Assembly: GCA_035645145.1 (NCBI GenBank)
Contig: DASQNC010000036.1
Location: 1 to 64,000, forward strand
Source: Azospirillaceae bacterium
Lineage (GTDB): Bacteria > Pseudomonadota > Alphaproteobacteria > Azospirillales > Azospirillaceae
Length of the DNA: 64,000 nucleotides
Direction of reading: 5' to 3'
Shown here: positions 1-64,000 of the stretch, in pieces
Position numbering within the stretch: position 1 is the stretch's first letter
Layout of the letters: each line of letters starts with the position of its first letter
Notes under the pieces: model-generated
The model's database searches: none
What the model was told of the DNA's origin: nothing
Seen by the model: the letters and a program-made list of their open reading frames with translations, nothing else
Made by a program: the position numbers and the translations under genes

Positions 1-141
1 GTACGCGGTGAACGTCGCGCCGCCCGCCTTCGCCAGCACCTTGGTGATCGCCGCCGTCAGCGACGTCTTGCCGTGGTCGACGTGACCGATCGTCCCAACG
101 TTGCAGTGCGGCTTCGTCCGCTCGAACTTCGCCTTCGCCAT
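1..141 (-). CDS. tuf: Elongation factor Tu, 5' end only
   Basis: The start of EF-Tu, the GTPase that carries aminoacyl-tRNA to the ribosome. The 47 codons present begin [20 protein letters not shown] and contain the P-loop segment [14 protein letters not shown], which is diagnostic. The gene runs off the left edge, so its length and the downstream genes cannot be judged. It lies just after tRNA-Gly and tRNA-Tyr on the same strand and is probably co-transcribed with them from the promoter at 409-437, a common alphaproteobacterial order. Confidence 0.97.
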
Positions 142-182
142 GGCTGTCCCGCCCGTTGCCTATTTGCCCCGACCGGCCGCGC

Positions 183-256
183 TGGAGCGGGTGAGGGGAA
201 TCGAACCCCCACAACCAGCTTGGAAGGCTGGGGCTCTACCATTGAGCTACACCCGC
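183..256 (-). tRNA. tRNA-Gly (anticodon TCC)
   Basis: A 74-nt cloverleaf read on the minus strand. The acceptor GCGGGTG pairs with CACCCGC, the T-arm loop is TTCGATT, the anticodon is TCC between CCTTCCAAGC-type flanks, and CCA is encoded. It lies between tRNA-Tyr and tuf. Confidence 0.96.
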
Positions 257-285
257 ACCGCACTCGCGCACGACGCCGGACTGGT

Positions 286-371
286 TGGTGGAAGGGGTAG
301 GATTCGAACCTACGTACGCTAACGCGGGCAGATTTACAGTCTGCTGCCTTTAACCACTCGGCCACCCTTCC
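286..371 (-). tRNA. tRNA-Tyr (anticodon GTA)
   Basis: An 86-nt type II tRNA with a long variable arm. The acceptor GGAAGGG pairs with CCCTTCC, the anticodon loop is CTGTAAA, the T loop is TTCGAAT, and CCA is encoded. It is the first gene after the promoter at 409-437. Confidence 0.96.
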
Positions 372-408
372 GCACGCCCGACCGCTGGGGATCGGAGCGG
401 AGGCCGGG

Positions 409-437
409 AACTAAGTTCATTCCGGTTGCTTTGTCAA
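409..437 (-). promoter_or_regulatory. Housekeeping promoter for tRNA-Tyr / tRNA-Gly / tuf
   Basis: On the minus strand a perfect -35 TTGACA (437-432) is followed by exactly 17 nt and a -10 TTAGTT (414-409). Transcription would start about 30 nt upstream of tRNA-Tyr. The match and spacing fit a strong sigma-70-type promoter. Confidence 0.75.
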
Positions 438-490
438 CAGGAAACGAAACCTGGATCCGCCATCCGTCCGACCCCTAAAGTGGGAAGGTC

Positions 491-1414
491 ATGACTCCAA
501 TGAAACCCCACTCTGGACGAACGGGACGCGCCGATGCCGCGGGTTCCGGACGGTCCCCGCACCCGGGCAAGCCCCAGCGCAAGCCGCCGGCGAAGTCCCT
601 GTCCCCACATGGCGCCCAACGGCCCCAGAAGCCGCAGGCACAGCCCCAGGACCGGCAGAAGGCGCCGCCGGAGCAGCGCCCGCCACGCGGCTCGCTGCTG
701 TTCGGCGTGCACGCCGTCAGCGCGGCCCTGCGCAACCCGTCGCGGAATTGCCGGCGCCTGTGGGCGACCGACATGGCCGCCGTGGGCGAGGCGCTGGCCG
801 ACGCAGCCGCGCGCGGCCTGTCGCGGCCTGCCCCGATGATCGTCGAAAAGGCGATGATCGACCGGCTGGTGTCGGGCGGCACGGTCCACCAGGGCGTGCT
901 GCTGGAGGCCGATCCGCTGCCGGAACCCGATCTCTCGGACCTGCTGACCAACCCGGCCGCCGACGCGGTGCTGGTCGTTCTCGACCAGGTGACCGATCCG
1001 CACAATGTCGGTGCGGTGTTGCGGTCGGCCGCCGCCTTCGGTGCCGCCGGGCTGGTGGTGACCGAGCGGCACGCGCCCGAGGTGACGGGAACGCTGGCCA
1101 AGTCCGCCTCGGGTGCGCTGGAGGTCGTGCCGCTGGTCCGCGTCGGGAATCTGGCGCGCGCCATCGCCGAGATGCGGGAGGCCGGTTTCTGGTGCGTCGG
1201 CCTGTCCGAGCGGGCCGAGCGGCCGCTGCACGAGCACGACCTGTCGGGTCGCACCGCCCTCGTCCTGGGATCCGAGGGGACCGGGATTCGCCGTCTGACC
1301 GCGGAGAGGTGCGACGCGCTGGCCCGGCTGCCGACCCAGGGGCCGATCGAAAGTCTGAACGTTTCGGTCGCGGCGGCCATTTCCCTGTACGAGACCGCGC
1401 GGCGCCGGTCGTGA
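491..1414 (+). CDS. rlmB: 23S rRNA 2'-O-ribose methyltransferase RlmB (SpoU family)
   Basis: A 307-aa SpoU/TrmH-type SAM methyltransferase, expected to methylate the 2'-O of G2251 in the 23S rRNA P-loop. All three SPOUT motifs are clear: VLDQVTDPHNVGAVLRSA (about 163-180), LVLGSEGTGIRR (257-268) and PIESLNVSVAAAISLYE (285-301). They form the trefoil knot that binds SAM. The small N-terminal substrate-recognition domain starts near residue 68 (LLFGVHAV). Residues 1-66 are an extra basic, Pro/Gln-rich low-complexity tail not needed in the family. A second Met three codons in (500) is also possible as start. Divergent from the tRNA-tuf block, as in many alphaproteobacteria. Confidence 0.93.
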   Translation: MTPMKPHSGRTGRADAAGSGRSPHPGKPQRKPPAKSLSPHGAQRPQKPQAQPQDRQKAPPEQRPPRGSLLFGVHAVSAALRNPSRNCRRLWATDMAAVGEALADAAARGLSRPAPMIVEKAMIDRLVSGGTVHQGVLLEADPLPEPDLSDLLTNPAADAVLVVLDQVTDPHNVGAVLRSAAAFGAAGLVVTERHAPEVTGTLAKSASGALEVVPLVRVGNLARAIAEMREAGFWCVGLSERAERPLHEHDLSGRTALVLGSEGTGIRRLTAERCDALARLPTQGPIESLNVSVAAAISLYETARRRS

Positions 1415-1480
1415 CCGTCGCGGGTGGCCAGCGGCAACGCTTGTCCGCCCGCACCGCGTCCGGTAAACCGTTGGGTGTGT

Positions 1481-1555
1481 GCCGGCTTAGCTCAGGGGTA
1501 GAGCAACCGCCTTGTAAGCGGTAGGTCGTCGGTTCAAATCCGACAGCCGGCACCA
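1481..1555 (+). tRNA. tRNA-Thr (anticodon TGT)
   Basis: A 75-nt cloverleaf. The acceptor GCCGGCT pairs with AGCCGGC, the anticodon TGT lies in CTTGTAA, the T loop is TTCAAAT, and CCA is encoded. It lies 66 nt downstream of rlmB on the same strand. Confidence 0.96.
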
Positions 1556-1583
1556 GCGGCGGTTTTCCGGATCGGCGAGCGAT

Positions 1584-2456
1584 ATGATCACTCAGGAGAA
1601 GTCCAAATTCGCACTCCTGGTGTTCGATGCGCGGGCCGAAGTCGATTCCCAGTCGGTCAGCTCCCTGGAACGCCTTCTGCGCAGCTCCGAGCGCTATGCC
1701 GTGGGGTACGCCGTCCGACTCAGGGTCGCGGCGCTGAGCGAATCGAGCGAAGGCGTGGTCAATGCGATCGCCTTGGCCGGACTTCCCGCCGCCATCGATG
1801 AGGTTCAGATCACCGATCGGTTGGAGCAGGCGCTGTTGAGCCTTGCGCAGCGCGGCGCCAAGTTCGATCGACCGCGCAATATCGCCCTGGCCGCCCTCGG
1901 CGACAATTCCAAGATCATCAGCGACGGTGCCGCCGCGTTGCGCTACCTGCTGAACCAGGTCGGCGCCGGGGCGGAACCGCTGGGCAAGATTTTGCGCCTG
2001 TTCACCCCGCCCGGAATCGACATCACCGCCGACCCGACCGCCCGCCACGCCGCAGCCCAGCGCCTGCGGACGAAGCTGGGCAGCCGCATCAAGGACATGC
2101 TCTCCGAGACCGATGGCGCCGGCCAGACGATCGGATTCGTCGAGGCGGGGGCGGAGGAACCGGATGGCCTGATCCTGGCTCTCGAAGACCTGCTGCGCGC
2201 CCTCCCGCCCCCTCATGGCCCGGCGGTGGACGGGCTGGTGGCGGAGGTGCGCCAGGTGCACCGGCAGGTGGCGCCGAGTCTGCGGGCGTTCCTTGGCGTG
2301 TACCGCGCCTTGGGCGAACGGGTCGAGGCCCTGTGCCAGGAGATTCGCAACGGCGAGGGCCGTACGGGCGAGGTGCGCGAGCATCTGGCCCGGTTGTCCG
2401 GCAGCGCCGAGGCCATTGCGCGCACGTCCGTGACGCTCGAAGGAATTCTGAAGTAG
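1584..2456 (+). CDS. Hypothetical protein, 290 aa
   Basis: I do not recognise this protein. It has no signal peptide, no membrane segment and no obvious catalytic motif. The sequence is mixed alpha/beta. The N-terminal part (LLVFDARAEVDSQSVSSLER) is followed by an Arg/Leu-rich region. The last 80 residues (LVAEVRQVHRQVAPSLRAF onward) look amphipathic and helical, possibly coiled coil. Codon use is as GC-rich as in the neighbours, so it is probably a native gene. It starts 28 nt after tRNA-Thr, with a weak GGCGAGCGAT ribosome site. Confidence 0.75.
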   Translation: MITQEKSKFALLVFDARAEVDSQSVSSLERLLRSSERYAVGYAVRLRVAALSESSEGVVNAIALAGLPAAIDEVQITDRLEQALLSLAQRGAKFDRPRNIALAALGDNSKIISDGAAALRYLLNQVGAGAEPLGKILRLFTPPGIDITADPTARHAAAQRLRTKLGSRIKDMLSETDGAGQTIGFVEAGAEEPDGLILALEDLLRALPPPHGPAVDGLVAEVRQVHRQVAPSLRAFLGVYRALGERVEALCQEIRNGEGRTGEVREHLARLSGSAEAIARTSVTLEGILK

Positions 2457-2502
2457 GGCCGGGCGGCGGAACGTTCACGCCGACGCACCGGTTTGAGGCT
2501 GG

Positions 2503-2811
2503 ATGGCCTCATTCGACCGCGAGCGTTCCCAAATGGCCCCGCCCGACAGCAACACCACGCGCCGCGACACCGATGCCGGCGTCTACGGCGACAAGGTCGC
2601 CGCCTTCGATCCGGCCACGGTCCCCCTCGGCACATGGGACGAGGCCGCGGGCGCGGAGCCCGAGCGGTCGGACCCACCGCCGGCCGGCCCCCCGACCAAG
2701 GGCATTTACGCCGGCAAACCCCTTCCGCCCAAACGCGGGGCCGGCCTCATCGCGGCCATCGTCGTCGCGTTCGTGGTGCTCGCAGTTGGGGTGCTCCTCA
2801 TGATGGGGTGA
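2503..2811 (+). CDS. Small tail-anchored-like membrane protein, unknown function
   Basis: A 102-aa protein with a hydrophilic, Pro/Asp-rich N-terminal part of about 78 residues. One C-terminal hydrophobic segment (about 79-101: AGLIAAIVVAFVVLAVGVLL) ends almost at the C-terminus, and there is no N-terminal signal. This predicts a cytoplasmic domain anchored by a C-terminal helix. No family was recognised. It lies 46 nt after the preceding unknown gene and may share its transcript. Confidence 0.7.
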   Translation: MASFDRERSQMAPPDSNTTRRDTDAGVYGDKVAAFDPATVPLGTWDEAAGAEPERSDPPPAGPPTKGIYAGKPLPPKRGAGLIAAIVVAFVVLAVGVLLMMG

Positions 2812-2909
2812 GGCGGCCATCAGCACCCGGTCGCAAACCGGGAACATACCCTACCCTGGCGGCGTTCGGCGGGTGAGATACGCAACCGCGCGGATGCAGG
2901 GCGAGGGGT

Positions 2910-4028
2910 ATGTCCAAGACGATCCTGATCACAGGCGGAGCCGGGTTCATCGGCTCGCATCTGGCAGACCAGCTGCTGGCCACCGGCCACCGCGTCAGGG
3001 TCCTCGACACGCTTGAGCCACAGGTTCACGGCGAAGAGGGCAAACGGCCGGGCTATCTGGCGCCGGACGTGGAATTGCAGGTCGGCGACGTCCGCGACGC
3101 CACAGCGGTCGCACGTGCGCTGGACGGCGTGGACGCCGTGTACCACTTCGCGGCCCGCGTCGGCGTGGGCCAGAGCATGTACATGATCGCCGACTACGTC
3201 AGCGGCAACGACCTCGGCACCGCGGTGCTGCTGGAGGCGCTCAAACGGAATCCGGTCGAACGCCTGATCGTCGCGTCGAGCATGAGCCTGTATGGCGAGG
3301 GCCTGTACCTGGACGCCGACGGCCGGACGATCGCCAACGCGACCCGCGACCCGGCCCGGCTGGCCGACGGCATGTGGGATCCCATGGACGCCCGGGGCCG
3401 CCCGCTCACCCCGATCCCGACGACCGAGGAGAAGCAGCCGGACTTGGTCTCGGTCTATGCGCTGGGCAAGTACGTGCAGGAGCGGCTTTGCCTTGTGGTC
3501 GGGGGCGCCTACGGCATCCCCACCGTGGCCTTGCGCTTCTTCAACGTCTACGGCACCCGGCAGGCCCTCTCCAACCCGTACACGGGCGTGATGGCGATCT
3601 TCGCCTCGCGCCTACTGAACAACAACCCGCCCCTGATCTTCGAGGACGGGGGGCAGCGCCGGGACTTCGTCCACGTCACCGACGTGGCACGGGCTTGCGC
3701 CCTGGCGCTCGACGCGCCGAACGCCGCCGGACAGGTCCTCAACATCGGCAGCGGCCAGAGCTACACGGTCAAGGAAGTCGCCTCCCATTTGGCCACGGCC
3801 CTGGGCAAGACGCACATCGCGCCCGAAACCACCATGCGTGCCCGCACCGGGGACGTGCGCCACTGCTTCGCCGACATCACCCGGGCGCGGGATGTGTTGG
3901 GATACCGGCCGCAGGTCGGCATCGAGCAGGGTATGGCCGAACTGGTCGAGTGGCTGGCGGGACAGACGGCCGTCGACCGTGTGGAGGAGGCGCGGCGCGA
4001 GCTGGCAACCCATGGGCTGACGCGATGA
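2910..4028 (+). CDS. NAD-dependent epimerase/dehydratase (extended SDR), nucleotide-sugar type
   Basis: A 372-aa extended short-chain dehydrogenase. The NAD-binding motif TGGAGFIG is at 8-15. DV at 60-61 and the HFAAR segment (79-83) follow. The catalytic Ser lies in VASSMSLYG, with Y183 and K187 in SVYALGKY. The substrate-side motifs FFNVYGTRQ and GGQRRDFVHVTDVA are typical of UDP-glucose/GlcNAc 4-epimerase-like enzymes. It probably interconverts or dehydrates a nucleotide sugar that feeds the glycosyltransferases downstream. The exact sugar cannot be read from sequence. First gene of a seven-gene operon; its stop overlaps the next start (ATGA at 4025-4028). The ribosome site GGCGAGGGG precedes the ATG. 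Confidence 0.88.
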   Translation: MSKTILITGGAGFIGSHLADQLLATGHRVRVLDTLEPQVHGEEGKRPGYLAPDVELQVGDVRDATAVARALDGVDAVYHFAARVGVGQSMYMIADYVSGNDLGTAVLLEALKRNPVERLIVASSMSLYGEGLYLDADGRTIANATRDPARLADGMWDPMDARGRPLTPIPTTEEKQPDLVSVYALGKYVQERLCLVVGGAYGIPTVALRFFNVYGTRQALSNPYTGVMAIFASRLLNNNPPLIFEDGGQRRDFVHVTDVARACALALDAPNAAGQVLNIGSGQSYTVKEVASHLATALGKTHIAPETTMRARTGDVRHCFADITRARDVLGYRPQVGIEQGMAELVEWLAGQTAVDRVEEARRELATHGLTR

Positions 4029-5185
4029 AGAAGCCCGTCGCGCCAATGCCGGCAGCCCAACCCTCGAGGACAGGGCCCTCGAGGACAGGGCCCTCGAGGA
4101 CAGGGCAACCGGCCGGACCGGTCCTTGTCACCGGGGGGGCCGGCTTCGTCGGCACCAATGTGGTCGACCGCTTGGCAGGGCAAGGCGTACCGGTGATCCT
4201 CTACGATTCGCTGGTGCGTCCCGGCGTTTCGGAAAACCTGGAATGGCTGAAGCGGCGACACGGCAGCCGAATCGACGCCCGGATCGCCGATGTGCGCGAC
4301 ACCGCCCGCCTCGAGCAGGCCGTGCGCGAGGCCCAAACGATCTACCACTTCGCGGCCCAGGTCGCGGTGACGACGAGCCTGGTGGATCCGACGGAGGATT
4401 TCGCCGTCAATTGCGCCGCCACCGTCGCGCTCCTGGAGGCGATGCGCCGCACGCCGAAGCCACCGACCCTGGTCTTCACCTCGACCAACAAGGTGTACGG
4501 CTCGCTGCCCGACGTGCCGGTCCAAAACGCCGGCCGGCGCTGCGAGCCCGTCGACGCGGACCTGGGGGGCAAGGGCGTCGGCGAGACCTGCCGGATGGAC
4601 TTCCACAGCCCCTATGGCTGCTCGAAGGGTGCGGCGGATCAGTACGTTCTGGATTACGCCCGCTGCTTCGACCTGCCCACCGTCGTGCTGCGCATGAGCT
4701 GCATCTACGGCCCCCACCAGCGTGGGAACGAGGACCAGGGTTGGGTCGCGCATTTCGTCATGCGGGCCCTGGCTGGCGAGCCGATCACCATCTACGGCGA
4801 TGGGCGGCAGGTCCGCGATGTGCTGTTCGTGGACGACCTGGTGGATCTGATGCTGGTCGCCGGAGCCCCGGGTTCCCCTCTCGTCGGCAAGGCGGTCAAT
4901 GTCGGTGGCGGCCCGCGCAACGCGGTCAGCCTGCTCGAAGTGGTCGACGCGCTGCAGGATCTGGCGGAGTCGCCGGTCCGGGTACGGTTCGGGGCCGCCC
5001 GCCCGGGTGACCAACGCTGGTACGTGTCGGACGTGAGCCGCGTCGCGGCGGTCACGGGCTGGCAACCACGGGTGGGCGTGCGCGAAGGGCTTGCCCGGCT
5101 CTGCGCGTGGCTGCGCGAAACCCGCGCCGACCCGGCCCGCCCCCCGCTTGCGAAAGCCATCGCCGTCGGGGGGGCCGCCGAATGA
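4025..5185 (+). CDS. NAD-dependent epimerase, CDP-paratose/tyvelose 2-epimerase-like
   Basis: A 386-aa extended SDR. After a 30-residue N-terminal extension made largely of three PSRTG repeats comes the Rossmann motif TGGAGFVG (36-43). Then YDSLVRPGVSENLEWL, AQVAVTTSLVDP, TSTNKVYGS, DFHSPYGCSKGAADQYVLDY (catalytic Y197 and K201) and DQGWVAHF follow. This string of motifs closely follows CDP-tyvelose/paratose 2-epimerase (RfbE/TyvE), which inverts C2 of a CDP-3,6-dideoxyhexose. No CDP-dideoxyhexose synthesis genes are in this window, so the true substrate may differ. The start was chosen because its ATG overlaps the stop of the preceding gene; the frame is open further upstream but antiparallel to no function. 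The stop overlaps the radical SAM start. Confidence 0.85.
   Translation: MKKPVAPMPAAQPSRTGPSRTGPSRTGQPAGPVLVTGGAGFVGTNVVDRLAGQGVPVILYDSLVRPGVSENLEWLKRRHGSRIDARIADVRDTARLEQAVREAQTIYHFAAQVAVTTSLVDPTEDFAVNCAATVALLEAMRRTPKPPTLVFTSTNKVYGSLPDVPVQNAGRRCEPVDADLGGKGVGETCRMDFHSPYGCSKGAADQYVLDYARCFDLPTVVLRMSCIYGPHQRGNEDQGWVAHFVMRALAGEPITIYGDGRQVRDVLFVDDLVDLMLVAGAPGSPLVGKAVNVGGGPRNAVSLLEVVDALQDLAESPVRVRFGAARPGDQRWYVSDVSRVAAVTGWQPRVGVREGLARLCAWLRETRADPARPPLAKAIAVGGAAE
4061..4105 (+). repeat. Three perfect 15-bp tandem repeats inside a coding region
   Basis: The unit CCCTCGAGGACAGGG occurs three times head to tail. It is in frame and encodes PSRTG three times in the N-terminal extension of the SDR at 4025-5185. 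A change in copy number would keep the frame. Confidence 0.97.
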
Positions 5186-6465
5186 GGGTCGCACTGGTCA
5201 ATCCACCCTGGAATTTCGACGGCAGCATCTATTTCGGCTGCCGCGACCCGCACCTGCCCATTGAACTCGCTTGTGCGAAGATCCGCCTGGAGGAGGCCGG
5301 CCACACGGCGGAAATGTTCGATGCACACCTGTGCGACCTGACATTCGCCGGGTTGCGGGACCAGGTGGCGGCATTCGCGCCGGACATGCTGGTGGTCACC
5401 ACCGCCCCCACATACCTGTTTTGGCGCTGCGCACCACCCGAACTGCGCATCCCCCGCCAAACGCTCGGCGCGTTGGCGGGCGTGGCGGCACGCACTGTGG
5501 CCGTCGGTCCCCATGGCTCCACCACGCCGCGGGCCGCCCTGGCGAAGCTCGGCGTCGATGCGGTCGTTCAGGGCGAGTGCGAGGACATCCTGCCACTCCT
5601 GTGCGACAATGACTGGTCGCAGGTGCCATCGATCGCCTACCGGACCCCGGACGGCCCGGTGGTGAACGGAGGGCCGGCGGTCGGCCGCTTCACCGACCTG
5701 CCGCCGCTGGCATGGCCGGACGAATGGATCCGGCGCCACCACCACCACCACCACCGGTTCGACGCACCGCCGTCCGGTCCCGGGGCCGAGGTGGAAGCGT
5801 CGCGCGGCTGTCCGTACAAGTGCACGTTCTGCGCCAAGGAAAACTTCCGCAACGGTTACCGCCGCCGCCCGCACGAAACGGTTCTGGCGGAGGTGGATCG
5901 GCTGATCGGCCAGGGCATCCAGTACATCTACTTCATCGACGAAATCTTCCTGCCCAACCGCCCGCTGCTGGAGGGCCTGGTCGAGCGTGGCGTGACGTTC
6001 GGCATCCAAACCCGCATCGACCTGTGGAAGCCGGACCTGCTGGAACTGCTGGGCCGGGCCGGCTGCGTGTCCATTGAGGCCGGCGTTGAAAGCCTGACGG
6101 TCGAAGGCCGGGCGGCACTGGACAAGAACTGCAAGATGCAGACGGACGAGTTGGCCGACCGGTTGATCCTCGCCAAACGGCACGTTCCCTTCGTCCAGGC
6201 CAATCTGATCGACGCCGGGGGCGATCCCCCCGAACTGGTGGCGGCCTGGCGGGAAAAACTCCTGGCGCAAGGGGTTTGGGCGAACGAGCCGGTGCCGTTG
6301 TTCCCCTATCCCGGCTCGCCGGACTACCGCCGCCTCTGGGGCCAGCCCGACGATCAGGCATGGGAGCGCGCCCATGCCCATTACCTGGAGAGCGCCCGCC
6401 GTTGGAGCGACATCCAGGACCAGGCCCCGCGCCCGTTGCGGGAGCTGGAGACCTGCTGTGGATGA
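5182..6465 (+). CDS. B12-binding domain / radical SAM protein
   Basis: A 427-aa class B-type radical SAM enzyme. Residues 1-140 form the cobalamin-binding Rossmann domain (VALVNPPW start, then IELACAKIRLEEAGH, ending VVQGECEDIL). It lacks the DxHxxG His ligand, as is usual in this class. The 4Fe-4S cysteines are C210, C214 and C217 in RGCPYKCTFCAKE, followed by IYFIDEIFLP and the SIEAGVES motif. Such enzymes methylate unactivated carbons or rearrange carbon skeletons. Set among sugar epimerases and glycosyltransferases it probably modifies a sugar or glycan intermediate; this is inference. H186-H191 form a natural run of six histidines just ahead of the radical SAM core. The ATG overlaps the upstream stop, which fixes the start. 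Confidence 0.88.
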   Translation: MRVALVNPPWNFDGSIYFGCRDPHLPIELACAKIRLEEAGHTAEMFDAHLCDLTFAGLRDQVAAFAPDMLVVTTAPTYLFWRCAPPELRIPRQTLGALAGVAARTVAVGPHGSTTPRAALAKLGVDAVVQGECEDILPLLCDNDWSQVPSIAYRTPDGPVVNGGPAVGRFTDLPPLAWPDEWIRRHHHHHHRFDAPPSGPGAEVEASRGCPYKCTFCAKENFRNGYRRRPHETVLAEVDRLIGQGIQYIYFIDEIFLPNRPLLEGLVERGVTFGIQTRIDLWKPDLLELLGRAGCVSIEAGVESLTVEGRAALDKNCKMQTDELADRLILAKRHVPFVQANLIDAGGDPPELVAAWREKLLAQGVWANEPVPLFPYPGSPDYRRLWGQPDDQAWERAHAHYLESARRWSDIQDQAPRPLRELETCCG

Positions 6466-6531
6466 TCCACCGACCAACGGCCCCCCGCCCGCCGTTGCAA
6501 ACCATCCTCCTGCCGCCCCGCGGGTCGGGCC

Positions 6532-7674
6532 ATGACGGTCCACCGGATCCTCATGACCGCCGATTCGCTGGGCGGAGTCTGGGACTATGCGTTGGAGCTG
6601 GCCGCGGGCCTGACGCCCCATGGCATCACGGTGGATCTGGCGGTCATGGGACCGCCGCCTGGCCCGCACCAGCGTGTCGCCGCGGCGACGGTGCCCGGCC
6701 TGGTTCTGCACGAGGGGACCTTCCGGCTGGAGTGGATGCCGGATTGCGAGGGGGATCTGGCGCACGCCGCAGACTGGCTGCTGGAGCTTGAACAACGGGT
6801 GCGCCCGGATGTGGTCCACGCCAACGGCTACGCCGAGGCCGCCCTGCCCTTTGCGGCGCCGGTGCTGCTTGTCGCCCATTCCGACGTCGCGACCTGGTGG
6901 CGGGCCGTCCACGGAAGCGACCCGCCCGCGGAGTGGACGGCCTATCGACACCGGGTTGCCGCCGGGCTGGCCGCCGCGGCGCAGGTGGTGGCGCCGACAC
7001 GGGCCTATCTGGATGCGGTCTCCGCCGCCTATGGCGCCCCGGCCCGCTCCAATGTGATTCACAACGGCCGCTCCGCACGGCTCTGGCGGCCGCTGGACAA
7101 GGAGCCGTTCGTGCTGGCCGTCGGACGGCTTTGGGACGAGGGGAAGAACACGGCCGCGCTCAGCCGCGTCGCCGGTTCCCTCGACTGGCCGGTGGTGGTC
7201 GCCGGTCCCTGGCAGGGACCGGATGGGCGTGGACGGCCGCCGGAGGGCCTGCGCTGCCTGGGCCGGCTGGCCCCGGCCGAACTCGCGCAATGGTTCGGCC
7301 GGGCCGCCGTGTTCGCCCATCCCGCCCGCTACGAGCCGTTCGGCCTGTCCGTGCTGGAGGCCGCCCTGTCGGGTTGCGCGCTGGTGCTGGGCGATATCCC
7401 CACCCTGCGCGAATTGTGGCAGGGGGCAGCCCTCTTCGTCCCGCCGGACGATTCCGATGCCCTTCGGGAAACACTGGCCGGGTTGGGCGAGGACCCGGAG
7501 GCGGTATCGGCGCTTTCGAAGGCTGCACGCCACCGCGCCGCGAATTATCCGGCCGCACTCTCGGCAGCCGCCTACGCCCACGCCTACGGTCGCCTGCATG
7601 CAGGCGCGGACGCATCGGCCGCACGACACGTCGCGACCGCGGGAATCCTGCCGGAGGTCCAACCGGGAACCTAA
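6532..7674 (+). CDS. Glycosyltransferase, GT4-type (GT-B fold)
   Basis: A 380-aa protein with a two-Rossmann GT-B layout. The N-terminal acceptor domain begins RILMTADSLGGVWDYALELA. The C-terminal donor domain contains NVIHNGRSARLW, VLAVGRLWDEGKN and the EX7E-type element EPFGLSVLEAALSGC (about 265-280), which contacts the donor sugar nucleotide. It probably transfers a sugar onto a lipid-linked or protein-bound glycan in the cytoplasm. It lies 66 nt after the radical SAM gene and 8 nt before the first CgeB-like gene, in the same operon. Confidence 0.88.
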   Translation: MTVHRILMTADSLGGVWDYALELAAGLTPHGITVDLAVMGPPPGPHQRVAAATVPGLVLHEGTFRLEWMPDCEGDLAHAADWLLELEQRVRPDVVHANGYAEAALPFAAPVLLVAHSDVATWWRAVHGSDPPAEWTAYRHRVAAGLAAAAQVVAPTRAYLDAVSAAYGAPARSNVIHNGRSARLWRPLDKEPFVLAVGRLWDEGKNTAALSRVAGSLDWPVVVAGPWQGPDGRGRPPEGLRCLGRLAPAELAQWFGRAAVFAHPARYEPFGLSVLEAALSGCALVLGDIPTLRELWQGAALFVPPDDSDALRETLAGLGEDPEAVSALSKAARHRAANYPAALSAAAYAHAYGRLHAGADASAARHVATAGILPEVQPGT

Positions 7675-7682
7675 GGGACAGC

Positions 7683-8825
7683 ATGCGCCTCGTCTTCTTC
7701 GTCCACTCCATCCTGTCCTGCTGGAACCATGGCAACGCCCACTTCCTGAGGGGCGTTGCCCGCGACCTGCTGGCACGTGGCCACGAGGTGCGGCTCTACG
7801 AACCGCACGACGGATGGAGCCGCACGAATCTGCTCTCCGAGCAGGGCCATGCCCCGTTGGACGAGATCACCGGCCTGTTCCCGGGACTGGCACCGACGTT
7901 CTACGACGCGCAGGCCATCGACCTGGACGAGGCGTTGGACGGGGCGGACGCGGCCCTGGTCCACGAATGGACCGATCCGGCCCTGGTCGCGCGAATCGGC
8001 CGGATGCGGGCGGCGGGCCACCCCTGCCGCCTTCTGTTCCACGACACCCACCACCGTGCCGTGACGGCGGCGGACGAAATGTCCCGCTATGATCTGTCGG
8101 CCTTCGACGGCGTGCTCGCATTTGGGGCGGCGCTGGCGGAGGTCTACCGGGCACGTGATTGGGGCCGCCGCGTCTGGGTCTGGCACGAGGCCGCCGACAC
8201 CCGCCTGTTCCGCCCCATACCCGGCCGGGCCACCGAGGGCGATCTGGTCTGGGTGGGGAACTGGGGCGACGACGAGCGCTCGGAGGAATTGCGGCAGTTC
8301 CTGATGGCCCCGGTCCGAAGCCTGGGCCTCAAGGCGCGCGTCCACGGTGTGCGCTGGCCCGGGGCCGCGCTGCGGGAACTGGAAGCGGCCGGGATCGACT
8401 TCGCCGGCTGGCTCCCGAACCACCGCGTGCCCGATGCCTTTGCACGGCACAGGGTCACCGTGCATGTGCCGCGACGGCCCTATGCCGAGGCTCTGCCGGG
8501 CATCCCCACCATCCGGGTTTTCGAGGCACTCGCCTGCGGCATCCCCCTGGTTTCGGCGCCGTGGCGGGATGCCGAAGGGCTGTTCCGACCGGGCACCGAC
8601 TACCTTGTCGCGCGCAACAGCGACGAGATGACCGCCCATCTGCGCGCCGTCCTGTCCGATCCCGGCCTTGCCGAGAGCTTGGCGACCAATGGCCTTCGGA
8701 CCATCCGCGCGCGCCACACCTGCGCCCACCGGGTGGACGAGCTGCTGAACGTCCTGTCCGAGGTGGGCGCCCACCCGACCCATGAGCCGGGCGTCCGCCT
8801 GGGCTCCGACCTGGCAGCCGACTGA
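7683..8825 (+). CDS. CgeB-like glycosyltransferase 1 of 3
   Basis: A 380-aa GT-B glycosyltransferase of the spore-coat CgeB type. The N-terminus has the signature shared by all three copies: HSILSCWNHGNAHFLRG, then LLARGHEVRLYEP. The donor domain carries VWVGNWGDDERSEELRQFL and IPTIRVFEALACGIPLVSA. It is the most divergent of the trio (HNR and RPY rather than the WSP/RLFEA form). The start 8 nt after the GT4 stop was chosen over longer in-frame openings because the conserved hydrophobic strand MRLVFFVHS begins there, and the ribosome site is AAGGGACAGC. The sugar donor and acceptor are unknown. Confidence 0.82.
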   Translation: MRLVFFVHSILSCWNHGNAHFLRGVARDLLARGHEVRLYEPHDGWSRTNLLSEQGHAPLDEITGLFPGLAPTFYDAQAIDLDEALDGADAALVHEWTDPALVARIGRMRAAGHPCRLLFHDTHHRAVTAADEMSRYDLSAFDGVLAFGAALAEVYRARDWGRRVWVWHEAADTRLFRPIPGRATEGDLVWVGNWGDDERSEELRQFLMAPVRSLGLKARVHGVRWPGAALRELEAAGIDFAGWLPNHRVPDAFARHRVTVHVPRRPYAEALPGIPTIRVFEALACGIPLVSAPWRDAEGLFRPGTDYLVARNSDEMTAHLRAVLSDPGLAESLATNGLRTIRARHTCAHRVDELLNVLSEVGAHPTHEPGVRLGSDLAAD

Positions 8826-9904
8826 TGACAGCACTCAACATCGCCTTCTTCGGATCCAGCCTCGTCTCGGCCTATTGGAACGGGGCGGCCACCTACTACC
8901 GCGGCATGCTGAAGAACCTGGCCGCGCGCGGACACCGCATCACCTTCTACGAACCGGACGCCTACGACCGGCAAAAGCACCGCGACATGCCGGATCCGGA
9001 CTGGGCCCGGGTGGTCGTGTACGCGCCCGACGAGGGCGCCGCCCTGGCCTGCCTGGAAGAGGCCAAGGCGGCGGACGTGCTCGTCAAGGCCAGCGGGGTG
9101 GGCGTCCTGGACGCCTTCCTGGAACAGGGGGTTCCCGCCGTGCGCCGCCCGGACGCCCAGGCGATCTTCTGGGATGTTGACGCACCGGCCACGCTCGCGC
9201 GCGTCAATGGCGATCCGGACGATCCCTTCCGCAACGAGATCCCCCGCTACGACCGCATCCTCACCTACGGTGGCGGTCCGCCGGTCGTCACCGCGTACAA
9301 GGCGTTGGGCGCCCGGAGCTGCGTCCCGGTTTACAACGCGCTCGATCCCGATACCCACCACCCGGTTCCGGTCGATCCGGACTTGGCCGCCGACCTGACG
9401 TTCCTTGGCAACCGCCTGCCCGACCGCGAAGCGCGGGTGGAGCAGTTCTTCCTGAACGCGGCGGCCGCCCTGCCCGCCCGGCGCTTCATCCTCGGCGGCG
9501 CCGGCTGGGAGGACAAGCCCATCCCGGAAAACGTGCGGCGCCTGGGACACGTGTTCACCGCCGACCACAACCGGCTGAACGTGTCGGCATGCGCGGTGCT
9601 GAACATCTGCCGCGAAAGCATGGCCCAGACCGGCTATTCCCCCCCGACCCGCGTGTTCGAGGCGGCCGGCGCCGGTGCCTGCGTGGTGACCGACCATTGG
9701 GTCGGGGTGGAACAGTTCTTCGAACCCGGCAGTGAAATCCTGGTCGCCCGGAGCGGGGCCGAGGTGGCCGGGATTGTCGGGGAGCTCGACCCCGCACGCG
9801 CCCGGAGCATCGGCGAAGCGGCACGGCGCCGCGCACTCGCCGACCACACCTATGCCCGCCGAGCCGCGCAGGTCGAGGGGCTGTTGACGGGAGTTGCCGC
9901 ATGA
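8825..9904 (+). CDS. CgeB-like glycosyltransferase 2 of 3
   Basis: A 359-aa CgeB-type GT-B glycosyltransferase. The N-terminal signature is FGSSLVSAYWNGAATYYRG and LAARGHRITFYEPD. The middle has FWDVDAPATLARV and RYDRILTYGGGPPV. The C-terminal donor domain has LTFLGNRLPDREARVEQFF and PTRVFEAAGAGACVVTDHW. It is clearly paralogous to the following gene, sharing the RDMP(D/E)P element and the VDAPATL/IDTPVTL segment. The start overlaps the preceding stop by one base (TGATG), so translation is coupled. Confidence 0.85.
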   Translation: MTALNIAFFGSSLVSAYWNGAATYYRGMLKNLAARGHRITFYEPDAYDRQKHRDMPDPDWARVVVYAPDEGAALACLEEAKAADVLVKASGVGVLDAFLEQGVPAVRRPDAQAIFWDVDAPATLARVNGDPDDPFRNEIPRYDRILTYGGGPPVVTAYKALGARSCVPVYNALDPDTHHPVPVDPDLAADLTFLGNRLPDREARVEQFFLNAAAALPARRFILGGAGWEDKPIPENVRRLGHVFTADHNRLNVSACAVLNICRESMAQTGYSPPTRVFEAAGAGACVVTDHWVGVEQFFEPGSEILVARSGAEVAGIVGELDPARARSIGEAARRRALADHTYARRAAQVEGLLTGVAA

Positions 9905-10983
9905 GGATCGTCGTCCTGGGCCTGTCGATCACCTCGTCCTGGGGCAACGGTCACGCCACCACGTGGCGGGCGCTGATCCGGGCATTGTCGGCCCGCGGCC
10001 ACCGGGTCACGTTCCTGGAGCGCGACCAGCCCTGGTACGCGGACAACCGCGACATGCCGGAACCGCCGTTCTGCCGAACCCACCTCTACGACTCGCTCGG
10101 CGGGCTGGAACAGCGCCACGCGCAGGCCGTGGCCTCGGCCGATCTGGTGGTCGTCGGATCGTACGTGCCCGACGGGATCGCGGTGATCGACTGGGTACTG
10201 GCCACCGCGCGCGGTCAAGTTGCCTTCTACGACATCGACACGCCGGTCACGCTGGCGAAGCTGGATGCCGGCGGCTGCGGCTATCTCTCGGCGGCGCAGA
10301 TGCCGCGGTTCGATCTGTACTTTTCCTTCACCGGCGGCCCCACCCTGGACCGTCTGGCCCGGGATTACGGTGTGCGCCGGCCTCGCGCCCTCTACTGCTC
10401 CGTCGACCCGGAGATCCACAAGCCGATCCCCGGCCCGTGGACATGGGATCTGGGATATCTCGGCACCTATAGCCCCGACCGGCAGCCCATGCTGGACCGG
10501 CTGCTGACCGAACCGGCGCGGCGCCTGCCGGATCGGCGGTTCGCGGTGGCCGGGCCGCAATACCCCGACGACATCCGCTGGCCCGGGAACGTGGAGCACA
10601 TCGCCCACCTGGGCCCCGATCTGCACCGGTCCTTCTACTGCGCCCAACGGTTCACGTTGAACGTCACGCGCGCGGACATGACGGCGGCCGGCTGGTCGCC
10701 CAGCGTCCGCCTGTTCGAGGCCGCCGCGTGCGGGGTGGCGATCCTGAGCGACCGCTGGGAGGGGCTCGACACGCTGTTCACGCCCGACCGGGAAATCCTG
10801 ATCCGGGACCGGTCGGAGGAGGTCGTCGACCTTCTGCAACGGTTGTCCGATGCGGAGGTGCGGGCGATCGGGGCGCGGGCCCGGGCGCGCATCCTGGCGG
10901 CCCACACCTCGGCCCACCGGGCCCAGGAACTGGAACGCCAAGTCGCGGAAAGCGCCGTCAGCCGCCGGGCCGTCCCAGCCTGA
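9901..10983 (+). CDS. CgeB-like glycosyltransferase 3 of 3
   Basis: A 360-aa paralogue of the preceding gene. It has LGLSITSSWGNGHATTWRA, LSARGHRVTFLERDQPWY, FYDIDTPVTLAKLDAGGC, DLGYLGTYSPDRQPMLDRL and WSPSVRLFEAAACGVAILSD. Its start lies in an ATGA overlap with the previous stop. It is the last gene of the operon, and its 3' end overlaps by 26 bp the convergent gene at 10958-11404. Three back-to-back paralogues with separate sequences suggest successive additions of sugars to one acceptor rather than simple dosage. Confidence 0.85.
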   Translation: MRIVVLGLSITSSWGNGHATTWRALIRALSARGHRVTFLERDQPWYADNRDMPEPPFCRTHLYDSLGGLEQRHAQAVASADLVVVGSYVPDGIAVIDWVLATARGQVAFYDIDTPVTLAKLDAGGCGYLSAAQMPRFDLYFSFTGGPTLDRLARDYGVRRPRALYCSVDPEIHKPIPGPWTWDLGYLGTYSPDRQPMLDRLLTEPARRLPDRRFAVAGPQYPDDIRWPGNVEHIAHLGPDLHRSFYCAQRFTLNVTRADMTAAGWSPSVRLFEAAACGVAILSDRWEGLDTLFTPDREILIRDRSEEVVDLLQRLSDAEVRAIGARARARILAAHTSAHRAQELERQVAESAVSRRAVPA

Positions 10984-11404
10984 CCGCACGGGCGGCCCGG
11001 CTCGCCTGGGCCACCTCGTCACTGGACAGCCCCTCGCGCACCGCCGGGATCAGGTCGGCCTCGACCCGGCGGGCCGCGGCTTCGAAATCCTGTTCCAGAC
11101 GGACGAACCGGGCCGCCCAGCCCGGCTCGCCCGAGGGGGCTTCGGACAGGGTCCGCGCCTCCTCGGCCACCGCGGCCATGGCGGCATAGGCCGCCTGGAT
11201 GTCGGGCGTCAGGCGCCCCGACCGCCGCAGGGGCGGAAGCAGGGCCTGTTCGACCGCCATCCGGTCCGCGTCCAGAATACGGGCCAAGCGTCCGACCTGG
11301 TGGGCGGTGCGGGTTATCCCCTCGAGCGGGGCGTTGCCGGCCTCGGCGAAGCATTCGCGGACGGCCTGCATATCGTCGGTGAGAAGTTCGAAGATCGTCG
11401 TCAT
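10958..11404 (-). CDS. Hemerythrin-like (HHE-fold) protein lacking metal ligands
   Basis: A 148-aa all-helical protein. The layout follows the hemerythrin HHE domain: MTTIFELLTDD at the start, VEQALLPPLRR where the HxxxE/LYP helix would be, WAARFVRLEQDFEAAARRVE, then LIPAVREGLSSDEV, the usual C-terminal element. The iron-ligand histidines are gone: the usual DH of ELLxxDH is DD, and the HxxEE positions are A/R/E. Only one His (TAHQVGRL) remains. It is therefore either a non-metal structural relative or a decayed paralogue; the frame is intact. The start is the first Met with the conserved TIFELL motif. Convergent with the glycosyltransferase operon. Confidence 0.6.
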   Translation of the reverse strand: MTTIFELLTDDMQAVRECFAEAGNAPLEGITRTAHQVGRLARILDADRMAVEQALLPPLRRSGRLTPDIQAAYAAMAAVAEEARTLSEAPSGEPGWAARFVRLEQDFEAAARRVEADLIPAVREGLSSDEVAQASRAARAVRLGRPGG

Positions 11405-11490
11405 GTCGGGGAAACCCCGGCCCGACGCCCCTGTTCCAACGAGCCCACGGCCTTGCGCGCAGCCGGGCCCCGGACCTATGTTCGAAGCAG

Positions 11491-11675
11491 CGACGGTTCC
11501 CGGAAGGGATCGAAAGGGAACACGGAGGCGGGCGCAACAGCGCGCCGCAAGCCGTGGCTGCCCCCGCAACTGTGATCGGCGAGCCACCTCCGCGAACGGC
11601 CACTGGAACTCCGGCGAACGGATCCGGGAAGGCTGGAGGCCGGCAAGGACCCGAGAGCCAGGAGACCTGCCGTCG
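11491..11675 (+). promoter_or_regulatory. Cobalamin (B12) riboswitch
   Basis: All landmark elements occur in order. The P1 stem is CGACGG (11491-11496) pairing with CCGTCG (11670-11675). Then AAAGGGAACACGG, GCTGCCCCCGCAACTGTGAT, CCACTGG, GGGAAGGCTGG and the B12 box AGCCAGGAGACCTGCC follow. It precedes cobU and should reduce expression of cobU and the TonB-like gene when adenosylcobalamin is plentiful. Confidence 0.95.
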
Positions 11676-11736
11676 TCAGCGTCACACATCCGTCGGGCGG
11701 GGTGCTCCGGCGGGACGGGAAACCGTCGGCGGTGAC

Positions 11737-11758
11737 GTGACAGTCCGGTTGCTGTCAC
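11737..11758 (+). promoter_or_regulatory. Stem-loop in the riboswitch expression platform
   Basis: GTGACAG pairs with CTGTCAC across an 8-nt loop, 60 nt after the aptamer. A smaller GACGG-GAAA-CCGTC hairpin lies just upstream (11714-11727). No U-tract follows, so control by access to the ribosome site or by Rho seems more likely than an intrinsic terminator. Confidence 0.5.
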
Positions 11759-11809
11759 CGCGGGGCCATATGCTCGTCGTTCATCCTCATCATCCGCTTC
11801 GGGCCGCCC

Positions 11810-12364
11810 ATGTCTGAAGGCCGGATCGCGTTCGTCCTCGGTGGGGCACGGTCCGGCAAAAGCCGGCACGGGTTGGCGCTTGCGGAGGCGCTGCCCTCGC
11901 ACAGGCGTGTGTTCGTGGCGACCGCGCAGGCCCACGACGCCGAAATGGCCGACCGCATCGACCGGCACCGGGCGGAACGGGACGCGAGCTGGACGACCGT
12001 CGAAGCGCCGCTCCATCCGGCACAAGCCTTGGCAACGGAGGCGGTGCCCGGGACCGTGGTCGTGGTCGATTGCCTTACCCTTTGGCTGAGCAATCTGATG
12101 CTGGCGGAGCGCGACGTCGATGCGGCCGCCGCGGACCTCGTCGCCGCCGCGCAGGCTGCCGGTGGGCCGGTCGTCCTGGTCGCCAATGAGGTCGGGCTGG
12201 GCATTGTGCCGGACAATGCGTTGGCACGGCGTTTCCGGGATCATGCCGGGCGGCTCAACCAGCAGGTCGCCGCCATCGCCGACCTGGTCCGGTTCATGGT
12301 CGCCGGGCTGCCGATGGATTTGAAACGGCCGGAGTCCGGGCCCTGGTCGGGAGGCGTCCTGTGA
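11810..12364 (+). CDS. cobU: Adenosylcobinamide kinase / guanylyltransferase
   Basis: A 184-aa CobU/CobP enzyme. It phosphorylates adenosylcobinamide and then transfers GMP to give AdoCbi-GDP, needed for salvage and for the late steps of B12 synthesis. The P-loop FVLGGARSGKSRHGLALAE (8-26) and the second motif VVVVDCLTLWLSNLMLAE, followed by VLVANEVGLGIVPDNALARR, are typical of the family. Length is normal. The only cobalamin pathway gene in the window; controlled by the riboswitch upstream. Its stop overlaps the GTG start of the TonB-like gene (GTGA), so the two are coupled. Confidence 0.95.
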   Translation: MSEGRIAFVLGGARSGKSRHGLALAEALPSHRRVFVATAQAHDAEMADRIDRHRAERDASWTTVEAPLHPAQALATEAVPGTVVVVDCLTLWLSNLMLAERDVDAAAADLVAAAQAAGGPVVLVANEVGLGIVPDNALARRFRDHAGRLNQQVAAIADLVRFMVAGLPMDLKRPESGPWSGGVL

Positions 12365-13428
12365 CACGGGCGTGGCGATCGCCGGGCGCCGCCCCGGCCC
12401 GGGCGACCCCTGTCGAGGCGGCCGGCGCGGCGCCGGGAGCCCATGGGGGCAACCTCGTTCCGGATCCGTTTGGCCGCCTCCACGCGAACAGGAGGCCCCC
12501 CAGCCAGCCCCCGGCGCGGGGCACGCTGACGGCAGGCGTGGTCTCGGTCATGGTGCATGCGGTTGCGCTGGCCGGCCTGGCCGGGTTCGGCCGGGTGGCG
12601 GCCCTTCCGGACTTGCCGGGGAATGGCAACGCGCTCGTCTTCGAGCTGGTGTCCGTTGTGGACGGTCCGGTCGGAGACGCGATGGCCGGACAATCCGGGA
12701 AGGGCGAAGACAGGGGCGAGACGGTGGCCGCGGGCCTGAATCCCGCCCCGGCGACCGAAACCGGTCCGGTGGCGGCCGCGGCGCGGACACCGCCTTTGCC
12801 CTCTCACGAACCGGTTTCGCTGCCGGCCGAATTGCCGTCCGCCGACGCCATCGCCCCCGAGCCCCCGCATCCGGAGGCCGCACGCCCCGCATCCACGGGG
12901 GTTGCCCCCGCCGCTCCGCCGACCACCCGGGCAGCCGCCCCACCCCCGGGGCGGCTGCCCGGCCGGAAACCGGCACCACCGGCGGCGGTCCCCGCCGTCG
13001 GGCCGTCCATGGACGCGCGGCCATCGGATCGTGGCGCCCCGGCAATCGAGGGACCGGCCCAGGACAGGATGGTTGACAGAGCGGTTGCGGCAGCGCCCGT
13101 TCCGCACCCGGCGGAAACGGGCGTTGGCGCCATGCCGGTCGACGAGACCGCGTCCTGGCAGGGGCTTGGGAACGCCTTGCCGGCCTACCCCGACATGGCG
13201 CGGCGCAACGGTCAGGAAGGGCGCATCGTCCTGCTGGTGCGGGTGGACGCCGACGGGACGGTGGCGGACCTGACCGTGCAATCCGGCAGTGGTGTGGCGG
13301 CGCTCGACCGGGCGGCAATCCAGACGGTCCGCGGCTGGCGGTTCCGCCCGGCGAAGGTCCGGGGCACCGCGGTCCCATCCGAGGTGGCGGTACCGGTCAC
13401 GTTCAGGTTGAGGCCGGACGCACGGTGA
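12361..13428 (+). CDS. TonB-like energy transducer
   Basis: A 355-aa protein with the TonB layout. There is a cytoplasmic N-terminal tail and a single membrane anchor at about 54-76 (TLTAGVVSVMVHAVALAGLAG). A long Pro/Ala/Glu-rich periplasmic spacer covers about 110-255. The C-terminal TonB domain (about 270-352) has YPDMARRNGQEGRIVLLVRV, DGTVADLTVQ, SGVAALDRAAIQTVRGWRF and VAVPVTFRL. It would transmit proton-motive force to an outer-membrane receptor. Being behind a B12 riboswitch and coupled to cobU it is probably dedicated to cobalamin uptake, but no BtuB-like receptor or ExbBD is nearby. Start is GTG. Confidence 0.88.
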   Translation: MTRAWRSPGAAPARATPVEAAGAAPGAHGGNLVPDPFGRLHANRRPPSQPPARGTLTAGVVSVMVHAVALAGLAGFGRVAALPDLPGNGNALVFELVSVVDGPVGDAMAGQSGKGEDRGETVAAGLNPAPATETGPVAAAARTPPLPSHEPVSLPAELPSADAIAPEPPHPEAARPASTGVAPAAPPTTRAAAPPPGRLPGRKPAPPAAVPAVGPSMDARPSDRGAPAIEGPAQDRMVDRAVAAAPVPHPAETGVGAMPVDETASWQGLGNALPAYPDMARRNGQEGRIVLLVRVDADGTVADLTVQSGSGVAALDRAAIQTVRGWRFRPAKVRGTAVPSEVAVPVTFRLRPDAR

Positions 13429-13454
13429 TCAGATGCCGGCGATCAGATGCCGGC
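13427..13454. repeat. 14-bp tandem duplication at convergent gene ends
   Basis: GATCAGATGCCGGC occurs twice in direct contact. The first copy contains the end of the tonB-like stop codon, the second the stop of the convergent marR gene. It looks like a recent slippage duplication. Confidence 0.95.
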
Positions 13455-13901
13455 CTGGACCAGGTTTTGCGCCATCCGCCGGATTGCCGACACCGCAGTG
13501 GCCGCTTCGCCCGGCGACAAGCCGGTCAAGGCCGCCTGGTTGAGGTTTTTGGCGTAGGGTTCAAGGGTTCCGCGCAGGGCGCGCCCCTTGTCGGTGAGGA
13601 AGATATTCACCTTACGCCGGTCGTGGGCGTTCCGGACCCGCGTGACCAACCCGGCACGCTCCATACCGTTGAGCGCTGTCACGGTCGTGGGCTCCATCAT
13701 TCCCACGCGCTGGCTCAATTCGCGTTGGGTGAGCCCGTCCTCCTCCCACAACGCGCACAGGAAGAACCATTGCCCCATGCTGACACCATGGGCGCTGATT
13801 CGGGATTGCAGGGCCCGCATATAGGCCCGGTGCGCCTCGCGGACGAGGTATCCGATGACTTCGGTGTCTTCCACCGTGGGACATGCTGCAAGGTCTTGCA
13901 T
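13443..13901 (-). CDS. MarR-family transcriptional regulator
   Basis: A 152-aa winged-helix dimer. The recognition-helix region LTQRELSQRVGMMEPTTVTA (about 57-76) is followed by LNGMERAGLVTRVRNAHDRR, the wing with the family DRR signature, then VNIFLTDKGRAL. Flanking helices for dimerisation are present at both ends. MarR proteins usually repress neighbouring or divergent genes and respond to small phenolic or oxidant ligands. No divergent partner gene is adjacent: the 400 nt upstream hold no gene. Target unknown. Confidence 0.92.
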   Translation of the reverse strand: MQDLAACPTVEDTEVIGYLVREAHRAYMRALQSRISAHGVSMGQWFFLCALWEEDGLTQRELSQRVGMMEPTTVTALNGMERAGLVTRVRNAHDRRKVNIFLTDKGRALRGTLEPYAKNLNQAALTGLSPGEAATAVSAIRRMAQNLVQAGI

Positions 13902-14302
13902 AATGTATTTGGCCCAGCCCCCCCTGACCGGTCGCCGCCCCCCGACCGGAGGATGCCGGTGATTGGCGGCGGCGGGGGCCGAATTTGGCCCCGCATTTGG
14001 TTCAATTATTTGTTAACGGTTCGAAAAACCCTGTCAAGCATCGACGCATGGTTTTGGAACCCACTGGGTCCGAAAATTACGGTTGCGCGCCCGGCATACA
14101 TTCGCGCGCAGATACGGAACGGCACTGGTCCCGGGCGGCGGGAGTCCAATGCTCCCGGTGGTCGTTTCCGGCGGGCCGGCCGAAGCCGGCCCGTATTTTC
14201 AAGGAACAAGGCAGGGCGGTGCCCCCAAATCCGATGCACGGTGCGAACGGGCGCATCGGTCGGGGCCCCGCCCAAAACCCGGAATGCCCCGCAGGTTGCG
14301 CG
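13902..14302. other. Gene-free 401-nt interval with an unassigned terminator-like hairpin
   Basis: No credible protein gene. The part at 14000-14090 is AT-richer than its surroundings and contains on the minus strand a TTGACA (14037-14032) that could be the -35 of the marR promoter. A second short hairpin, GGGAG-TCCAATG-CTCCC, lies near 14142-14160. The strong stem-loop at 14173-14200 is listed separately. Confidence 0.6.
14173..14200 (+). terminator. Intrinsic terminator-like hairpin without an obvious gene
   Basis: GGGCCGGC-CGAA-GCCGGCCC is a perfect 8-bp stem with a stable tetraloop, followed on the plus strand by GTATTTTC. The U-rich side points to plus-strand transcription, yet no plus-strand gene ends here, so it may close a small RNA. 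Confidence 0.5.
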
Positions 14303-14953
14303 TCAACGGCCCCAGAGCGACACGCCTTCCTGGGTCAGCACCCGGGCGACAGCGGGGCGCACCTCCATGCGCTTGGCCCACGCCGTCCAATGCGGATACC
14401 GGCCAGCCGTATCCAGGCCGATGATGTTTGCCCACCGGAAGAACACGATGAGGAACGCATCGGCGAGCGTATAGACATCCCCCACGGCGAACGGCCGGCC
14501 GTCCGCAAAGCGCTTCTCGATGTCGTCGTTGAAGGCGGCAATACGCTCCTTCGCTTCACCCTGGATCACCTCGCCAGCGGCGGTGTCCTTGGTGAACCGC
14601 GCCGGGCGCCAGAGGCAGGCGTAGGCGACGTGGAGCGTGTTCGTGAGCCAGAGCAGCAGCTCCAGCGTGCGCACTTCCGTGAGCGATCCCGCTTGCGGGA
14701 GGAGGCCGGCGTCCGGCCAGCGCCGTGCAATGTGGAGCAGGATGGCCACGGCTTCCGTCAGGCTCTGGCCTTCCGTCTGGAGCACGGGCACCAAGCCGCG
14801 GGCGTGGATGGCGCGATACTCCGGCGTGTGGTTCTCGCCTTTGGCCAGGACGACGGGCACCGGCTCGTAAGCCACACCGGCCTCTTCCAATGCGATGTGC
14901 GGCCCCATGGAGCAGGAGCCGGGCGAATAATACAATTTGACCGTCACAGACAT
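14303..14953 (-). CDS. Glutathione S-transferase family protein
   Basis: A 216-aa cytosolic GST. The N-terminal thioredoxin-like domain has KLYYSPGSCSMGPHIALEEAG (catalytic Ser/Cys region), the cis-Pro segment RGLVPVLQ, and TEAVAILLHIARR, which contacts glutathione. The helical C-terminal domain has VGDVYTLADAFLIVFFRWA, the N-capping box. Beta-class-like start (YYSPGSCSM). The ribosome site AGGGGAGA lies 5 nt before ATG. Divergent from a LysR regulator that probably controls it. Confidence 0.92.
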   Translation of the reverse strand: MSVTVKLYYSPGSCSMGPHIALEEAGVAYEPVPVVLAKGENHTPEYRAIHARGLVPVLQTEGQSLTEAVAILLHIARRWPDAGLLPQAGSLTEVRTLELLLWLTNTLHVAYACLWRPARFTKDTAAGEVIQGEAKERIAAFNDDIEKRFADGRPFAVGDVYTLADAFLIVFFRWANIIGLDTAGRYPHWTAWAKRMEVRPAVARVLTQEGVSLWGR

Positions 14954-15049
14954 TCTCCCCTGAAGCGGATCAGGAGGGATTGTCCGATTGCCCCGCAAAG
15001 ACTTCGCGCGATAAGGACTCACGGGTAGCGCGAATGGTATTGACGGCTG

Positions 15050-15952
15050 ATGCAGGACGACTGGCTCCCTTCGACACAGGCACTCCGCGCCTTCGTGACA
15101 GCCGTAAGGACGGGCAGCTTCGCTCGGGCGGGCGAGGAGCTGCGGCTCACCCACGGTGCGGTGAGCCATCACGTCGCGCAAATTGAGCGATTGGTTGGAA
15201 CCTGCCTCTTCGATCGCCATCGCCGCGGCGTGTCGCCGACGACGGCAGGCCGACGGCTTGCGGAGCGGTTGGGCCGCTCGCTTCAGGATCTGCACGCGGC
15301 ACTGGCCGAAGCGCGCCGTGGGAGCCGTCCCGTCCTCACGGTCACGATGACGCCCGCCTTTGCCCAGCGCTGGCTCATGCCGCGCTTGGCCACTTTCCAG
15401 GCCGCCCATCCCGACGTCGACCTGCGTATCCGGCCGACGGCCAAGGTCCTCGACCTTGATCTGGACGGGACGGATCTCGCCATCCGGTACGGGCCGGGCG
15501 GATGGGAAGGCGTCGAAGCGGTCCATCTGGCCGATGAGATCCTCTTCCCAGTGGCCAGCCCGCACTACCGGGAGGGTCGGCGACCGGAAACCCCCGGCGA
15601 CCTGTTCGACTGCGCCCTGATACGCAATCCGCGCCAACCCTGGGCCCCGTGGTTCCGCCGTGTGGGCCTGCCCGGCGAGGAACCCTCCTCCGGACCGATC
15701 ATCGAGGATGCCGGTCTTGCACTCGACTTGGCGGTCCAGGGGCAAGGCATCGCGCTCGCACGGAACATCCTGGCTTCGGCCGATCTGGAGGCCGGCCGCC
15801 TCGTGCGGCTGTTCCAGGAGGAGGTCAAGGACGGTTTCGCCTATTACCTCGTCCGCCGGATCGGTGGCCCCGTGCCGCCCGTGGCCGATGCGTTCGCGGA
15901 TTGGATCCGGGCGGAACTCGGGCCGCCGCCGCGGGAAGCGGCTCCCCGCTGA
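15050..15952 (+). CDS. LysR-family transcriptional regulator (GcvA-like)
   Basis: A 300-aa LysR protein. The N-terminal helix-turn-helix (about 8-65) has LRAFVTAVRTGSFARAGEEL, LTHGAVSHHVAQIERLVG and LFDRHRRGVSPTTAGRRLAE. The periplasmic-binding-like effector domain follows (LTVTMTPAFAQRWLMPRLA, IRYGPGGWEG, AVQGQGIALARNILA). The GWEGV and GQGIAL elements resemble the GcvA/AmpR-like subgroup. It is divergent from the GST gene with only 96 nt between them, so it is likely to regulate that gene and itself. The effector is unknown. Confidence 0.92.
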   Translation: MQDDWLPSTQALRAFVTAVRTGSFARAGEELRLTHGAVSHHVAQIERLVGTCLFDRHRRGVSPTTAGRRLAERLGRSLQDLHAALAEARRGSRPVLTVTMTPAFAQRWLMPRLATFQAAHPDVDLRIRPTAKVLDLDLDGTDLAIRYGPGGWEGVEAVHLADEILFPVASPHYREGRRPETPGDLFDCALIRNPRQPWAPWFRRVGLPGEEPSSGPIIEDAGLALDLAVQGQGIALARNILASADLEAGRLVRLFQEEVKDGFAYYLVRRIGGPVPPVADAFADWIRAELGPPPREAAPR

Positions 15953-16044
15953 GGCCGGGACCTCTAGTGGAACGGGCTTCCCTTGCCCATATGGGTGCGG
16001 CCGCCAGCCGGTTGCGCCGCAACGCCTTTCCACGGATCCGCCCG

Positions 16045-16929
16045 ATGCGCAATGTCACCGTCGCCGCCACCCAAACGGCCTGCACCTGGGACCGTGCCGC
16101 CAACGTCGCCGCGGTTGAGGATCTGGTGCGTGAGGCCGCGTCCAAGGGGGCGCAAATCATTCTGCCGCAGGAGCTGTTCGAGACGCCCTATTTCTGCAAG
16201 GACCAGAAGCAGTCCCTGTTCGAATTGGCGGCCCCCCTCGACGGCCATCCCGTGATCGAACGGATGCGGCGTCTGGCGGCGGAGCTTCGGGTCGTGCTGC
16301 CCGTCAGCTTCTTCGAACGGGCGAACAACGCCTATTACAATTCGCTCGCCGTCATCGACGCGGACGGGACGGTGCTGGGCGTGTACCGGAAGTCCCACAT
16401 CCCCGACGGGCCCGGGTACCAGGAGAAATACTACTTCAACCCGGGCGACACCGGTTTCCGCGTGTTCCAGACCCGCTACGCCGTCATCGGGGCAGCCGTG
16501 TGCTGGGACCAGTGGTTCCCGGAGTCCGCCCGCGCGATGGCGTTGCAAGGGGCGGAGATCCTCTTCTACCCCACGGCCATCGGCTCGGAACCGCAGGACC
16601 CGGATCTGGACAGCCGCGACCACTGGACCCGCGTCATGCAGGGGCATGCGGGTGCCAACCTCATGCCGCTGGTCGCCTCCAACCGGATCGGCACCGAAGA
16701 GGGCGACACCTGCGGGATCCGGTTCTACGGGTCGTCCTTCATTGCCGGCCCGCACGGTGAACTGGTCGCCCAGGCGTCCAGGGACGAGCGCGCGGTGCTG
16801 ACCGCGACGTTCGACCTGGACAGGATCGCGGCGCAGCGCGCGTCCTGGGGCGTGTTCCGCGACCGGCGGCCCGACCTCTACGGTCCGTTGCTGACCCTGG
16901 ACGGACGCACCCCGGTCGCGTCGCGCTGA
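16045..16929 (+). CDS. aguB: N-carbamoylputrescine amidase (nitrilase superfamily)
   Basis: A 294-aa carbon-nitrogen hydrolase. It would hydrolyse N-carbamoylputrescine to putrescine, CO2 and ammonia in the arginine/agmatine route. The catalytic triad is E43 (LPQELFETPYF), K116 (YRKSHIPDGPGYQEKYYF) and C153 (AAVCWDQWFPE). The strings GPGYQEKYYFNPGDTGF and NRIGTE are typical of AguB rather than of other nitrilases. An in-frame ATG 18 codons upstream (15991) is possible, but the conserved protein starts at MRNVTVAATQ. Agmatine deiminase is not in this window. Confidence 0.92.
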   Translation: MRNVTVAATQTACTWDRAANVAAVEDLVREAASKGAQIILPQELFETPYFCKDQKQSLFELAAPLDGHPVIERMRRLAAELRVVLPVSFFERANNAYYNSLAVIDADGTVLGVYRKSHIPDGPGYQEKYYFNPGDTGFRVFQTRYAVIGAAVCWDQWFPESARAMALQGAEILFYPTAIGSEPQDPDLDSRDHWTRVMQGHAGANLMPLVASNRIGTEEGDTCGIRFYGSSFIAGPHGELVAQASRDERAVLTATFDLDRIAAQRASWGVFRDRRPDLYGPLLTLDGRTPVASR

Positions 16930-16947
16930 CGGCCGGGACAAGGGGCA

Positions 16948-16972
16948 AGGGCCGGCGCTTCCGGCCGGCCCT
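16948..16972. terminator. GC-rich hairpin between convergent genes
   Basis: GGCCGG-CGCTT-CCGGCC with flanking G/C pairs lies between aguB and the convergent DUF4142 gene. It may end transcripts from both sides; the U-tract is weak. Confidence 0.5.
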
Positions 16973-16996
16973 GTTCCCGAAAGCCCGGCCGCACCG

Positions 16997-17647
16997 TCAG
17001 CGCGAGGCCATCCGCTGAGTCATCTGGCGGATGTCCTGGGTGTGGTTGCGGATGTTGGGCAGCCACTTCGAAGCGAAAGCACGCACCTGTGGGTCCGTGC
17101 CGTTGCGGGCCTGGTTCTCGTACAGGGCGACCGCCATCTCGTGGTTCGACAACTGCTGCATCATGAACTGCCGGTCGAAATTGGCGCCGTCGACCTGGCT
17201 GAGCTGTGCGGCGATGGCTTGGCGGCCGGCGTCGGGCTGGGTGGGCGGGGTCAGCCCCTTCGAACGGGCGATCTGGACCAGCTCCTGGTTTGCCTGGGTA
17301 TGTTCGGCCGCAATCCTGCGTCCCAGATCACGGACCACTTGGCTGGAAGCCTGGCGCTGCGCCAACTGGCCCAGCTCCACCTCGGCAAGGCCGCCCTGGG
17401 CGGCGTGCATCAGGAAGGCCTGGTCGGCGATGTCCAGGTTCGATGCGCTGGTCATGGTGCCGGTCGTCCGGTTGCCGGGCATCTGGCCCGTCATCCCCTG
17501 CCCGGACGTCGTGCCGGTGGCGGCCGTTGTGCCGGTACCCCCGCCACCGCCGGACGACCGGGTACCGGGGAAGCTGAACCCGCCGTCGGCGCAAGCGGAA
17601 AGCGTCAGCACCGCGGCAATGGCCGCGCAGGTGCGCAATGACGTCAT
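16997..17647 (-). CDS. DUF4142 lipoprotein (ferritin-like fold)
   Basis: A 216-aa predicted lipoprotein. Signal peptide 1-18 with lipobox LSAC (C19), a Gly/Thr-rich linker to about residue 65, then a four-helix DUF4142 domain. The domain runs from FLMHAAQGGLAEVELGQLA through IAAEHTQANQELVQIA and FMMQQLSNHEMAVALYENQA to WLPNIRNHTQDI. The family is found in envelopes of soil and plant bacteria, often tied to stress; no biochemical role is known. The His/Glu pattern is conserved but metal binding is unproven. Confidence 0.88.
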   Translation of the reverse strand: MTSLRTCAAIAAVLTLSACADGGFSFPGTRSSGGGGGTGTTAATGTTSGQGMTGQMPGNRTTGTMTSASNLDIADQAFLMHAAQGGLAEVELGQLAQRQASSQVVRDLGRRIAAEHTQANQELVQIARSKGLTPPTQPDAGRQAIAAQLSQVDGANFDRQFMMQQLSNHEMAVALYENQARNGTDPQVRAFASKWLPNIRNHTQDIRQMTQRMASR

Positions 17648-17749
17648 GGAGGGACCTCCCTTCGCGTGTGGACGTTTCTTAAAACGGCCCAGGCCGGCAT
17701 TCGTCCCGTTTGCGGGGCGAAGCCTTGGCTTTGGACATAGGCGCGGCCC

Positions 17750-18460
17750 TCAGGCCAGGGTCGCCGAACCGTGCAGGAAGTAGGTCGCCGTCCGTCCGAT
17801 GTCCGGGCGCCAACCGAGCGCCTCGAGACGGGCCGCCAGCGCATCGGGCTCGTGGAAAAGCTTCACGATCCGGAACGTCCGCCCGTCGTTCAACCGGCGC
17901 TGCTGCACACCATCGGGGTCCGGCATGCGGTGGTCGCGGGCGGTCGAGGTCTCTTCGGGAAGGGAGTCGATGAAGAAGACACGCCCACCCGGCTTCAAGG
18001 CCGCCGCCACCGCGTCCCAGAACGGGGCGAAGCGGCCGGGCGGCACATGGCCTAGCCAGAAGCTGAAGAAGACGACGTCGTGGGCCTCGTCCGGACGCCA
18101 TGCGAACAGGTCGGCCTGCCGGTAATCGGGCGCGGGCAGCCCGGCGTCCGCAAGGCGCCGCGCATTGATGGCCATCACCTCGGGCGAGGCATCGATGCAG
18201 GTCAGGCGCGAGGCGTGGCGCGCCAACCGTTCGGTCCACCAGCCGGTGCCGCAGGCGAGTTCCAGCACGGAACCGCGGGGTGCGAACCGGTCGAGTGCCG
18301 CTTCCACCTCGGCCACTTCGGCATTCCAGCGTGCCGTTGCCCCAGGTCCCCGGTCGTAGCGGCCCTGCCGCCGCCACCATTCGTCGTACTCGGCAGCGCG
18401 GGCGCGATAGTACGCCGCCTGCTCGTCCAGCAACGCCGTCTCCCGAACATCCGCTCCCAT
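17750..18460 (-). CDS. Class I SAM-dependent methyltransferase
   Basis: A 236-aa Rossmann methyltransferase. SAM-binding motif I is VLELACGTGWWTERLA, the motif II acidic residue is in LTCIDASPEV, then ADLFAW and DVVFFSFWLGHVPP (motif IV) and LKPGGRVFFID follow. The substrate cannot be named. It ends DIGRTATYFLHGSA. ATG at 18460 was preferred to an upstream GTG because a GGGGCGGGG ribosome site lies in front of it. Confidence 0.85.
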   Translation of the reverse strand: MGADVRETALLDEQAAYYRARAAEYDEWWRRQGRYDRGPGATARWNAEVAEVEAALDRFAPRGSVLELACGTGWWTERLARHASRLTCIDASPEVMAINARRLADAGLPAPDYRQADLFAWRPDEAHDVVFFSFWLGHVPPGRFAPFWDAVAAALKPGGRVFFIDSLPEETSTARDHRMPDPDGVQQRRLNDGRTFRIVKLFHEPDALAARLEALGWRPDIGRTATYFLHGSATLA

Positions 18461-18589
18461 CGACCCCGCCCCCACCACGGGTCAACTTCGGACGGATCGT
18501 AGGCAACGGACGGGACCCGGTAAACGGCCCCGGTGGCAGTAAGTCCCGCGGCACCCCACCGGGGCGGGGCGCCGCGGCCGGTCGTGCCG

Positions 18590-18793
18590 TCAGGCCTTGG
18601 TCTTCGTGTCGTGTGTGTGATGACGGTCGCGTTCCCCCCCGCCGCCCGACACACGGCTGCGGTCGGGGTTCGTGGGATCACCGGGGGCCGGGTTGCGGTC
18701 GTGCTCCTTCAGGGGTTTCGTGGCGTCCTGCTGGCTGCTGCCGGGACCGCCGTGGTGCCGATTGGTTGCCGGATGCTTTGTGCTGGTGGACAT
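18590..18793 (-). CDS. Small hydrophilic protein, 67 aa, unknown
   Basis: A very hydrophilic peptide rich in His, Gly, Asp and Lys (ending DRHHTHDTKTKA), with no membrane segment and no recognised family. It starts 3 nt after the stop of the gene at 18797-18991, so it is probably translated from the same stress-type transcript. Intrinsically disordered by composition. The reading frame could be fortuitous; position is the main support. Confidence 0.45.
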   Translation of the reverse strand: MSTSTKHPATNRHHGGPGSSQQDATKPLKEHDRNPAPGDPTNPDRSRVSGGGGERDRHHTHDTKTKA

Positions 18794-18796
18794 GGA

Positions 18797-18991
18797 TCAC
18801 CGGTCCTGCTGATAGCCCTGGTGGGTGGTGTTCACCTTGCTGTTGCCCTGCTGCCCCTGCTTGTCGACGTTGCCGAGCGGCGCCCCGCGTTCCGACGGGT
18901 GCAGGTCGGATGTGTTCTGGGCTTCGGGCGAAGCACCGGGCCCCTTGTCGCTTCGGCCGGCGGGCGGAACGGGCGGGGGATGGTTGGCCAT
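18797..18991 (-). CDS. Small hydrophilic stress-type protein, 64 aa
   Basis: Begins MANHPPPVPPAGRSDKG and ends GNSKVNTTHQGYQQDR. The tail is of the N-T-T-x-x-G-x-x-Q-x-R kind seen in short disordered proteins of alphaproteobacteria, whose function is unknown. The ribosome site GGAG lies 9 nt before the ATG. Upstream is a good EcfG-type promoter (19026-19050), placing it in the general stress response by inference. An ATG further upstream is in frame, but that extension would cover the promoter. Confidence 0.65.
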   Translation of the reverse strand: MANHPPPVPPAGRSDKGPGASPEAQNTSDLHPSERGAPLGNVDKQGQQGNSKVNTTHQGYQQDR

Positions 18992-19025
18992 GGTCCAACT
19001 CCATCTTTCGGGATCGAACCGGAGG

Positions 19026-19050
19026 AACAGCACGGCGTGGCGTCGGTTCC
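19026..19050 (-). promoter_or_regulatory. EcfG-type general-stress promoter
   Basis: On the minus strand GGAAC (19050-19046), 17 nt, then GTT (19028-19026), the alphaproteobacterial EcfG pattern GGAAC-N16/17-(C)GTT. It lies 35 nt upstream of the 64-aa stress-type gene. Confidence 0.6.
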
Positions 19051-19096
19051 GGCGGATCCGCCGCAAGGGAGCGCCCGTCCCCCGCCCCCTCCCCGC

Positions 19097-19600
19097 TCAA
19101 CCGCGATTCGGTGCGCCGCCGTGCTCCATCCGGCCGCGGGACCGGAGAAGCAACTGCTCCGCCTTCTGCTTCTGCTCGTCGGTGAGCCTGGCATGGAGCG
19201 GTTGGAACGCTTCGGCGAAGTTGGCGTAGTTCTGGGCCATCAACCGGTGGAACGCCTCCATCCGCCGGTAGCGTTGGACCACGTCGGCATCGCCCTGCTG
19301 CTGTACGGAGGCCCGCAGATCGCGGCGTTGCGCGGCGTTGCTGCGCAGCGTCTCGGCCACCCTCTCCCACAACGGTGCCTGCTCGGGCGTGATGCCCAGC
19401 TCGGTGCGGATGAAGGCGATCCGCGCCTCGACCTGCGATGCGCGGTCACCGAACATGCCGCCCCGCATCGTTTCCCCATGGGTCCCGTTGCCCGGCATCA
19501 TGGCCGGGGGGCCGGACGGCCTCTCCGACGGTTGCGCAGGAACGCCGCCCGCGATGAGCAGACCGGCGGCACAGGCGGCGGCAAACAGTTTCAAACGCAT
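19097..19600 (-). CDS. Periplasmic Spy/CpxP-like LTxxQ protein
   Basis: A 167-aa exported protein. A signal peptide (1-22, ending VPA-Q) is followed by a flexible Met/Gly/Pro stretch, then a helical domain with two LTxxQ-like motifs: LGITPEQAPLWERV and ARLTDEQKQKAEQLL. Between them FHRLMAQNYANFAEAFQPL is typical of the Spy family, periplasmic ATP-independent chaperones and metal or envelope stress sensors. The gene stands alone, divergent from the PLP enzyme at 19773. No metal-binding His cluster is obvious. Confidence 0.85.
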   Translation of the reverse strand: MRLKLFAAACAAGLLIAGGVPAQPSERPSGPPAMMPGNGTHGETMRGGMFGDRASQVEARIAFIRTELGITPEQAPLWERVAETLRSNAAQRRDLRASVQQQGDADVVQRYRRMEAFHRLMAQNYANFAEAFQPLHARLTDEQKQKAEQLLLRSRGRMEHGGAPNRG

Positions 19601-19772
19601 CTGGCAAACTCCCTGGGCAAGAGCGGGAAATCGTCCCGCCCTGCTGGTACGTCCGGTCGCCCGAAACCCTGCGCGCCCGGATGGCCATCATCGAAGCCCG
19701 GTTGGGAGTGGCGGAGCTTGCCTTCGGCGCGCGGGCCGGCTGCAATGCGCCCCGAAATAGGAGATGCGACGG

Positions 19773-20948
19773 ATGAAGTCCGACAACCTGAAGCCCGAGA
19801 CCCAGACCGCCCAGGCCTTGGGCTGGATCGACGAGCCGACACGGGGCGTGGTCCCGCCATTGCACCCGGCCACCACCTTCATCCGGGATCCGGACAACGC
19901 CTACCGGTCCGGACGCGTCTACGGGCGTGCGGACAGCCCCGCCTACGACCAACCCGAAGCCGTGCTGAAAACCCTGGAGGGCGCCGCGGCCGCATTGGTT
20001 TTCGGCTCGGGCATGGCGGCCGCGACGGCCGTGTTCCTGGCGCTGGCGCCGGGCGACCATGTGGTGGCACCCCGGATCATGTACTGGTCGCTGCGCAACT
20101 GGCTGTCCGGCTTCGCGACGCACTGGGGCCTGCAGGTCGAACTGGTCGATACGCACGACCTGGACGCGTTGCGCGCGGCCATGCGGCCGGGCCGGACCAA
20201 ACTGGTCTGGCTGGAGACGCCGGCGAACCCGGTTTGGACCGTAACCGACATTGCCGCGGCGGCGGAGATCGCGCATGCGGCCGGCGCCCGGCTGGCGGTC
20301 GATTCGACGGTCGCCACGCCGGTCCTGACGCGACCGCTCCAACTCGGGGCCGACATCGTGATGCACGCGGCCACGAAATACCTGAACGGCCACTCCGACG
20401 TGGTTGCGGGAGCGCTGGCGACCTCCCGCGACGACGAATTCTGGCAACGGATCCGCACCGTGCGCGCCCAGGCCGGCGGCATCCTGGGACCGTTCGAGGC
20501 GTGGCTGCTGGTGCGCGGCATGCGGACCCTGTTCCCGCGGGTGCGGACGGCATGTGCCGCGGCACAGCGCATTGCCGAACATTTCGCCCACCATCCGCGG
20601 GTGGAGGCTGTCCTCTACCCCGGCCTGCCCGATTTCCCCGGTCATGCGACCGCGGCCAGGCAGATGTCGGGCGGCTTCGGCGGCATGCTTTCGATTCGGA
20701 CGAAAGGCGGAGAGGCCGGGGCCGTCGCCACCGCCGCCAACGTGGCCCTTTGGAAACGGGCGACCTCGTTTGGCGGCGTCGAAAGCCTGATCGAGCATCG
20801 GGCCTCGGTGGAAGGGGCCGGGACGCAGGCGCCGCCGGACCTTTTGCGCCTGTCGGTCGGCCTCGAGGCTGCCGAGGATTTGATCGCCGACCTCGAACAG
20901 GCGCTGGCGAAGGGCGTGGCGGGCGGCCCGGCGGCAATGGCGTCTTGA
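19773..20948 (+). CDS. Trans-sulfuration PLP enzyme (cystathionine beta-lyase-like)
   Basis: A 391-aa Cys/Met-metabolism PLP-dependent enzyme. It has YGRADSPAYDQPEAVLKTLE, the phosphate-binding FGSGMAAATAVFLAL, WLETPANPVWTVTDI, and the Schiff-base Lys in HAATKYLNGHSDVVAG (K202). The C-terminal SFGGVESLIEHRASVEG and RLSVGLEAAEDLIADLEQAL are also family motifs. The YW pair in APRIMYWSLRNWL replaces the usual Y-GGT/Y-Q and may alter substrate choice. It most likely splits cystathionine to homocysteine. The second ATG was chosen because AGGAG lies 9 nt before it; it touches the first ATG. Confidence 0.85.
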   Translation: MKSDNLKPETQTAQALGWIDEPTRGVVPPLHPATTFIRDPDNAYRSGRVYGRADSPAYDQPEAVLKTLEGAAAALVFGSGMAAATAVFLALAPGDHVVAPRIMYWSLRNWLSGFATHWGLQVELVDTHDLDALRAAMRPGRTKLVWLETPANPVWTVTDIAAAAEIAHAAGARLAVDSTVATPVLTRPLQLGADIVMHAATKYLNGHSDVVAGALATSRDDEFWQRIRTVRAQAGGILGPFEAWLLVRGMRTLFPRVRTACAAAQRIAEHFAHHPRVEAVLYPGLPDFPGHATAARQMSGGFGGMLSIRTKGGEAGAVATAANVALWKRATSFGGVESLIEHRASVEGAGTQAPPDLLRLSVGLEAAEDLIADLEQALAKGVAGGPAAMAS

Positions 20949-21023
20949 CGGTGCCGATGCCCCTCGTCTTGATCCGGCCCCCCGCATTTCCGCCGTCCAC
21001 AGACCAGCCGCCGAGTTGATCCC

Positions 21024-21812
21024 ATGACCGCCCCCTCGATCGGAATCGTGATCCCGGCCCGTTACGGCTCCACCCGCTTTCCGGGCAAGCCGCTGGCCCC
21101 CGTCCTGGGGGTCAGCCTGATCGAGCGCGTGTGGCGGATCGCCAAGGCGGTGGAGGGGGCGGCCGTGGTCTGCGTCGCCACCGACGACGAGCGGATCGCC
21201 CGGTTCGTGGAGGGGTTCGGCGGGCGGGCGGTGATGACCCCGGCCGAGTGCCGGACGGGCAGCGACCGCACCTGGGCCGCGTTGCAGGCATTGCCGGATC
21301 TGGATGCGGCGGTGAACGTCCAGGGCGATGCCATCCTGACGCCGCCCTGGGTGGTTCAGGCGTTGGTGGACGTTCTGCGCCGGGATCCCGACAGCCCGAT
21401 CGTCACCCCCGCGGTCCGGCTGGATGCCGGGCGCCTGGCCGCGTTCGAGGCGTCGAAGGTCGCCACGCCGGCCTCCGGAACCACCGTGGTCTGCCGCAAC
21501 GACGGGTTCGCGCTGTACTTCTCCAAGCGTGTGCTGCCGTTCCTGCGCAACCCTGGCGCCGAGCCGGCCCCGGTGTTCCGGCACATCGGCCTGTACGGAT
21601 ACCGCCGCGCGGCGCTGGAGCGCTTCGCCGCCCTGCCCACCGGCGTCCTGGAGGCGGCGGAAGGGTTGGAGCAACTGCGCGCCCTGGAGAACGGCATTCC
21701 GATCCGCGTGGTCGAGGTGGACTACCGGGGCCGCACCCATTGGTCCATCGACGCGCCCGAGGACGTCCCCGCCGCGGAGGCCATCATCCGGCGCGAGGGG
21801 GAACTGGCATGA
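21024..21812 (+). CDS. kdsB: 3-deoxy-octulosonate cytidylyltransferase (KdsB-like)
   Basis: A 262-aa nucleotidyltransferase. The CTP-binding start is VIPARYGSTRFPGKPLAPVL, followed by VCVATDDERIA, TGSDRTWAAL, the metal-site VNVQGDAIL (about 93-101), FRHIGLYGYRRAALERFA, EGLEQLRALENG and SIDAPEDVPAAEAI. It would activate KDO as CMP-KDO for lipid A and inner-core assembly. The usual NVQGDEP is NVQGDAI here: the metal-binding Asp is kept but the Glu is lost, so a related 3-deoxy-ulosonate substrate is possible. Its stop overlaps the next start (ATGA). Confidence 0.85.
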   Translation: MTAPSIGIVIPARYGSTRFPGKPLAPVLGVSLIERVWRIAKAVEGAAVVCVATDDERIARFVEGFGGRAVMTPAECRTGSDRTWAALQALPDLDAAVNVQGDAILTPPWVVQALVDVLRRDPDSPIVTPAVRLDAGRLAAFEASKVATPASGTTVVCRNDGFALYFSKRVLPFLRNPGAEPAPVFRHIGLYGYRRAALERFAALPTGVLEAAEGLEQLRALENGIPIRVVEVDYRGRTHWSIDAPEDVPAAEAIIRREGELA

Positions 21813-22468
21813 CCGGCTTCGACCTGCTTCTGTTCCGCCACGGCAACACCTTCGGGCCCGGCGATCCGGTCGTCCGTCTGGGCCGGAACGAGGACCTGCC
21901 GCTCGTCGCCAGCGGCGAGGCGCAGGCCCGCGCCGCCGCGGACGCGCTGGCGGCCAGGGCGGTGCGGCCGGCCGCCGTCTACACCAGCCCGCTGAAGCGC
22001 GCCCGCCGCTTCGCGGAAATCGTGGCCTCCGGCCTCGGCGCCTCCACCCCCGTGGTGGACGAACGGCTCAACGAACTGGACTATGGCGCTTGGTCCGGCC
22101 TGACCGACGAGGCCATTTCCGAACGCTTCGGCCGCGACGTGCTCGACGATTGGAACAAGCGCGGGATCTGGCCCGAAGGGGCCGGCTGGGGCGAGGGCGA
22201 AGCCGCCGTCACCGCCCGCCTGGGTGCGTTCGCCGCCGATGCGTTGCGGCGCCACGGGCCCGGCGGGACGGTCGTGGCCGTCTCCAGCGCCGGCACCCTG
22301 CGGTACGCCCTGGCCGCCCTGGTGCCGGACGAATACACCCATCTGCGCGCGGAGGGCGGGTTGAAGATCGGCACCGGCCGCGCCGTTCGCATGCGCCATG
22401 ATGGACGGGCATGGGCGCTGGCCGATTGGAACGCCACGCCCGAAACCCTGGGCGAAACCCTGGGCTGA
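21809..22468 (+). CDS. Histidine phosphatase family protein
   Basis: A 219-aa phosphoglycerate-mutase-like phosphatase. The catalytic motif is LLLFRHGNTFGPGD (R10, H11), followed by YTSPLKRARRFAEIVA, LNELDYGAWSGLTDEAI with the general acid Glu, and VVAVSSAGTLRYAL. The second catalytic His, usually SHG, is replaced by SSAG. Whether this lowers activity cannot be told. Translationally coupled to the KdsB-like gene, so it may remove a phosphate in the same sugar-acid pathway (a KDO-8-phosphate-type step) or act on glycan precursors. Confidence 0.82.
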   Translation: MTGFDLLLFRHGNTFGPGDPVVRLGRNEDLPLVASGEAQARAAADALAARAVRPAAVYTSPLKRARRFAEIVASGLGASTPVVDERLNELDYGAWSGLTDEAISERFGRDVLDDWNKRGIWPEGAGWGEGEAAVTARLGAFAADALRRHGPGGTVVAVSSAGTLRYALAALVPDEYTHLRAEGGLKIGTGRAVRMRHDGRAWALADWNATPETLGETLG

Positions 22469-22568
22469 AACACCCGACCACCCGGCACACCGTCCGAAGT
22501 AGCTTGACCCCGCCGACTTGGCTAAGGTGCGCCCCTCGCAACAACCAAATCCAAGGGGAGAACAAACC

Positions 22569-23036
22569 ATGGCGGGAACCATCGAAGCGCGGCTGAAGGA
22601 GCTGAACATCGAGCTGCCGCAGGCGGCGGCACCGGCCGCGGCCTACGTGCCGTTCAAGATCGTGGGCAAGCAGGTGTGGATCGCCGGTCAGATCCCCATG
22701 TGGAACGGCGAGCGCCGCTTCATCGGCAAGGTCGGTGAAACCGTTTCGACCGAGGACGGCTATCAGGCGGCGCGCCTGTGCGGGCTGAACATCCTGGCCC
22801 AGTTGAAGGCGGCCTGCGGCGGCGACCTGGACAAGGTGGCGCAGGCGGTGAAGCTGGTCGGTTTCGTGAACTGCCCGCCGTCGTTCGGCGACCACCCCAA
22901 GATCATCAACGGCGCGTCCGAACTGATGGTCCAGGTGCTCGGGGACAAGGGATCCCACGCGCGCTCCGCCGTCGGCGTCGGCTCGCTGCCGTTCAATGTG
23001 GCGGTCGAGGTCGAAGCGGTGTTCGAACTGGCCTGA
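22569..23036 (+). CDS. RidA family protein (YjgF/UK114-like)
   Basis: A 155-aa member of the RidA superfamily, the longer type: IEARLKELNIELPQAAAPAA, VWIAGQIPMWNGERRFIGKV, EDGYQAARLCGLNILAQLK, VNCPPSFGDHPKIINGASEL and HARSAVGVGSLPFNVAVEVE. RidA proteins hydrolyse reactive enamine/imine intermediates from PLP enzymes. The RS(A)VGV segment carries the catalytic-type Arg. The ribosome site AAGGGGAG lies ahead of ATG. A cytoplasmic trimer is expected. Confidence 0.93.
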   Translation: MAGTIEARLKELNIELPQAAAPAAAYVPFKIVGKQVWIAGQIPMWNGERRFIGKVGETVSTEDGYQAARLCGLNILAQLKAACGGDLDKVAQAVKLVGFVNCPPSFGDHPKIINGASELMVQVLGDKGSHARSAVGVGSLPFNVAVEVEAVFELA

Positions 23037-23106
23037 CGCTTCGGGCACGTCTTGTTCGGGGCGGCGCCGGCCGACATCCGTGGCATCCGATAAGCTGGAA
23101 GACCAC

Positions 23107-24282
23107 ATGCAGGACCGAGACGGCGCCGCCACGATCAAACTGGTCCCCAACATCGACAAGGTGGCGGCGGACGATTGGGACGCCTGCGCCGGCGCGGACA
23201 ACCCGTTCGTCTCCCATGCCTTCCTGAAGGCGCTGGAGGAAACGGGCTGCGTCGGCGGGCGGACCGGGTGGACCCCCACCCACATGGTCGCCGAGGGCCC
23301 GGACGGCCGGGTCATCGGCGTCGTGCCGCTCTATTTGAAGCAGCATTCCTTTGGCGAGTACGTCTTCGACCACGGCTGGGCGAACGCGTACGAGAGTGCC
23401 GGCGGCACCTACTACCCCAAACTCCAGTCCGCGGTTCCGTTCACACCGGTGCCGGGACCGCGCCTCCTGGTACGACCCGGTGCGCCCGAGGAGACGGCGG
23501 ACATGCTGGCGGCCGGGATCGAAGCCGCGGCCCGCCAGATGGGCGTGTCCTCGGCCCACGTGACCTTCCCGACCGAGGCGGACTGGACCCGGCTCGGCGA
23601 AGCCGGCTGGCTGCAACGCACCGGGCAGCAGTTCCACTGGTACAACGACGGCTACGCCGACTTCGACGCGTTCCTGGACGCCCTGAACGCCCGCAAGCGC
23701 AAGGCCATCCGGCGCGAGCGCCGTTCCGTGGCCGAGAGCGGGGTCGAACTGTCGATCCTGACCGGCCCCGCGCTGAAGGCCGAGCATTGGGACGCCTTCT
23801 ACCGCTTTTACGTGGACACCGGCGGCCGCAAATGGGGCTCGCCCTACCTGAACCGGGCCTTCTTCCACAGGCTGGGCGAGGTCATGGGCGACAAGGTGGC
23901 CCTGATCATGGGCCGCCTGGACGGGCGCTGGGTCTGCGGTGCCCTGAACCTGATCGGCACCGACACCCTCTACGGCCGGAACTGGGGAGCGGTCGTCCAC
24001 GTGCCGTTCCTGCATTTCGAGGCCTGCTACTACCTGGCCATCGAGTTCGCCATATCCCGTGGCTTGGCGAAGGTGGAGGCCGGCGCCCAGGGCGAGCACA
24101 AGATCCAGCGCGGCTACGTCCCGACCCGGACCTACAGCGCCCACTGGATCCGCGATCCCGGATTCCGCCGGGCGGTGGCGAACTACCTGGAGCGCGAACG
24201 GGCCGCCGTCGACGCGGAGATGGAAGCCCTGGCCGAATACGCCCCCTTCCGCCAGGGCGTGCCGACGGAGGAGCGGGAATAA
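23107..24282 (+). CDS. GNAT-fold acyltransferase-like protein (FemAB/peptidogalycan type)
   Basis: A 391-aa protein with a tandem GNAT-like fold. The N-terminal part has NPFVSHAFLKALEETGCVG, PLYLKQHSFGEYVFDHGWA and YYPKLQSAVPFTPVPGPRLL. The C-terminal part has LNARKRKAIRRERRSVAESG, FYRFYVDTGGRKWGSPYL, YGRNWGAVVHVPFLHFEACY and EAGAQGEHKIQRGYVP. These strings are characteristic of a conserved proteobacterial family (DUF482) annotated as peptidoglycan-like biosynthesis/recognition; the reaction is not established. An upstream in-frame GTG (23080) is the alternative start. It follows ridA by 70 nt. Confidence 0.85.
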   Translation: MQDRDGAATIKLVPNIDKVAADDWDACAGADNPFVSHAFLKALEETGCVGGRTGWTPTHMVAEGPDGRVIGVVPLYLKQHSFGEYVFDHGWANAYESAGGTYYPKLQSAVPFTPVPGPRLLVRPGAPEETADMLAAGIEAAARQMGVSSAHVTFPTEADWTRLGEAGWLQRTGQQFHWYNDGYADFDAFLDALNARKRKAIRRERRSVAESGVELSILTGPALKAEHWDAFYRFYVDTGGRKWGSPYLNRAFFHRLGEVMGDKVALIMGRLDGRWVCGALNLIGTDTLYGRNWGAVVHVPFLHFEACYYLAIEFAISRGLAKVEAGAQGEHKIQRGYVPTRTYSAHWIRDPGFRRAVANYLERERAAVDAEMEALAEYAPFRQGVPTEERE

Positions 24283-24375
24283 ACCCTGGGCCATGGCAAC
24301 TGGCGGTTTGCACCCGCAGGCGCTTCACCTAAGGTGCGGACAGCCAGCGGAACAGCGACCAACAGCGGGGACACC

Positions 24376-25005
24376 ATGGCGAGGTATATTCTCCACGGAC
24401 ATTTCCTGTCCGGTGCCACCTACAAGGTGGCGCTGATGCTGTCCTTGGCCCAGGCGGACTGGCGGTTCCGGCTGGTCGATCTGCGGGCCGGCGCGCACAA
24501 ATCGCCGGAGTTCCTGGAGATGAACCGCTTCGGCCAAGTCCCCGCACTGGAAGACGGCGACCTCACACTTTGCCAGTCCGGTGCCATCCTGGAGCATCTG
24601 GCGATCCAGACCGGTCGGCTTGGCGGCACCGGCCAAGCCGAGCAGGCCCGTGCCCGCGAATGGATTTTCTGGAGCTTCGACGTGCTGAGCCCCGGCATTT
24701 TCCGCAGCCGGGCGATCAACGCCGGCTTCATGAAAGCCGGGGACGAGGTGAAAGCCCACTATCACGCCATGGCCGAGCGGGCGCTCGGCACCCTGGACGC
24801 CTGGCTTGCCGGGCGTGGGTGGCTGGGGGGCGGCGATGCCCCGACGATCGCCGACGTGGACGTGGCCGCGGTGCTGCACTATGCCGGCGATGCCGGATTC
24901 GATCTGGCCGACCGTCAGGCGCTGAAGTCCCACCTGGACCGGGTGCGGGCATTGCCCGGCTATCTCTCGCCCGACGGCCTTCAAGCCAAGGCGCAGCAAG
25001 GCTGA
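24376..25005 (+). CDS. Glutathione S-transferase family protein
   Basis: A 209-aa GST. The N-terminal domain has YILHGHFLSGATYKVALMLS (Ser as the catalytic-type residue), LEMNRFGQVPALEDGD with the cis-Pro, and QSGAILEHLAIQTG. The C-terminal helical domain has WLGGGDAPTIADVDVAAVLHYA. The C-terminus is short (ends KAQQG). The ribosome site GCGGGGAC precedes ATG. The substrate is unknown, and no divergent regulator is attached. Confidence 0.9.
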   Translation: MARYILHGHFLSGATYKVALMLSLAQADWRFRLVDLRAGAHKSPEFLEMNRFGQVPALEDGDLTLCQSGAILEHLAIQTGRLGGTGQAEQARAREWIFWSFDVLSPGIFRSRAINAGFMKAGDEVKAHYHAMAERALGTLDAWLAGRGWLGGGDAPTIADVDVAAVLHYAGDAGFDLADRQALKSHLDRVRALPGYLSPDGLQAKAQQG

Positions 25006-25149
25006 TCGCCGGCCGCCTCCGGGCCGGCGATGCGTCGCATGAGCGGCTTCCGTGCGACGCATGAACAAGAAGCGGGTTGGCCGATCCCCCCGCCATGTGG
25101 AGGATCGGCCGCGTCGCACATCGGCGATGCACCTCGTACCGGGGGGTCC

Positions 25150-26094
25150 ATGACCGCCAATCCGAACCGCCCCATGACCTCCGGCGAGTGGGCGATGCTT
25201 CTGGTTCTGTCGGTGCTGTGGGGCGGCTCGTTCCTGTTCGCCAAGGTGGCGGTGGCCGAGGTGCCGCCCTTCACGGTGGTTCTGGTCCGGGTCGCGCTGG
25301 CGGCGGCGGCGCTCTGGCTGGCGTTGCGCGTCACCGGCCATCGGCTGCCGCGTGACCGCGGCGTCTGGGCGGCCTTCTATGGGATGGCGCTCCTGAACAA
25401 CGTGATCCCGTTCGGCCTGTTCTTCTGGGGCGTGACCCAGATCGGCAGCGGGCTCGCCGCCATCCTCAACGCGACGACGCCATTGTTCGGAGCCATCGCC
25501 GCCCATGTCCTGACCCGCGACGAGAAGATCACGCCGAACAGGATGGCGGGGATTCTGGCCGGTCTTTGCGGTGTGGCGGTGATGGTGGGCCCCGCGGCAT
25601 TGGAGGGGGTCGACGCCGGGGTGGTGGCACAGCTCGCGTGCCTGGGGGGTGCGTTGAGCTACGGCTTCGCCGGGGTGTTCGGCCGGCGGTTCCGCGGCAT
25701 GGGCATTCCGCCGATGGTGACCGCCGCGGGTCAGGTGACGGCCTCGGTCACGGTCACGCTGCCGCTGGCCATGCTGATCGATCGACCCTGGACGCTGCCG
25801 ATGCCAAGCGTCGAAGTCATGGGGGCGTTGATCGGTCTGGCCCTGGCCAGCACCGCCCTCGCCTACATCCTGTTCTTCCGCATCCTCGCCACCGCCGGCA
25901 CCACCAACCTGCTGCTGGTCACCTTCCTGGTTCCGGTGAGCGGCTTGCTTCTCGGCATGTCCCTCCTGGGCGAGGAGCTGGAGGCGCGGCAGGTGGCCGG
26001 CATGTCCCTGATCGGCGTCGGGCTGGCCTGCGTGGACGGGCGACCGCTCCGGCGGCTCCGGCGGATGGTGCGGCCGGGATCCCGCACCGCCTAA
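25150..26094 (+). CDS. EamA/DMT-family transporter
   Basis: A 314-aa inner-membrane protein with ten predicted helices in two repeated halves of five. The first half includes LLVLSVLWGGSFLFAKVA and FFWGVTQIGSGLAAILNATT; the second includes ALASTALAYILFFRILATAG and LLLVTFLVPVSGLLLGMSLL. Both GxGxAAxL/TxLAYxLF elements are typical of the drug/metabolite transporter superfamily. Likely exports amino acids or other small metabolites; the substrate is unknown. The start gives the family-typical short cytoplasmic N-terminus. Confidence 0.9.
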   Translation: MTANPNRPMTSGEWAMLLVLSVLWGGSFLFAKVAVAEVPPFTVVLVRVALAAAALWLALRVTGHRLPRDRGVWAAFYGMALLNNVIPFGLFFWGVTQIGSGLAAILNATTPLFGAIAAHVLTRDEKITPNRMAGILAGLCGVAVMVGPAALEGVDAGVVAQLACLGGALSYGFAGVFGRRFRGMGIPPMVTAAGQVTASVTVTLPLAMLIDRPWTLPMPSVEVMGALIGLALASTALAYILFFRILATAGTTNLLLVTFLVPVSGLLLGMSLLGEELEARQVAGMSLIGVGLACVDGRPLRRLRRMVRPGSRTA

Positions 26095-26185
26095 GGGATT
26101 GCAGGGCACGAACAGGCCGCAAGCAACCCGCAACCACGGCCGGGGCGTCGTGTTCTCCGGAAACTGGAACGGCTCGGAGAGCCCC

Positions 26186-27643
26186 ATGCCCGATACCCAT
26201 ACGGTGCGCGCCGCCACCCACGGCATTGTCGAAACCGACATTCCCGCGCGCCTCGACCGGCTGCCCTGGGGGCGCTTTCACACCCTGGTGGTGGCCGCGC
26301 TGGGCATCACATGGATCCTGGACGGGTTGGAGGTGACGTTGGCGGGCGCCGTCTCGGGTGCGCTGAAGGAAAGCCCGGCGATGCAATTCACCAACGTCGA
26401 AATCGGCATCGCCAGCAGCGCCTATCTGCTCGGGGCGGTTAGCGGAGCCATCTTCTTCGGCTGGCTGACCGACCGGCTCGGACGCAAGAAGCTGTTCTTC
26501 CTGACCCTTTTCGTCTACTTGGCCGCGACGGCGGCCACCGCATTTTCCTGGGACGTCTGGAGCTTCGCCTTCTTCCGGTTCCTGACCGGCGCCGGCATCG
26601 GCGGCGAGTACACGGCCATCAACTCCACCATCCAGGAACTGGTCCCCGCCCGGGTGCGCGGCTGGACCGACTTGGTGATCAACGGCAGCTTCTGGATAGG
26701 GGCAGCGCTCGGGGCGGCCGGGTCGGTCGTGCTGCTGAACCCGGCGGTGCTGGGCATTGACATGGGCTGGCGCGCCGCCTTCTTCATCGGCGCCGTGCTC
26801 GGCCTTGTCATCCTCTTCATGCGCATGTGGATTCCGGAAAGCCCGCGATGGCTGATGACCCACGGCCGTGCCGACGAGGCCGAGGCGATCGTCGCCGGCA
26901 TCGAGGACCGGCTCCGGGCCGAAGGCCATGTGCTGGGGCCCGTGCCGGGCCCGCCGATCCGCCTGCGCTCGCGCAGCCACACGCCCCTGGGCGAGGTCTT
27001 CCAAACCCTGTTCGGGCTGCACCGCCGACGCGCCATGGTGGGGCTCGCCCTCATGGCCGCGCAGGCGTTCTTCTACAACGCGATCTTCTTCACCTATGCG
27101 CTGGTGCTGACCGACTTCTACGGCGTGCCGGCAGCCAATGTCGGCCTTTACATCCTGCCCTTCGCGGCCGGCAATTTCCTGGGCCCGGTCGTGCTCGGCC
27201 GGTTCTTCGACACGCTGGGCCGGCGTGTGATGATCGCCTTCACCTACACGATGTCGGCCGTGCTGCTGGCGGGAACCGGCTGGCTGTTCGCGGAAGGAAC
27301 ACTGTCGGCGCAGGGGCAGACCATCGCCTGGATGGTGGTGTTCTTCTTCGCCTCGGCCGCGGCCAGTTCGGCCTATCTGACCGTCAGCGAGACCTTCCCG
27401 CTGGAGATCCGCGCGCTGGCCATCGCCGTGTTCTACGCCGTCGGCACGGGCCTGGGCGGCGTGGCCGGCCCGTGGCTGTTCGGCGCCCTGATCGACACCG
27501 GCGAGCGATCCAGCGTGTTCGCCGGCTACCTGTTCGGCAGCGCCCTGATGCTGGGGGCCGCTGTCATTGTCTGGATCTGGGGCGTGAACGCGGAACGCCG
27601 CCCGCTGGAGCATGTGGCCCGTCCGCTGGCGGCAGCGGAGTAA
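26186..27643 (+). CDS. MFS transporter, sugar-porter-like
   Basis: A 485-aa protein with twelve predicted helices. The MFS signature between helices 2 and 3 is GWLTDRLGRKKLFFLTLF. The helix 4 region FRFLTGAGIGGEYTAINSTI and PESPRWLMTHGRADEAEAIV after helix 6 are sugar-porter hallmarks, and the second-half repeat is GRFFDTLGRRVMIAFT. DGLEVTLAG in helix 1 resembles the aromatic-acid/metabolite group. Probably a proton symporter for an organic acid or sugar. A strong hairpin (27648-27683) ends the transcript 5 nt after the stop codon. Confidence 0.92.
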   Translation: MPDTHTVRAATHGIVETDIPARLDRLPWGRFHTLVVAALGITWILDGLEVTLAGAVSGALKESPAMQFTNVEIGIASSAYLLGAVSGAIFFGWLTDRLGRKKLFFLTLFVYLAATAATAFSWDVWSFAFFRFLTGAGIGGEYTAINSTIQELVPARVRGWTDLVINGSFWIGAALGAAGSVVLLNPAVLGIDMGWRAAFFIGAVLGLVILFMRMWIPESPRWLMTHGRADEAEAIVAGIEDRLRAEGHVLGPVPGPPIRLRSRSHTPLGEVFQTLFGLHRRRAMVGLALMAAQAFFYNAIFFTYALVLTDFYGVPAANVGLYILPFAAGNFLGPVVLGRFFDTLGRRVMIAFTYTMSAVLLAGTGWLFAEGTLSAQGQTIAWMVVFFFASAAASSAYLTVSETFPLEIRALAIAVFYAVGTGLGGVAGPWLFGALIDTGERSSVFAGYLFGSALMLGAAVIVWIWGVNAERRPLEHVARPLAAAE

Positions 27644-27647
27644 AAGA

Positions 27648-27683
27648 GGAACGGCGTGCGTCCTTGGGGACGCACGCCGTTCC
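27648..27683. terminator. Strong 16-bp hairpin after the MFS gene
   Basis: GGAACGGCGTGCGTCC pairs perfectly with GGACGCACGCCGTTCC around a TTGG loop. A-rich sequence precedes it and TTAAT follows, so it can serve both the MFS gene and the convergent gene at 27706. Confidence 0.85.
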
Positions 27684-27705
27684 TTAATGCCTACGGCACT
27701 GTGAC

Positions 27706-28065
27706 TTATGCCGGGGCCGGCGCAGCCAGATCGCAGGTCACGGACGCAAAGCCGCCGCTGGAGCCGGGCACAATCCAAATGCCCCGGCCGGCGGAGATCT
27801 CCAACGGGAACGGCAATGCTTCAATATCAAGTGCCGTATCGGATGCCCGGCAGGCAAGAACCACTGGAGAGGACGAGAAATCCCGAGGGCCATTCGGAGC
27901 CGTCGCCCCGACAACCAAGCCGAACAGGGGGCCACCGGAGCTGGAGAGCACAGCCGTCCGTAAAACCGCTCCGTTTACGTTTTCAGCCGGGCTCAGAACG
28001 GTCAGCGCCTGATCACCCGCGACAGCCTGCGACGCAAAGTGCGAACCAATCGGTTGAGGGCTCAT
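27706..28065 (-). CDS. Hypothetical protein, 119 aa
   Basis: I do not recognise this protein. It begins MSPQPIGSHFASQAVAGDQA and has a beta-rich look (ALDIEALPFPLEI, GIWIVPGSSGGFASVTCDL). There is no signal peptide, no membrane segment and no catalytic motif. The A/T content of the coding region is a little higher than in its neighbours. The start at 28065 has GGGGG 8 nt upstream. It shares a hairpin-bounded segment with a decayed deaminase, which hints at acquired or eroding DNA. Confidence 0.65.
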   Translation of the reverse strand: MSPQPIGSHFASQAVAGDQALTVLSPAENVNGAVLRTAVLSSSGGPLFGLVVGATAPNGPRDFSSSPVVLACRASDTALDIEALPFPLEISAGRGIWIVPGSSGGFASVTCDLAAPAPA

Positions 28066-28191
28066 CGGCACACCCCCTGTTTGAATTTTGCAACCGCCTG
28101 GCCGGACGGAGAGCAAATTATGAACCGCACGTTTGGGCGTCAAACTTGCGCGGAAGAGTGGACTTACCGCAGAGACGGTCGGGGAGCCGCC

Positions 28192-28520
28192 TCAGTATGG
28201 GATCTTGCCCTGTTTGGCCGCCCATTCGCCGAAGACGATCCGCGCCTCGTTGGCGAGCATCCAAGCGGCCGGGATGGTGCGGGCGTGCAAGGGCACCGGA
28301 ATCTCGTGGCAGATGAAGTCATCGAAGCTTGAGGCCGCGTCCAACCGTTGGCCGGCAGACACGATCCGGGACACGCCCGCCCAGTAGGCGGCTGACAGAA
28401 GCACCCAGCCATCGCGCTCCACGACGGCGCGAAACGCCCCCCAACTCCCGCAAGCATGTTCACCTGGCTGAGTTTGATCGCCCGGCGGAGAAAAGTCGCG
28501 AATCCATGGTCGATCGGAAT
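28192..28520 (-). pseudogene. Decayed nucleoside deaminase (guanine deaminase-like)
   Basis: Pieces of a CDA-fold nucleoside deaminase occur in two frames. The first frame gives FLRRAIKLSQVNMLAGVGG, the family N-terminus. At the G6 run (28437-28442) the frame shifts to GAFRAVVERDGWVL, the beginning of the GPFGAVVVRDG strand. This is followed directly by SAAYWAGVSRIV and FDDFICHEI, and the end is GEWAAKQGKIPY. The segment that should hold the zinc motifs HAE and PCxxC (roughly 70 residues) is missing. A frameshift plus an internal deletion means no active enzyme can be made. Boundaries are approximate. Confidence 0.75.
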
Positions 28521-28553
28521 CCGGCTGTGCTGCGCGTCCGACCATCTCCGTAC

Positions 28554-28574
28554 GGGCGCGGTTTCCCGCGCCCC
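28554..28574. terminator. Second hairpin, near-inverse copy of the clpA terminator
   Basis: GGGCGCGG-TTTC-CCGCGCCC. It is almost the reverse complement of the clpA terminator hairpin at 28593-28613, so the two can also pair with each other. Confidence 0.6.
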
Positions 28575-28592
28575 CCAATAGGCCAAAGAAAA

Positions 28593-28613
28593 GGGGCGCG
28601 GAAACCGCGCCCC
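28593..28613 (-). terminator. Intrinsic terminator of clpA
   Basis: On the minus strand GGGGCGCGG-TTT-CCGCGCCCC is followed by TTTTCTTT, 29 nt after the clpA stop. It is a textbook Rho-independent terminator. Confidence 0.9.
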
Positions 28614-28641
28614 TGGGGTAGTCCCCCGGTTCCGTGGTGGA

Positions 28642-30945
28642 TCAGTCCACCATCTCCGGCACCTTTTCCTCTTCGCCACCACGCTCGGGCGTCTCGGGGT
28701 ATTCGAAGACCAGCTTGTCGCCGTCCGCGAGCGTGATCCGGACAAGACCGCCCTTGGACAGCCTGCCGAACAGGATCTCCTCGGCCAGCGGCTTCTTGAT
28801 GTGCTCCTGGATGGTGCGGCCCAGCGGGCGGGCACCGTACAGGGGATCGTAGCCCTTCTTGGCCAGCCATTCGCGGGCCTCGTCGGACAGCTCGATCGTC
28901 ACGCCGCGGTCGGTGAGCTGGGCCTCCAACTGCATGACGAACTTGTCGACCACCCGGCCAATGATCTCCGGGGTCAGGCCGGCGAACTGGATGGTCGCGT
29001 CCAGCCGGTTGCGGAATTCCGGCGTGAACATCCGGTTGATCGCCTCCAGATCCTCGCCGGAGCGCGTCTGGCGTTCGAACCCGATGGCGGGCTTGGCCAG
29101 ATCGGCGGCGCCGGCATTGGTCGTCATGATCAGGATGACGTTGCGGAAGTCGACCGTCTTGCCGTTGTGGTCGGTCAGCCGCCCATTGTCCATGACCTGC
29201 AGGAGGATGTTGAACAGGTCCGGGTGCGCCTTCTCGATCTCGTCCAGCAGGAGCACGCAGTGCGGATGCTGGTCGATGGAGTCGGTCAGCAGGCCGCCCT
29301 GGTCGAAGCCCACATAGCCCGGCGGCGCGCCGATCAGGCGGCTGACGGAGTGGCGCTCCATGTACTCGGACATGTCGAAGCGGATCAGCTCGACACCGAG
29401 CGTCTTCGACAGCTGGCGGGCCACCTCGGTCTTGCCGACGCCGGTGGGGCCGGCGAACAGGTAGTTGCCGATCGGCTTCTCCGGTTCGCGCAGGCCGGCG
29501 CGGGCCAGCTTGATGGCCGTGGTCAGGGCCTCGATGGCCTTGTCCTGGCCGAAGACCATCGTCTTCAGGTCGCGCTCCAGGTTCTGGAGCACTTCCTTGT
29601 CGTCGCGGCTCATGGACTTCGGCGGGATGCGGGCGATCTTGGCGACCACCGCCTCCACGTCCTTCACCGTGATGGTCTTCTTGCGCTTGTTCTCGGCCAC
29701 CAGCATCTGCGCGGCGCCGACCTCGTCGATGATGTCGATCGCCTTGTCCGGCAGCTTGCGGTCACCGATGTACTTGGCCGACAGCTCGACCGCCGCCTTG
29801 ATGGCTTCGCCGGTGTAGCGGATGCGGTGGAACTTCTCGTAGTAGGGCTTCAGGCCATTGAGGATCTTCACCGCATCCTCGATCGAGGGCTCGCCCACGT
29901 CGATCTTCTGGAAGCGGCGGACAAGCGCCCGGTCCTTTTCGAAGTAGTTCCGGTACTCCTTGTACGTGGTCGACCCGATGCAGCGCAGCTGGCCCGACGC
30001 CAGGGCCGGCTTCAGCAGGTTCGACGCATCCATCGCCCCACCGGACGTGGCGCCCGCACCGATCACGGTGTGGATCTCGTCGATGAACAGAACCGAGCCC
30101 TCGTGCTGCTCAAGCTCGGTCAGCACCGCCTTCAGCCGCTCCTCGAAATCGCCGCGGTAGCGGGTTCCGGCAAGCAGCGCCCCCATGTCGAGGGCGAAGA
30201 TGGTGGCGTTGCGCAGCACCTCCGGCACCTCGCCATGGACGATGCGCCGCGCCAGCCCCTCGGCGATGGCCGTCTTGCCGACGCCGGGGTCGCCCACGTA
30301 GAGCGGGTTGTTCTTCGATCGACGGCACAGGATCTGGATGGTGCGCTCGACCTCGCTCTCGCGGCCGATCAGCGGGTCGATCTTGCCGCCGGCGGCCTTC
30401 TTGTTGAGGTTGACGCAGTAGGCCTCCAGCGCCTCTGTCCCCTTCTTCACGACCTTCTCCGCCTGTGCATCGTCGTCAGCACCGGATACCCGCTTGGCCT
30501 CGCCGCGACCGGGCGCCTTGGCGATACCGTGCGAGATGTAGTTCACCGCGTCGAACCGGGTCATGTCCTGCTCCTGCAGGAAGTAGACCGCGTGACTCTC
30601 GCGCTCAGAGAACAAAGCAACCAGCACATTGGCACCGGTCACTTCCTCACGCCCGGAGGACTGCACATGAATGGCGGCGCGTTGCAGAACGCGCTGGAAA
30701 CCGGCCGTGGGCTTGGCGTCCTCGGTCCGATTGGTGACAAGATTGGACAGCTCGTTGTCGAGGTAATCCGTCAGACTGGCGCGGATCCGGTCGAGATCCA
30801 CCCCGCACGCGCGCAGAACCGCGACGGCATCCTGGTCCTCGGTCAGAGCGAGTAACAGGTGTTCGAGCGTCGCGTATTCGTGCCGGCGCTGGTTCGCGTA
30901 ATGGAGGGCCCGGTGCAGGGATTGCTCAAGGTTCCGCGACAGCAT
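28642..30945 (-). CDS. clpA: ATP-dependent Clp protease ATP-binding subunit ClpA
   Basis: A 767-aa Hsp100 unfoldase that feeds substrates to ClpP. The N-terminal Clp-N double repeat is at about 1-145. The first AAA+ module has Walker A GDPGVGKT (218-225), and the second has GPTGVGKT (near 500). [13 protein letters not shown] marks the sensor-1 region. The ClpP-docking loop is IGF ([10 protein letters not shown], near 620), in place of the E. coli IGL. There is no middle coiled-coil domain, which separates it from ClpB. The adaptor gene clpS lies 54 nt upstream on the same strand. Terminated at 28593-28613. Confidence 0.97.
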
Positions 30946-30999
30946 TCGTGAACGGCTCCTGGGTTCAAGCCTTTGGGGGTGCCTTGCGCCGGACCAAGG

Positions 31000-31326
31000 C
31001 TATTCCTTTTCCAGCGTACACTGCAAAGGATGTTGATGCTGGCGGGCGAAATCCATGACCTGCGTCACTTTCGTCTCCGCGACTTCGTAAGTGTACACGC
31101 CGCAGATGCCAACGCCGCGTCTGTGCACATGCAGCATAATCTTTGTCGCCTCATCACGGTTCTTTTGGAAGAACCGCTCGAGGACATGAACAACGAACTC
31201 CATCGGAGTGTAGTCGTCGTTCAACATCAAAACCTTGTACATCGACGGCTTCTTGGTCTTCGGCTTGGCCTTGACCACGACGCCCGTATTCGGGCCTTCA
31301 TCGCCGTGCTTATCGAAATCGGACAT
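31000..31326 (-). CDS. clpS: ClpS, adaptor for ClpA
   Basis: A 108-aa N-degron adaptor. It binds proteins with bulky N-terminal residues and hands them to ClpA. The conserved core is [20 protein letters not shown], with DD and the ligand pocket, then [27 protein letters not shown] and [10 protein letters not shown], the family C-terminus. About 35 disordered residues precede the core. Longer in-frame starts exist upstream, but the conserved MSDF start and family length favour this one. Operon with clpA. Confidence 0.96.
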
Positions 31327-31431
31327 GGTGAAATCTGCAAGGGACAACAACGGCGCGCCAATCATATGAGATGAGGACGCGGGCAAAAAAGACCCTAAGC
31401 CGTGACGGTAAATGGACATCGAATGCGGCCG

Positions 31432-31474
31432 ATCCAAAAATACAACGACCCGGCGGGTTAACCCGTCGGGTCGT
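31432..31474 (-). terminator. Terminator of the phasin gene
   Basis: ACGACCCG-x-CGGG-TTAA-CCCG-x-CGGGTCGT is a long stem with one G-T pair, followed on the minus strand by GTATTTTTGG. It lies about 50 nt after the phasin stop. Confidence 0.8.
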
Positions 31475-31524
31475 CGCGCGTCACGTGCAGCCTACCCCAC
31501 CAAAGCCGGCATTCCCCGGACGCA

Positions 31525-31995
31525 TCAGGCCACCTGCGGCCGCACCGTGCGCTGCATCGCCGCACGTAGGTGCTCCTGCAACGGCTCCAGCGCTTCGTCC
31601 GCCGCCTTCAAGGACAACTCGGACAGCTTGGTCGTTTCGGCGATCAAGCTGTCGAAGCTGGTCCGTGCGAACGCGCTCTGGACTTCCGCGACATCGCCCA
31701 GCGTACGCGCGCCGAGCAGGGCCTTGCCGGCGGACACGCTCATGTCCGTCAGTGCCTGGGTATAGGCAAACACCGCCCGGCCCATCTCGTCGTAGGTCCG
31801 GGCGAACACGCCGGACGCCTGGGCCACCGCGTCCAGCGCCTTCCTGTTCATACGGACGACCTCGTCATACCCGCCCGGGAAGGCGACTCCGGCCTTCTCC
31901 GCCGGGTCCTTCGCAGCGGAAACCCCGTCCGAAACCTTGCCGCCGGCATGGCCGGCCAGATCGTCGATCGTCTTATTGGTCGGCTTGCGTGTCAC
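31525..31995 (-). CDS. Phasin family protein
   Basis: A 156-aa granule-associated protein of the phasin_2 type. After a hydrophilic N-terminal part come the typical helices: EVVRMNRKALDAVAQASGVF, YTQALTDMSVSAGKALLGAR, DVAEVQSAFARTSFDSLIAE and LSLKAADEALEPLQEHLRAA. Phasins coat polyhydroxyalkanoate granules and control their size. No phaC or phaA is nearby. GTG was chosen as start because AGGGGATCC lies just upstream. The promoter is at 32067-32096 and the terminator at 31432-31474, so it is monocistronic. Confidence 0.92.
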   Translation of the reverse strand: MTRKPTNKTIDDLAGHAGGKVSDGVSAAKDPAEKAGVAFPGGYDEVVRMNRKALDAVAQASGVFARTYDEMGRAVFAYTQALTDMSVSAGKALLGARTLGDVAEVQSAFARTSFDSLIAETTKLSELSLKAADEALEPLQEHLRAAMQRTVRPQVA

Positions 31996-32066
31996 GTCGG
32001 ATCCCCTGTGTTGACGCGGCGGTGCTCGGGATGGAACCAAACTTATTTTGCTGCGCCGCAGCATTT

Positions 32067-32096
32067 TTTATATGGAAACCAAAGTCAGCAGCGCAA
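32067..32096 (-). promoter_or_regulatory. Probable promoter of the phasin gene
   Basis: On the minus strand -35 TTGCGC (32096-32091), 18 nt, -10 TATAAA (32072-32067), in a locally AT-rich patch. A TGCTG-CGCCG-CAGCA stem lies at the expected transcript start. Confidence 0.55.
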
Positions 32097-32156
32097 TACC
32101 ACCTTTGTGCACCGCACAATTCCCGATACCTGTGCGGCACCCACGTCGCCCAGGTA

Positions 32157-32726
32157 TCAAAGCTCCACCCCGGCGTCCGCCCACTCCTGCGGTGCGGGCC
32201 CGACAGCCCCCGTTTCGACGAAGCGGTCGGATGGATAGTCGTAGGCGGTCAGAAAATACCGCCCCTGCCAGCATCCGCTGACCAGCCAGTAGTAGCCGCC
32301 GGCGGGCAGCCGCGCGCCGGGTGGCGGGGCCTTGAAGCCGCTGGTCCGGGCAATCCGGTTCACCAGCAGCGCGAACTGCCCTGGACTGAGTCGCACCACC
32401 GAGTCCGCGGCCCGCGTCGCCCGCCGCACGTCCCGCGGGCCGGGCACGTCCAACTCGCCCGCTCGGATCAGCCGGGTTTCCACCCAGGCCCCTCCGCGGT
32501 CGCCGACCACTTCGAACGACCGCAATCTATGGATGTGTTCCGCATTCTGGATCAGACGGAACCGGTCTTCGGCTCCAGGTCGGCATCCCGCCCGGATATC
32601 ATCGCCAACCACGAACCGCGCCCACGCCGGGTTCGGCGCCCTTGGCACCTCCACGCTGGGCCCCGCGGCCCCGCAGGCGGCGAGAACCAGTGCGAGGGTG
32701 GTGATCAAATGGGGCCGGGTCCGCAT
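32157..32726 (-). CDS. Predicted lipoprotein, 189 aa, unknown
   Basis: Signal peptide with lipobox LAAC (C18), then a globular domain. No recognised family. Features seen: DDIRAGCRPGAEDRFRLIQN, ETRLIRAGELDVPG, ARTSGFKAPPPGARLPAGGY and YYWLVSGCWQGRYFLTAYDY near the end. Two further Cys residues in the mature part may form a disulfide. Probably held in the inner leaflet of the outer membrane. Divergent from the D,D-carboxypeptidase gene. Confidence 0.78.
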   Translation of the reverse strand: MRTRPHLITTLALVLAACGAAGPSVEVPRAPNPAWARFVVGDDIRAGCRPGAEDRFRLIQNAEHIHRLRSFEVVGDRGGAWVETRLIRAGELDVPGPRDVRRATRAADSVVRLSPGQFALLVNRIARTSGFKAPPPGARLPAGGYYWLVSGCWQGRYFLTAYDYPSDRFVETGAVGPAPQEWADAGVEL

Positions 32727-32905
32727 GGAAAGGATTCATGCACCATTCAGTGCGCACATTCGAGGGGCGCAAGGACCCTCCCTCTTTAGGGCGCACGCCA
32801 AGTCCAGCCTTAGGCGATCCGTACTAGACACTGATTCCACTGATGAATAGTCTGCCGGTGAAGGATTCGCCGCAAATGCGTGGTTCCGTTGGGGGACGAT
32901 CCCGT

Positions 32906-34333
32906 ATGACTGAAAGGGCCATGCCCGACCTCGGCCGCGCATTGGGTCGCGCCATAGTCGTCGCCCTCGTTGCATTAACCCTGGCGCCCCTGGCCGCGAC
33001 GGAAGCGCATGCCGCCCGTAAGCGCGAACGGACCGCCGCCCCACCCACACCGCGGCGGGCGGAGTTCGTGATGGAGGCCGAGTCCGGCCGTGTCCTGCAT
33101 GCCCTCAACGAGGACGTGCTGAACTACCCGGCCTCCCTCACCAAGATGATGACCTTGTACCTGACGTTCGATGCATTGAACGCGGGACGCCTTCGTCTGG
33201 ACCAGCAGATCCCCGTGTCGGCGTTCGCCGCCAGCATGCCGCCGACCAAGATCGGCCTGCCGCCCGGCGCGACGATCGAGGTCGAATCCGCGATCCTGGC
33301 GCTGGTCACCAAATCAGCGAACGATATGGCTGTCGTCCTCGCGGAGGCGATTGGCGGAACGGAGGCCGAATTCGCGCGCCTGATGACCCAGCGCGCGCAC
33401 CAGATCGGCATGACCAGCACCACCTTCCGCAACGCGTCCGGCCTGCCCGACCCCGAGCAGAAGTCCACAGCCCGCGACCTCGCCACGCTTGGCCGGGCGC
33501 TCATCTACAGCCATGGGCGCTACTATCACTATTTCGGCCGGACCGAGTTCAGCTACCGCGGCGTGGTGCACGCCAACCACAACCGCCTGATGCGCCGGTT
33601 CGACGGCATGGACGGTATCAAGACCGGGTTCATCCGGGCCTCGGGGTTCAACCTGGTCGCTTCGGCCGCGCGGGACGGGCGCCGTCTGATCGGGGTTGTG
33701 ATGGGCGGGGAGTCCGCCGTCGCACGCGACAACCGGATGGCAAACATCATGGAAGCGGCCTTCGACCGCCGCACACCACAAGACGCGCCGCCGAGCATCG
33801 CCCGCCCGTCCCCCATCCCGACGGTCCCGACGGCCAACGCCGCAACGGGTGCGGCCCAGACCCGGACCGCAGCCCCCGCCCGCACGCCGGGCAAACCCCA
33901 GGCGAACACACCGCCGAAGCGGCCGGCGGCGCAACCCGCCCAGGGGACAACGGGCGGCACCACGGGCCGCAAGCCGCAGCAGGCCACGTCGGGCGGCACG
34001 GTGGCGGCGGCGGCCCCCGCCGGGACCAGCGGCATCGACCATTTGGCCCGCCAGGTTCAGGAAGGCGACGCCGGTTCGGACTGGGCCATCCAGGTCGGCT
34101 CCTTCTCGACCCAGCTCGCCGGCCGCAAGGCGGCAGATGCCGCCGCGCATCGCCTGGCCGGCCTGTTGGGCGATACCGAACCATCGGTGGTCGCCGTCAA
34201 GACGGGCAAGGGAACCACCTACCGGGCCCGTCTCGTTGGCGTGGACGAACGTACCGCCCGCCAAGCCTGCCAGCAGTTGTCCAAGGCCGGCCAAGCCTGT
34301 GTGACCATTCCGCCCCGCAGCCCGGGTCTGTGA
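32906..34333 (+). CDS. D-alanyl-D-alanine carboxypeptidase with SPOR domain
   Basis: A 475-aa peptidase S11 (DacA/DacC-like) protein that trims the terminal D-Ala from peptidoglycan stem peptides. Signal peptide 1-36 (EAHA-A). The active-site motifs are S77-x-x-K80 (PASLTKMM), S137-A-N139 (KSANDM) and K239-T-G241 (IKTGF). A Pro/Ala/Thr-rich linker (about 290-385) leads to a C-terminal SPOR domain (WAIQVGSFSTQLAGRKAADA, YRARLVGVDERTARQACQ), which binds denuded glycan at the septum. No C-terminal amphipathic anchor: SPOR takes its place. Start chosen for GGGGGA 9 nt upstream; longer starts are in frame. Confidence 0.93.
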   Translation: MTERAMPDLGRALGRAIVVALVALTLAPLAATEAHAARKRERTAAPPTPRRAEFVMEAESGRVLHALNEDVLNYPASLTKMMTLYLTFDALNAGRLRLDQQIPVSAFAASMPPTKIGLPPGATIEVESAILALVTKSANDMAVVLAEAIGGTEAEFARLMTQRAHQIGMTSTTFRNASGLPDPEQKSTARDLATLGRALIYSHGRYYHYFGRTEFSYRGVVHANHNRLMRRFDGMDGIKTGFIRASGFNLVASAARDGRRLIGVVMGGESAVARDNRMANIMEAAFDRRTPQDAPPSIARPSPIPTVPTANAATGAAQTRTAAPARTPGKPQANTPPKRPAAQPAQGTTGGTTGRKPQQATSGGTVAAAAPAGTSGIDHLARQVQEGDAGSDWAIQVGSFSTQLAGRKAADAAAHRLAGLLGDTEPSVVAVKTGKGTTYRARLVGVDERTARQACQQLSKAGQACVTIPPRSPGL

Positions 34334-34383
34334 GCAGTCCGGACCTCTGACAAGCCGCGCGCCCGTGCCCGGCGGGATTTGGC

Positions 34384-35067
34384 CTACACGTCCGGGGTGA
34401 GCCGCGCCCTGGGAAACCTGTAGAGGCCGTTCCCGCCAAGCAGGACGGCCTCGTACCCATGGGGGAACAGGCGTTCCACCGTGGGGTCTCGCACATTCAA
34501 GCCGCCTGCAAAGGCCCCGAAGGCGGGCAGCAACAGCCGGACGCCGTCCGTCACGAAGCAACGGCACCGCAGGCGCCGCAGCCGTGTCCGCACGGCGCCG
34601 ACCGGATGGTAGTGGCCGGACACCTCGCCCGGAACGGGCTCCGCGGCGGCTTCGTGCCGAAACGTCAGAGGCCCGAGGCGAAACTCCCGCGCCACACGCC
34701 CCCCCCATGTGTCGGGCGGGCGGGGATCGTGGTTGCCCACGACCCAGATCCAATCGCACATGCTGGTCATCTGCCCGATCCGCACCCCATCCCCAGGCAG
34801 CACGCGGCCTTCCGCTGCCGGATCGTGGAAACTGTCGCCCAGGCAGACCAGGGTTTCGGGCGCATATCGGGCCACCACCTCGGCCAGAAGGTCGAGGGTA
34901 CGGGCCGTGTCATAGGGGGGCAGCAGGCAGCCGCGGGCCGCCAGACCGGACCCTTTTTCGAAATGCAGGTCCGCGACCACAAGCGTCTTCCGCTCCGCCC
35001 AGAACAGTGCCCCGGACAAGTCGGCCGCAAGTAGCGCGCCATTCAGTGTCAACGTAACTGCAGTCAT
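34384..35067 (-). CDS. pdeM: PdeM, ligase-associated DNA-repair metallophosphoesterase
   Basis: A 227-aa calcineurin-like phosphoesterase. Metal motifs in order: D33-L-H35 (VVADLHFEKGSGLA), G77-D78 (CLGDSFHD), G-N112-H113-D114 (WVVGNHD) and GHYHP (about 146-150). The FEKGSGLAARGCLLPPYDT string is typical of the PdeM family, usually encoded near an ATP-dependent ligase, a Lhr-type helicase and an exonuclease. None of those partners is here. The start follows the family's short N-terminus. Confidence 0.87.
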   Translation of the reverse strand: MTAVTLTLNGALLAADLSGALFWAERKTLVVADLHFEKGSGLAARGCLLPPYDTARTLDLLAEVVARYAPETLVCLGDSFHDPAAEGRVLPGDGVRIGQMTSMCDWIWVVGNHDPRPPDTWGGRVAREFRLGPLTFRHEAAAEPVPGEVSGHYHPVGAVRTRLRRLRCRCFVTDGVRLLLPAFGAFAGGLNVRDPTVERLFPHGYEAVLLGGNGLYRFPRARLTPDV

Positions 35068-35416
35068 CTGAAAGCACGGGTCCACGGGTATTCACGATCC
35101 GTCCAAGCCCGAGATTGGATGTTCAACCTGGCGGCGCAATCCGGTGCACGGAATCGCCTTGACATCCCACCCGCCACCGTCAAAAAACCCAACCACACCG
35201 CCTTCCGTATACAAAATCATCAACCCGCGACGCATCCACCGACAGGGCGGGCGGCACAAACAAACTCCGACACGGGCTTGCATTAGCTAGAAGTGTTTTG
35301 CCTGCGCGACGTTTGGACACCATCGACGAGACACCTGAGTGCTGCAAATCCCTATTGCCGACCCGACGAAATCGTATACAAGTGAACTGCAACCCTTGCG
35401 GTTGAAGGCAGAGGCC
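35068..35416. other. Intergenic region between pdeM and the XRE regulator
   Basis: No convincing gene; a 63-codon minus-strand frame is not supported. The region is AT-richer than average. TATACA at 35375-35380, 37 nt before the regulator's GTG, is a plausible -10, with only a weak -35. Confidence 0.5.
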
Positions 35417-35893
35417 GTGACGACGAAAGGTGCCCTGATGAAGACAATGCTCGGTCCGGCCCACACGATTTCCCGGCGGGGCGAGGGTCCAAATCCCATC
35501 GACATCCATGTCGGCCAGCGGCTTCGCCTGCGGCGCACGCTCCTTGGCCTCAGCCAGGAGAAGCTGGGCGAAGCCATCGGCATCACCTTCCAGCAGTTGC
35601 AGAAGTACGAGCGCGGCGCCAACCGCATCAGTGCGTCACGGCTGTTCAACCTGTCCCAAGTCCTGGGCGTGCAGGTCAGCTACTTCTTCGAGGATCTGCC
35701 CCCGCCAGCCGAAATGCATGTGGTCATCGAAGGCGACACCCCCGAAGCCCACGAGGTGGAGGCAATGGCACGCCGCGAGACGTTGGAACTGGTGCGCGCC
35801 TACTACCGGATCACCGACCCGGCCGTCCGCCGGCGGACGTTCGAGCTGCTGAAGGCCTTGGGCGGCGAAACGCCGGTCGACGCGGCCGCCTGA
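35417..35893 (+). CDS. XRE-family (Cro/CI-type) regulator
   Basis: A 158-aa protein. After about 28 variable residues comes an HTH_3 domain: NPIDIHVGQRLRLRRTLLGL, SQEKLGEAIGITFQQLQKYE and RGANRISASRLFNLSQVLGV, then SYFFEDL. The C-terminal helical tail (RRETLELVRAYYRITDPAVR) is shared by a widespread alphaproteobacterial group of small regulators. Target and signal unknown. GTG has AAGGCAGAGG upstream; ATG at 35438 with AAGG is the alternative. Confidence 0.9.
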   Translation: MTTKGALMKTMLGPAHTISRRGEGPNPIDIHVGQRLRLRRTLLGLSQEKLGEAIGITFQQLQKYERGANRISASRLFNLSQVLGVQVSYFFEDLPPPAEMHVVIEGDTPEAHEVEAMARRETLELVRAYYRITDPAVRRRTFELLKALGGETPVDAAA

Positions 35894-36010
35894 CCCGTCC
35901 CCCGGCCGGTTTCCAGCGCGGACACGGGCACGGGTTGGCGGCGGCAGCGCGGCTCATCTATCATACCGGGCAAGGGTGGGCCGACCCGGCCGCCGCACCT
36001 GGACAGTTCC

Positions 36011-36355
36011 ATGCAGAAGACCATGCCGAAAGGCGACCGCCGCGTGCGCCCCCGTCTTAGCGACGACAAGACCAGCGAACTGGCGGACATGTTCCGCCTG
36101 ATGAGCGATCCCAGCCGTCTGCGAATCATCCTGGCCTGCCTGGACGAACCCGCCTCGGTCGGAGACATGGCGCAGGAATTGGGCTTGTCGGCCTCGCTGG
36201 TCAGCCACCACCTGCGGCTATTGCGGGCCGGGCGTCTGATCCAAGCGGAACGCCGCGGCAACCGGGTCTTCTACCTGATCACCGACGAGCATATCCGGCG
36301 CACGCTTTCCGACATGGCCGACCATGTGGCGGAAAGCGGGGACGAGGTGGAGTGA
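36011..36355 (+). CDS. ArsR-family transcriptional regulator
   Basis: A 114-aa winged-helix protein. It has LADMFRLMSDPSRLRIILAC, VGDMAQELGLSASLVSHHLR (recognition helix), LLRAGRLIQAERRGNRVFY and the tail ITDEHIRRTLSDMADHVAES. No cysteine pair is present in the helix that binds As/Cd in ArsR/CadC, apart from one Cys (ILACLDE), so metal sensing is uncertain. The stop overlaps the GTG of the next gene (GTGA), so the two are coupled and it may regulate that unit. Confidence 0.92.
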   Translation: MQKTMPKGDRRVRPRLSDDKTSELADMFRLMSDPSRLRIILACLDEPASVGDMAQELGLSASLVSHHLRLLRAGRLIQAERRGNRVFYLITDEHIRRTLSDMADHVAESGDEVE

Positions 36356-36828
36356 ACGACCCGGACGGCGCGAACGGTCGCGCATCCGTGGCCATGGTCG
36401 ATCCAGCACTTATCCACGGTGCCGACGGCATCCCCAGCCCCGTTTGCCCCTGCCCCGTTTGCGGCGGCCGGCTCGAATCCTGGGCCCCGGGCTGGTCCCG
36501 TTGCCGAAACTGCGGCTTGCGCGCAGCCGATGATCCGGGGGACGGAGCTGCACGGACAACCTCCGCCTTGTCCGATCCCGCTTTCGCACGGGATCCCGCC
36601 GCCTGGGCGGCCGCCCTGGCGGCGGCGACGCCACCGGGCGGAATGGCAGTCGTGGAAACCGCCGATGCCGGGCACTGGCGCCGCCCGGCATTGCCGCCAC
36701 CGGGCGCCCACTTCGCCTTCACCGCCAAGAGCCTGACCTGGCTGATGGAGCGGCACGGAATGCGGGTGGCCAGCCGCCGCCTGCGCTGGCGACCGGTTCT
36801 GCGCGTCGTCCTCCGCCGGTCGATCTGA
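36352..36828 (+). CDS. Zinc-ribbon protein, remnant of a methyltransferase
   Basis: A 158-aa protein. An N-terminal zinc ribbon, C34-P-V-C37 and C51-R-N-C54 (CPVCGG, CRNCGL), is followed by a C-terminal segment, PPGGMAVVETADAGHW and HFAFTAKSLTWLMERHGMRV. This is the arrangement of class I methyltransferases that carry a zinc ribbon (ribbon, SAM core, then PGGxLVVETP and the HxxHFS/GF tail). Here the middle SAM-binding core (GxGxG motif, about 100 residues) is absent, so it cannot be an ordinary methyltransferase. It may be a truncated gene or a binding protein. GTG start coupled to arsR. Confidence 0.6.
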   Translation: MNDPDGANGRASVAMVDPALIHGADGIPSPVCPCPVCGGRLESWAPGWSRCRNCGLRAADDPGDGAARTTSALSDPAFARDPAAWAAALAAATPPGGMAVVETADAGHWRRPALPPPGAHFAFTAKSLTWLMERHGMRVASRRLRWRPVLRVVLRRSI

Positions 36829-36957
36829 GCGTGAGCGCCCGTTCCAGGAAAGGTTCGCGATGACAAACTCCCCGACACCGGTCGCGACTGGCTGCGTGTG
36901 CGCCATCGCCCCGGGCTGCGTCATGCCCTCCCTCCCGCGCGTGGATTGGGCGCATCG

Positions 36958-37890
36958 ATGACGGATGCCAACCAGGACGCACCGGAGCCTCTTGGAGCCA
37001 CCGGCTATCTCGCCCCCGAAGGGTTCGTCGACGAGTTGGTCGCGGAACTCGGCGAGGTGTCGTCGGTGCACGGCCGGCTGGTGTTCGCGCCGGGCCCGCC
37101 GCGACCGGCGGCGTGGTGCCACAACATCTGGATCGACCCGGTGCGGATTCCCATTGCCTCGATCAAGGACGGCGCGCGGCGGCTGAAGGCGATCCAGCGG
37201 AACTGGTGGCCCTACGCGGCGGGGCATTTCCGGCGGACGGAGCTGATCCAGGCCCAGTTGCCCCATGTTTCCGCCAAGCCGATTGTCTTCCCGCAGCCGC
37301 TGCCCACGGCCCCGCTCGGGTCCTGGACCCTGCTGGATCCCGACACGATGGTCGCTTCGGCGTGCTGCACCAGCCCCTGGCCCAATGGGGAACCCCAGTT
37401 CGTCGAGGACAGGCAGGCCCCCCCGAACCGGGCCTACCTGAAGCTCTGGGAAGCCTTCTCGGTCACCGGCCGTTGGCCCCGGCCGGGAGAACGGTGCCTG
37501 GACATGGGCGCATCACCCGGCGGCTGGACATGGGTCCTGGCGTCGTTGGGGGCCGATGTCACGGCCGTGGACAAGGCCCCCCTCGATCCGCGCATCGCGG
37601 CCATGCCCAACGTCCGCGTCCGTCAGGAAAGCGCGTTCGGTCTGGACCCGCACGACGTGGGTTTGGTGGATTGGCTCTGCTGGGATGTCATCTGCTACCC
37701 GCAGCGGCTCCGGCAGTTGCTGGACCGCTGGTTGGCCGCGGACACCGTCCGGAATCTCATCTGCACCATCAAATTCCAGGGGCCGACCGACCCGGCGGTT
37801 GTGCGGGACTTCCAGCAGATACCCGGCTCGACCGTCCGGCACCTGTCCCAGAACAAGCATGAACTGACCTGGATGCGGCTCACGGAATAG
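36958..37890 (+). CDS. RlmM/FtsJ-type SAM-dependent RNA methyltransferase
   Basis: A 310-aa protein. The C-terminal FtsJ-like domain has SAM motif I CLDMGASPGGWTWVLASLGA (180-199) and VTAVDKAPLD. The K-D-K-E tetrad typical of 2'-O-ribose methyltransferases is K162 (AYLKLWE), D243 (CWDVICYP), K272 (IKFQGP) and E302 (NKHELTW). The N-terminal part resembles the RlmM RNA-binding region only in outline. It is close to the group that methylates C2498 of 23S rRNA, though shorter than E. coli RlmM. The start is an ATG next to a weak ribosome site. Confidence 0.85.
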   Translation: MTDANQDAPEPLGATGYLAPEGFVDELVAELGEVSSVHGRLVFAPGPPRPAAWCHNIWIDPVRIPIASIKDGARRLKAIQRNWWPYAAGHFRRTELIQAQLPHVSAKPIVFPQPLPTAPLGSWTLLDPDTMVASACCTSPWPNGEPQFVEDRQAPPNRAYLKLWEAFSVTGRWPRPGERCLDMGASPGGWTWVLASLGADVTAVDKAPLDPRIAAMPNVRVRQESAFGLDPHDVGLVDWLCWDVICYPQRLRQLLDRWLAADTVRNLICTIKFQGPTDPAVVRDFQQIPGSTVRHLSQNKHELTWMRLTE

Positions 37891-37891
37891 G

Positions 37892-38848
37892 TCACCCCGC
37901 CGCCCCTGCTTCCGCCGGACCGGCCAGCGCACCGCCGCGGGCACGGTGGGCCCGTTTCATGGCAAGGTCGATGGCCGGGCGCATGGCAAGCGCGGCGTCC
38001 CGCCCAAGGCGGATCAACTCCTCGGACTGATCGAAATCGAGCATGCCGACGTGCCCGATGGGCGGCGCGATCACCACGTCCGCCGGCTCGCCGGCAAGGC
38101 GCGAGCGGGTGATCCGGTCCTGCATGATGTCGACGGCGCCGGCCAGTGCCTCGACCACATTCGGCACGGGGCTTTTCGGCTTGACGAACTGCTGGGCCAA
38201 GGCCCTGGTGGTCTCGCCGAGCCTCAGTCCGAATTGGGCCAACGGATTCTCGGGCACCTGGATGCGGCGGGGTTGGGCATGGCGGGTCAGCCGTGGCAGG
38301 CCCGGCATGTCTCCGTTGAGGTTCACCGCGATCACGAGATCGGCCCCCATGGCGCGCGCCAGGGACACCGGAACGGGGTTGACAAGCGCCCCGTCCACCA
38401 GCCAGCGGCCCTCGTGCAGCACCGACGGGATCAATCCGGGAATTGCGACGGAGGCATGAATGCCATGGAGCATCGGCCCTTCCCGGATCCAGACCTCGCG
38501 GCCCGTCGCAAGCTCCGTCGCCACGACGCCGAAGGGCTTTCGCAGCTGCTCCATGGGGACGTCGGTCACCTCGTTCCGGAATCGCTCGAAGGCCTTTTCG
38601 ACAGTCACCAGCCCCCCCTTGGAGAAGGTGACGTCCAGCAATGACAGGACACCGAACAAGCCGATGGATTTCGCCCAGGCTTGCAAGGGGTCCAACTGCC
38701 CGGTTAACCAGGCGCCGCCCACCAGGGCACCGACGGATGTGCCGCAGACGATGTCCGGTTCGATACCGGCCTCCTGCAAGACCTGAAGAACCCCGACATG
38801 CGCCCAGCCGCGTGCGGCGCCGCTTCCTAGAACCAACCCGATCTTCAT
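37892..38848 (-). CDS. Patatin-like phospholipase (RssA-like)
   Basis: A 318-aa patatin-fold serine hydrolase. The oxyanion hole is GSGAARGWAH (8-17), the nucleophile motif GTSVGA (S38) and the catalytic Asp VDGALVNP (D152), so the Ser-Asp dyad is intact. The IPSVLHEGRWLVDGALVNPV string is typical of the bacterial RssA/YchK group of putative lipid acyl hydrolases. No signal peptide. The ribosome site AAGGGGTGG lies 8 nt upstream of ATG. Convergent with the methyltransferase: only one base separates the two stops. Confidence 0.9.
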   Translation of the reverse strand: MKIGLVLGSGAARGWAHVGVLQVLQEAGIEPDIVCGTSVGALVGGAWLTGQLDPLQAWAKSIGLFGVLSLLDVTFSKGGLVTVEKAFERFRNEVTDVPMEQLRKPFGVVATELATGREVWIREGPMLHGIHASVAIPGLIPSVLHEGRWLVDGALVNPVPVSLARAMGADLVIAVNLNGDMPGLPRLTRHAQPRRIQVPENPLAQFGLRLGETTRALAQQFVKPKSPVPNVVEALAGAVDIMQDRITRSRLAGEPADVVIAPPIGHVGMLDFDQSEELIRLGRDAALAMRPAIDLAMKRAHRARGGALAGPAEAGAAG

Positions 38849-39168
38849 GCCGCCACCCCTTCGTGGAGGCATCCGTTATGGCGTGAACGCCCCCGCCGGG
38901 GAAAGGGGCGTGCCCATACGTCACGCCGGTTGGGCAAGGAAGCAGGGTCCCAGGTCGAAGCCACCTCACCCGGAAGGCCCGAAATGCGCAGTCCGGGCCG
39001 ACAACGGAACAAAACAGGCATGCACAGCCTGCCGCAGCATGCGGACCCGAGGAACATAAGAAGAATATCCAGTGAACCGAAGCGGCCCGACTCGGGGCCA
39101 GGAATTCACCCGACAGCGGCTTGCCGGATCGCGGACGAGCCCCCACCTCGAAGATCAGGGGGAAGATC
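38849..39168. other. 320-nt intergenic region rich in nested stem-loops
   Basis: No credible protein gene. Several hairpins can be drawn on the plus strand: GGCGTGA/TCACGCC enclosing ACGCCCC/GGGGCGT (about 38880-38930); an outer GGGTCC (38945-38950) with GGACCC (39043-39048) enclosing GGCCCG/CGGGCC, CAGGC/GCCTG and CCGCA/TGCGG. It does not match the SRP, 6S, tmRNA or RNase P landmarks I know. It could be a small RNA or a long leader for the patatin gene. Confidence 0.45.
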
Positions 39169-39537
39169 ATGGGACGGACGGCATCACGGCTGATCGCGGC
39201 GTGCACCGTACTGGCCAGCCTTGTTTGGACGCCCCCTCCGGCGACCGCTCAAGCACAGCCGGGCGGACAGGCTCCGTCCATCGGCGGACCGCCGCCTGTG
39301 GTTCGACCGCCACGCCACCCGATCCCCCCCTCGCGGTTGCCGCCCACCACTCCCCTGCCCGACCGACCGCCGGCGCTGGAACGCCAGAAGACACTGAACG
39401 ATCGGCAGGATCTGCAAGGCGCCATACGCCAGTACGAGCAGTTGGAGCGCATGGGGGACGCGTCGGTCGAGGACCGTCGCAGGAGGCGCGAGATGCAAGG
39501 GGATCTCGACCGCGTGGACCGTGCATTGGGCCGTTGA
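39169..39537 (+). CDS. Small exported protein, 122 aa, unknown
   Basis: Signal peptide (about 1-28, ending ATA-Q), then a Pro-rich stretch (PPPVVRPPRHPIPPSRLPP), then a charged helical C-terminal part (RQDLQGAIRQYEQLERMGD, EDRRRRREMQGDLDRVDRAL) that may form a coiled coil. No family was recognised. Expected in the periplasm. AGGGGGAAGATC precedes ATG, giving a clear start; in-frame Met 16 codons upstream is less likely. 64 nt ahead of the Pmp3-type gene. Confidence 0.72.
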   Translation: MGRTASRLIAACTVLASLVWTPPPATAQAQPGGQAPSIGGPPPVVRPPRHPIPPSRLPPTTPLPDRPPALERQKTLNDRQDLQGAIRQYEQLERMGDASVEDRRRRREMQGDLDRVDRALGR

Positions 39538-39568
39538 CCTCCGGTCACCGGCCGGGCTGCGGCGGGTT

Positions 39569-39593
39569 GGAACCATCCCCGGCCACGCCCGTT
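39569..39593 (+). promoter_or_regulatory. EcfG-type general-stress promoter of the Pmp3 gene
   Basis: GGAAC (39569-39573), 16 nt, CGTT (39590-39593), an exact match to the alphaproteobacterial EcfG consensus. The ATG follows 8 nt after the -10, so the transcript would start at or next to the start codon, giving a leaderless mRNA. Confidence 0.65.
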
Positions 39594-39601
39594 CCCGCGG
39601 C

Positions 39602-39760
39602 ATGGACATACTGCGCATCCTGTTGGCGATCCTGCTGCCACCCGTTGGCGTGTTCCTTCAGGTCGGGCTCGGCCTGCATTTCTGGATCAATATTCTGCTG
39701 ACACTGCTCGGCTACATTCCCGGCATCATTCACGCGCTCTGGGTCATCGTGCGGAAATGA
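39602..39760 (+). CDS. YqaE/Pmp3-family membrane protein
   Basis: A 52-aa proteolipid with two hydrophobic helices: LRILLAILLPPVGVFLQVGL and HFWINILLTLLGYIPGIIHA, ending LWVIVRK. The LPPVGVFL and LGYIPGIIHA motifs define the UPF0057/PMP3 family. In plants and yeast these are salt- and cold-induced and affect membrane potential. No ribosome site precedes the ATG, consistent with the leaderless transcript predicted from the EcfG promoter. The next gene starts 4 nt after the stop, so the two are co-transcribed. Confidence 0.93.
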   Translation: MDILRILLAILLPPVGVFLQVGLGLHFWINILLTLLGYIPGIIHALWVIVRK

Positions 39761-39764
39761 CCGC

Positions 39765-40124
39765 ATGATGCGTGACCAGACCCCCGAGGCGGCCCGCCTG
39801 ATGCGTCTGGTCCGTTTGGCGGACCTGATGGACAGCCGCTGGCGCATCCCCCTGACACGGATGCGCATAGGGCTGGACAGCGTGATCGGGTGGGTTCCCG
39901 TCGTCGGCGACATGACCGGCGCCGCAGTGGGCGCCTGGATCCTCCTGGAGGCGGCCCGCATGGGCGCGCCGCCCCTGTTGCTCGCCCGCATGGCGGCCAA
40001 CCTGGGCATCGATTGGGCGGTGGGCACCGTCCCGGTCCTGGGCGACCTGTTCGACATGGTTTTCAAATCGAACCGTCGCAACCTGCGCCTGCTGAGCGAA
40101 CACTTCCTGAATGCCAAACGCTGA
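39765..40124 (+). CDS. DUF4112 membrane-associated protein
   Basis: A 119-aa protein with the DUF4112 pattern: RLADLMDSRWRIPLTRMRIG, LDSVIGWVPVVGDMTGAAVG, LLLARMAANLGIDWAVGTVP and VLGDLFDMVFKSNRRNLRLL. The twice-repeated G-x-x-P-V-x-GD motif is diagnostic. Two weakly hydrophobic segments suggest membrane association. Function unknown; the family often accompanies stress membrane proteins. In an operon with the Pmp3-type gene, hence probably under EcfG control. Confidence 0.9.
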   Translation: MMRDQTPEAARLMRLVRLADLMDSRWRIPLTRMRIGLDSVIGWVPVVGDMTGAAVGAWILLEAARMGAPPLLLARMAANLGIDWAVGTVPVLGDLFDMVFKSNRRNLRLLSEHFLNAKR

Positions 40125-40225
40125 CGCCGGCCTCTGACCAGGCAGATTCACCCGACCAACTCGGCAAACGCTGCCGCTCCGGCGGGGCCGCCGGCCTTAA
40201 GTTCTTGATTCAAAGACGCCGCCCC

Positions 40226-40242
40226 TTGGCACACGAATTGCT
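40226..40242 (+). promoter_or_regulatory. Sigma-54 (-24/-12) promoter for flagellin
   Basis: TTGGCACACGAATTGCT: the -24 GG (40228-40229) and -12 GC (40240-40241) are exactly 12 bp apart, and TGGCAC/TTGCT are consensus. Transcription would begin near 40252, 70 nt before the flagellin ATG. An RpoN activator of FlbD/FleQ type is expected. Confidence 0.88.
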
Positions 40243-40322
40243 TGACCGAACGCCGGATAGGTCGGGCCACACCCGGCCGCTTGTCAGCTCGCTCCGTCGT
40301 GCCGCCCGTAGGGAGTACGGTC

Positions 40323-41159
40323 ATGGTTATCAACTCGATCAACACCAACTCCGGCGCGATGATCGCGCTGCAAACGCTCAACCGCACCAATGCCGAGCTG
40401 CTCGCGGCGCAGAAGCGGGTGAGCACGGGTTACAGGGTGAACGACGCGGTGGACGACGGCTCGGCTTTCGCCGTGGCCCAAGGCCTGCGGTCCAACATCG
40501 CCTCGTTGGGGGCGGTCAACCAGCAGCTGAACGTGGCCAAAGGCGTCGTTAGCATCGCATTGGACGCCGCCACCAAAATCTCCGACACCTTGATCAAGGT
40601 CCGCGAGACCCTGACCAAGCTGGCAGACGGCAACCTGTCCAGTACACAACGTTCACAATACAACGCAGACGCCCGCCGCCTGCGCGCTGAAATCTCGAAC
40701 TTCCTGAAGAATGCAGTCTTCAACGGCGTAAGCCTCCTGAATTCGGGGGCCAGCGACCGCGCGGTTATTTCGAACGTCAATGGTGAACTCTACACCATCA
40801 AGGCGCGCCCGATCGCCCAGAGCTCGCTCACGGCCGCGATCCTGGCAACGAACGCGGCGCTGAGCCAAGCGAGCGCCGCCGCGCTGATCCGCGCGACCGG
40901 CCAGTTCAGCAGGCTTGAGCTGGACGTCCTGCGCAAGCTGAACGAGCTCGGCGGGGACAGCCGCCGGATCAACAACCAGATCAACTTCAACTCCGTCATC
41001 ATGAAGGCCACCGAAGAGGCGATGGGCGCGATGATTGACGCCGATCTGGCCAAGGACAGCGCACGCGTGCAGGCCTTGCAGATCAAGCAGCAGCTCGCGA
41101 CCCAAACGCTGGGTGTCGCCAATCAGGCGCCGCAGGTTCTGCTGGGCCTGTTCCGCTAG
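40323..41159 (+). CDS. Flagellin
   Basis: A 278-aa filament subunit. The N-terminal D0/D1 region is MVINSINTNSGAMIALQTLN, QKRVSTGYRVNDAVDDGSAF and GLRSNIASLGAVNQQLNVAK. The C-terminal D1/D0 region is EEAMGAMIDADLAKDSARVQ and QQLATQTLGVANQAPQVLLG. The middle is short (about 130-200), so the variable D2/D3 surface domains are absent, as in many alphaproteobacterial flagellins. No other flagellar gene is nearby. It is preceded by a sigma-54 promoter and followed by a strong terminator, so it is monocistronic. Confidence 0.95.
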   Translation: MVINSINTNSGAMIALQTLNRTNAELLAAQKRVSTGYRVNDAVDDGSAFAVAQGLRSNIASLGAVNQQLNVAKGVVSIALDAATKISDTLIKVRETLTKLADGNLSSTQRSQYNADARRLRAEISNFLKNAVFNGVSLLNSGASDRAVISNVNGELYTIKARPIAQSSLTAAILATNAALSQASAAALIRATGQFSRLELDVLRKLNELGGDSRRINNQINFNSVIMKATEEAMGAMIDADLAKDSARVQALQIKQQLATQTLGVANQAPQVLLGLFR

Positions 41160-41236
41160 CCGCGGGCAAGCCCAAACGGGCAGGCGCGATCCGGTCGAAA
41201 GGTCGAAGACGCGCCAAGGGACGGAGCGAAAAAGTC

Positions 41237-41280
41237 GAAGCGCCGCCGCAACCCGGGGAACCGGACTGCGGCGGCGCTTC
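41237..41280 (+). terminator. Terminator hairpin of the flagellin gene
   Basis: GAAGCGCCGCCGCA pairs perfectly with TGCGGCGGCGCTTC (14 bp, 16-nt loop), 77 nt after the flagellin stop. The remaining gene-free sequence up to 41480 shows nothing else I can name. Confidence 0.75.
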
Positions 41281-41480
41281 GTGCTATCCGCCACACGGAT
41301 TGTTCCCTATGCCCGCCTTTCAGGCACAACTCCCTTGAGGGAAAGTTCCAACCGGAGGGAACCGCCCGGCCGGTCAACTTGCTCTCACGGACAAATACAG
41401 GGGCGTGGCTTGATCCACGGGACCCGGCGGCGCTCCTGCTCCAGTCCGGCGACCGGCAGACACGTGCAAGGAGGCTCCCG

Positions 41481-42095
41481 GTGATCACCCTGTACGCATT
41501 CGCCACGCCCAATGGGCATAAGGCGTCGATCATGCTGGAGGAAGCCGGGCTGGCGTATCAGGTGCGGCGGCTCGAACTGCCCAGCGGCGACCACCTGACC
41601 AACGCGTACGGCAAGGTGAGCCCCATCCACAAGATTCCCGCCATCCTCGATGACATCGACGGCAGCTCCCACCGCGTGTTCGGATCCGGGGCCATCCTCC
41701 TCCATCTCGCCGTGAAGACAGGGAAGCTGCTGCCCCCCCGGGGTGTCGAGCGGGCGGAATCATTTTCCTGGTTGGAGTTCGGGGTCAGCGATCTCGGGCC
41801 GACAGCGGTCGATCTGTTCCGTTTCACCGTCCGAGCGCCGGAGAAGCTCCCCTACGCGATCGACCTGTTCAAGGCCGAGTTCAAACGCTGCACCGACGCA
41901 ATGGAAGAACGCTTGGCCGAGACGGCGTTCCTGTCCGGCCTCGATTACACCATCGCCGATATCGCCTGCTTCCCGTTCATCGCCGTCGCCGTCGCGCGCC
42001 CCGGCTTTTTCGATGGCTATCCGGCGTTGCAACGGTGGCACAACACGATCGCTGCCCGCCCCGCCGTCCAGCGCGGGATCCAGGCCCTGGCCTGA
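41481..42095 (+). CDS. Glutathione S-transferase, YfcG/Nu-class-like
   Basis: A 204-aa GST. The N-terminal domain has LYAFATPNGHKASIMLEEAG, the TPNGxKxxIxLEE pattern of disulfide-reducing Nu-class enzymes (YfcG/YghU). VSPIHKIPAILDD holds the cis-Pro, and GSGAILLHLAVKTGKL binds glutathione. The C-terminal domain has LSGLDYTIADIACFPFIAVA and ALQRWHNTIAARPAVQRGI. Start is GTG with a perfect AAGGAGG 7 nt upstream. It is more divergent from the two other GSTs in this window than they are in length. Confidence 0.92.
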   Translation: MITLYAFATPNGHKASIMLEEAGLAYQVRRLELPSGDHLTNAYGKVSPIHKIPAILDDIDGSSHRVFGSGAILLHLAVKTGKLLPPRGVERAESFSWLEFGVSDLGPTAVDLFRFTVRAPEKLPYAIDLFKAEFKRCTDAMEERLAETAFLSGLDYTIADIACFPFIAVAVARPGFFDGYPALQRWHNTIAARPAVQRGIQALA

Positions 42096-42140
42096 TCCCG
42101 CGCCGAAGGATGATTTCCGGCGGAACCGGTTCCCGGCCGG

Positions 42141-43829
42141 TCAGCGCACCCCCGATGCCAACGCCTGGGCCCGGATTTCGGACAGTGTCGCCCGGGTCGT
42201 CAACTGCTCGGGATCCATCCGCAACTCCAAGACCGCCGTGCGGCCGGAGGCGACCGCCTCCTCGAAGGCGGGGGCGAAATCGGCCGTCCGTTCGACCGGG
42301 ATCCCGACCGCCCCGTAGCTGCGGGCGAGCGCCGCGAAGTCGGGATTGGTCAGGTCCGTCCCGCTGACGCGACCCGGATAGCGCTTCTCCTGGTGCATGC
42401 GGATTGTCCCGTACATGCCGTTGTTGAACAGCAGGATCACGGGTTTCGCGCCATGGTGCACGGCCGTCGCCAGTTCCTGGCCGCTCATCAGGAAACCGCC
42501 GTCACCCACGTTGGCGACCACCAAGGCGTCGGGCCGTGCAAGGCTGGCGGCCACGGCCGCGGGCACCCCGTACCCCATGGCGCCGCTGGTCGGTGCCAAC
42601 TGCCGGCCAGGGCGGCGATAGCCGAGGAAACGGTGGCTCCAGCCGCTGAAATTGCCCGCATCCGACGTGACGATGGCACCCGCTGGCAGCCGGTCGCGCA
42701 GCCACCCGAAGCATGCTCCCAGATCCAACGCGCCAGACCAGGGCGCGGGCTTCAGCCACGCCTCGTAATCGGCGCGCGCCGAAGCCGACCAGTCGGCCCA
42801 GGCCGGCTCGCCCGCCGGCGGCGGCAGATCCTTGAGCGCCGCCGCCATCGCAGCCTGCCCGGCCTGGATGCCAAGGGCCGGGCGGTACACCCGGCCGATC
42901 TCCTCCGCCGAGGGATGGGCGTGGATCAGGACGGGACCGGGCTCGGGCGGGTCGACCAGCGTGTAGCCTTGGGTGGTGATTTCGCCGAGTCTGGCGCCGA
43001 CGACCAGGATCAAGTCGCACGCGGCAAAGCGTTTCACCAGGGCGGGGTTGGTCGACGTCCCCAGATCACCCACGTAGCTGGGGCTGCGGTTGTCCATCAC
43101 GTCCTGCCGACGGAACGAGACGGCCACCGGCAGGCGCCACGCCTCGGCGAAGGCCCGCAGGTCGGCGGAGGCCTGATCGGTCCACCCGCTTCCGCCGGCC
43201 AACACCATGGGCCGCTTCGCCTGCGCGAGGAGAGCGGACAACCGAGCCATGTCGGTGGCACCGGGATGGGCCTGGACGGCGGCGTACCGGCCGGTGTCGC
43301 TCACCGTTGCCGTCTCGCACAGCATGTCCTCGGGAAGGGCCAGCACCACCGGGCCGGGCCGACCGGACACGGCCGTATGAAAGGCACGGGCGACGAACTC
43401 GGGCAGGCGCGCGGGATCATCGACCTGGGCGGCCCATTTCGCGACCGGCGCGAACATGCGGCGGTAGTCGATCTCCTGGAAGGCTTCGCGCTCGGTCTGG
43501 TCGCGCGCCACCTGGCCCACGAACAGGACCATGGGCGTGGAGTCCTGCATGGCCGTGTGTACACCGATCGACGCGTTGCACGCGCCGGGCCCGCGGGTGA
43601 CGAAGCATACGCCGGGTGTGTGCGTAAGCTTTCCATGCGCCTCGGCCATGAAGGCGGCGCCGCCTTCCTGCCGGCAGGTCACCAGCGCGATTTCGGGATG
43701 GTCGAGGAACGCGTCCAGGGCCTCGAGATAGCTCTCCCCCGCGACGGAAAAGACACGCTCCACGCCATGGACGGCCAGTGCATCCACGAGGATCCGGCCG
43801 CCGGTACGGGGGCCGTGGGGCGACGACAT
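42141..43829 (-). CDS. Thiamine-diphosphate enzyme, acetolactate synthase-like
   Basis: A 562-aa three-domain ThDP enzyme. The pyrimidine-binding domain holds the catalytic Glu E55 (TCRQEGGAAFMAEAHGK) and FVTRGPGACNASIGVHTA. The middle Rossmann domain has PMVLAGGSGW and LILVVGARLGEI. The PP domain has NVGDGGFLMSGQELATAV followed by ILLFNNGMYG (the GDG...NN Mg/ThDP motif). It lacks a partner regulatory subunit and is more like the stand-alone decarboxylase/synthase branch than IlvB. The reaction cannot be fixed. AAGGAGG precedes the ATG. Divergent from a peptide-binding protein. Confidence 0.85.
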   Translation of the reverse strand: MSSPHGPRTGGRILVDALAVHGVERVFSVAGESYLEALDAFLDHPEIALVTCRQEGGAAFMAEAHGKLTHTPGVCFVTRGPGACNASIGVHTAMQDSTPMVLFVGQVARDQTEREAFQEIDYRRMFAPVAKWAAQVDDPARLPEFVARAFHTAVSGRPGPVVLALPEDMLCETATVSDTGRYAAVQAHPGATDMARLSALLAQAKRPMVLAGGSGWTDQASADLRAFAEAWRLPVAVSFRRQDVMDNRSPSYVGDLGTSTNPALVKRFAACDLILVVGARLGEITTQGYTLVDPPEPGPVLIHAHPSAEEIGRVYRPALGIQAGQAAMAAALKDLPPPAGEPAWADWSASARADYEAWLKPAPWSGALDLGACFGWLRDRLPAGAIVTSDAGNFSGWSHRFLGYRRPGRQLAPTSGAMGYGVPAAVAASLARPDALVVANVGDGGFLMSGQELATAVHHGAKPVILLFNNGMYGTIRMHQEKRYPGRVSGTDLTNPDFAALARSYGAVGIPVERTADFAPAFEEAVASGRTAVLELRMDPEQLTTRATLSEIRAQALASGVR

Positions 43830-43957
43830 GATGATCGGCCTCCTTGCCGAGGGAAAAAATCCGCGGCAATGATAGTCATAGCTCGGTCGTGTTGCCATGC
43901 ACGATCGGCTGGAACAGGAAGGCCGGTTGACGGCCCAAACGAACAGGGGAAATAAAA

Positions 43958-45658
43958 ATGCTTCACCGTCTTCCGGCCTTGGCGGCCGCGGGCGGCGTGG
44001 CGTTGGCGGGCGCATTCGCGCCGTTGCCGGCCACCGCCCAACAGGCCAAGGACACGCTGACCATTGGGCTGTCGCAGTTTCCGTCGAACCTGCACCCGAA
44101 CATCGAGAGCATGGTGGCGAAGAGCTGGGTCCTGTACACCAGCCATCGGCCGCTCACGACGTTCGATCCGGATTGGAACCTCATCTGCGTCCTGTGCGAG
44201 GAGCTCCCCGACCTGGCGAAGGGCACCGCCGAGGAGTTCACGACCGCCGAGGGCAAGCGGTCGATCCGCGTGACCTTCAAGCTGCGCGAGGGCCTGAAGT
44301 GGGGTGACGGCACCCCGGTCACGTCCAAGGATGCGGCGTTCACCTGGCAGGCGGGCAAGGATGCCAAGACGGGGTTCGCGAACAACGACCTGTACGTCCG
44401 CCGCATCAAGAACGTGATCGTGAAGGATGACCGGACCTTCACGATCGAACGCGACCAGTTCGCGTGCGATTACCAGAACATGAGCGACTACCGGCTCCTC
44501 CCGGCCCATGTCGAGGAGCCGATCTACAAGGCCGATCCGGACAACTACAAGAGCAGGACGGCCTACGACACGCAAACCACCAATCCGGCCCTCTACAACG
44601 GCCCGTTCCGCATCGCGGCGCTTGAGCGCGGCTCGTCCATCACGCTGGAAGCGAACCCGCACTGGGCCGGCGAAAAGCCGCGGTTCAAGCGCGTGGTCGT
44701 CCGCGCGATCGAAAGCCAGCCGGCACTGGAAGCCAATCTGCTGTCGGGCGACATCGACTACATCGCGGGCGAACTCGGCCTAACGCTCGACCAGATGCTC
44801 GGCCTGCAGAAGCGCCTACCCAGCAAATACAATTACACCTATCGTCCGGGCCTGATTTACGAGCACATCGACCTCAAGCTCGACAATCCGCTTCTCCAGG
44901 ATGTCCGGGTCCGCCGGGCGTTGCTTCTGGCCGTCGACCGCGAAGGCCTGACCAAGGAATTGTTCGAGGGCAAGCAGCCGGTCGCCCACAGCAACGTCAA
45001 CCCGATCGACAAGAACTTCGACCCGAATGTGCCGAAGTCCGCGTACGATCCGGCCCAGGCGAAGAAGCTGCTGGACGAGGCCGGCTGGAAGCCGGGCCGC
45101 GACGGCATCCGCGTCAACGCCAAGGGCGAGCGCCTGTCGCTTGAATTCGGGACGACGGCGGGCAACACCACGCGCGAACTGGTGCAGCAGGCGCTGCAGG
45201 CGCAATGGAAGGACGTCGGCATCGAGGTCGTGATCAAGAACGAGCCGGCACGCGTGTTCTTCGGCCAGACGATGCGTGAACGGAAGTTCAGCGGCTTGGC
45301 GATGTATGCGTGGTCCAGCTCGCCGGAGGATCCGCCGCGGACGACGCTGCATTCCACCCAGATCCCGACCCAGGAAAACGGTTGGGGCGGCCAGAACTAC
45401 ATGGGCTACAAGAGCGAGCGCATGGACAAGGTGCTCGACGGCCTCGTCGACACCTGCCCGCCGGGCGATCCGGCGCCGCGCAAGAAGCTCTGGGCCGAGC
45501 TACAGAAGATCTATGCGGAAGACGTGCCGGTGCTGCCGCTGTACTTCCGCGTGGATCCGTTCGCGATCCCGCAGCTGGTGAGCACGATCAAGCCGACCGG
45601 CCACCAGTACAGCTCCACCATGTGGATGAACGAATGGGGTCCTACCGGCGCCAAGTAA
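43958..45658 (+). CDS. Peptide/solute ABC transporter substrate-binding protein (system A)
   Basis: A 566-aa DppA/OppA-type (SBP_bac_5) protein. Signal peptide about 1-27 (PATA-Q). Motifs are LTIGLSQFPSNLHPN, VTFKLREGLKWGDGTPVTSK, NPALYNGPFRIAALERGSSI, QDVRVRRALLLAVDREGLTK, AKKLLDEAGWKPG and EDVPVLPLYFRVDPFAIPQ. It would capture peptides or similar solutes in the periplasm for the permeases downstream. The ribosome site AGGGGAAA precedes ATG. A terminator-like hairpin follows, so it is probably made in excess over the permeases. Confidence 0.93.
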   Translation: MLHRLPALAAAGGVALAGAFAPLPATAQQAKDTLTIGLSQFPSNLHPNIESMVAKSWVLYTSHRPLTTFDPDWNLICVLCEELPDLAKGTAEEFTTAEGKRSIRVTFKLREGLKWGDGTPVTSKDAAFTWQAGKDAKTGFANNDLYVRRIKNVIVKDDRTFTIERDQFACDYQNMSDYRLLPAHVEEPIYKADPDNYKSRTAYDTQTTNPALYNGPFRIAALERGSSITLEANPHWAGEKPRFKRVVVRAIESQPALEANLLSGDIDYIAGELGLTLDQMLGLQKRLPSKYNYTYRPGLIYEHIDLKLDNPLLQDVRVRRALLLAVDREGLTKELFEGKQPVAHSNVNPIDKNFDPNVPKSAYDPAQAKKLLDEAGWKPGRDGIRVNAKGERLSLEFGTTAGNTTRELVQQALQAQWKDVGIEVVIKNEPARVFFGQTMRERKFSGLAMYAWSSSPEDPPRTTLHSTQIPTQENGWGGQNYMGYKSERMDKVLDGLVDTCPPGDPAPRKKLWAELQKIYAEDVPVLPLYFRVDPFAIPQLVSTIKPTGHQYSSTMWMNEWGPTGAK

Positions 45659-45676
45659 GGGCACCGGTCTGAAGCC

Positions 45677-45719
45677 AGGCCGGCCCGCCCGCCACAAGCG
45701 GACGGGCCGGCCTTCTTTT
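45677..45719 (+). terminator. Attenuating hairpin between binding protein and permeases (system A)
   Basis: AGGCCGGCCCG... pairs with CGGGCCGGCCT around CACAA, followed by TCTTTTC. It is a good intrinsic terminator placed inside the operon, expected to give partial read-through. Confidence 0.8.
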
Positions 45720-45745
45720 CAAAGCGTTTGCGCCTGGAGGTCGAT

Positions 45746-46711
45746 TTGGCGCGTTTCCTCATAGACAGGCTGTTGCAGGCAACCCTCGTCCTGCTGGCGA
45801 TGTCGTTTGTTGTGTACATGTTGATCGGGTTGATGCCGGGCGACCCCATCGACCTCGCGATTGCCAGCGACCCCAACCTCACCCCCGAAGGCGTGGCCCG
45901 CCTGCGCGAACTCTATGGCCTCGACCGCCCCATCTGGGACCGTTACCTGGATTGGCTGACCCTCGCCCTCCAGGGGAATTTCGGCAATTCGCGCCTGTTC
46001 GCCCTCCCGGCGATCGACATCCTGGTGCCGAAACTTGGCAACACGCTGATTCTCCTGGGTTTGGCGCTGACCCTCTCCCTGTCCATATCCATTCCGCTCG
46101 GCGTGTATGCCGGCCGCCATCAGCACACGCTGGTGGACGAGGCGGTCAACCTGTTCTGCTTCGCCGGGATTTCGGTCCCGTCGTTCTGGTTGTCCCTGTT
46201 GTTCATCATCCTGTTCGCGGTGACGCTTGGATGGCTTCCCGCCAGCGGGATGCACCCGGTGGGTCAACCCGGCCTGCTCGATCGCATCCCCTACTTGGTG
46301 ATGCCGGTCGGCGTGTTGACGCTGCTCTACGTCGGCACCCAGACGCGCTACGTGCGCGCCGCGATGATCGATGCCCTGCGCGCGGACCACATCCGCACGG
46401 CCCGGGCAAAGGGCCTGAGCGAACAGGCCGTGGTCTGGCGGCATGCGCTGCGCAATGCGATGATCCCGGTGGTGACCATCATCGCCCTGGAATTCGGCGT
46501 CGCCTTCTCGGGGGCGCTGGTCACCGAGACGATGTTCGCCTACCAGGGCATGGGCAAGCTGATCTACGACAGCATCATGGGCAACGACTACAACATGGCG
46601 CTCATCGGCCTGTTGTTCGCCACCTTGACGGTCCTGACCGCCAACTTCCTGGCCGATCTGGCCTATGTGGTGCTGGATCCGCGCATCACCTTCGGAGACA
46701 ACCGGGCATGA
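45746..46711 (+). CDS. ABC transporter permease, DppB/OppB-type (system A)
   Basis: A 321-aa inner-membrane protein with six predicted helices. It begins MARFLIDRLLQATLVLLAMS and has LIGLMPGDPIDLA, the periplasmic loop LYGLDRPIWDRYLDWLTLAL, and the EAA coupling motif DHIRTARAKGLSEQAVVWRH ALRNA. A TTG start is proposed because GGAGG lies 5 nt before it; another TTG is 6 codons upstream. Its stop overlaps the next start (ATGA). Confidence 0.9.
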   Translation: MARFLIDRLLQATLVLLAMSFVVYMLIGLMPGDPIDLAIASDPNLTPEGVARLRELYGLDRPIWDRYLDWLTLALQGNFGNSRLFALPAIDILVPKLGNTLILLGLALTLSLSISIPLGVYAGRHQHTLVDEAVNLFCFAGISVPSFWLSLLFIILFAVTLGWLPASGMHPVGQPGLLDRIPYLVMPVGVLTLLYVGTQTRYVRAAMIDALRADHIRTARAKGLSEQAVVWRHALRNAMIPVVTIIALEFGVAFSGALVTETMFAYQGMGKLIYDSIMGNDYNMALIGLLFATLTVLTANFLADLAYVVLDPRITFGDNRA

Positions 46712-47661
46712 CCGCCGCTTCCACCGATCTTGCGGCCGGCGCCCGCATGGCCGCGGGCCCGGCGCGTTCGAACTTCCGCCTGTTCCTCCACCGGTTCGTC
46801 CAGCACCGGGCGGCGGTGGTGAGCCTGTTCATTCTCGTGGCGATGGCGACGGCGGCAGCCTGCGCACCGCTGATCGCTTCGGCACTGAACCTCGATCCGA
46901 ACGCGGTGAAGCTGCTCGGGCGCTTCAAGCCGCCGTCCGAGGCGAACTGGCTCGGCACCGACCAGCTCGGCCGCGACGTGTTCATCCGTCTGCTCCACGG
47001 CGGACGGATCTCGTTGATGGCCGGCCTGTTCGCCGCCTTCGTCGCCGCGATCATCGGTACGACGATCGGGCTGATCTCGGGCTATGTCGGCGGGCGGACG
47101 GATGCCGTCATGATGCGCCTCACCGACGCGATCATCTCGCTTCCGGCCCTGCCGCTGTACATCGTCCTGGCGGCGGTGGACCTGAGCAAGATCGGGCTGG
47201 GCGGTGTCGCCCAGAGCGAGATGGCGAGCCTGTACCGCATCATCCTGATCGTCGCGATCGCCGGCTGGACGACCGTCGCACGACTTGTGCGCGGCGCAAC
47301 GCTGGCCGCCCGCCAGCGGGAATATGTGCGTGCGGCACGGGCGTTGGGCGCCGGCCATTGGCGGATCATGCTGGTCCACATCCTGCCCAACATCGCCTCG
47401 CCGATCGTCGTCGCCACGACCCTGTCCATTGGCAACGTGATCCTGATCGAGAGCGTGCTCAGCTTCCTGGGGCTCGGCATCCAGCCGCCGCTGCCAAGCT
47501 GGGGCAACATGCTGACCAACGCCCAGGAGCTGATCTGGCGGGCACCGATGCTGGCCGTCTATCCCGGCCTGTGCATCTTTGTGACTGTGATCTGCTTCAA
47601 CTTCCTGGGCGATGGCCTGCAGGACGCGTTGGACCCGCGGGCCCAGGTGCTGAAGCGCTGA
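46708..47661 (+). CDS. ABC transporter permease, DppC/OppC-type (system A)
   Basis: A 317-aa permease with six helices. The N-terminal cytoplasmic tail is followed by VVSLFILVAMATAAACAPLI, the DppC-type loop WLGTDQLGRDVFIRLLHGGR, ISLMAGLFAAFVAAIIGTTI, the EAA motif REYVRAARALGAGHWRIMLV, HILPN, and LSFLGLGIQPPLPSWGNML. It completes the membrane part of system A. No ATPase gene follows: the next genes are convergent and belong to a second system. Confidence 0.92.
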   Translation: MTAASTDLAAGARMAAGPARSNFRLFLHRFVQHRAAVVSLFILVAMATAAACAPLIASALNLDPNAVKLLGRFKPPSEANWLGTDQLGRDVFIRLLHGGRISLMAGLFAAFVAAIIGTTIGLISGYVGGRTDAVMMRLTDAIISLPALPLYIVLAAVDLSKIGLGGVAQSEMASLYRIILIVAIAGWTTVARLVRGATLAARQREYVRAARALGAGHWRIMLVHILPNIASPIVVATTLSIGNVILIESVLSFLGLGIQPPLPSWGNMLTNAQELIWRAPMLAVYPGLCIFVTVICFNFLGDGLQDALDPRAQVLKR

Positions 47662-47724
47662 AGGGCATCAACAACCAACAAGAAGACTGGGGCGCTGAAG
47701 GCGCTTCAGGCGCAAAAACAGGAA

Positions 47725-47753
47725 AGGCCGAAGCGCGTTCAGCGCTTCGGCCT
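47725..47753. terminator. Strong hairpin between the two convergent ABC operons
   Basis: AGGCCGAAGCGC-GTTCA-GCGCTTCGGCCT is a perfect 12-bp stem. Two more short stems with the same GCGCTTC/GAAGCGC core lie on either side (about 47690-47712 and 47780-47800). They probably stop transcripts from both sides. Confidence 0.75.
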
Positions 47754-47798
47754 CGTAAGGGCAAAAACCACAAGGCGCCGAAGCGCCTCGGCATCGCC

Positions 47799-48872
47799 TC
47801 AGGGTTTCGGCGGGCTGCTCACCGGTATCCTGGGCGCCGCCGGCCCGCCACCGATCATCTGTGAAATGGGCAGATCCCAACGGGCGGGAAGCTGTGCTTC
47901 TCCCCGAAGATCGACCACCGCGACCTCGGATGCGGCCCCCTCGAGCAAACGCACGGCGAAGGGATGGGCCCCGGCCGCATCCGGCCCCGCAGGCTGTGCG
48001 GCGTCGGGATAGTTCACCGCATAGCGGACCACGGTCCGCATCGGAGCTCCGGATGCGGATCCGGAGGGTTCCCGAACCACGTCCGCCGTGAACACCCGGC
48101 CACCGGCGGCGCTGCTGCCCATGAACAGCCCGAGCGCTGCCATGTTCGCAGGCAGCGGGCGCGGCGGCACCAGCCCCGCCAAAGCCCACAGGTCGCGCCA
48201 CTCGGCTTCATTGCGCGCGACCACGAACTCGGCCCACTCCGGTCGGGGGGCACGCCCTTCGAACGCGGTCCCATTGGCAAGGGCGACCGCGGTGGCGGGC
48301 GGCGGTTCGATCGGCACCTCCCGTGATACCGGCTGTTCGACCACCTGGATCGGCCCCTGCCCCACCGGGACGATTCGTATGGCCCAGGGCGAGAGAGACG
48401 CGCCGCCACCTGTCGCGGTTGCAGGCACGCCGGCCGAACGGAAGGTGATGTAGTTGACGACCGCGGACGGCTGGTCCTGCAAGGTCCGTGGGGGCGTGAC
48501 AATGACATCGGTGGTCACGACACGGGCCGCCGTTCCGCGGTTGCCGAGAAACACCCCGATGGCACTTGCCCCGGCCGGCAACGGAACCGGTGGAGCTTGG
48601 TCGGCCAAGTTCCAAAGGCCGAGCCATTCGGCCTGATTGCGGGCGACCACGATCTGGGGCGTGCCGGTTGCCGCCGTTGGCCCGTCCCACCCGACACCGG
48701 TCGCGATGGCAACCGTCGCGGCGGGTGGCACGACGGGCGCCCTGGGCGGCCAGCTCTCGCCGGCCAGGAGCGCTGCCGTCTGGCCGCAGCCGGCCAGCGC
48801 CAACGTTCCGGCCATGACGAGAGCGCCAGCCGCCCGTGCGGTGGCCGAGCCCCCGCGGCTCGGCCGTGTCAT
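47799..48872 (-). CDS. Lipoprotein with two PrcB-like domains
   Basis: A 357-aa predicted lipoprotein (lipobox LAGC, C29). The mature part is an internal duplication. Repeat 1 has IVVARNQAEWLGLWNLADQA and ASAIGVFLGNRGTAARVVTT. Repeat 2 has FVVARNEAEWRDLWALAGLV and MAALGLFMGSSAAGGRVFTA. Each repeat has the pattern of the PrcB C-terminal domain (Glu-Trp-Leu-Trp helix, then a G-V-F-L-G strand with a following G-G turn). Function unknown. It is the last gene of the minus-strand operon, 14 nt after the M20 stop. ATG at 48887 overlapping that stop is the alternative start. Confidence 0.72.
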   Translation of the reverse strand: MTRPSRGGSATARAAGALVMAGTLALAGCGQTAALLAGESWPPRAPVVPPAATVAIATGVGWDGPTAATGTPQIVVARNQAEWLGLWNLADQAPPVPLPAGASAIGVFLGNRGTAARVVTTDVIVTPPRTLQDQPSAVVNYITFRSAGVPATATGGGASLSPWAIRIVPVGQGPIQVVEQPVSREVPIEPPPATAVALANGTAFEGRAPRPEWAEFVVARNEAEWRDLWALAGLVPPRPLPANMAALGLFMGSSAAGGRVFTADVVREPSGSASGAPMRTVVRYAVNYPDAAQPAGPDAAGAHPFAVRLLEGAASEVAVVDLRGEAQLPARWDLPISQMIGGGPAAPRIPVSSPPKP

Positions 48873-48886
48873 GGGATCGCTCCGCA

Positions 48887-50062
48887 TTATGCGCTTCGTG
48901 GCAGCACGGTCTCCACGATCTGGGCCCATACGCTGGCCCCGATCGGCAGGATTTCATCGTTGAAGTCGTAGGCCGGGTTGTGGACCGAGACCGCGTCCTT
49001 GCCCCGGCCCTGCCCGACCCAGAGGTAGCAGCCGGGTACGGCCTGCAGCATGTACGCGAAATCCTCGCCGCCCATGCAGGGCAGCAGGTTGCGCTGGACG
49101 TTCCCCTCGCCCACCACCTTGGCCGCCGCCTGGGCGGCGATGTCGGTTTCCGGGGCATGGTTGATCGTCGTCGGGTAGCCGTGGTGGTAGTGGAGTTCCC
49201 CCTCGGCGCCGAAGGCGGCACAGACCTGGGTGATGATCCGCCGCATGTTTGCTTCGACCATCCCCTGCACGTCCGGCCGCAGCGTCCGGACGGTCCCGGC
49301 CATGGTCGCGGTGCCCGGAATCACGTTGTAGGCGGAGCCCGCGTTGATCCGGGTGACGCTGACCACCGCGTTCAGCATCGGATCGACATTCCGGGACACG
49401 ATCGACTGCAGCGCCGTCACCACATGCGAGGCGACCACCACCGGATCGACCGAACGGTGCGGCATGGCGCCATGGCCGCCGTTGCCGCGGATGGTGACGT
49501 CGAAGCGGTCGGCGGCCGCCATCACCGGCCCGGTTATGGCGCCGACGACGCCGGCCGGCAGCTCGGGCCAATTGTGCATGCCGTAGACCTGCTCCATCTT
49601 GAAGCGGTCGAACAGGCCGTCATCGATCATCACCTTGGCGCCGCCCAGCCCTTCCTCGGCGGGCTGGAAGATGAAATAGACGGTGCCGTCGAAGTTGCGC
49701 GTCTCCGCCAGATATTTGGCCGCCCCCAGCAGCATGGTGGTGTGGCCGTCGTGCCCGCACGCATGCATGCGGCCCGGGTTTTTGGATGCGTGGGCGAAGC
49801 TGTTTTCCTCGGTCATCGGCAAGGCGTCCATGTCCGCCCGCAGGCCGACCGCACGTCCGCTGTCCGTCCGTCCCTTCAGGACGCCCACCACGCCGGTCTT
49901 CCCGAGGCCCCTGTGCACCTCGATGCCCCACTCCTGGAGCTTCGCGGCCACGATCTCCGACGTCCGGACCTCCTCGAAGCCCAGTTCCGGATGTTCGTGG
50001 AAATCCCGGCGCCACGCGGTCATTTCGGCGTGGAAGGCGGCGATGCGGTTGTTGATGGGCAT
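48887..50062 (-). CDS. M20-family amidohydrolase (aminoacylase/hippurate hydrolase type), copy 1
   Basis: A 391-aa metallo-amidohydrolase. Metal and catalytic motifs are LRADMDALPM, MHACGHDGHTTMLLGAA (C-G-H-D), FIFQPAEEGLGGAKVMID, YGMHNWPELPAG, and CMGGEDFAYML near the C-terminus. Insertion of the dimerisation lid follows GGHGAMPHRSVDP. It releases amino acids from N-acyl or similar conjugates in the cytoplasm. It is very similar throughout to the next gene upstream, a tandem paralogue 60 nt away. Co-transcribed with a peptide ABC transporter, so hydrolysis of the imported substrate is the likely role. Confidence 0.93.
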   Translation of the reverse strand: MPINNRIAAFHAEMTAWRRDFHEHPELGFEEVRTSEIVAAKLQEWGIEVHRGLGKTGVVGVLKGRTDSGRAVGLRADMDALPMTEENSFAHASKNPGRMHACGHDGHTTMLLGAAKYLAETRNFDGTVYFIFQPAEEGLGGAKVMIDDGLFDRFKMEQVYGMHNWPELPAGVVGAITGPVMAAADRFDVTIRGNGGHGAMPHRSVDPVVVASHVVTALQSIVSRNVDPMLNAVVSVTRINAGSAYNVIPGTATMAGTVRTLRPDVQGMVEANMRRIITQVCAAFGAEGELHYHHGYPTTINHAPETDIAAQAAAKVVGEGNVQRNLLPCMGGEDFAYMLQAVPGCYLWVGQGRGKDAVSVHNPAYDFNDEILPIGASVWAQIVETVLPRSA

Positions 50063-50122
50063 CCGGTGCGCTCCCGATCTTTTTAAAGCCGGCGCAAATC
50101 CGCGCGCGGCCGGGTTGTCGTA

Positions 50123-51304
50123 TCAGCGCGCATCCGCGCGCGGCAGGACCATCTCCACCAGCTTGGCCCAATAGCTGGCCCCGATTGGCAGAATGGCATC
50201 GTTGAAGTCGTACTTGGGGTGGTGGACCATGTACGGGCTCGGCCCGCCTTTCTGGCCCACCCAAATGTAGGACCCGGGCTTGGCTTCCAGCATGTAGGCG
50301 AAATCCTCCCCGCCCATCAGCGGCGGGGTATGGAGGATGTTTTCCCGCCCCACGACCTCGGCCGCCACCTTCTCGGCCAAAGCCGTTTCCGCTTCGGAAT
50401 TGACCAGGGCCGGATAGCCGCGGTGATATTCGAAATCAATGCGGCACCCGTGCGCTGCCGCAAGGCCGATGCAGGCTTCGCCCATCCGCCGCTCGATCAA
50501 GTCGCGGATTTCGGGTTTGTACGTGCGGACCGTGCCGCGCAGGATGGCGCGGGCCGGGATGACATTGTACGCCTCCCCCGCATGGAACTGGGTCACGCTG
50601 AGGACCGCGGATTCCACCGGGTCGGTGTTGCGGCTGACGATGGTCTGGAACGCCTGGTAGAGCTGCGTTCCCACGGCAATGGGATCGATGGACATCTGTG
50701 GCCGCGCCGCATGGCCACCCACCCCTTCCACAACCACGTCGAACGTGTCCGTCGCGGCCATGGACGGACCGGCCCGCACCCCGATCGTGCCTGCGGGCAG
50801 GCCGGGTGCGTTGTGCATGCCCCAGACCGTCTCCATGGGAAACCGCTCGAACAAGCCTTCGTCGATCATCACCTTGCCACCGCCACCCCCCTCTTCGGCC
50901 GGCTGGAAGATGAAGTAGACGGTTCCGTCGAAGTTGCGCGTTTCCGCGAGGTGGCGGGCCGCCCCCAGCAGCATCACGGTGTGCCCGTCATGCCCGCAGG
51001 CATGCATCTTGCCCGGGACCTTCGACTTGTGTGGAAGATCGTCGTTCTCCTCGGTCATCGGCAGCGCATCCATATCGGCGCGCAGGCCGATGGCTCCGCC
51101 ATTGTCCGACCGCCCCCTCAGCACACCAACCACACCGGTCGTGGCAATGCCCCGGTGCACCTCGATGCCCCACTCCTCGAGCTTGGATGCCACGAAGGCC
51201 GCCGTCCTGTGCTCCTCGAACGCGGTCTCGGGCATGGCATGAAGCTCGCGCCGCCAAGCCGTCATATCGTCGTGAAAGGCCGCAATGCGGTTGTTGATGG
51301 CCAT
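50123..51304 (-). CDS. M20-family amidohydrolase, copy 2
   Basis: A 393-aa paralogue of copy 1. It has LRADMDALPM, MHACGHDGHTVMLLGAA, FQPAEEGGGGGKVMIDEGLF, WGMHNAPGLPAG, VGGHAARPQMSIDP and LMGGEDFAYML, so all metal ligands are kept. Both copies share the unusual start (P/A)INNRIAAFH. Differences cluster in the lid and around the substrate pocket (APGLPAG versus WPELPAG), which suggests two related substrates. It follows the ribokinase-like gene by 70 nt in the same operon. Confidence 0.93.
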   Translation of the reverse strand: MAINNRIAAFHDDMTAWRRELHAMPETAFEEHRTAAFVASKLEEWGIEVHRGIATTGVVGVLRGRSDNGGAIGLRADMDALPMTEENDDLPHKSKVPGKMHACGHDGHTVMLLGAARHLAETRNFDGTVYFIFQPAEEGGGGGKVMIDEGLFERFPMETVWGMHNAPGLPAGTIGVRAGPSMAATDTFDVVVEGVGGHAARPQMSIDPIAVGTQLYQAFQTIVSRNTDPVESAVLSVTQFHAGEAYNVIPARAILRGTVRTYKPEIRDLIERRMGEACIGLAAAHGCRIDFEYHRGYPALVNSEAETALAEKVAAEVVGRENILHTPPLMGGEDFAYMLEAKPGSYIWVGQKGGPSPYMVHHPKYDFNDAILPIGASYWAKLVEMVLPRADAR

Positions 51305-51374
51305 GGCGAATCTTCCCGAAACATCGGCGCCGTGCACGAAGGGCGATCAATCAGAGGCGTACGGACATACGCTG

Positions 51375-52313
51375 TCAAGCAAGGCGGCGGGGCGGCGCCA
51401 CCTCGCCGAGATGTGCAGATATCCCCTGCAACCGAGGCATGCTGTCCTGTGCCCCGAGCGACAGGCAGGCCAGCCCGGCGCCCACGCTCGCCCGCCGCAG
51501 TGAGGTCGGCAGATCATCGCCCGCATCCAGCCCTGCGGCCAGGATACCGGTGAAGGTGTCGCCGGCCCCGGTCGTGTCCACGGGGTCCACATCCAATGCC
51601 CCAACCGCCCACAGCGCACCGCCGGGTTCCGCGGCCACGGCCCCTTCGCTGCCGAGCGTAATCACACAGACCGCGCCGGTCCTTTCCGTGATGCTCCGGG
51701 CGACCCCGGAGGGCGTGTCGCCCGCAAGGGCCACATCAAGACCAAGGTCATGGACGACGCGGTCCGCCTCCAACCGGTTGACCACCAGTACCGAGACGTC
51801 CCGCAGCCGCTCGGGCGGCACAGGGGCGGCAGGTGCCACGCTCAGGACAACACGTGCCCCGGTTCCGCGCGTGCGCTCAACGAGACGCCAGTTCTGGACG
51901 TGCGGCACTTCCATCTGCAGGACGAAGGTGCTGCCGACGCGGAAACGATCGGACGGGATCGCGTCGGCATCGGCCAGCCGATTGGCCCCGGCTGCCACGG
52001 CAATCATGTTCTCGCCGTGGCGGTCCACGCAGATGCTGGCGCAGCCGGTGGGGACCTGAACCGTGCGGACCAAACCCCGGTCGATCCCTTCGGTCTCCAG
52101 AACCTCCAACAGCATCGCGCCGAACGGGTCGGCGCCGACCGCACCCGCCATGGCAACCACGGCCCCGGCGCGGGCGGCGGCAACGGCCTGGTTCAAGCCC
52201 TTGCCGCCCGGCTTCAACAAGTAGTCGTCGGTCAGCACCGTCTCGCCCGGCACGGGCAAGGCCGGGACTCTGATCATCAGGTCGATGTTCAGCGAGCCGA
52301 AGACGACGAGCAC
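51375..52313 (-). CDS. rbsK: PfkB-family sugar kinase, ribokinase-like
   Basis: A 312-aa PfkB kinase. The N-terminal motif is VFGSLNIDLMIRVPALPVPG and LLKPGGKGLNQAVAAARAGA, the ribokinase signature. The second motif is DTTGAGDTFTGILAAGLDAG with the catalytic Asp (GAGD). VNRLEADRVV lies in the middle. It would phosphorylate ribose or a related sugar at O5. GTG start. It sits 4 nt after the ABC ATPase in a peptide-uptake operon; a nucleoside or glycosylated substrate is one way to explain its presence. Confidence 0.88.
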   Translation of the reverse strand: MLVVFGSLNIDLMIRVPALPVPGETVLTDDYLLKPGGKGLNQAVAAARAGAVVAMAGAVGADPFGAMLLEVLETEGIDRGLVRTVQVPTGCASICVDRHGENMIAVAAGANRLADADAIPSDRFRVGSTFVLQMEVPHVQNWRLVERTRGTGARVVLSVAPAAPVPPERLRDVSVLVVNRLEADRVVHDLGLDVALAGDTPSGVARSITERTGAVCVITLGSEGAVAAEPGGALWAVGALDVDPVDTTGAGDTFTGILAAGLDAGDDLPTSLRRASVGAGLACLSLGAQDSMPRLQGISAHLGEVAPPRRLA

Positions 52314-52317
52314 AGGC

Positions 52318-53373
52318 TCAAGCCGCCGTCGCGGCCGGCAGGCGCTCCGTCACCGGGACACGGCCTTCCTCGATCCCGTGGCAGGCCACCTGCACATCGC
52401 CATGAAGGATCGCCTTGGGGACCTCGCTGCGGCAGCGGGCGTTGGCGTGCGGGCAGCGTGGGTGGAAGGGGCAGCCGGGCGGCGGGTTGATGGGGTTCGG
52501 CACCTCGCCGGCCATCGGCACGCGCTGCCGGCCGGTCATCCCGATATCCGGGATCGTCTCAAGCAGCAGTTGCGTGTAGGGGTGCCGCGGCATGGCGAAC
52601 ACCGAGTGCGACGGTCCCCATTCCACCAGCCGGCCCAGGTACATGACCCCGACCTGGTCGGACACGTGGTAGACGACGGCCAGGTTGTGGCTGATGAACA
52701 GGTAGGTCAGCCCCAGATCCCGTTGCAGGTCCTTCATCAAGTTCAGGATCTGCGCCTGGACCGAAACGTCGAGTGCGGATGTCGGCTCGTCGCAGACCAG
52801 GAACTCGGGGTTGGAGGCGAGCGCCCGGGCGATGGAGATGCGCTGGCGTTGACCGCCCGAAAATTCATGCGGGTACTTCTCGCCGTCCCGGGCGGTAAGC
52901 CGCACTTGGTTCAACAGCTCGGCGACCCGCTCGTCCACCGCCTTCCCCGACAGGAGGCCGTGCGCGCGGATCGGTTCGGCGACGATGTCCCGCACGCGCC
53001 AGCGCGGGTTCAGGCTGGCGTACGGATCCTGGAAGATCATCTGCAAACGCCGGCGGAACGGCATCATTTCGCGCCGCGAACGGAACGAAGCAATGTCGGT
53101 GCCGTCGAACACCATGCGTCCGCGCGTCGGCTTGTAGAGCCCGACGACGCAGCGCGCGACCGTGGACTTGCCGCATCCGGACTCGCCGACGAGACTGAAA
53201 GTCTGGCCGCGCGGAATTTCGAACGAAACCCCGTCCACCGCCTTCAGGGTTTGGCGATGGCCGCCCTCCAACAGGCGGTTCAACAAGGGCTTCGAAACAT
53301 CGAAATGACGGGCGAGGTCCTGGACCTGGACCAACGGCTGCCGCGCCTGCGGCTCGGATGCCTGGGTCTGCAT
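52318..53373 (-). CDS. ABC transporter ATPase, DppF/OppF-type (system B)
   Basis: A 351-aa nucleotide-binding subunit. Walker [21 protein letters not shown]-loop [11 protein letters not shown], signature [17 protein letters not shown], Walker [14 protein letters not shown], and H-loop ISHNLAV. The OppD/F C-terminal domain has [14 protein letters not shown], whose cysteines may bind a 4Fe-4S cluster as known for this family. Partner of the DppD-type gene 10 nt upstream. Confidence 0.95.
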
Positions 53374-53383
53374 CGCCTGATCC

Positions 53384-54397
53384 TTAGACGGAGGGAGCCG
53401 CGGGGGCAGCGACGGGCTGGGGCACGGCCGGCTGGGCGTCGTAAAGCCAGCAGGCCGCGTCCGACGTCCCGGTCGCGAGGAGATCGGGCCGCTCGACGCG
53501 GCACCGGTCGAAGGCCCGCGGGCAGCGTGGGTTGAATGCGCACCCCTTGGGGATGTCGGTCAATCGCGGCATCGAGCCCTCGATCTGGGTCAGGCGCTCG
53601 TGGCGGACGCCGATCGCGGGGATCGCCCCCATCAGCCCGATCGTATAGGGGTGCTTCGGGCTCTGGACCACCTCGCGCACCGGCCCGATCTCGGCCAGCC
53701 GGCCGGCGTACATGACGGCCACGCGGTCCGCGGTCTCGGCGATCACACCCATGTCGTGGGTGACCAGCATGATCGCGGTGCCGTGGTCGCGGCACAGGCG
53801 CTTCAGAAGGTTGATGATCTGCGCCTGGATCGAAACATCGAGCGCGGTCGTCGGCTCGTCGGCGATCACCAGCTTCGGGTTGGCCGCGAGCGCCAATGCG
53901 ATCACGACACGCTGGCGCATGCCACCCGAAAACTGATGCGGATAGCTGTCCACCCGGCGCTCGGCGGCGGGTATTCCGACCTCCTTCAACAGCTCGACCG
54001 CCCGTTCCCGCGCCTTCGTCGGGGTCAGGTCGGCATGGGTGGCGATGGTCTCCACCAATTGCCGGCCAACGGTGTAGAGCGGATTGAGGCTGGTCAGCGG
54101 GTCCTGGAAGATGGCGCCGATCTGCTTGCCACGGATCCGGCGCATCTGCTCGTAGGACAGGTTGTCGATCCTCCGCCCCTCCAGGCGGATCTGACCGCCC
54201 GAGATGCGGCCCGGAGGTTCCAGCAGTCCAATGATCGCGGCGCCCGTGAGCGATTTGCCTGCTCCGGACTCGCCGACGACACCCAGCACCTCGCCGGCAT
54301 CGATGTGGAACGACACGTCGTCCACCGCGGTCAGGATACCGCGGCGGGTCGGAAAGGTGACCTTCAGCCGGTCGACCTCGAGAAGGTGATGCGCCAT
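53384..54397 (-). CDS. ABC transporter ATPase, DppD/OppD-type (system B)
   Basis: A 337-aa nucleotide-binding subunit. Walker A GVVGESGAGKSLTGAAIIGL, Q-loop FQDPLTSLNPLYTV, signature QFSGGMRQRVVIALALA, Walker B LVIADEPTTALDVS, and H-loop VTHDMGVIAETADRVAV. The C-terminal OppD/F element is CAFNPRCPRAFDRC. It forms the ATPase dimer with the DppF-type subunit. It lies 4 nt after the DppC-type permease. Confidence 0.95.
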   Translation of the reverse strand: MAHHLLEVDRLKVTFPTRRGILTAVDDVSFHIDAGEVLGVVGESGAGKSLTGAAIIGLLEPPGRISGGQIRLEGRRIDNLSYEQMRRIRGKQIGAIFQDPLTSLNPLYTVGRQLVETIATHADLTPTKARERAVELLKEVGIPAAERRVDSYPHQFSGGMRQRVVIALALAANPKLVIADEPTTALDVSIQAQIINLLKRLCRDHGTAIMLVTHDMGVIAETADRVAVMYAGRLAEIGPVREVVQSPKHPYTIGLMGAIPAIGVRHERLTQIEGSMPRLTDIPKGCAFNPRCPRAFDRCRVERPDLLATGTSDAACWLYDAQPAVPQPVAAPAAPSV

Positions 54398-54401
54398 GGC
54401 G

Positions 54402-55367
54402 TCAACGCAGCTTCGGGTTCAGGGCATCGCGCAGCCAGTCACCCACGAGGTTGACGGACAGTGCGAGGATCACAAGGGCGGCTCCCGGGAAGATGGTCAT
54501 CCACCATTCGCCGGAGTACAGGTAATCGTTCCCCACGCGGATCAGCGTGCCGAGCGACGGCTGGGTCGGCGGCACCCCGACGCCGAGGAACGACAGCGTG
54601 GCCTCGGTCAGGATGGCGACGGCCAATCCCAGCGTACCGATCACGAGAACCGGGCCCGTCACGTTCGGCAGCACGTGGCGCAGCATGATCTTCACCGGAT
54701 GGATGCCGATCACGCGGGCGGCCTGCACGTACTCCTTGTTCCGTTCGACCAGCGTGGAGCCGCGCACCGTGCGCGCGAACTGCACCCAACTGGAAATCCC
54801 GATCGCGAAGATGACAACGTAGATCGCCATCTCCTCGTGCACCGCACGGGGCAGGAGCGAGCGCGCGAAACCGTCGATCATCAGCACGATCAGAATGGCC
54901 GGCAATGAAAGCTGCACGTCGGCCACGCGCATGATGATGCTGTCGACCCGACCGCCCAGGAAACCCGCGAGCAGGCCGAGGGTGACGCCGACCAGCATGG
55001 CAAACAGGATCGAGCCGAAGCCCACGACCAGCGACACCCGCATGCCGAACAGGATGGCCGACACGATGTCGCGTCCCTGCCCGTCGGTGCCGAGCAGGAA
55101 ACGCGGATCGCCCTCGGGATGCCAGGACGGGGGAAGGAAGGCGTTGGCCAGGTCCAGGGTGGAGACGTCGTAGGTGTTGTGCGGCGCCAACCAGGGCGCA
55201 CCGAGCGCACCGACGAAGCACGCCACCATCAGCAGCGTCGCCGTGATCACCACGGGCGACTGCCGGAAACTGTAGGCCACGTCGCCGTCCAGGAAGCGCC
55301 GAATGTCGTCGAACATCCGCGCGGCAAGGGACGGGGGACGGGGCACCGGTTGGGAGGACATGGACAT
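54402..55367 (-). CDS. ABC transporter permease, DppC/OppC-type (system B)
   Basis: A 321-aa permease with six helices. It has SPVVITATLLMVACFVGALG, the loop FLLGTDGQGRDIVSAILFGM, RVSLVVGFGSILFAMLVGVT, the EAA motif KEYVQAARVIGIHPVKIMLR, HVLPN and LSFLGVGVPPTQPSLGTLI. Its start overlaps the preceding stop by one base (TGATG). It is clearly different from the system A permease, so the two systems are not a recent duplication. Confidence 0.93.
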   Translation of the reverse strand: MSMSSQPVPRPPSLAARMFDDIRRFLDGDVAYSFRQSPVVITATLLMVACFVGALGAPWLAPHNTYDVSTLDLANAFLPPSWHPEGDPRFLLGTDGQGRDIVSAILFGMRVSLVVGFGSILFAMLVGVTLGLLAGFLGGRVDSIIMRVADVQLSLPAILIVLMIDGFARSLLPRAVHEEMAIYVVIFAIGISSWVQFARTVRGSTLVERNKEYVQAARVIGIHPVKIMLRHVLPNVTGPVLVIGTLGLAVAILTEATLSFLGVGVPPTQPSLGTLIRVGNDYLYSGEWWMTIFPGAALVILALSVNLVGDWLRDALNPKLR

Positions 55368-56350
55368 CAGTGGCCTCCACCGCTGCGCTCGACGCGCAGG
55401 CGCGGGTCAACGACGTAGTAAAGCAGGTCCACGATCAGATTGATCATTACGAACAGGAAGGCGATCAGAACGAGGTAAGCGGCCATCACCGGGATATCCA
55501 CGGACTGGATCGCCTGGAGGAAGGTGAACCCCATGCCCGGCCATTGGAAGACCGTCTCGGTCACGATCGAGAACGCGATCAAGGTGCCGATCTGCAGCCC
55601 CACGATGGTGATCACGGGCACCAGCGTGTTCTTGAGCGCATGGCCGAAATGGACCGCCCGGTTCGTCAGCCCGCGGGCGCGGGCGAACTTGATGTAGTCG
55701 GTGCGCAGCACCTCCATCATCTCCGACCGGATCAGGCGCATGATCAGGGTCAGCTGGAACAGCGCCAGCGTCGTGGCCGGAAGGATGAGCGCCCGGAGGC
55801 CGTCGCGGGTCAGGAAGCCGGTGGACCACCAGCCGAGATCCACGGTCGGACCGCGCCCGAACGCCGGCAGCCAGCGCAAGGTGACGGAAAACAGCAGGAT
55901 CAGCAGAATGCCGATCAGGAAGGTCGGCAACGACACGCCAACCAGCGAGAAGGTCAAGAACAGCTTGGACAAAGGGCTGTTGCGGTGCAGGCCGGTGTAG
56001 ACACCAAGCGGCACCCCGACGGCAAGCGACAGAACGGCCGCGACCAGCACCAGCTCAAGTGTGGCGGGAAGGCGCTGGGCAATGATGCTTTCGACCGGCA
56101 TTCCCAGGCGGTAGGAGTTGCCGAAGTCGCCTTGAATCGCACGCCCGATGAACCGGACGAACTGGACAGGCGCGGGATCGGTCAGGCCGAGCTGCCTGCG
56201 AATGTGCTCCCGCTGCTCCAACGTGGCGTCGGGACCGACCATGCTGTCCACGGGATCGCCAACGTAATTGAACAACGCGAAGGCGATCATGCCAACGGAC
56301 AGCATCACGATGATCGCGCCGAACAACCGGCGTACGAGATAGGCAAGCAT
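55367..56350 (-). CDS. ABC transporter permease, DppB/OppB-type (system B)
   Basis: A 327-aa permease with six helices. It begins MLAYLVRRLFGAIIVMLSVG and has ALFNYVGDPVDSMVGPDATL, the EAA motif TDYIKFARARGLTNRAVHFG HALKN, and ETVFQWPGMGFTFLQAI. Unlike system A, it has a long loop between helices 3 and 4 (RGPTVDLGWWSTGFLTRDGL). The start was chosen at the family-typical MxxYLxRR; a longer in-frame opening runs back into the leader hairpin. Confidence 0.92.
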   Translation of the reverse strand: MLAYLVRRLFGAIIVMLSVGMIAFALFNYVGDPVDSMVGPDATLEQREHIRRQLGLTDPAPVQFVRFIGRAIQGDFGNSYRLGMPVESIIAQRLPATLELVLVAAVLSLAVGVPLGVYTGLHRNSPLSKLFLTFSLVGVSLPTFLIGILLILLFSVTLRWLPAFGRGPTVDLGWWSTGFLTRDGLRALILPATTLALFQLTLIMRLIRSEMMEVLRTDYIKFARARGLTNRAVHFGHALKNTLVPVITIVGLQIGTLIAFSIVTETVFQWPGMGFTFLQAIQSVDIPVMAAYLVLIAFLFVMINLIVDLLYYVVDPRLRVERSGGGH

Positions 56351-56389
56351 GCGGGCCAGCGTTGGTGTGAGAGGTGGCTCCCGGGAACA

Positions 56390-56419
56390 GACGACCCCGG
56401 GGCGGACCCCGGGGTCGTC
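56390..56419 (-). promoter_or_regulatory. Stem-loop between binding protein and permeases (system B)
   Basis: GACGACCCCGGGG-x4-CCCCGGGGTCGTC, a perfect 13-bp stem with a 4-nt loop. No U-run follows, so mRNA stabilisation of the upstream gene or partial attenuation is likely. It occupies the same place as the hairpin of system A. Confidence 0.7.
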
Positions 56420-56443
56420 CAAGAACCTCGAAAGGAAGTAGGA

Positions 56444-58045
56444 TTATTTCATTTTGACGAAGCGCAGGTCCACATCCTCGTGGCGGCGCATCTGGAAGTC
56501 GGCGACGGTGTCACGCACACCGAACACCTGCGGCTCCAGGTGCAGCGGAATATAGGCGACATCGTCGACAATGACCTTCATCGCATCGCGGGCGAGCTGG
56601 TTGCGCTTGGTCTGGTCGGTTTCAACCAAAACTTGCTTGGTCAGGTCGTTCAACTTGGGATTGTTGTAACGACCCCAGTTGTTGGCACCGACCAGACCAA
56701 CCTTCTCGTCGAAGGCCAAAATCTCGACCAGCGGGTTGGACAGGTCCATGTTCGCTGGCGTCCAGCCCAGCATGTACATGCTGGACTTGTATCCACCAGC
56801 CGGGCCTGCCGTGTTGAAGTGCTGGTTCATCGGCATGGCGTTCAGCTTGGCCTGGATGCCGATGCGCGCGAACATCGGGATGATCGCCGAGCAAATCGCC
56901 TCGTCGTTGACGTAGCGGTTGTTCGGGCAGTTCAGGGTCAGCGGGAAGCCGTTGGGATAGCCGGCCTCAGCCAGCAGCTTTTTCGACGCCTCGGCGTCGA
57001 AGGGGAAGCGCTGGTTCATGTCCTCCTGGAACCCGCCAACGCCCGGCGCGATCATCAACCCGTTCGGCGTCGAGGAATTGCGCATCACGGCGCGCCGGAT
57101 CTGGTTGATGTCGATCGCCTGGTACAACGCCTTGCGGACCCGGACATCCTTCAGCGGGTTCTTGCCCGTGCCCGGCATGTCCAACAGCTCGTCGCGGAAG
57201 TGGTCGAAGCCCAGGAAGATCACGCGGGCGGTGCCACCGGCCTGGACGCGCACGCCCTGCGTCTGCTCCAGCCGCTGCACGTCCTGCTGCGGGACGTGGT
57301 ACATCAGGTCGAGGTCACCCGACAGCAAAGCCGACACGCGGGTCGCCGCGTTGGCAATAGGCGTGAACGTCGCCTTGGTGATGTTGGTGCTGTTCGCACC
57401 CTTGCCCCACCAGGCCGCATTGGCTTCCAGGACCGTGCGGGTGTCGGGGGCGCGTTCGACCAACCGGAAGGGGCCGGTGCCGTTGGCGTTGAGATTGACG
57501 AAGGTGTTGACCTGGGCGCCGCGGACGACCTTTTCACCACCGTTCTTGGTTGTCCAGCCCTCATCCATGATGATGAACAAGGTCAGGTTCTGCAGCAGGA
57601 CCGGATCCGGGCCCGTGGTTTCGATCTCGATCGTGTGGTCGTCGATCTTGCGGATGTCCTTCACGGTCCGGACCGTGTACGCCATCTCGGATTCGGGCTG
57701 GCTGGTCCGCTTCCACGAGAAGATCACGTCGTCCGCGGTGAAATCTTCGCCGCCGTGGAACTTGACGCCTTTGCGCAGATTGAAGCGCCAGACGGTCGGG
57801 GAGGTCTGCTGCCAGTCCGTCGCCAGCGCCGGGTGAAGACTGAGATCCGGGTGGCGGTGGACCAGGGGTTCGTAGATTTGGACCTTCATGGCGTTGGTGC
57901 CGCCATGGTTGTTGATGTGCGGGTCCAGACCGAGGATGTCCTGGCCGGTGGCGTAACGGAATTCCTTGGCGTCGGCCGTCGCCGCGAGCGCCATGCCCAT
58001 GGCGAAAGTGGCCGCCAAGGCCACGGCGCCGATCTTGGTCTTCAT
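56444..58045 (-). CDS. Peptide/solute ABC transporter substrate-binding protein (system B)
   Basis: A 533-aa SBP_bac_5 protein. Signal peptide about 1-24 (ADA-K). Motifs are FRYATGQDILGLDPH, WRFNLRKGVKFHGGEDFTAD, NGTGPFRLVERAPDTRTVLE, LKDVRVRKALYQAIDINQIR, ASKKLLAEAGYPNGFPLTL and DDVAYIPLHLEPQVFGVRD. It is the first gene of the nine-gene minus-strand operon reaching to 47799. The start chosen gives a standard signal peptide. The specificity is unknown; the operon's amidohydrolases point to N-acyl amino acids or small peptides. Confidence 0.93.
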   Translation of the reverse strand: MKTKIGAVALAATFAMGMALAATADAKEFRYATGQDILGLDPHINNHGGTNAMKVQIYEPLVHRHPDLSLHPALATDWQQTSPTVWRFNLRKGVKFHGGEDFTADDVIFSWKRTSQPESEMAYTVRTVKDIRKIDDHTIEIETTGPDPVLLQNLTLFIIMDEGWTTKNGGEKVVRGAQVNTFVNLNANGTGPFRLVERAPDTRTVLEANAAWWGKGANSTNITKATFTPIANAATRVSALLSGDLDLMYHVPQQDVQRLEQTQGVRVQAGGTARVIFLGFDHFRDELLDMPGTGKNPLKDVRVRKALYQAIDINQIRRAVMRNSSTPNGLMIAPGVGGFQEDMNQRFPFDAEASKKLLAEAGYPNGFPLTLNCPNNRYVNDEAICSAIIPMFARIGIQAKLNAMPMNQHFNTAGPAGGYKSSMYMLGWTPANMDLSNPLVEILAFDEKVGLVGANNWGRYNNPKLNDLTKQVLVETDQTKRNQLARDAMKVIVDDVAYIPLHLEPQVFGVRDTVADFQMRRHEDVDLRFVKMK

Positions 58046-58375
58046 CGAAGCAGTCTCCCCGTTGCAAACCTCGCGCCACATTTGTCAGCAGCGCCGATCT
58101 GGCTTTCAGCTTCCAGATTCCCCGGATTCCTACCATTGGCTTGCGCGATGTCACAAGTCGGTAGTCCCGGCGGCCCCACTCCGGAGGCCAGGGGTGGTAC
58201 GGGGTAACGTGCAGGACCGGTCAGGACGGGGGGCAGGCTGCGGTTGCAAAGGCAGCCCCCCGGATCGCGTCACATCGCCACGCGCGGGTGGCATGCGGCA
58301 GACACGGGGCGTAGATTACGCCCGATGGCAGATGGGCGGGCACCCGTGCGTGGGTGGACGGACAAGCAGGCGGCG
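58046..58375. other. Divergent promoter region between system B and hemA
   Basis: No credible gene. The perfect short stem GGGCGTA-GAT-TACGCCC lies about 60 nt before the hemA ATG. No Fnr (TTGAT-N4-ATCAA) box and no clear -35/-10 pair were found. An in-frame ATG at 58325 could extend HemA by 17 residues. Confidence 0.5.
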
Positions 58376-59587
58376 ATGGACTACGAAGGGTTCTTCCGCG
58401 ACGGGATCGCAAAGCTGAAGCGTGAGGGACGCTACCGCGTATTCGCGGACCTGTCCCGCCGGGCTGGCGCCTTCCCCCAGGCCGTCCATCACCGTCCGGA
58501 GGGGCGGCGCCCCGTGACCGTCTGGTGCTCCAACGATTATCTCGGCATGGGCCAGCACCCCGCCGTCGTCGAGGCCATGGTGGAGGCCGCACGGTCCTGC
58601 GGCACCGGCGCCGGCGGCACGCGCAACATCTCGGGCACGAACCACCTTCACGTGCATCTGGAACGGGAGCTCGCCGATCTTCACGGCAAGGAGGCGGCCC
58701 TCCTCTTCACCTCGGGCTACGTGTCCAACGAGGCGACCCTGTCGACGCTCGGACGGATGCTGCCGGGCTGCGTGGTGTTCTCCGACGCCCTCAACCATGC
58801 CTCGATGATCGAGGGCATCCGGCACAGCGGGGCGGAAAAACACATCTTCCGCCACAACGACGCCGCCCACCTGGACCAGCTCATGTCGCAGGTGGACCCG
58901 ACCCGCCCGAAGATCGTGGCGTTTGAAAGCGTCTATTCGATGGACGGCGACATCGCCCCGATCGCCGAGATCTGCGATGTCGCCGAGCGGCACGGCGCCA
59001 TCACCTACCTGGACGAGGTCCATGCCGTCGGGATGTACGGACCGCGCGGCGGCGGCGTGTCGGAGCGGGATGGGGTGGCCGATCGCCTGACCGTGATCGA
59101 GGGGACGCTGGGCAAGGCGTTCGGCGTCATGGGCGGCTACATCACGGGGTCCGCGGCCCTCGTGGATTTCATCCGCAGCCATGCGCCGGGCTTCATCTTC
59201 ACGACATCCCTGCCGCCGGCCATTGCCGCCGCGGCCCTGGCAAGTGTTCAGCACTTGAAATCCAGTCACGTCGAGCGCGGCATCCACCAGGAGCGTGCGG
59301 CCACGCTCAAGCACCGCCTTGCGGAGGCCGGCCTGCCGGTCATGGACAGTCCCAGCCACATCGTGCCGATCCTGGTCGGGGATCCGGTGCTCTGCAAACA
59401 GGCGTCGGACGAATTGCTGGACCGGCACGCCATCTACATCCAGCCCATCAACTACCCCACCGTCCCCCGGGGGACGGAACGGCTGCGCCTGACGCCGACG
59501 CCGCTGCACACCGATTCCGACATGGACCATCTGGTCGGCGCATTGTGCGAGGTGTGGACCCGGCTTGATCTGCGCCGGGCGGCGTGA
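58376..59587 (+). CDS. hemA: 5-aminolevulinate synthase
   Basis: A 403-aa PLP-dependent enzyme that condenses glycine with succinyl-CoA to 5-aminolevulinate, the first step of haem synthesis in the alphaproteobacterial C4 route. It has [80 protein letters not shown] and the Schiff-base Lys K247 in [17 protein letters not shown]. The C-terminus has the [18 protein letters not shown] string. Length and start match Rhodobacter HemA. It lies directly upstream of a haem-binding chemoreceptor on the same strand. Confidence 0.97.
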
Positions 59588-59770
59588 TCATCCAGGCGCC
59601 CCCGCAGGAACATCACGGCCAAAGGCGCAGGCGCCGGGAGGTGCATGCCCCCGGGCGGGCGCGGCACGAGGCGCCATTACTTTAATTTAGGATTTTATCT
59701 TTATTTTCCAACCCCATGAAACCGGGCGCATCGATCGCACACCCGCCCGGAATGGAACGGGGCTTGGCGC

Positions 59771-61114
59771 ATGAACGACCCTCATCATCGGGACGAACGG
59801 TTGCGGTTCCTGCAGATCGACCCGGAAACCCGCACGGCACTGGCGGCTTTCAAGCCGGCACTGGACCGGGCGCTGCCTTCGATCATGGAGGCGTTCCACA
59901 CCCACCTGCGGGGATGGCCCGACTTGGTGACGGTGTTCGGTGGCGAATCCGGGATGCAGCGGGCGGCGAACGCCCAGGCGGCGCATTGGAAGCTGCTGTT
60001 CGAAGGCAGGTTCGACGAGGCCTATTTCGACTCCGCCAGCAAGATCGGCCGAGCCCACGGCCAAGTGGGCCTGAATCCGCGCTGGCAGCTGGGCGCGTAC
60101 GCATTCATCCTCCAGCGCCTGCACGCGGTCGCGGTTGAGGCGTTTGGCGGCTGGCGCGCCAGGGACAAGGCGCAACTGGCCCGGGTACTGCGCGCCATCG
60201 ACCAGGCGGTGATGCTGGACACCGATGTGGCGTTGTCCGTCCATATCGAGGAAAGCCATGCCCGGCACACGGCCGCGCTCCGGTCGCTGGCCGCCGAACT
60301 GGATGGCCCGGTCAAGGACATGGTAAGCACGCTGTCCGACACGGCCGGCGAGCTGACGGCCAGCTCGATGTCCATGAGCAGCGCCACCGACCAGACCAAC
60401 AGGCAGGCGGCGGCGGTCGCCGCAGCGGCCGAAGTGGCATCGGCGAACGTCAGCACGGTCGCAGCGGCGGCAGAGGAACTGTCCGCCTCGATCGGCGAGA
60501 TTGCGCAACACGTGGGTCATTCGGCGCAAATCGCCCGCAGCGCCGTGGCCGAGGCCGAGCGGACAAACGCGACCATCCAGGGCTTGGCCGCCGCCGCCCA
60601 GCGCATCGGCGACGTGGTGGACCTGATCAACGGCATCGCGTCGCAAACCAATCTTCTGGCGCTGAACGCGACAATCGAGGCGGCGCGCGCCGGCGAGGCC
60701 GGCAAGGGCTTCGCGGTGGTCGCCAACGAAGTGAAAAGCCTTGCCAGCCAGACCGCCAGGGCGACCGAGGAAATCCGCCAACACATCGACGAAATGCAGG
60801 CCGCGACGTCCCAGGCCGTCGGTGCGATCCGCGGCATTGATGCCACAATCCGGCAGATCGACGAGATTTCGACGACAATCGCGGCGGCGGTCGAGGAGCA
60901 GGGTGCGGCCACGGGCGAGATCGCCCGGAACGTTCAGCAGGCCTCCGCAGGCACGATGGCGGTGTCGGAGGCCATCGGGGGCGTGACCACGGCAACCGAG
61001 GGAACGGGCCGGACCGCACAGGAGGTCATGGTGGCGGCGGAGTCCCTGGGGCGGCAGGCCGACCGGCTCAACCGCACCGTGGACAACGTGCTGCACCGGA
61101 TGACCACGGCCTGA
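59771..61114 (+). CDS. Globin-coupled methyl-accepting chemotaxis sensor (HemAT-like)
   Basis: A 447-aa soluble chemoreceptor. Residues 1-165 are a protoglobin-type sensor domain: [20 protein letters not shown], then the proximal haem His H96 in [21 protein letters not shown]. The rest is a coiled-coil signalling domain with the conserved tip [29 protein letters not shown]. There are no transmembrane helices, so it is cytoplasmic and probably senses O2 (aerotaxis). Adaptation sites are likely in the flanking Ala/Glu-rich helices. A strong terminator follows at 61128-61157. No CheA/CheW genes are nearby. Confidence 0.92.
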
Positions 61115-61127
61115 ACTCCCGAACAAC

Positions 61128-61157
61128 AAAGGGCGCCGGTCCGCCGGCGCCCTTTGC
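61128..61157 (+). terminator. Intrinsic terminator of the chemoreceptor gene
   Basis: CAAAGGGCGCCGG-TCCG-CCGGCGCCCTTTG, a perfect 13-bp stem, 14 nt after the stop codon. The A/U-rich stem base makes it usable on both strands. Confidence 0.88.
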
Positions 61158-61160
61158 TGT

Positions 61161-61235
61161 CAATCCTGCAGCGTCTGCACGAAGAAGAAGACGCCGGCGA
61201 CAAGGATCATGACGATCCAAAGATAGTCGGACATG
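61161..61235 (-). CDS. Candidate 24-aa single-pass membrane peptide
   Basis: ATG to TGA encodes MSDYLWIVMILVAGVFFFVQ plus TLQD. One hydrophobic helix occupies positions 5-20. The stop lies next to a bidirectional terminator, as expected of a real gene. No strong ribosome site is present (GGGACGACCACC), so this remains a candidate. Size and layout resemble small membrane regulators such as CydX or KdpF, but there is no sequence match. Confidence 0.4.
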
Positions 61236-61345
61236 GTGGTCGTCCCGGCCAAATTACGATGGCCCGACACATAGAGCCACCGTGACCGCCTGTCACGACC
61301 TGAATGCGACCGCGCCGCCTGTTGCGACGGGCTTGGCGAACAGGA

Positions 61346-61510
61346 TCATCGTCTGCGGACGACGCCCACCACCAAGCTGACCACGAACAGGACCAGGAAC
61401 AAGAAGAACAGGATCTGCGCGATGCTGGCGGACGCCGATGCGATACCGCCGAATCCGAAAAGCGCAGCGACCAGCGCGACGATGAAGAAGACCGCGGCCC
61501 AGTAGAGCAT
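61346..61510 (-). CDS. DUF1328 (UPF0391) membrane protein
   Basis: A 54-aa protein with two hydrophobic helices: [20 protein letters not shown] and [20 protein letters not shown], ending VRRR. The [19 protein letters not shown] core identifies the DUF1328/UPF0391 family of small inner-membrane proteins, common in stress regulons. GAGGAG lies 8 nt before the ATG. An EcfG-type promoter lies 53 nt upstream (61563-61587). Confidence 0.93.
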
Positions 61511-61562
61511 TTCGGAACTCCTCATTCCTTTGACCGGTACCACACCGGAGCTTGCCCGTCGA

Positions 61563-61587
61563 AACGGCGCAGAAGGCCCGGAGTTCC
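61563..61587 (-). promoter_or_regulatory. EcfG-type general-stress promoter of the DUF1328 gene
   Basis: On the minus strand GGAAC (61587-61583), 16 nt, CGTT (61566-61563), an exact consensus match. Confidence 0.75.
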
Positions 61588-61734
61588 CGTACGAGGCGAG
61601 CAACCGTACCTGGGGCAAAGACATCTTCGGGGCAGCCGAGCCGGTTCGTCCGGCGGGGGCAACCCGGGAAGCACCTCGTGCGTTAGGGCGTACGAACGGG
61701 AATTCGGTCGAGATCCCCTAGGGAGAAGTACGTC

Positions 61735-62439
61735 ATGAACAGGAAGTCGTACGCACTGTCCGTCGCCTCCGCCGCAATCGCGGCGCTGGCCTTCGGCCTG
61801 CCGGCGGGTGCCCAGCAGACGGGTTCGCCGACCGGCCCGGGCTTCATGTCGCCGACGGATCCGGGTGGAACCAGCACCTTCGGCACGCCGAGCCCGGTGC
61901 AGACCAACAACCGCCCCGGCGTGGTGGGCCAGAGCACGACGGTCACGCCGAACGTGACATCCGAGCCGATGCGCGACATGCAAACCCAGAACCCGACGCC
62001 GCAGCGGCGCATGCAGATGCAGCAGCAAACGCAGCAGCGTGACACCATGCAGCCGGTCCCCGGCGCGGGCGCGATGAGCGGCGGCCAGTCCACCGACACC
62101 ACGACCATGGGCAGCCAGACGCCCCGCCAGGACCAGATGCGGACCCCGGGAACGACAATGGGCACGACGACGGGCACGACGACGGGCGGAACGGCCACGG
62201 GCGGGTCCATCACCGGCACGGAGCGCGGTTCGGCCCAGACCCGGATGGGTCCCGCACAGCGCGAAATGGAACAGGCCCAAACCACACTGCTCAACCGCTT
62301 CGGCCAGATGGGCTTCTCCCGGCTGACCGACTTCCGGAAGGAGGGGGAGAACTACGTCGCCCAGGTGGTCACCCGCGAAGGGGAAAGCATGACGGTCCTG
62401 ATCGATCCGCGGTCCGGCTCGGTCACGCCGCAGCGCTGA
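61735..62439 (+). CDS. Secreted low-complexity protein with a conserved C-terminal domain
   Basis: A 234-aa exported protein. Signal peptide 1-26 (AGA-Q). Residues 27-165 are Thr/Gly/Met/Gln/Pro-rich (QRRMQMQQQTQQRD, GTTTGTTTGGTATGG), probably disordered. The C-terminal 55 residues form a compact domain (LLNRFGQMGFSRLTDFRKEG, NYVAQVVTREGESMTVLIDP RSG) with a shape like PepSY/YpeB-type modules: helix, strand, then VxxxGExxxxxIDxxxG. The ribosome site AGGGAGAAG precedes ATG. Role unknown; periplasmic. Confidence 0.75.
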   Translation: MNRKSYALSVASAAIAALAFGLPAGAQQTGSPTGPGFMSPTDPGGTSTFGTPSPVQTNNRPGVVGQSTTVTPNVTSEPMRDMQTQNPTPQRRMQMQQQTQQRDTMQPVPGAGAMSGGQSTDTTTMGSQTPRQDQMRTPGTTMGTTTGTTTGGTATGGSITGTERGSAQTRMGPAQREMEQAQTTLLNRFGQMGFSRLTDFRKEGENYVAQVVTREGESMTVLIDPRSGSVTPQR

Positions 62440-62618
62440 TCCTGCACGGCTCGGCCCGATAGGGTGAGCCGGGAAAGGGGTGGCGGCCATCCGCCCCCCT
62501 TTCGCCAGCCTCCAGGCCCAGCCTGTGCTATTTAAGGCACATATGAAGCAAATCAGCGACACCCCCTTTCAATAGGTCGACGCCGAAGTATCATGGGGCG
62601 TCGTTCGAGGAGGGTCGC

Positions 62619-64000
62619 ATGTCACTCCTGCCGCGCCTGTTCTTCGCCGCCGTGCTGATCCTGGGCTCGGCGTCGCCGATGGCGGTCATCGCCGGGCCTT
62701 CCGCTGGCGTGGGCGCGGTCATCGCCGGCCTGCTCGGCCCGGACGAAGCGTCCAATCCCGACGGAATGTTGAAGCTCGCCGGGCGCCCCGTGGACCGGGC
62801 GGTGATCGAGCGCATCTACGCACCCCGGCAATACGCGCCCGTATGGTTGAACGAGGGGTCGGACACATCGGGTCCGGCGCTGCACCCGCGCGGCGAGGCC
62901 GTGTTGCGGCATCTCGGCCACGCCGAGACCGAAGGCCTGGATCCCGCCGACTATCATGTCGGGGATATCGCTGCCCGCGTTGGTGGCGCCGATGCCCGCG
63001 CCCTGGCCGAGTTCGACCTGCTGCTGACGGACGCTCTGGCCCGCTTCGCACGCGATGTTCGGATCGGCCGGGTGGCGCCACGGTCGGTGGATGGCGACAT
63101 CCTCATCGTTCCACCATCCCTGGATCTTGCGGAGACGGTCCTTGCGGTGGTCGAGGCCCCCGATGTCGAGGCACGCCTGGCCGCATTGCCGCCACCCCAC
63201 CCCGAATACGCCAATCTCCGCGCCGCGCTTGCGCGGATGCGCAAGGTGGCCAAGGCGGGCGGGTGGGCCGTGGTCGGCGAGGGGCAGGTTCTGCGCCCGG
63301 GCATGCAGGATCCGAACGTCGCCGCCGTGCGCCGCCATTTGATCGCGACCGGGGATCTGCAGGGGCCGGCGAAGGGCCCCGACAAGGGCGGGGATGTCTA
63401 CGACCCGAAGCTCGAGGGTGCGGTTCGGCGCTTTCAGGCACGCCACGGAATTGATGTGGACGGCGTGGTCGGCGTGCAGACGCGTGCGCACATGAACATC
63501 ACCGCCGCCGAGCGCACGGGCCAGATCCTTGCAAACATGGAGCGTTGGCGCTGGATGCCCGACGACCTGGGGCGCCGCCATGTGGTGGTCAACGTCCCGG
63601 CCTTCACCCTGGCGGCACGGGAGGGCGGCGAAACCAAGCTCGATATGCGGGTCGTGGTGGGCACAAACACCCGGCGCACACCCATGCTCGCCAGCCGGAT
63701 CACCGGCACCACGTTCAACCCGACCTGGACCGTTCCCCCGCGCAACGCCAAGGAGGATGTCCTTCCCAAGCTTCAGCGCAATGCCGGTTACCTGGACGAG
63801 ATGGGCATGCGCGTCTACGCCGGATGGCAGGCCGATGCGCCGCTGGTGAACCCCCGGACCGTGGACTGGCGCGGGGTCGGTACGAGGATCACCCGCTACC
63901 GCCTGGTCCAGCAGCCCGGACCGCTGAATGCGCTCGGCCGTTTCAAGTTCAACATTCCGAACGAGCAGGACATCTACCTGCACGATACGCCCCAGCACGA
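62619..64000 (+). CDS. Murein L,D-transpeptidase, YcbB-type (3' end missing)
   Basis: An open frame from ATG 62619 to the window edge, at least 460 codons. Signal peptide about 1-25. The scaffold domain has YAPRQYAPVWLNEG and HLGHAETEGLDPADYHVGDI. A peptidoglycan-binding domain has YDPKLEGAVRRFQARHGIDV DGVVG. The beginning of the YkuD catalytic domain follows: MERWRWMPDDLGRRHVVVNV, FNPTWTVPPRNAKEDVLPKL, ALGRFKFNIPN and IYLHDTP. These are hallmarks of LdtD/YcbB, which forms 3-3 crosslinks. The catalytic HxxC part lies beyond the edge. GAGGAGGG precedes ATG. Confidence 0.93.
   Translation, partial: MSLLPRLFFAAVLILGSASPMAVIAGPSAGVGAVIAGLLGPDEASNPDGMLKLAGRPVDRAVIERIYAPRQYAPVWLNEGSDTSGPALHPRGEAVLRHLGHAETEGLDPADYHVGDIAARVGGADARALAEFDLLLTDALARFARDVRIGRVAPRSVDGDILIVPPSLDLAETVLAVVEAPDVEARLAALPPPHPEYANLRAALARMRKVAKAGGWAVVGEGQVLRPGMQDPNVAAVRRHLIATGDLQGPAKGPDKGGDVYDPKLEGAVRRFQARHGIDVDGVVGVQTRAHMNITAAERTGQILANMERWRWMPDDLGRRHVVVNVPAFTLAAREGGETKLDMRVVVGTNTRRTPMLASRITGTTFNPTWTVPPRNAKEDVLPKLQRNAGYLDEMGMRVYAGWQADAPLVNPRTVDWRGVGTRITRYRLVQQPGPLNALGRFKFNIPNEQDIYLHDTPQH

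Follow-up and report, generated by a model that had tools for sequence, protein, structure and literature searches.

The window analysed here, a 64,000-nucleotide stretch of Azospirillaceae DNA taken as a whole, contains on its + strand a seven-gene unit (2910-10983) in which two nucleotide-sugar epimerase-like proteins, a radical SAM protein and four glycosyltransferases are encoded together, and it raises the question of which glycan these enzymes would assemble, and on which acceptor. Our joint reading, to which we assign a probability of about 0.5, is that of a general-stress pathway leading to a soluble inositol/xylose oligosaccharide with an optional B12-dependent modification.

Gene content of the operon

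The following features carry the argument:

2841..2866, + strand: sigma-EcfG-type promoter motif GGAAC-N17-CGTT, GGAACATACCCTACCCTGGCGGCGTT, 44 nt before the first start codon
2910..4028, + strand: SDR1, NAD-dependent nucleotide-sugar epimerase/dehydratase, 372 aa (PF01370/PF16363)
4025..5185, + strand: SDR2, CDP-tyvelose 2-epimerase homologue, 386 aa (PF01370/PF16363)
5182..6465, + strand: B12-rSAM, TIGR04295 B12-binding-domain radical SAM protein, 427 aa (714.6 bits)
5737..5754, + strand: six-histidine run of B12-rSAM, residues 186-191, preceding the radical SAM domain, invariant in alignment A2
5809..5832, + strand: CxxxCxxC [4Fe-4S]/SAM motif of B12-rSAM, C210/C214/C217, invariant in alignment A2
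6532..7674, + strand: GT4 glycosyltransferase, 380 aa (PF13439/PF00534)
7683..8825, + strand: CgeB1, CgeB-like glycosyltransferase 1, 380 aa (PF13524, 133.5 bits)
8825..9904, + strand: CgeB2, CgeB-like glycosyltransferase 2, 359 aa (PF13524, 138.1 bits)
9901..10983, + strand: CgeB3, CgeB-like glycosyltransferase 3, 360 aa (PF13524, 144 bits)

All seven reading frames are intact, and they confirm the outer coordinates given in the preliminary description of this DNA, which had read the genes as one unit because five of the six junctions were overlaps or gaps under 70 nt. The single unit stands; the count was too low, since all six junctions qualify (in order -4, -4, +66, +8, -1 and -4 nt, hence four overlaps and two gaps). 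The family calls made at that stage, namely two SDRs, a B12 radical SAM protein, a GT4 and three CgeB-like transferases, are borne out by profile matches, with each of CgeB1, CgeB2 and CgeB3 exceeding the PF13524 gathering score (133-144 bits). A scan for sigma-70 promoters and terminators gave no signal above chance.

Among the solved structures closest to SDR1, most are UDP-sugar 4-epimerases. SDR2 scores 251.8 bits against CDP-tyvelose 2-epimerase compared to 127 bits for the next PDB family, in keeping with the close likeness to CDP-paratose/tyvelose 2-epimerase noted earlier. The alignment with that enzyme (RfbE; PDB 1orr, 9rl0) spans nearly the entire domain, the catalytic Tyr/Lys are retained, and the STNKVYG and SPYGCSKGAADQY motifs are identical. 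The RfbE system differs, however, in its CDP-hexose 4,6-dehydratase pathway genes, none of which was seen in the clusters here, and the SDR2 substrate is thus probably a nucleotide sugar other than the CDP-sugar of RfbE. In some relatives SDR2 carries a fused glycosidase-like barrel; the protein encoded here is without the fusion.

Conservation, partner genes and promoter

The preliminary description had made its reading depend on the same gene order recurring in other genomes. Of 80 homologous loci in Alphaproteobacteria, Cyanobacteriota and Acidobacteriota, 69 contain all seven genes and 64, spread over the three phyla, keep the exact order, so that the grouping exceeds chance; most loci short of seven genes reach a contig end. 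The same operon occurs in the cyanobacterial loci L086, L092, L103 and L118. GT4 is the least conserved of the seven proteins (37-58% identity across loci). The tree, built by a quick method, mixes phyla and several Azospirillum clades, and this mixing, together with plasmid copies, may be counted as a sign that the operon spread horizontally. The radical SAM gene is missing from four otherwise complete clusters in four genomes, which requires at least three separate changes on that tree. Being dispensable across genomes, the gene appears to serve a tailoring step: the TIGR04295 enzyme would modify the product optionally and is unlikely to make its founding sugar. The carbon-branched or C-methylated sugar originally suggested by the B12 enzyme is retained as far as C-methylation is plausible.

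The seven-gene operon is half of a larger conserved system, a conclusion we consider well supported. Relatives carry beside it genes for an inositol-3-phosphate synthase (INO1), a phosphatase, a TIGR04290 methyltransferase, a glycosidase-like TIM barrel, a nucleotidyltransferase (sometimes accompanied by a phosphopentomutase), another CgeB and a UDP-xylose synthase (UXS), the last being the extra SDR of the set (363 bits to UXS1). In Bradyrhizobium, Methylobacterium and Azospirillum these partner genes adjoin the operon or share its transcription unit. The source genome has INO1, CgeB4, the nucleotidyltransferase, TIGR04290 and the GH barrel on contig C15 and UXS on contig C45; the phosphatase was not found in it. 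Co-occurrence extends to whole genomes, TIGR04290 accompanying TIGR04295 in 10 of 10 positives as compared to 4 of 389 other Pseudomonadota genomes. One TIGR04295 genome (G022) lacks TIGR04290, and INO1 was not found in three (G022, G037 and G352). A fold search with the permuted glycosidase-like barrel returned generic TIM-barrel matches only.

Regulation points to the general stress response. Both stress tolerance and symbiosis are under the control of sigma-EcfG in Alphaproteobacteria. The pattern GGAAC-N16/17-CGTT, searched with scrambled patterns as controls, was counted in 62 of the 100 alphaproteobacterial units, where the controls averaged 2.1. Without the Bradyrhizobium units the count is 30 of 68 (control 1.4), and a later set of units gave 5 of 16 (control 0.42). 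None of 12 cyanobacterial or acidobacterial units has the motif, and the Methylobacterium and Azospirillum argentinense units covered lack its strict form in their upstream DNA. The motif is only mildly enriched genome-wide (66 sites versus 49 for the reversed pattern); matches that fall in coding sequence, such as C15:198343 in CgeB4, were left out of the promoter count in the source genome, and the genes beside the other genomic matches form no clear stress regulon. The source genome has PhyR (L163) and EcfG-like sigma factors, with zero matches in a PF18557 search for NepR, and in Tistrella an EcfG-like sigma gene lies directly upstream of the operon. Control by sigma-EcfG, predicted for many though not all alphaproteobacterial units, is in our view well supported by these sequence signals. 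The initial account of a single glycan-building unit holds; it missed the second half of the pathway (INO1, UXS, methyltransferase, barrel and nucleotidyltransferase), the sigma-EcfG-type promoter upstream and the clusters that do without the radical SAM gene.

The radical SAM protein

B12-rSAM matches TIGR04295 ("B12_rSAM_oligo", NCBIfam) over its full length (714.6 bits, model positions 1-422; curated cut-off 400 bits). The family name suggests that its curators had tied it to oligosaccharide loci; the tool output on the model mentions neither partner genes nor a stress promoter nor clusters lacking the radical SAM gene, and a literature search confined to open-licence papers found none on TIGR04295, TIGR04290 or the gene combination. 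Identity across phyla is 59-71%, and alignment A2 (27 radical SAM sequences from three phyla) has further invariant cysteines at C20, C83 and C295. The PF02310 B12-binding match, at 24.8 bits, falls below the Pfam cut-off of 32.1. The predicted fold matches TsrM, in its cobalamin-bound form, MgmA, OxsB, AprD4, CysS and TokK along almost its whole length. With the cobalamin-dependent C-methylases TsrM, MgmA, CysS and TokK the protein has in common a predicted N-terminal Rossmann domain, a predicted radical SAM barrel and CxxxCxxC; identity to them is 14-20%, and the hexahistidine run and the three additional cysteines set TIGR04295 apart.

C-methylation by the TIGR04295 enzyme is plausible on these grounds, the best fold and profile match being TsrM, a methylase like MgmA, CysS and TokK. 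Possible though doubtful is that the protein instead removes a hydroxyl group or rearranges a sugar or cyclitol ring. AprD4, a dehydratase acting on paromamine and no methylase, and OxsB, which acts on a nucleotide, are among the nearest fold neighbours; AprD4 also comes next after TsrM by profile score (38.9 bits), and the weak Pfam B12-binding score points the same way. Such chemistry would alter one step and be compatible with the rest of the pathway proposed below.

Proposed product and its alternatives

The operon is understood as the glycan-assembly half of a pathway often placed under sigma-EcfG control. The partner half would supply inositol phosphate (INO1, with the phosphatase in many relatives), UDP-xylose (UXS) and a methyltransferase, and the nucleotidyltransferase, sometimes with phosphopentomutase, would provide a further nucleotide sugar. 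SDR1 and SDR2 may epimerise one or two nucleotide sugars, from which GT4 and the CgeB-type transferases would build a short cytoplasmic oligosaccharide; the simplest acceptor would be inositol or inositol phosphate. With SAM, an iron-sulphur cluster and probably cobalamin, the TIGR04295 enzyme would add one late modification, most likely C-methylation, to give a soluble stress-protective glycan. The inositol acceptor, xylose content, C-methylation and protective role are all inferred from genes; the acceptor in particular is suggested by gene co-occurrence, the inositol partner sitting on another contig here. The mycothiol pathway (INO1, MshA, phosphatase) shares the logic of inositol phosphate, GT4 and phosphatase, and INO1 was matched by the mycothiol model TIGR03450 (522 bits, below its cut-off of 638). 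It differs in its deacetylase and cysteine ligase, none seen here; GT4 matches MshA only weakly (27.1 bits), and the four or five transferases and UXS of the present system, unlike mycothiol, indicate an oligosaccharide.

Two other destinations for the glycan were weighed. Decoration of a surface molecule (LPS core, O-antigen side branch, EPS or flagellin) with attachment encoded outside the cluster, which we regard as rather unlikely, would accord with the frequency of epimerases and CgeB/GT4 transferases in surface-glycan loci and with the signs of horizontal spread, typical of such loci. Yet the genes that recur in the neighbourhoods covered include no flippase, polymerase, ligase or ABC exporter. 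Surface loci seldom show gene order and sequence as uniform as here, nor do they usually contain INO1 or a stress promoter. The missing flippase, polymerase and ligase had already been taken to favour a cytoplasmic protein or lipid acceptor, and a cytoplasmic product fits their lack among the recurring neighbours. Flagellin, once suggested as acceptor, is rejected as a general one: the operon occurs in cyanobacteria, which are not known to be flagellated, and the annotation of the four plasmid neighbourhoods covered shows no flagellar gene. A glycolipid or modified membrane lipid, such as a glycosylated inositol phospholipid or hopanoid with its acceptor in the cytoplasm, would need no export genes and could use inositol phosphate as head group, and several carrier genera produce hopanoids. 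It is nonetheless improbable, given that neither a lipid-synthesis or hopanoid gene recurs nor a CDP-alcohol phosphatidyltransferase was seen in the neighbourhoods read. The bradyrhizose O-antigen was considered for its inositol link; the breadth of taxa that carry the operon speaks against it.

The general-stress oligosaccharide, as preferred here, has a parallel in Bradyrhizobium trehalose synthesis (otsBA), which is under sigma-EcfG and yields a soluble stress-protective sugar through the general stress response (PMC8092242). The operon pathway would yield a far more elaborate heteroglycan. In Bradyrhizobium diazoefficiens the sigma-EcfG regulon exceeds 100 genes and trehalose accounts for only part of the mutant phenotype (PMC8092242). 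A conserved pathway of 12-15 genes with a sigma-EcfG motif is a candidate for some of the rest. Tentatively, the product could be a stress metabolite not described before: an oligosaccharide primed with inositol, containing xylose and both O- and C-methylated. If so, it would be common to rhizobia, azospirilla, methylobacteria, soil-crust cyanobacteria and acidobacteria, and might be among the sigma-EcfG effectors beyond trehalose. The TIGR04295 family gains a pathway context together with natural deletion variants.

The seven-gene operon

The seven genes of the preliminary description are all present where it had placed them, and every reading frame is intact.

Operon genes (window coordinates, strand, assignment)
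2910-4028, +, SDR1, an extended nucleotide-sugar SDR
4025-5185, +, SDR2, an extended SDR, homologue of CDP-tyvelose 2-epimerase
5182-6465, +, B12-rSAM, radical SAM protein of family TIGR04295
6532-7674, +, glycosyltransferase of family GT4
7683-8825, +, CgeB-like 1, PF13524
8825-9904, +, CgeB-like 2, PF13524
9901-10983, +, CgeB-like 3, PF13524

The junctions measure, in order, -4, -4, +66, +8, -1 and -4 nt, and are thus tight in six of six cases rather than the five originally claimed. The proposed kinship of one SDR with CDP-paratose/tyvelose 2-epimerases holds for SDR2 (251 bits to CDP-tyvelose 2-epimerase, catalytic motifs retained), and B12-rSAM reaches 714.6 bits with the TIGR04295 model (cut-off 400). 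The SDR2 N-terminal start carries a low-complexity SRTGP repeat (4055-4105), absent from the few relatives compared. CobU (adenosylcobinamide kinase/guanylyltransferase, 192 bits) is encoded at 11810-12364, 826 nt downstream of the operon, so cobalamin is probably either synthesised or salvaged by the host.

The search for the same gene order in other genomes, set beforehand as a test, returned 80 homologous loci from a scan of named genomes; the seven genes occur together in 69 and in identical order in 64, the remainder being mostly contig ends. Hosts include Azospirillum, Skermanella, Methylobacterium, Bradyrhizobium, Belnapia, desert-crust cyanobacteria and Acidobacteriota, with plasmid-borne copies in Azospirillum, Bradyrhizobium, Tistrella and one Geminicoccaceae bacterium. 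In a tree of SDR1, CgeB1 and CgeB2 (quick method, SH-aLRT support only), cyanobacterial and acidobacterial rows are nested among alphaproteobacterial ones and Azospirillum falls into several clades, a topology consistent with horizontal spread.

A proposed two-part pathway with an optional radical SAM gene

Clustering of neighbouring frames, family scans and annotated records identified partner genes that recur near the operon in relatives.

Recurrent partners
inositol-3-phosphate synthase (INO1)
histidine-phosphatase-family protein
fourth CgeB
nucleotidyltransferase
TIGR04290 methyltransferase
glycosidase-like TIM barrel, annotated 'beta-xylosidase'
phosphopentomutase, mainly in Bradyrhizobium
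extra SDR, by sequence clearly a UDP-xylose synthase (363 bits to UXS1)

In the window's genome, INO1, the fourth CgeB, the nucleotidyltransferase, TIGR04290 and the barrel sit together on contig C15, where the histidine phosphatase was not found; the UDP-xylose synthase is on contig C45. Among 17 TIGR04295 genomes, 16 have TIGR04290 above cut-off and 14 have INO1, Azospirillum sp. RU38E (G022, locus L119) being the sole case of an operon with neither. In a sample of 399 Pseudomonadota genomes, TIGR04290 occurs in 10/10 TIGR04295-positive genomes versus 4/389 others.

Those four (G168, G302, G320, G420) keep both SDRs, GT4, CgeB1-3, the UDP-xylose synthase, the methyltransferase and a barrel; their SDR2 and GT4 matches lie ~50-80 nt apart with no radical SAM gene between, nor was one found genome-wide. 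On the quick tree they require at least three changes, so that repeated loss is the simple reading. With the gene missing from four clusters, its enzyme is probably a tailoring one, acting on a product which the other pathway genes yield unaided.

The predicted B12-rSAM structure (mean pLDDT 87.9) resembles cobalamin-dependent radical SAM enzymes along almost its whole length, TsrM being the top match, followed by MgmA, OxsB, AprD4, CysS and TokK. More of these enzymes catalyse C-methylation than any other reaction; a dehydration of the type catalysed by AprD4 is a possible alternative. Invariant residues include C20, C83 and C295. A natural run of six histidines (residues 186-191, window 5737-5754), invariant across three phyla, would mimic a purification tag.

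The most economical pathway would draw on inositol phosphate, UDP-xylose and epimerised sugars, which four or five transferases may join in the cytoplasm; TIGR04290 would methylate the product and TIGR04295 modify it further. A soluble product is favoured, because no export or ligation genes recur in the neighbourhoods examined. The TIGR04295 family is already catalogued, under a name pointing to oligosaccharide loci. No paper on the cluster was found in the open-licence literature, and the two-part pathway, the stress promoter described below and the natural radical-SAM-less variants appear to be new.

The standalone barrel is a circular permutation of the one that other clusters carry fused to SDR2 (L084:5466-6413 versus L103:7902-8936): residues 138-323 of the fused barrel correspond to the N-terminal part of the standalone one and residues 34-135 to the C-terminal part, with both catalytic-type glutamates (WNEP, SEVG) retained. 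In Skermanella (L055:8067-8930 and L138) the fused barrel has apparently decayed (WNEP to AATP, TETG to TATG), and a permuted copy is encoded at a separate locus, unlinked to it.

A candidate general stress promoter

GGAAC-N17-CGTT stands at 2841-2866, 44 nt upstream of SDR1, and conforms to GGAAC-N16/17-CGTT, the sigma-EcfG consensus. The strict motif occurs 66 times in the window's genome versus 49 for a reversed control; a single site therefore proves little, and recurrence carries the weight. Of 100 alphaproteobacterial units, 62 have GGAAC-N15-18-GTT within 300 nt upstream, whereas 89 letter-permuted controls average 2.1. The controls peak at 33, a value probably owed to the same Bradyrhizobium site (GGAACGAAC...) matched at an offset of one or a few bases; with Bradyrhizobium left out, the count is 30/68 versus 1.4. 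A second locus set, fetched once the motif was fixed, gave 5/16 versus 0.42, and cyanobacterial and acidobacterial units, outside the class where sigma-EcfG is known, gave 0/12. The strict motif was not found upstream of the Methylobacterium and A. argentinense units examined.

In B. diazoefficiens, sigma-EcfG has functions beyond trehalose (PMC8092242). The pathway, carried by B. japonicum in8p8 (L089), is a candidate for them.

The window's genome encodes a PhyR and several EcfG-like sigma factors; NepR was not found there with PF18557. The Tistrella operon is immediately preceded by an EcfG-like sigma gene. At least four EcfG-like paralogues (L159-L162) coexist in the window's genome, and the copy on contig C25 is preceded by its own GGAAC-N17-CGTT motif.
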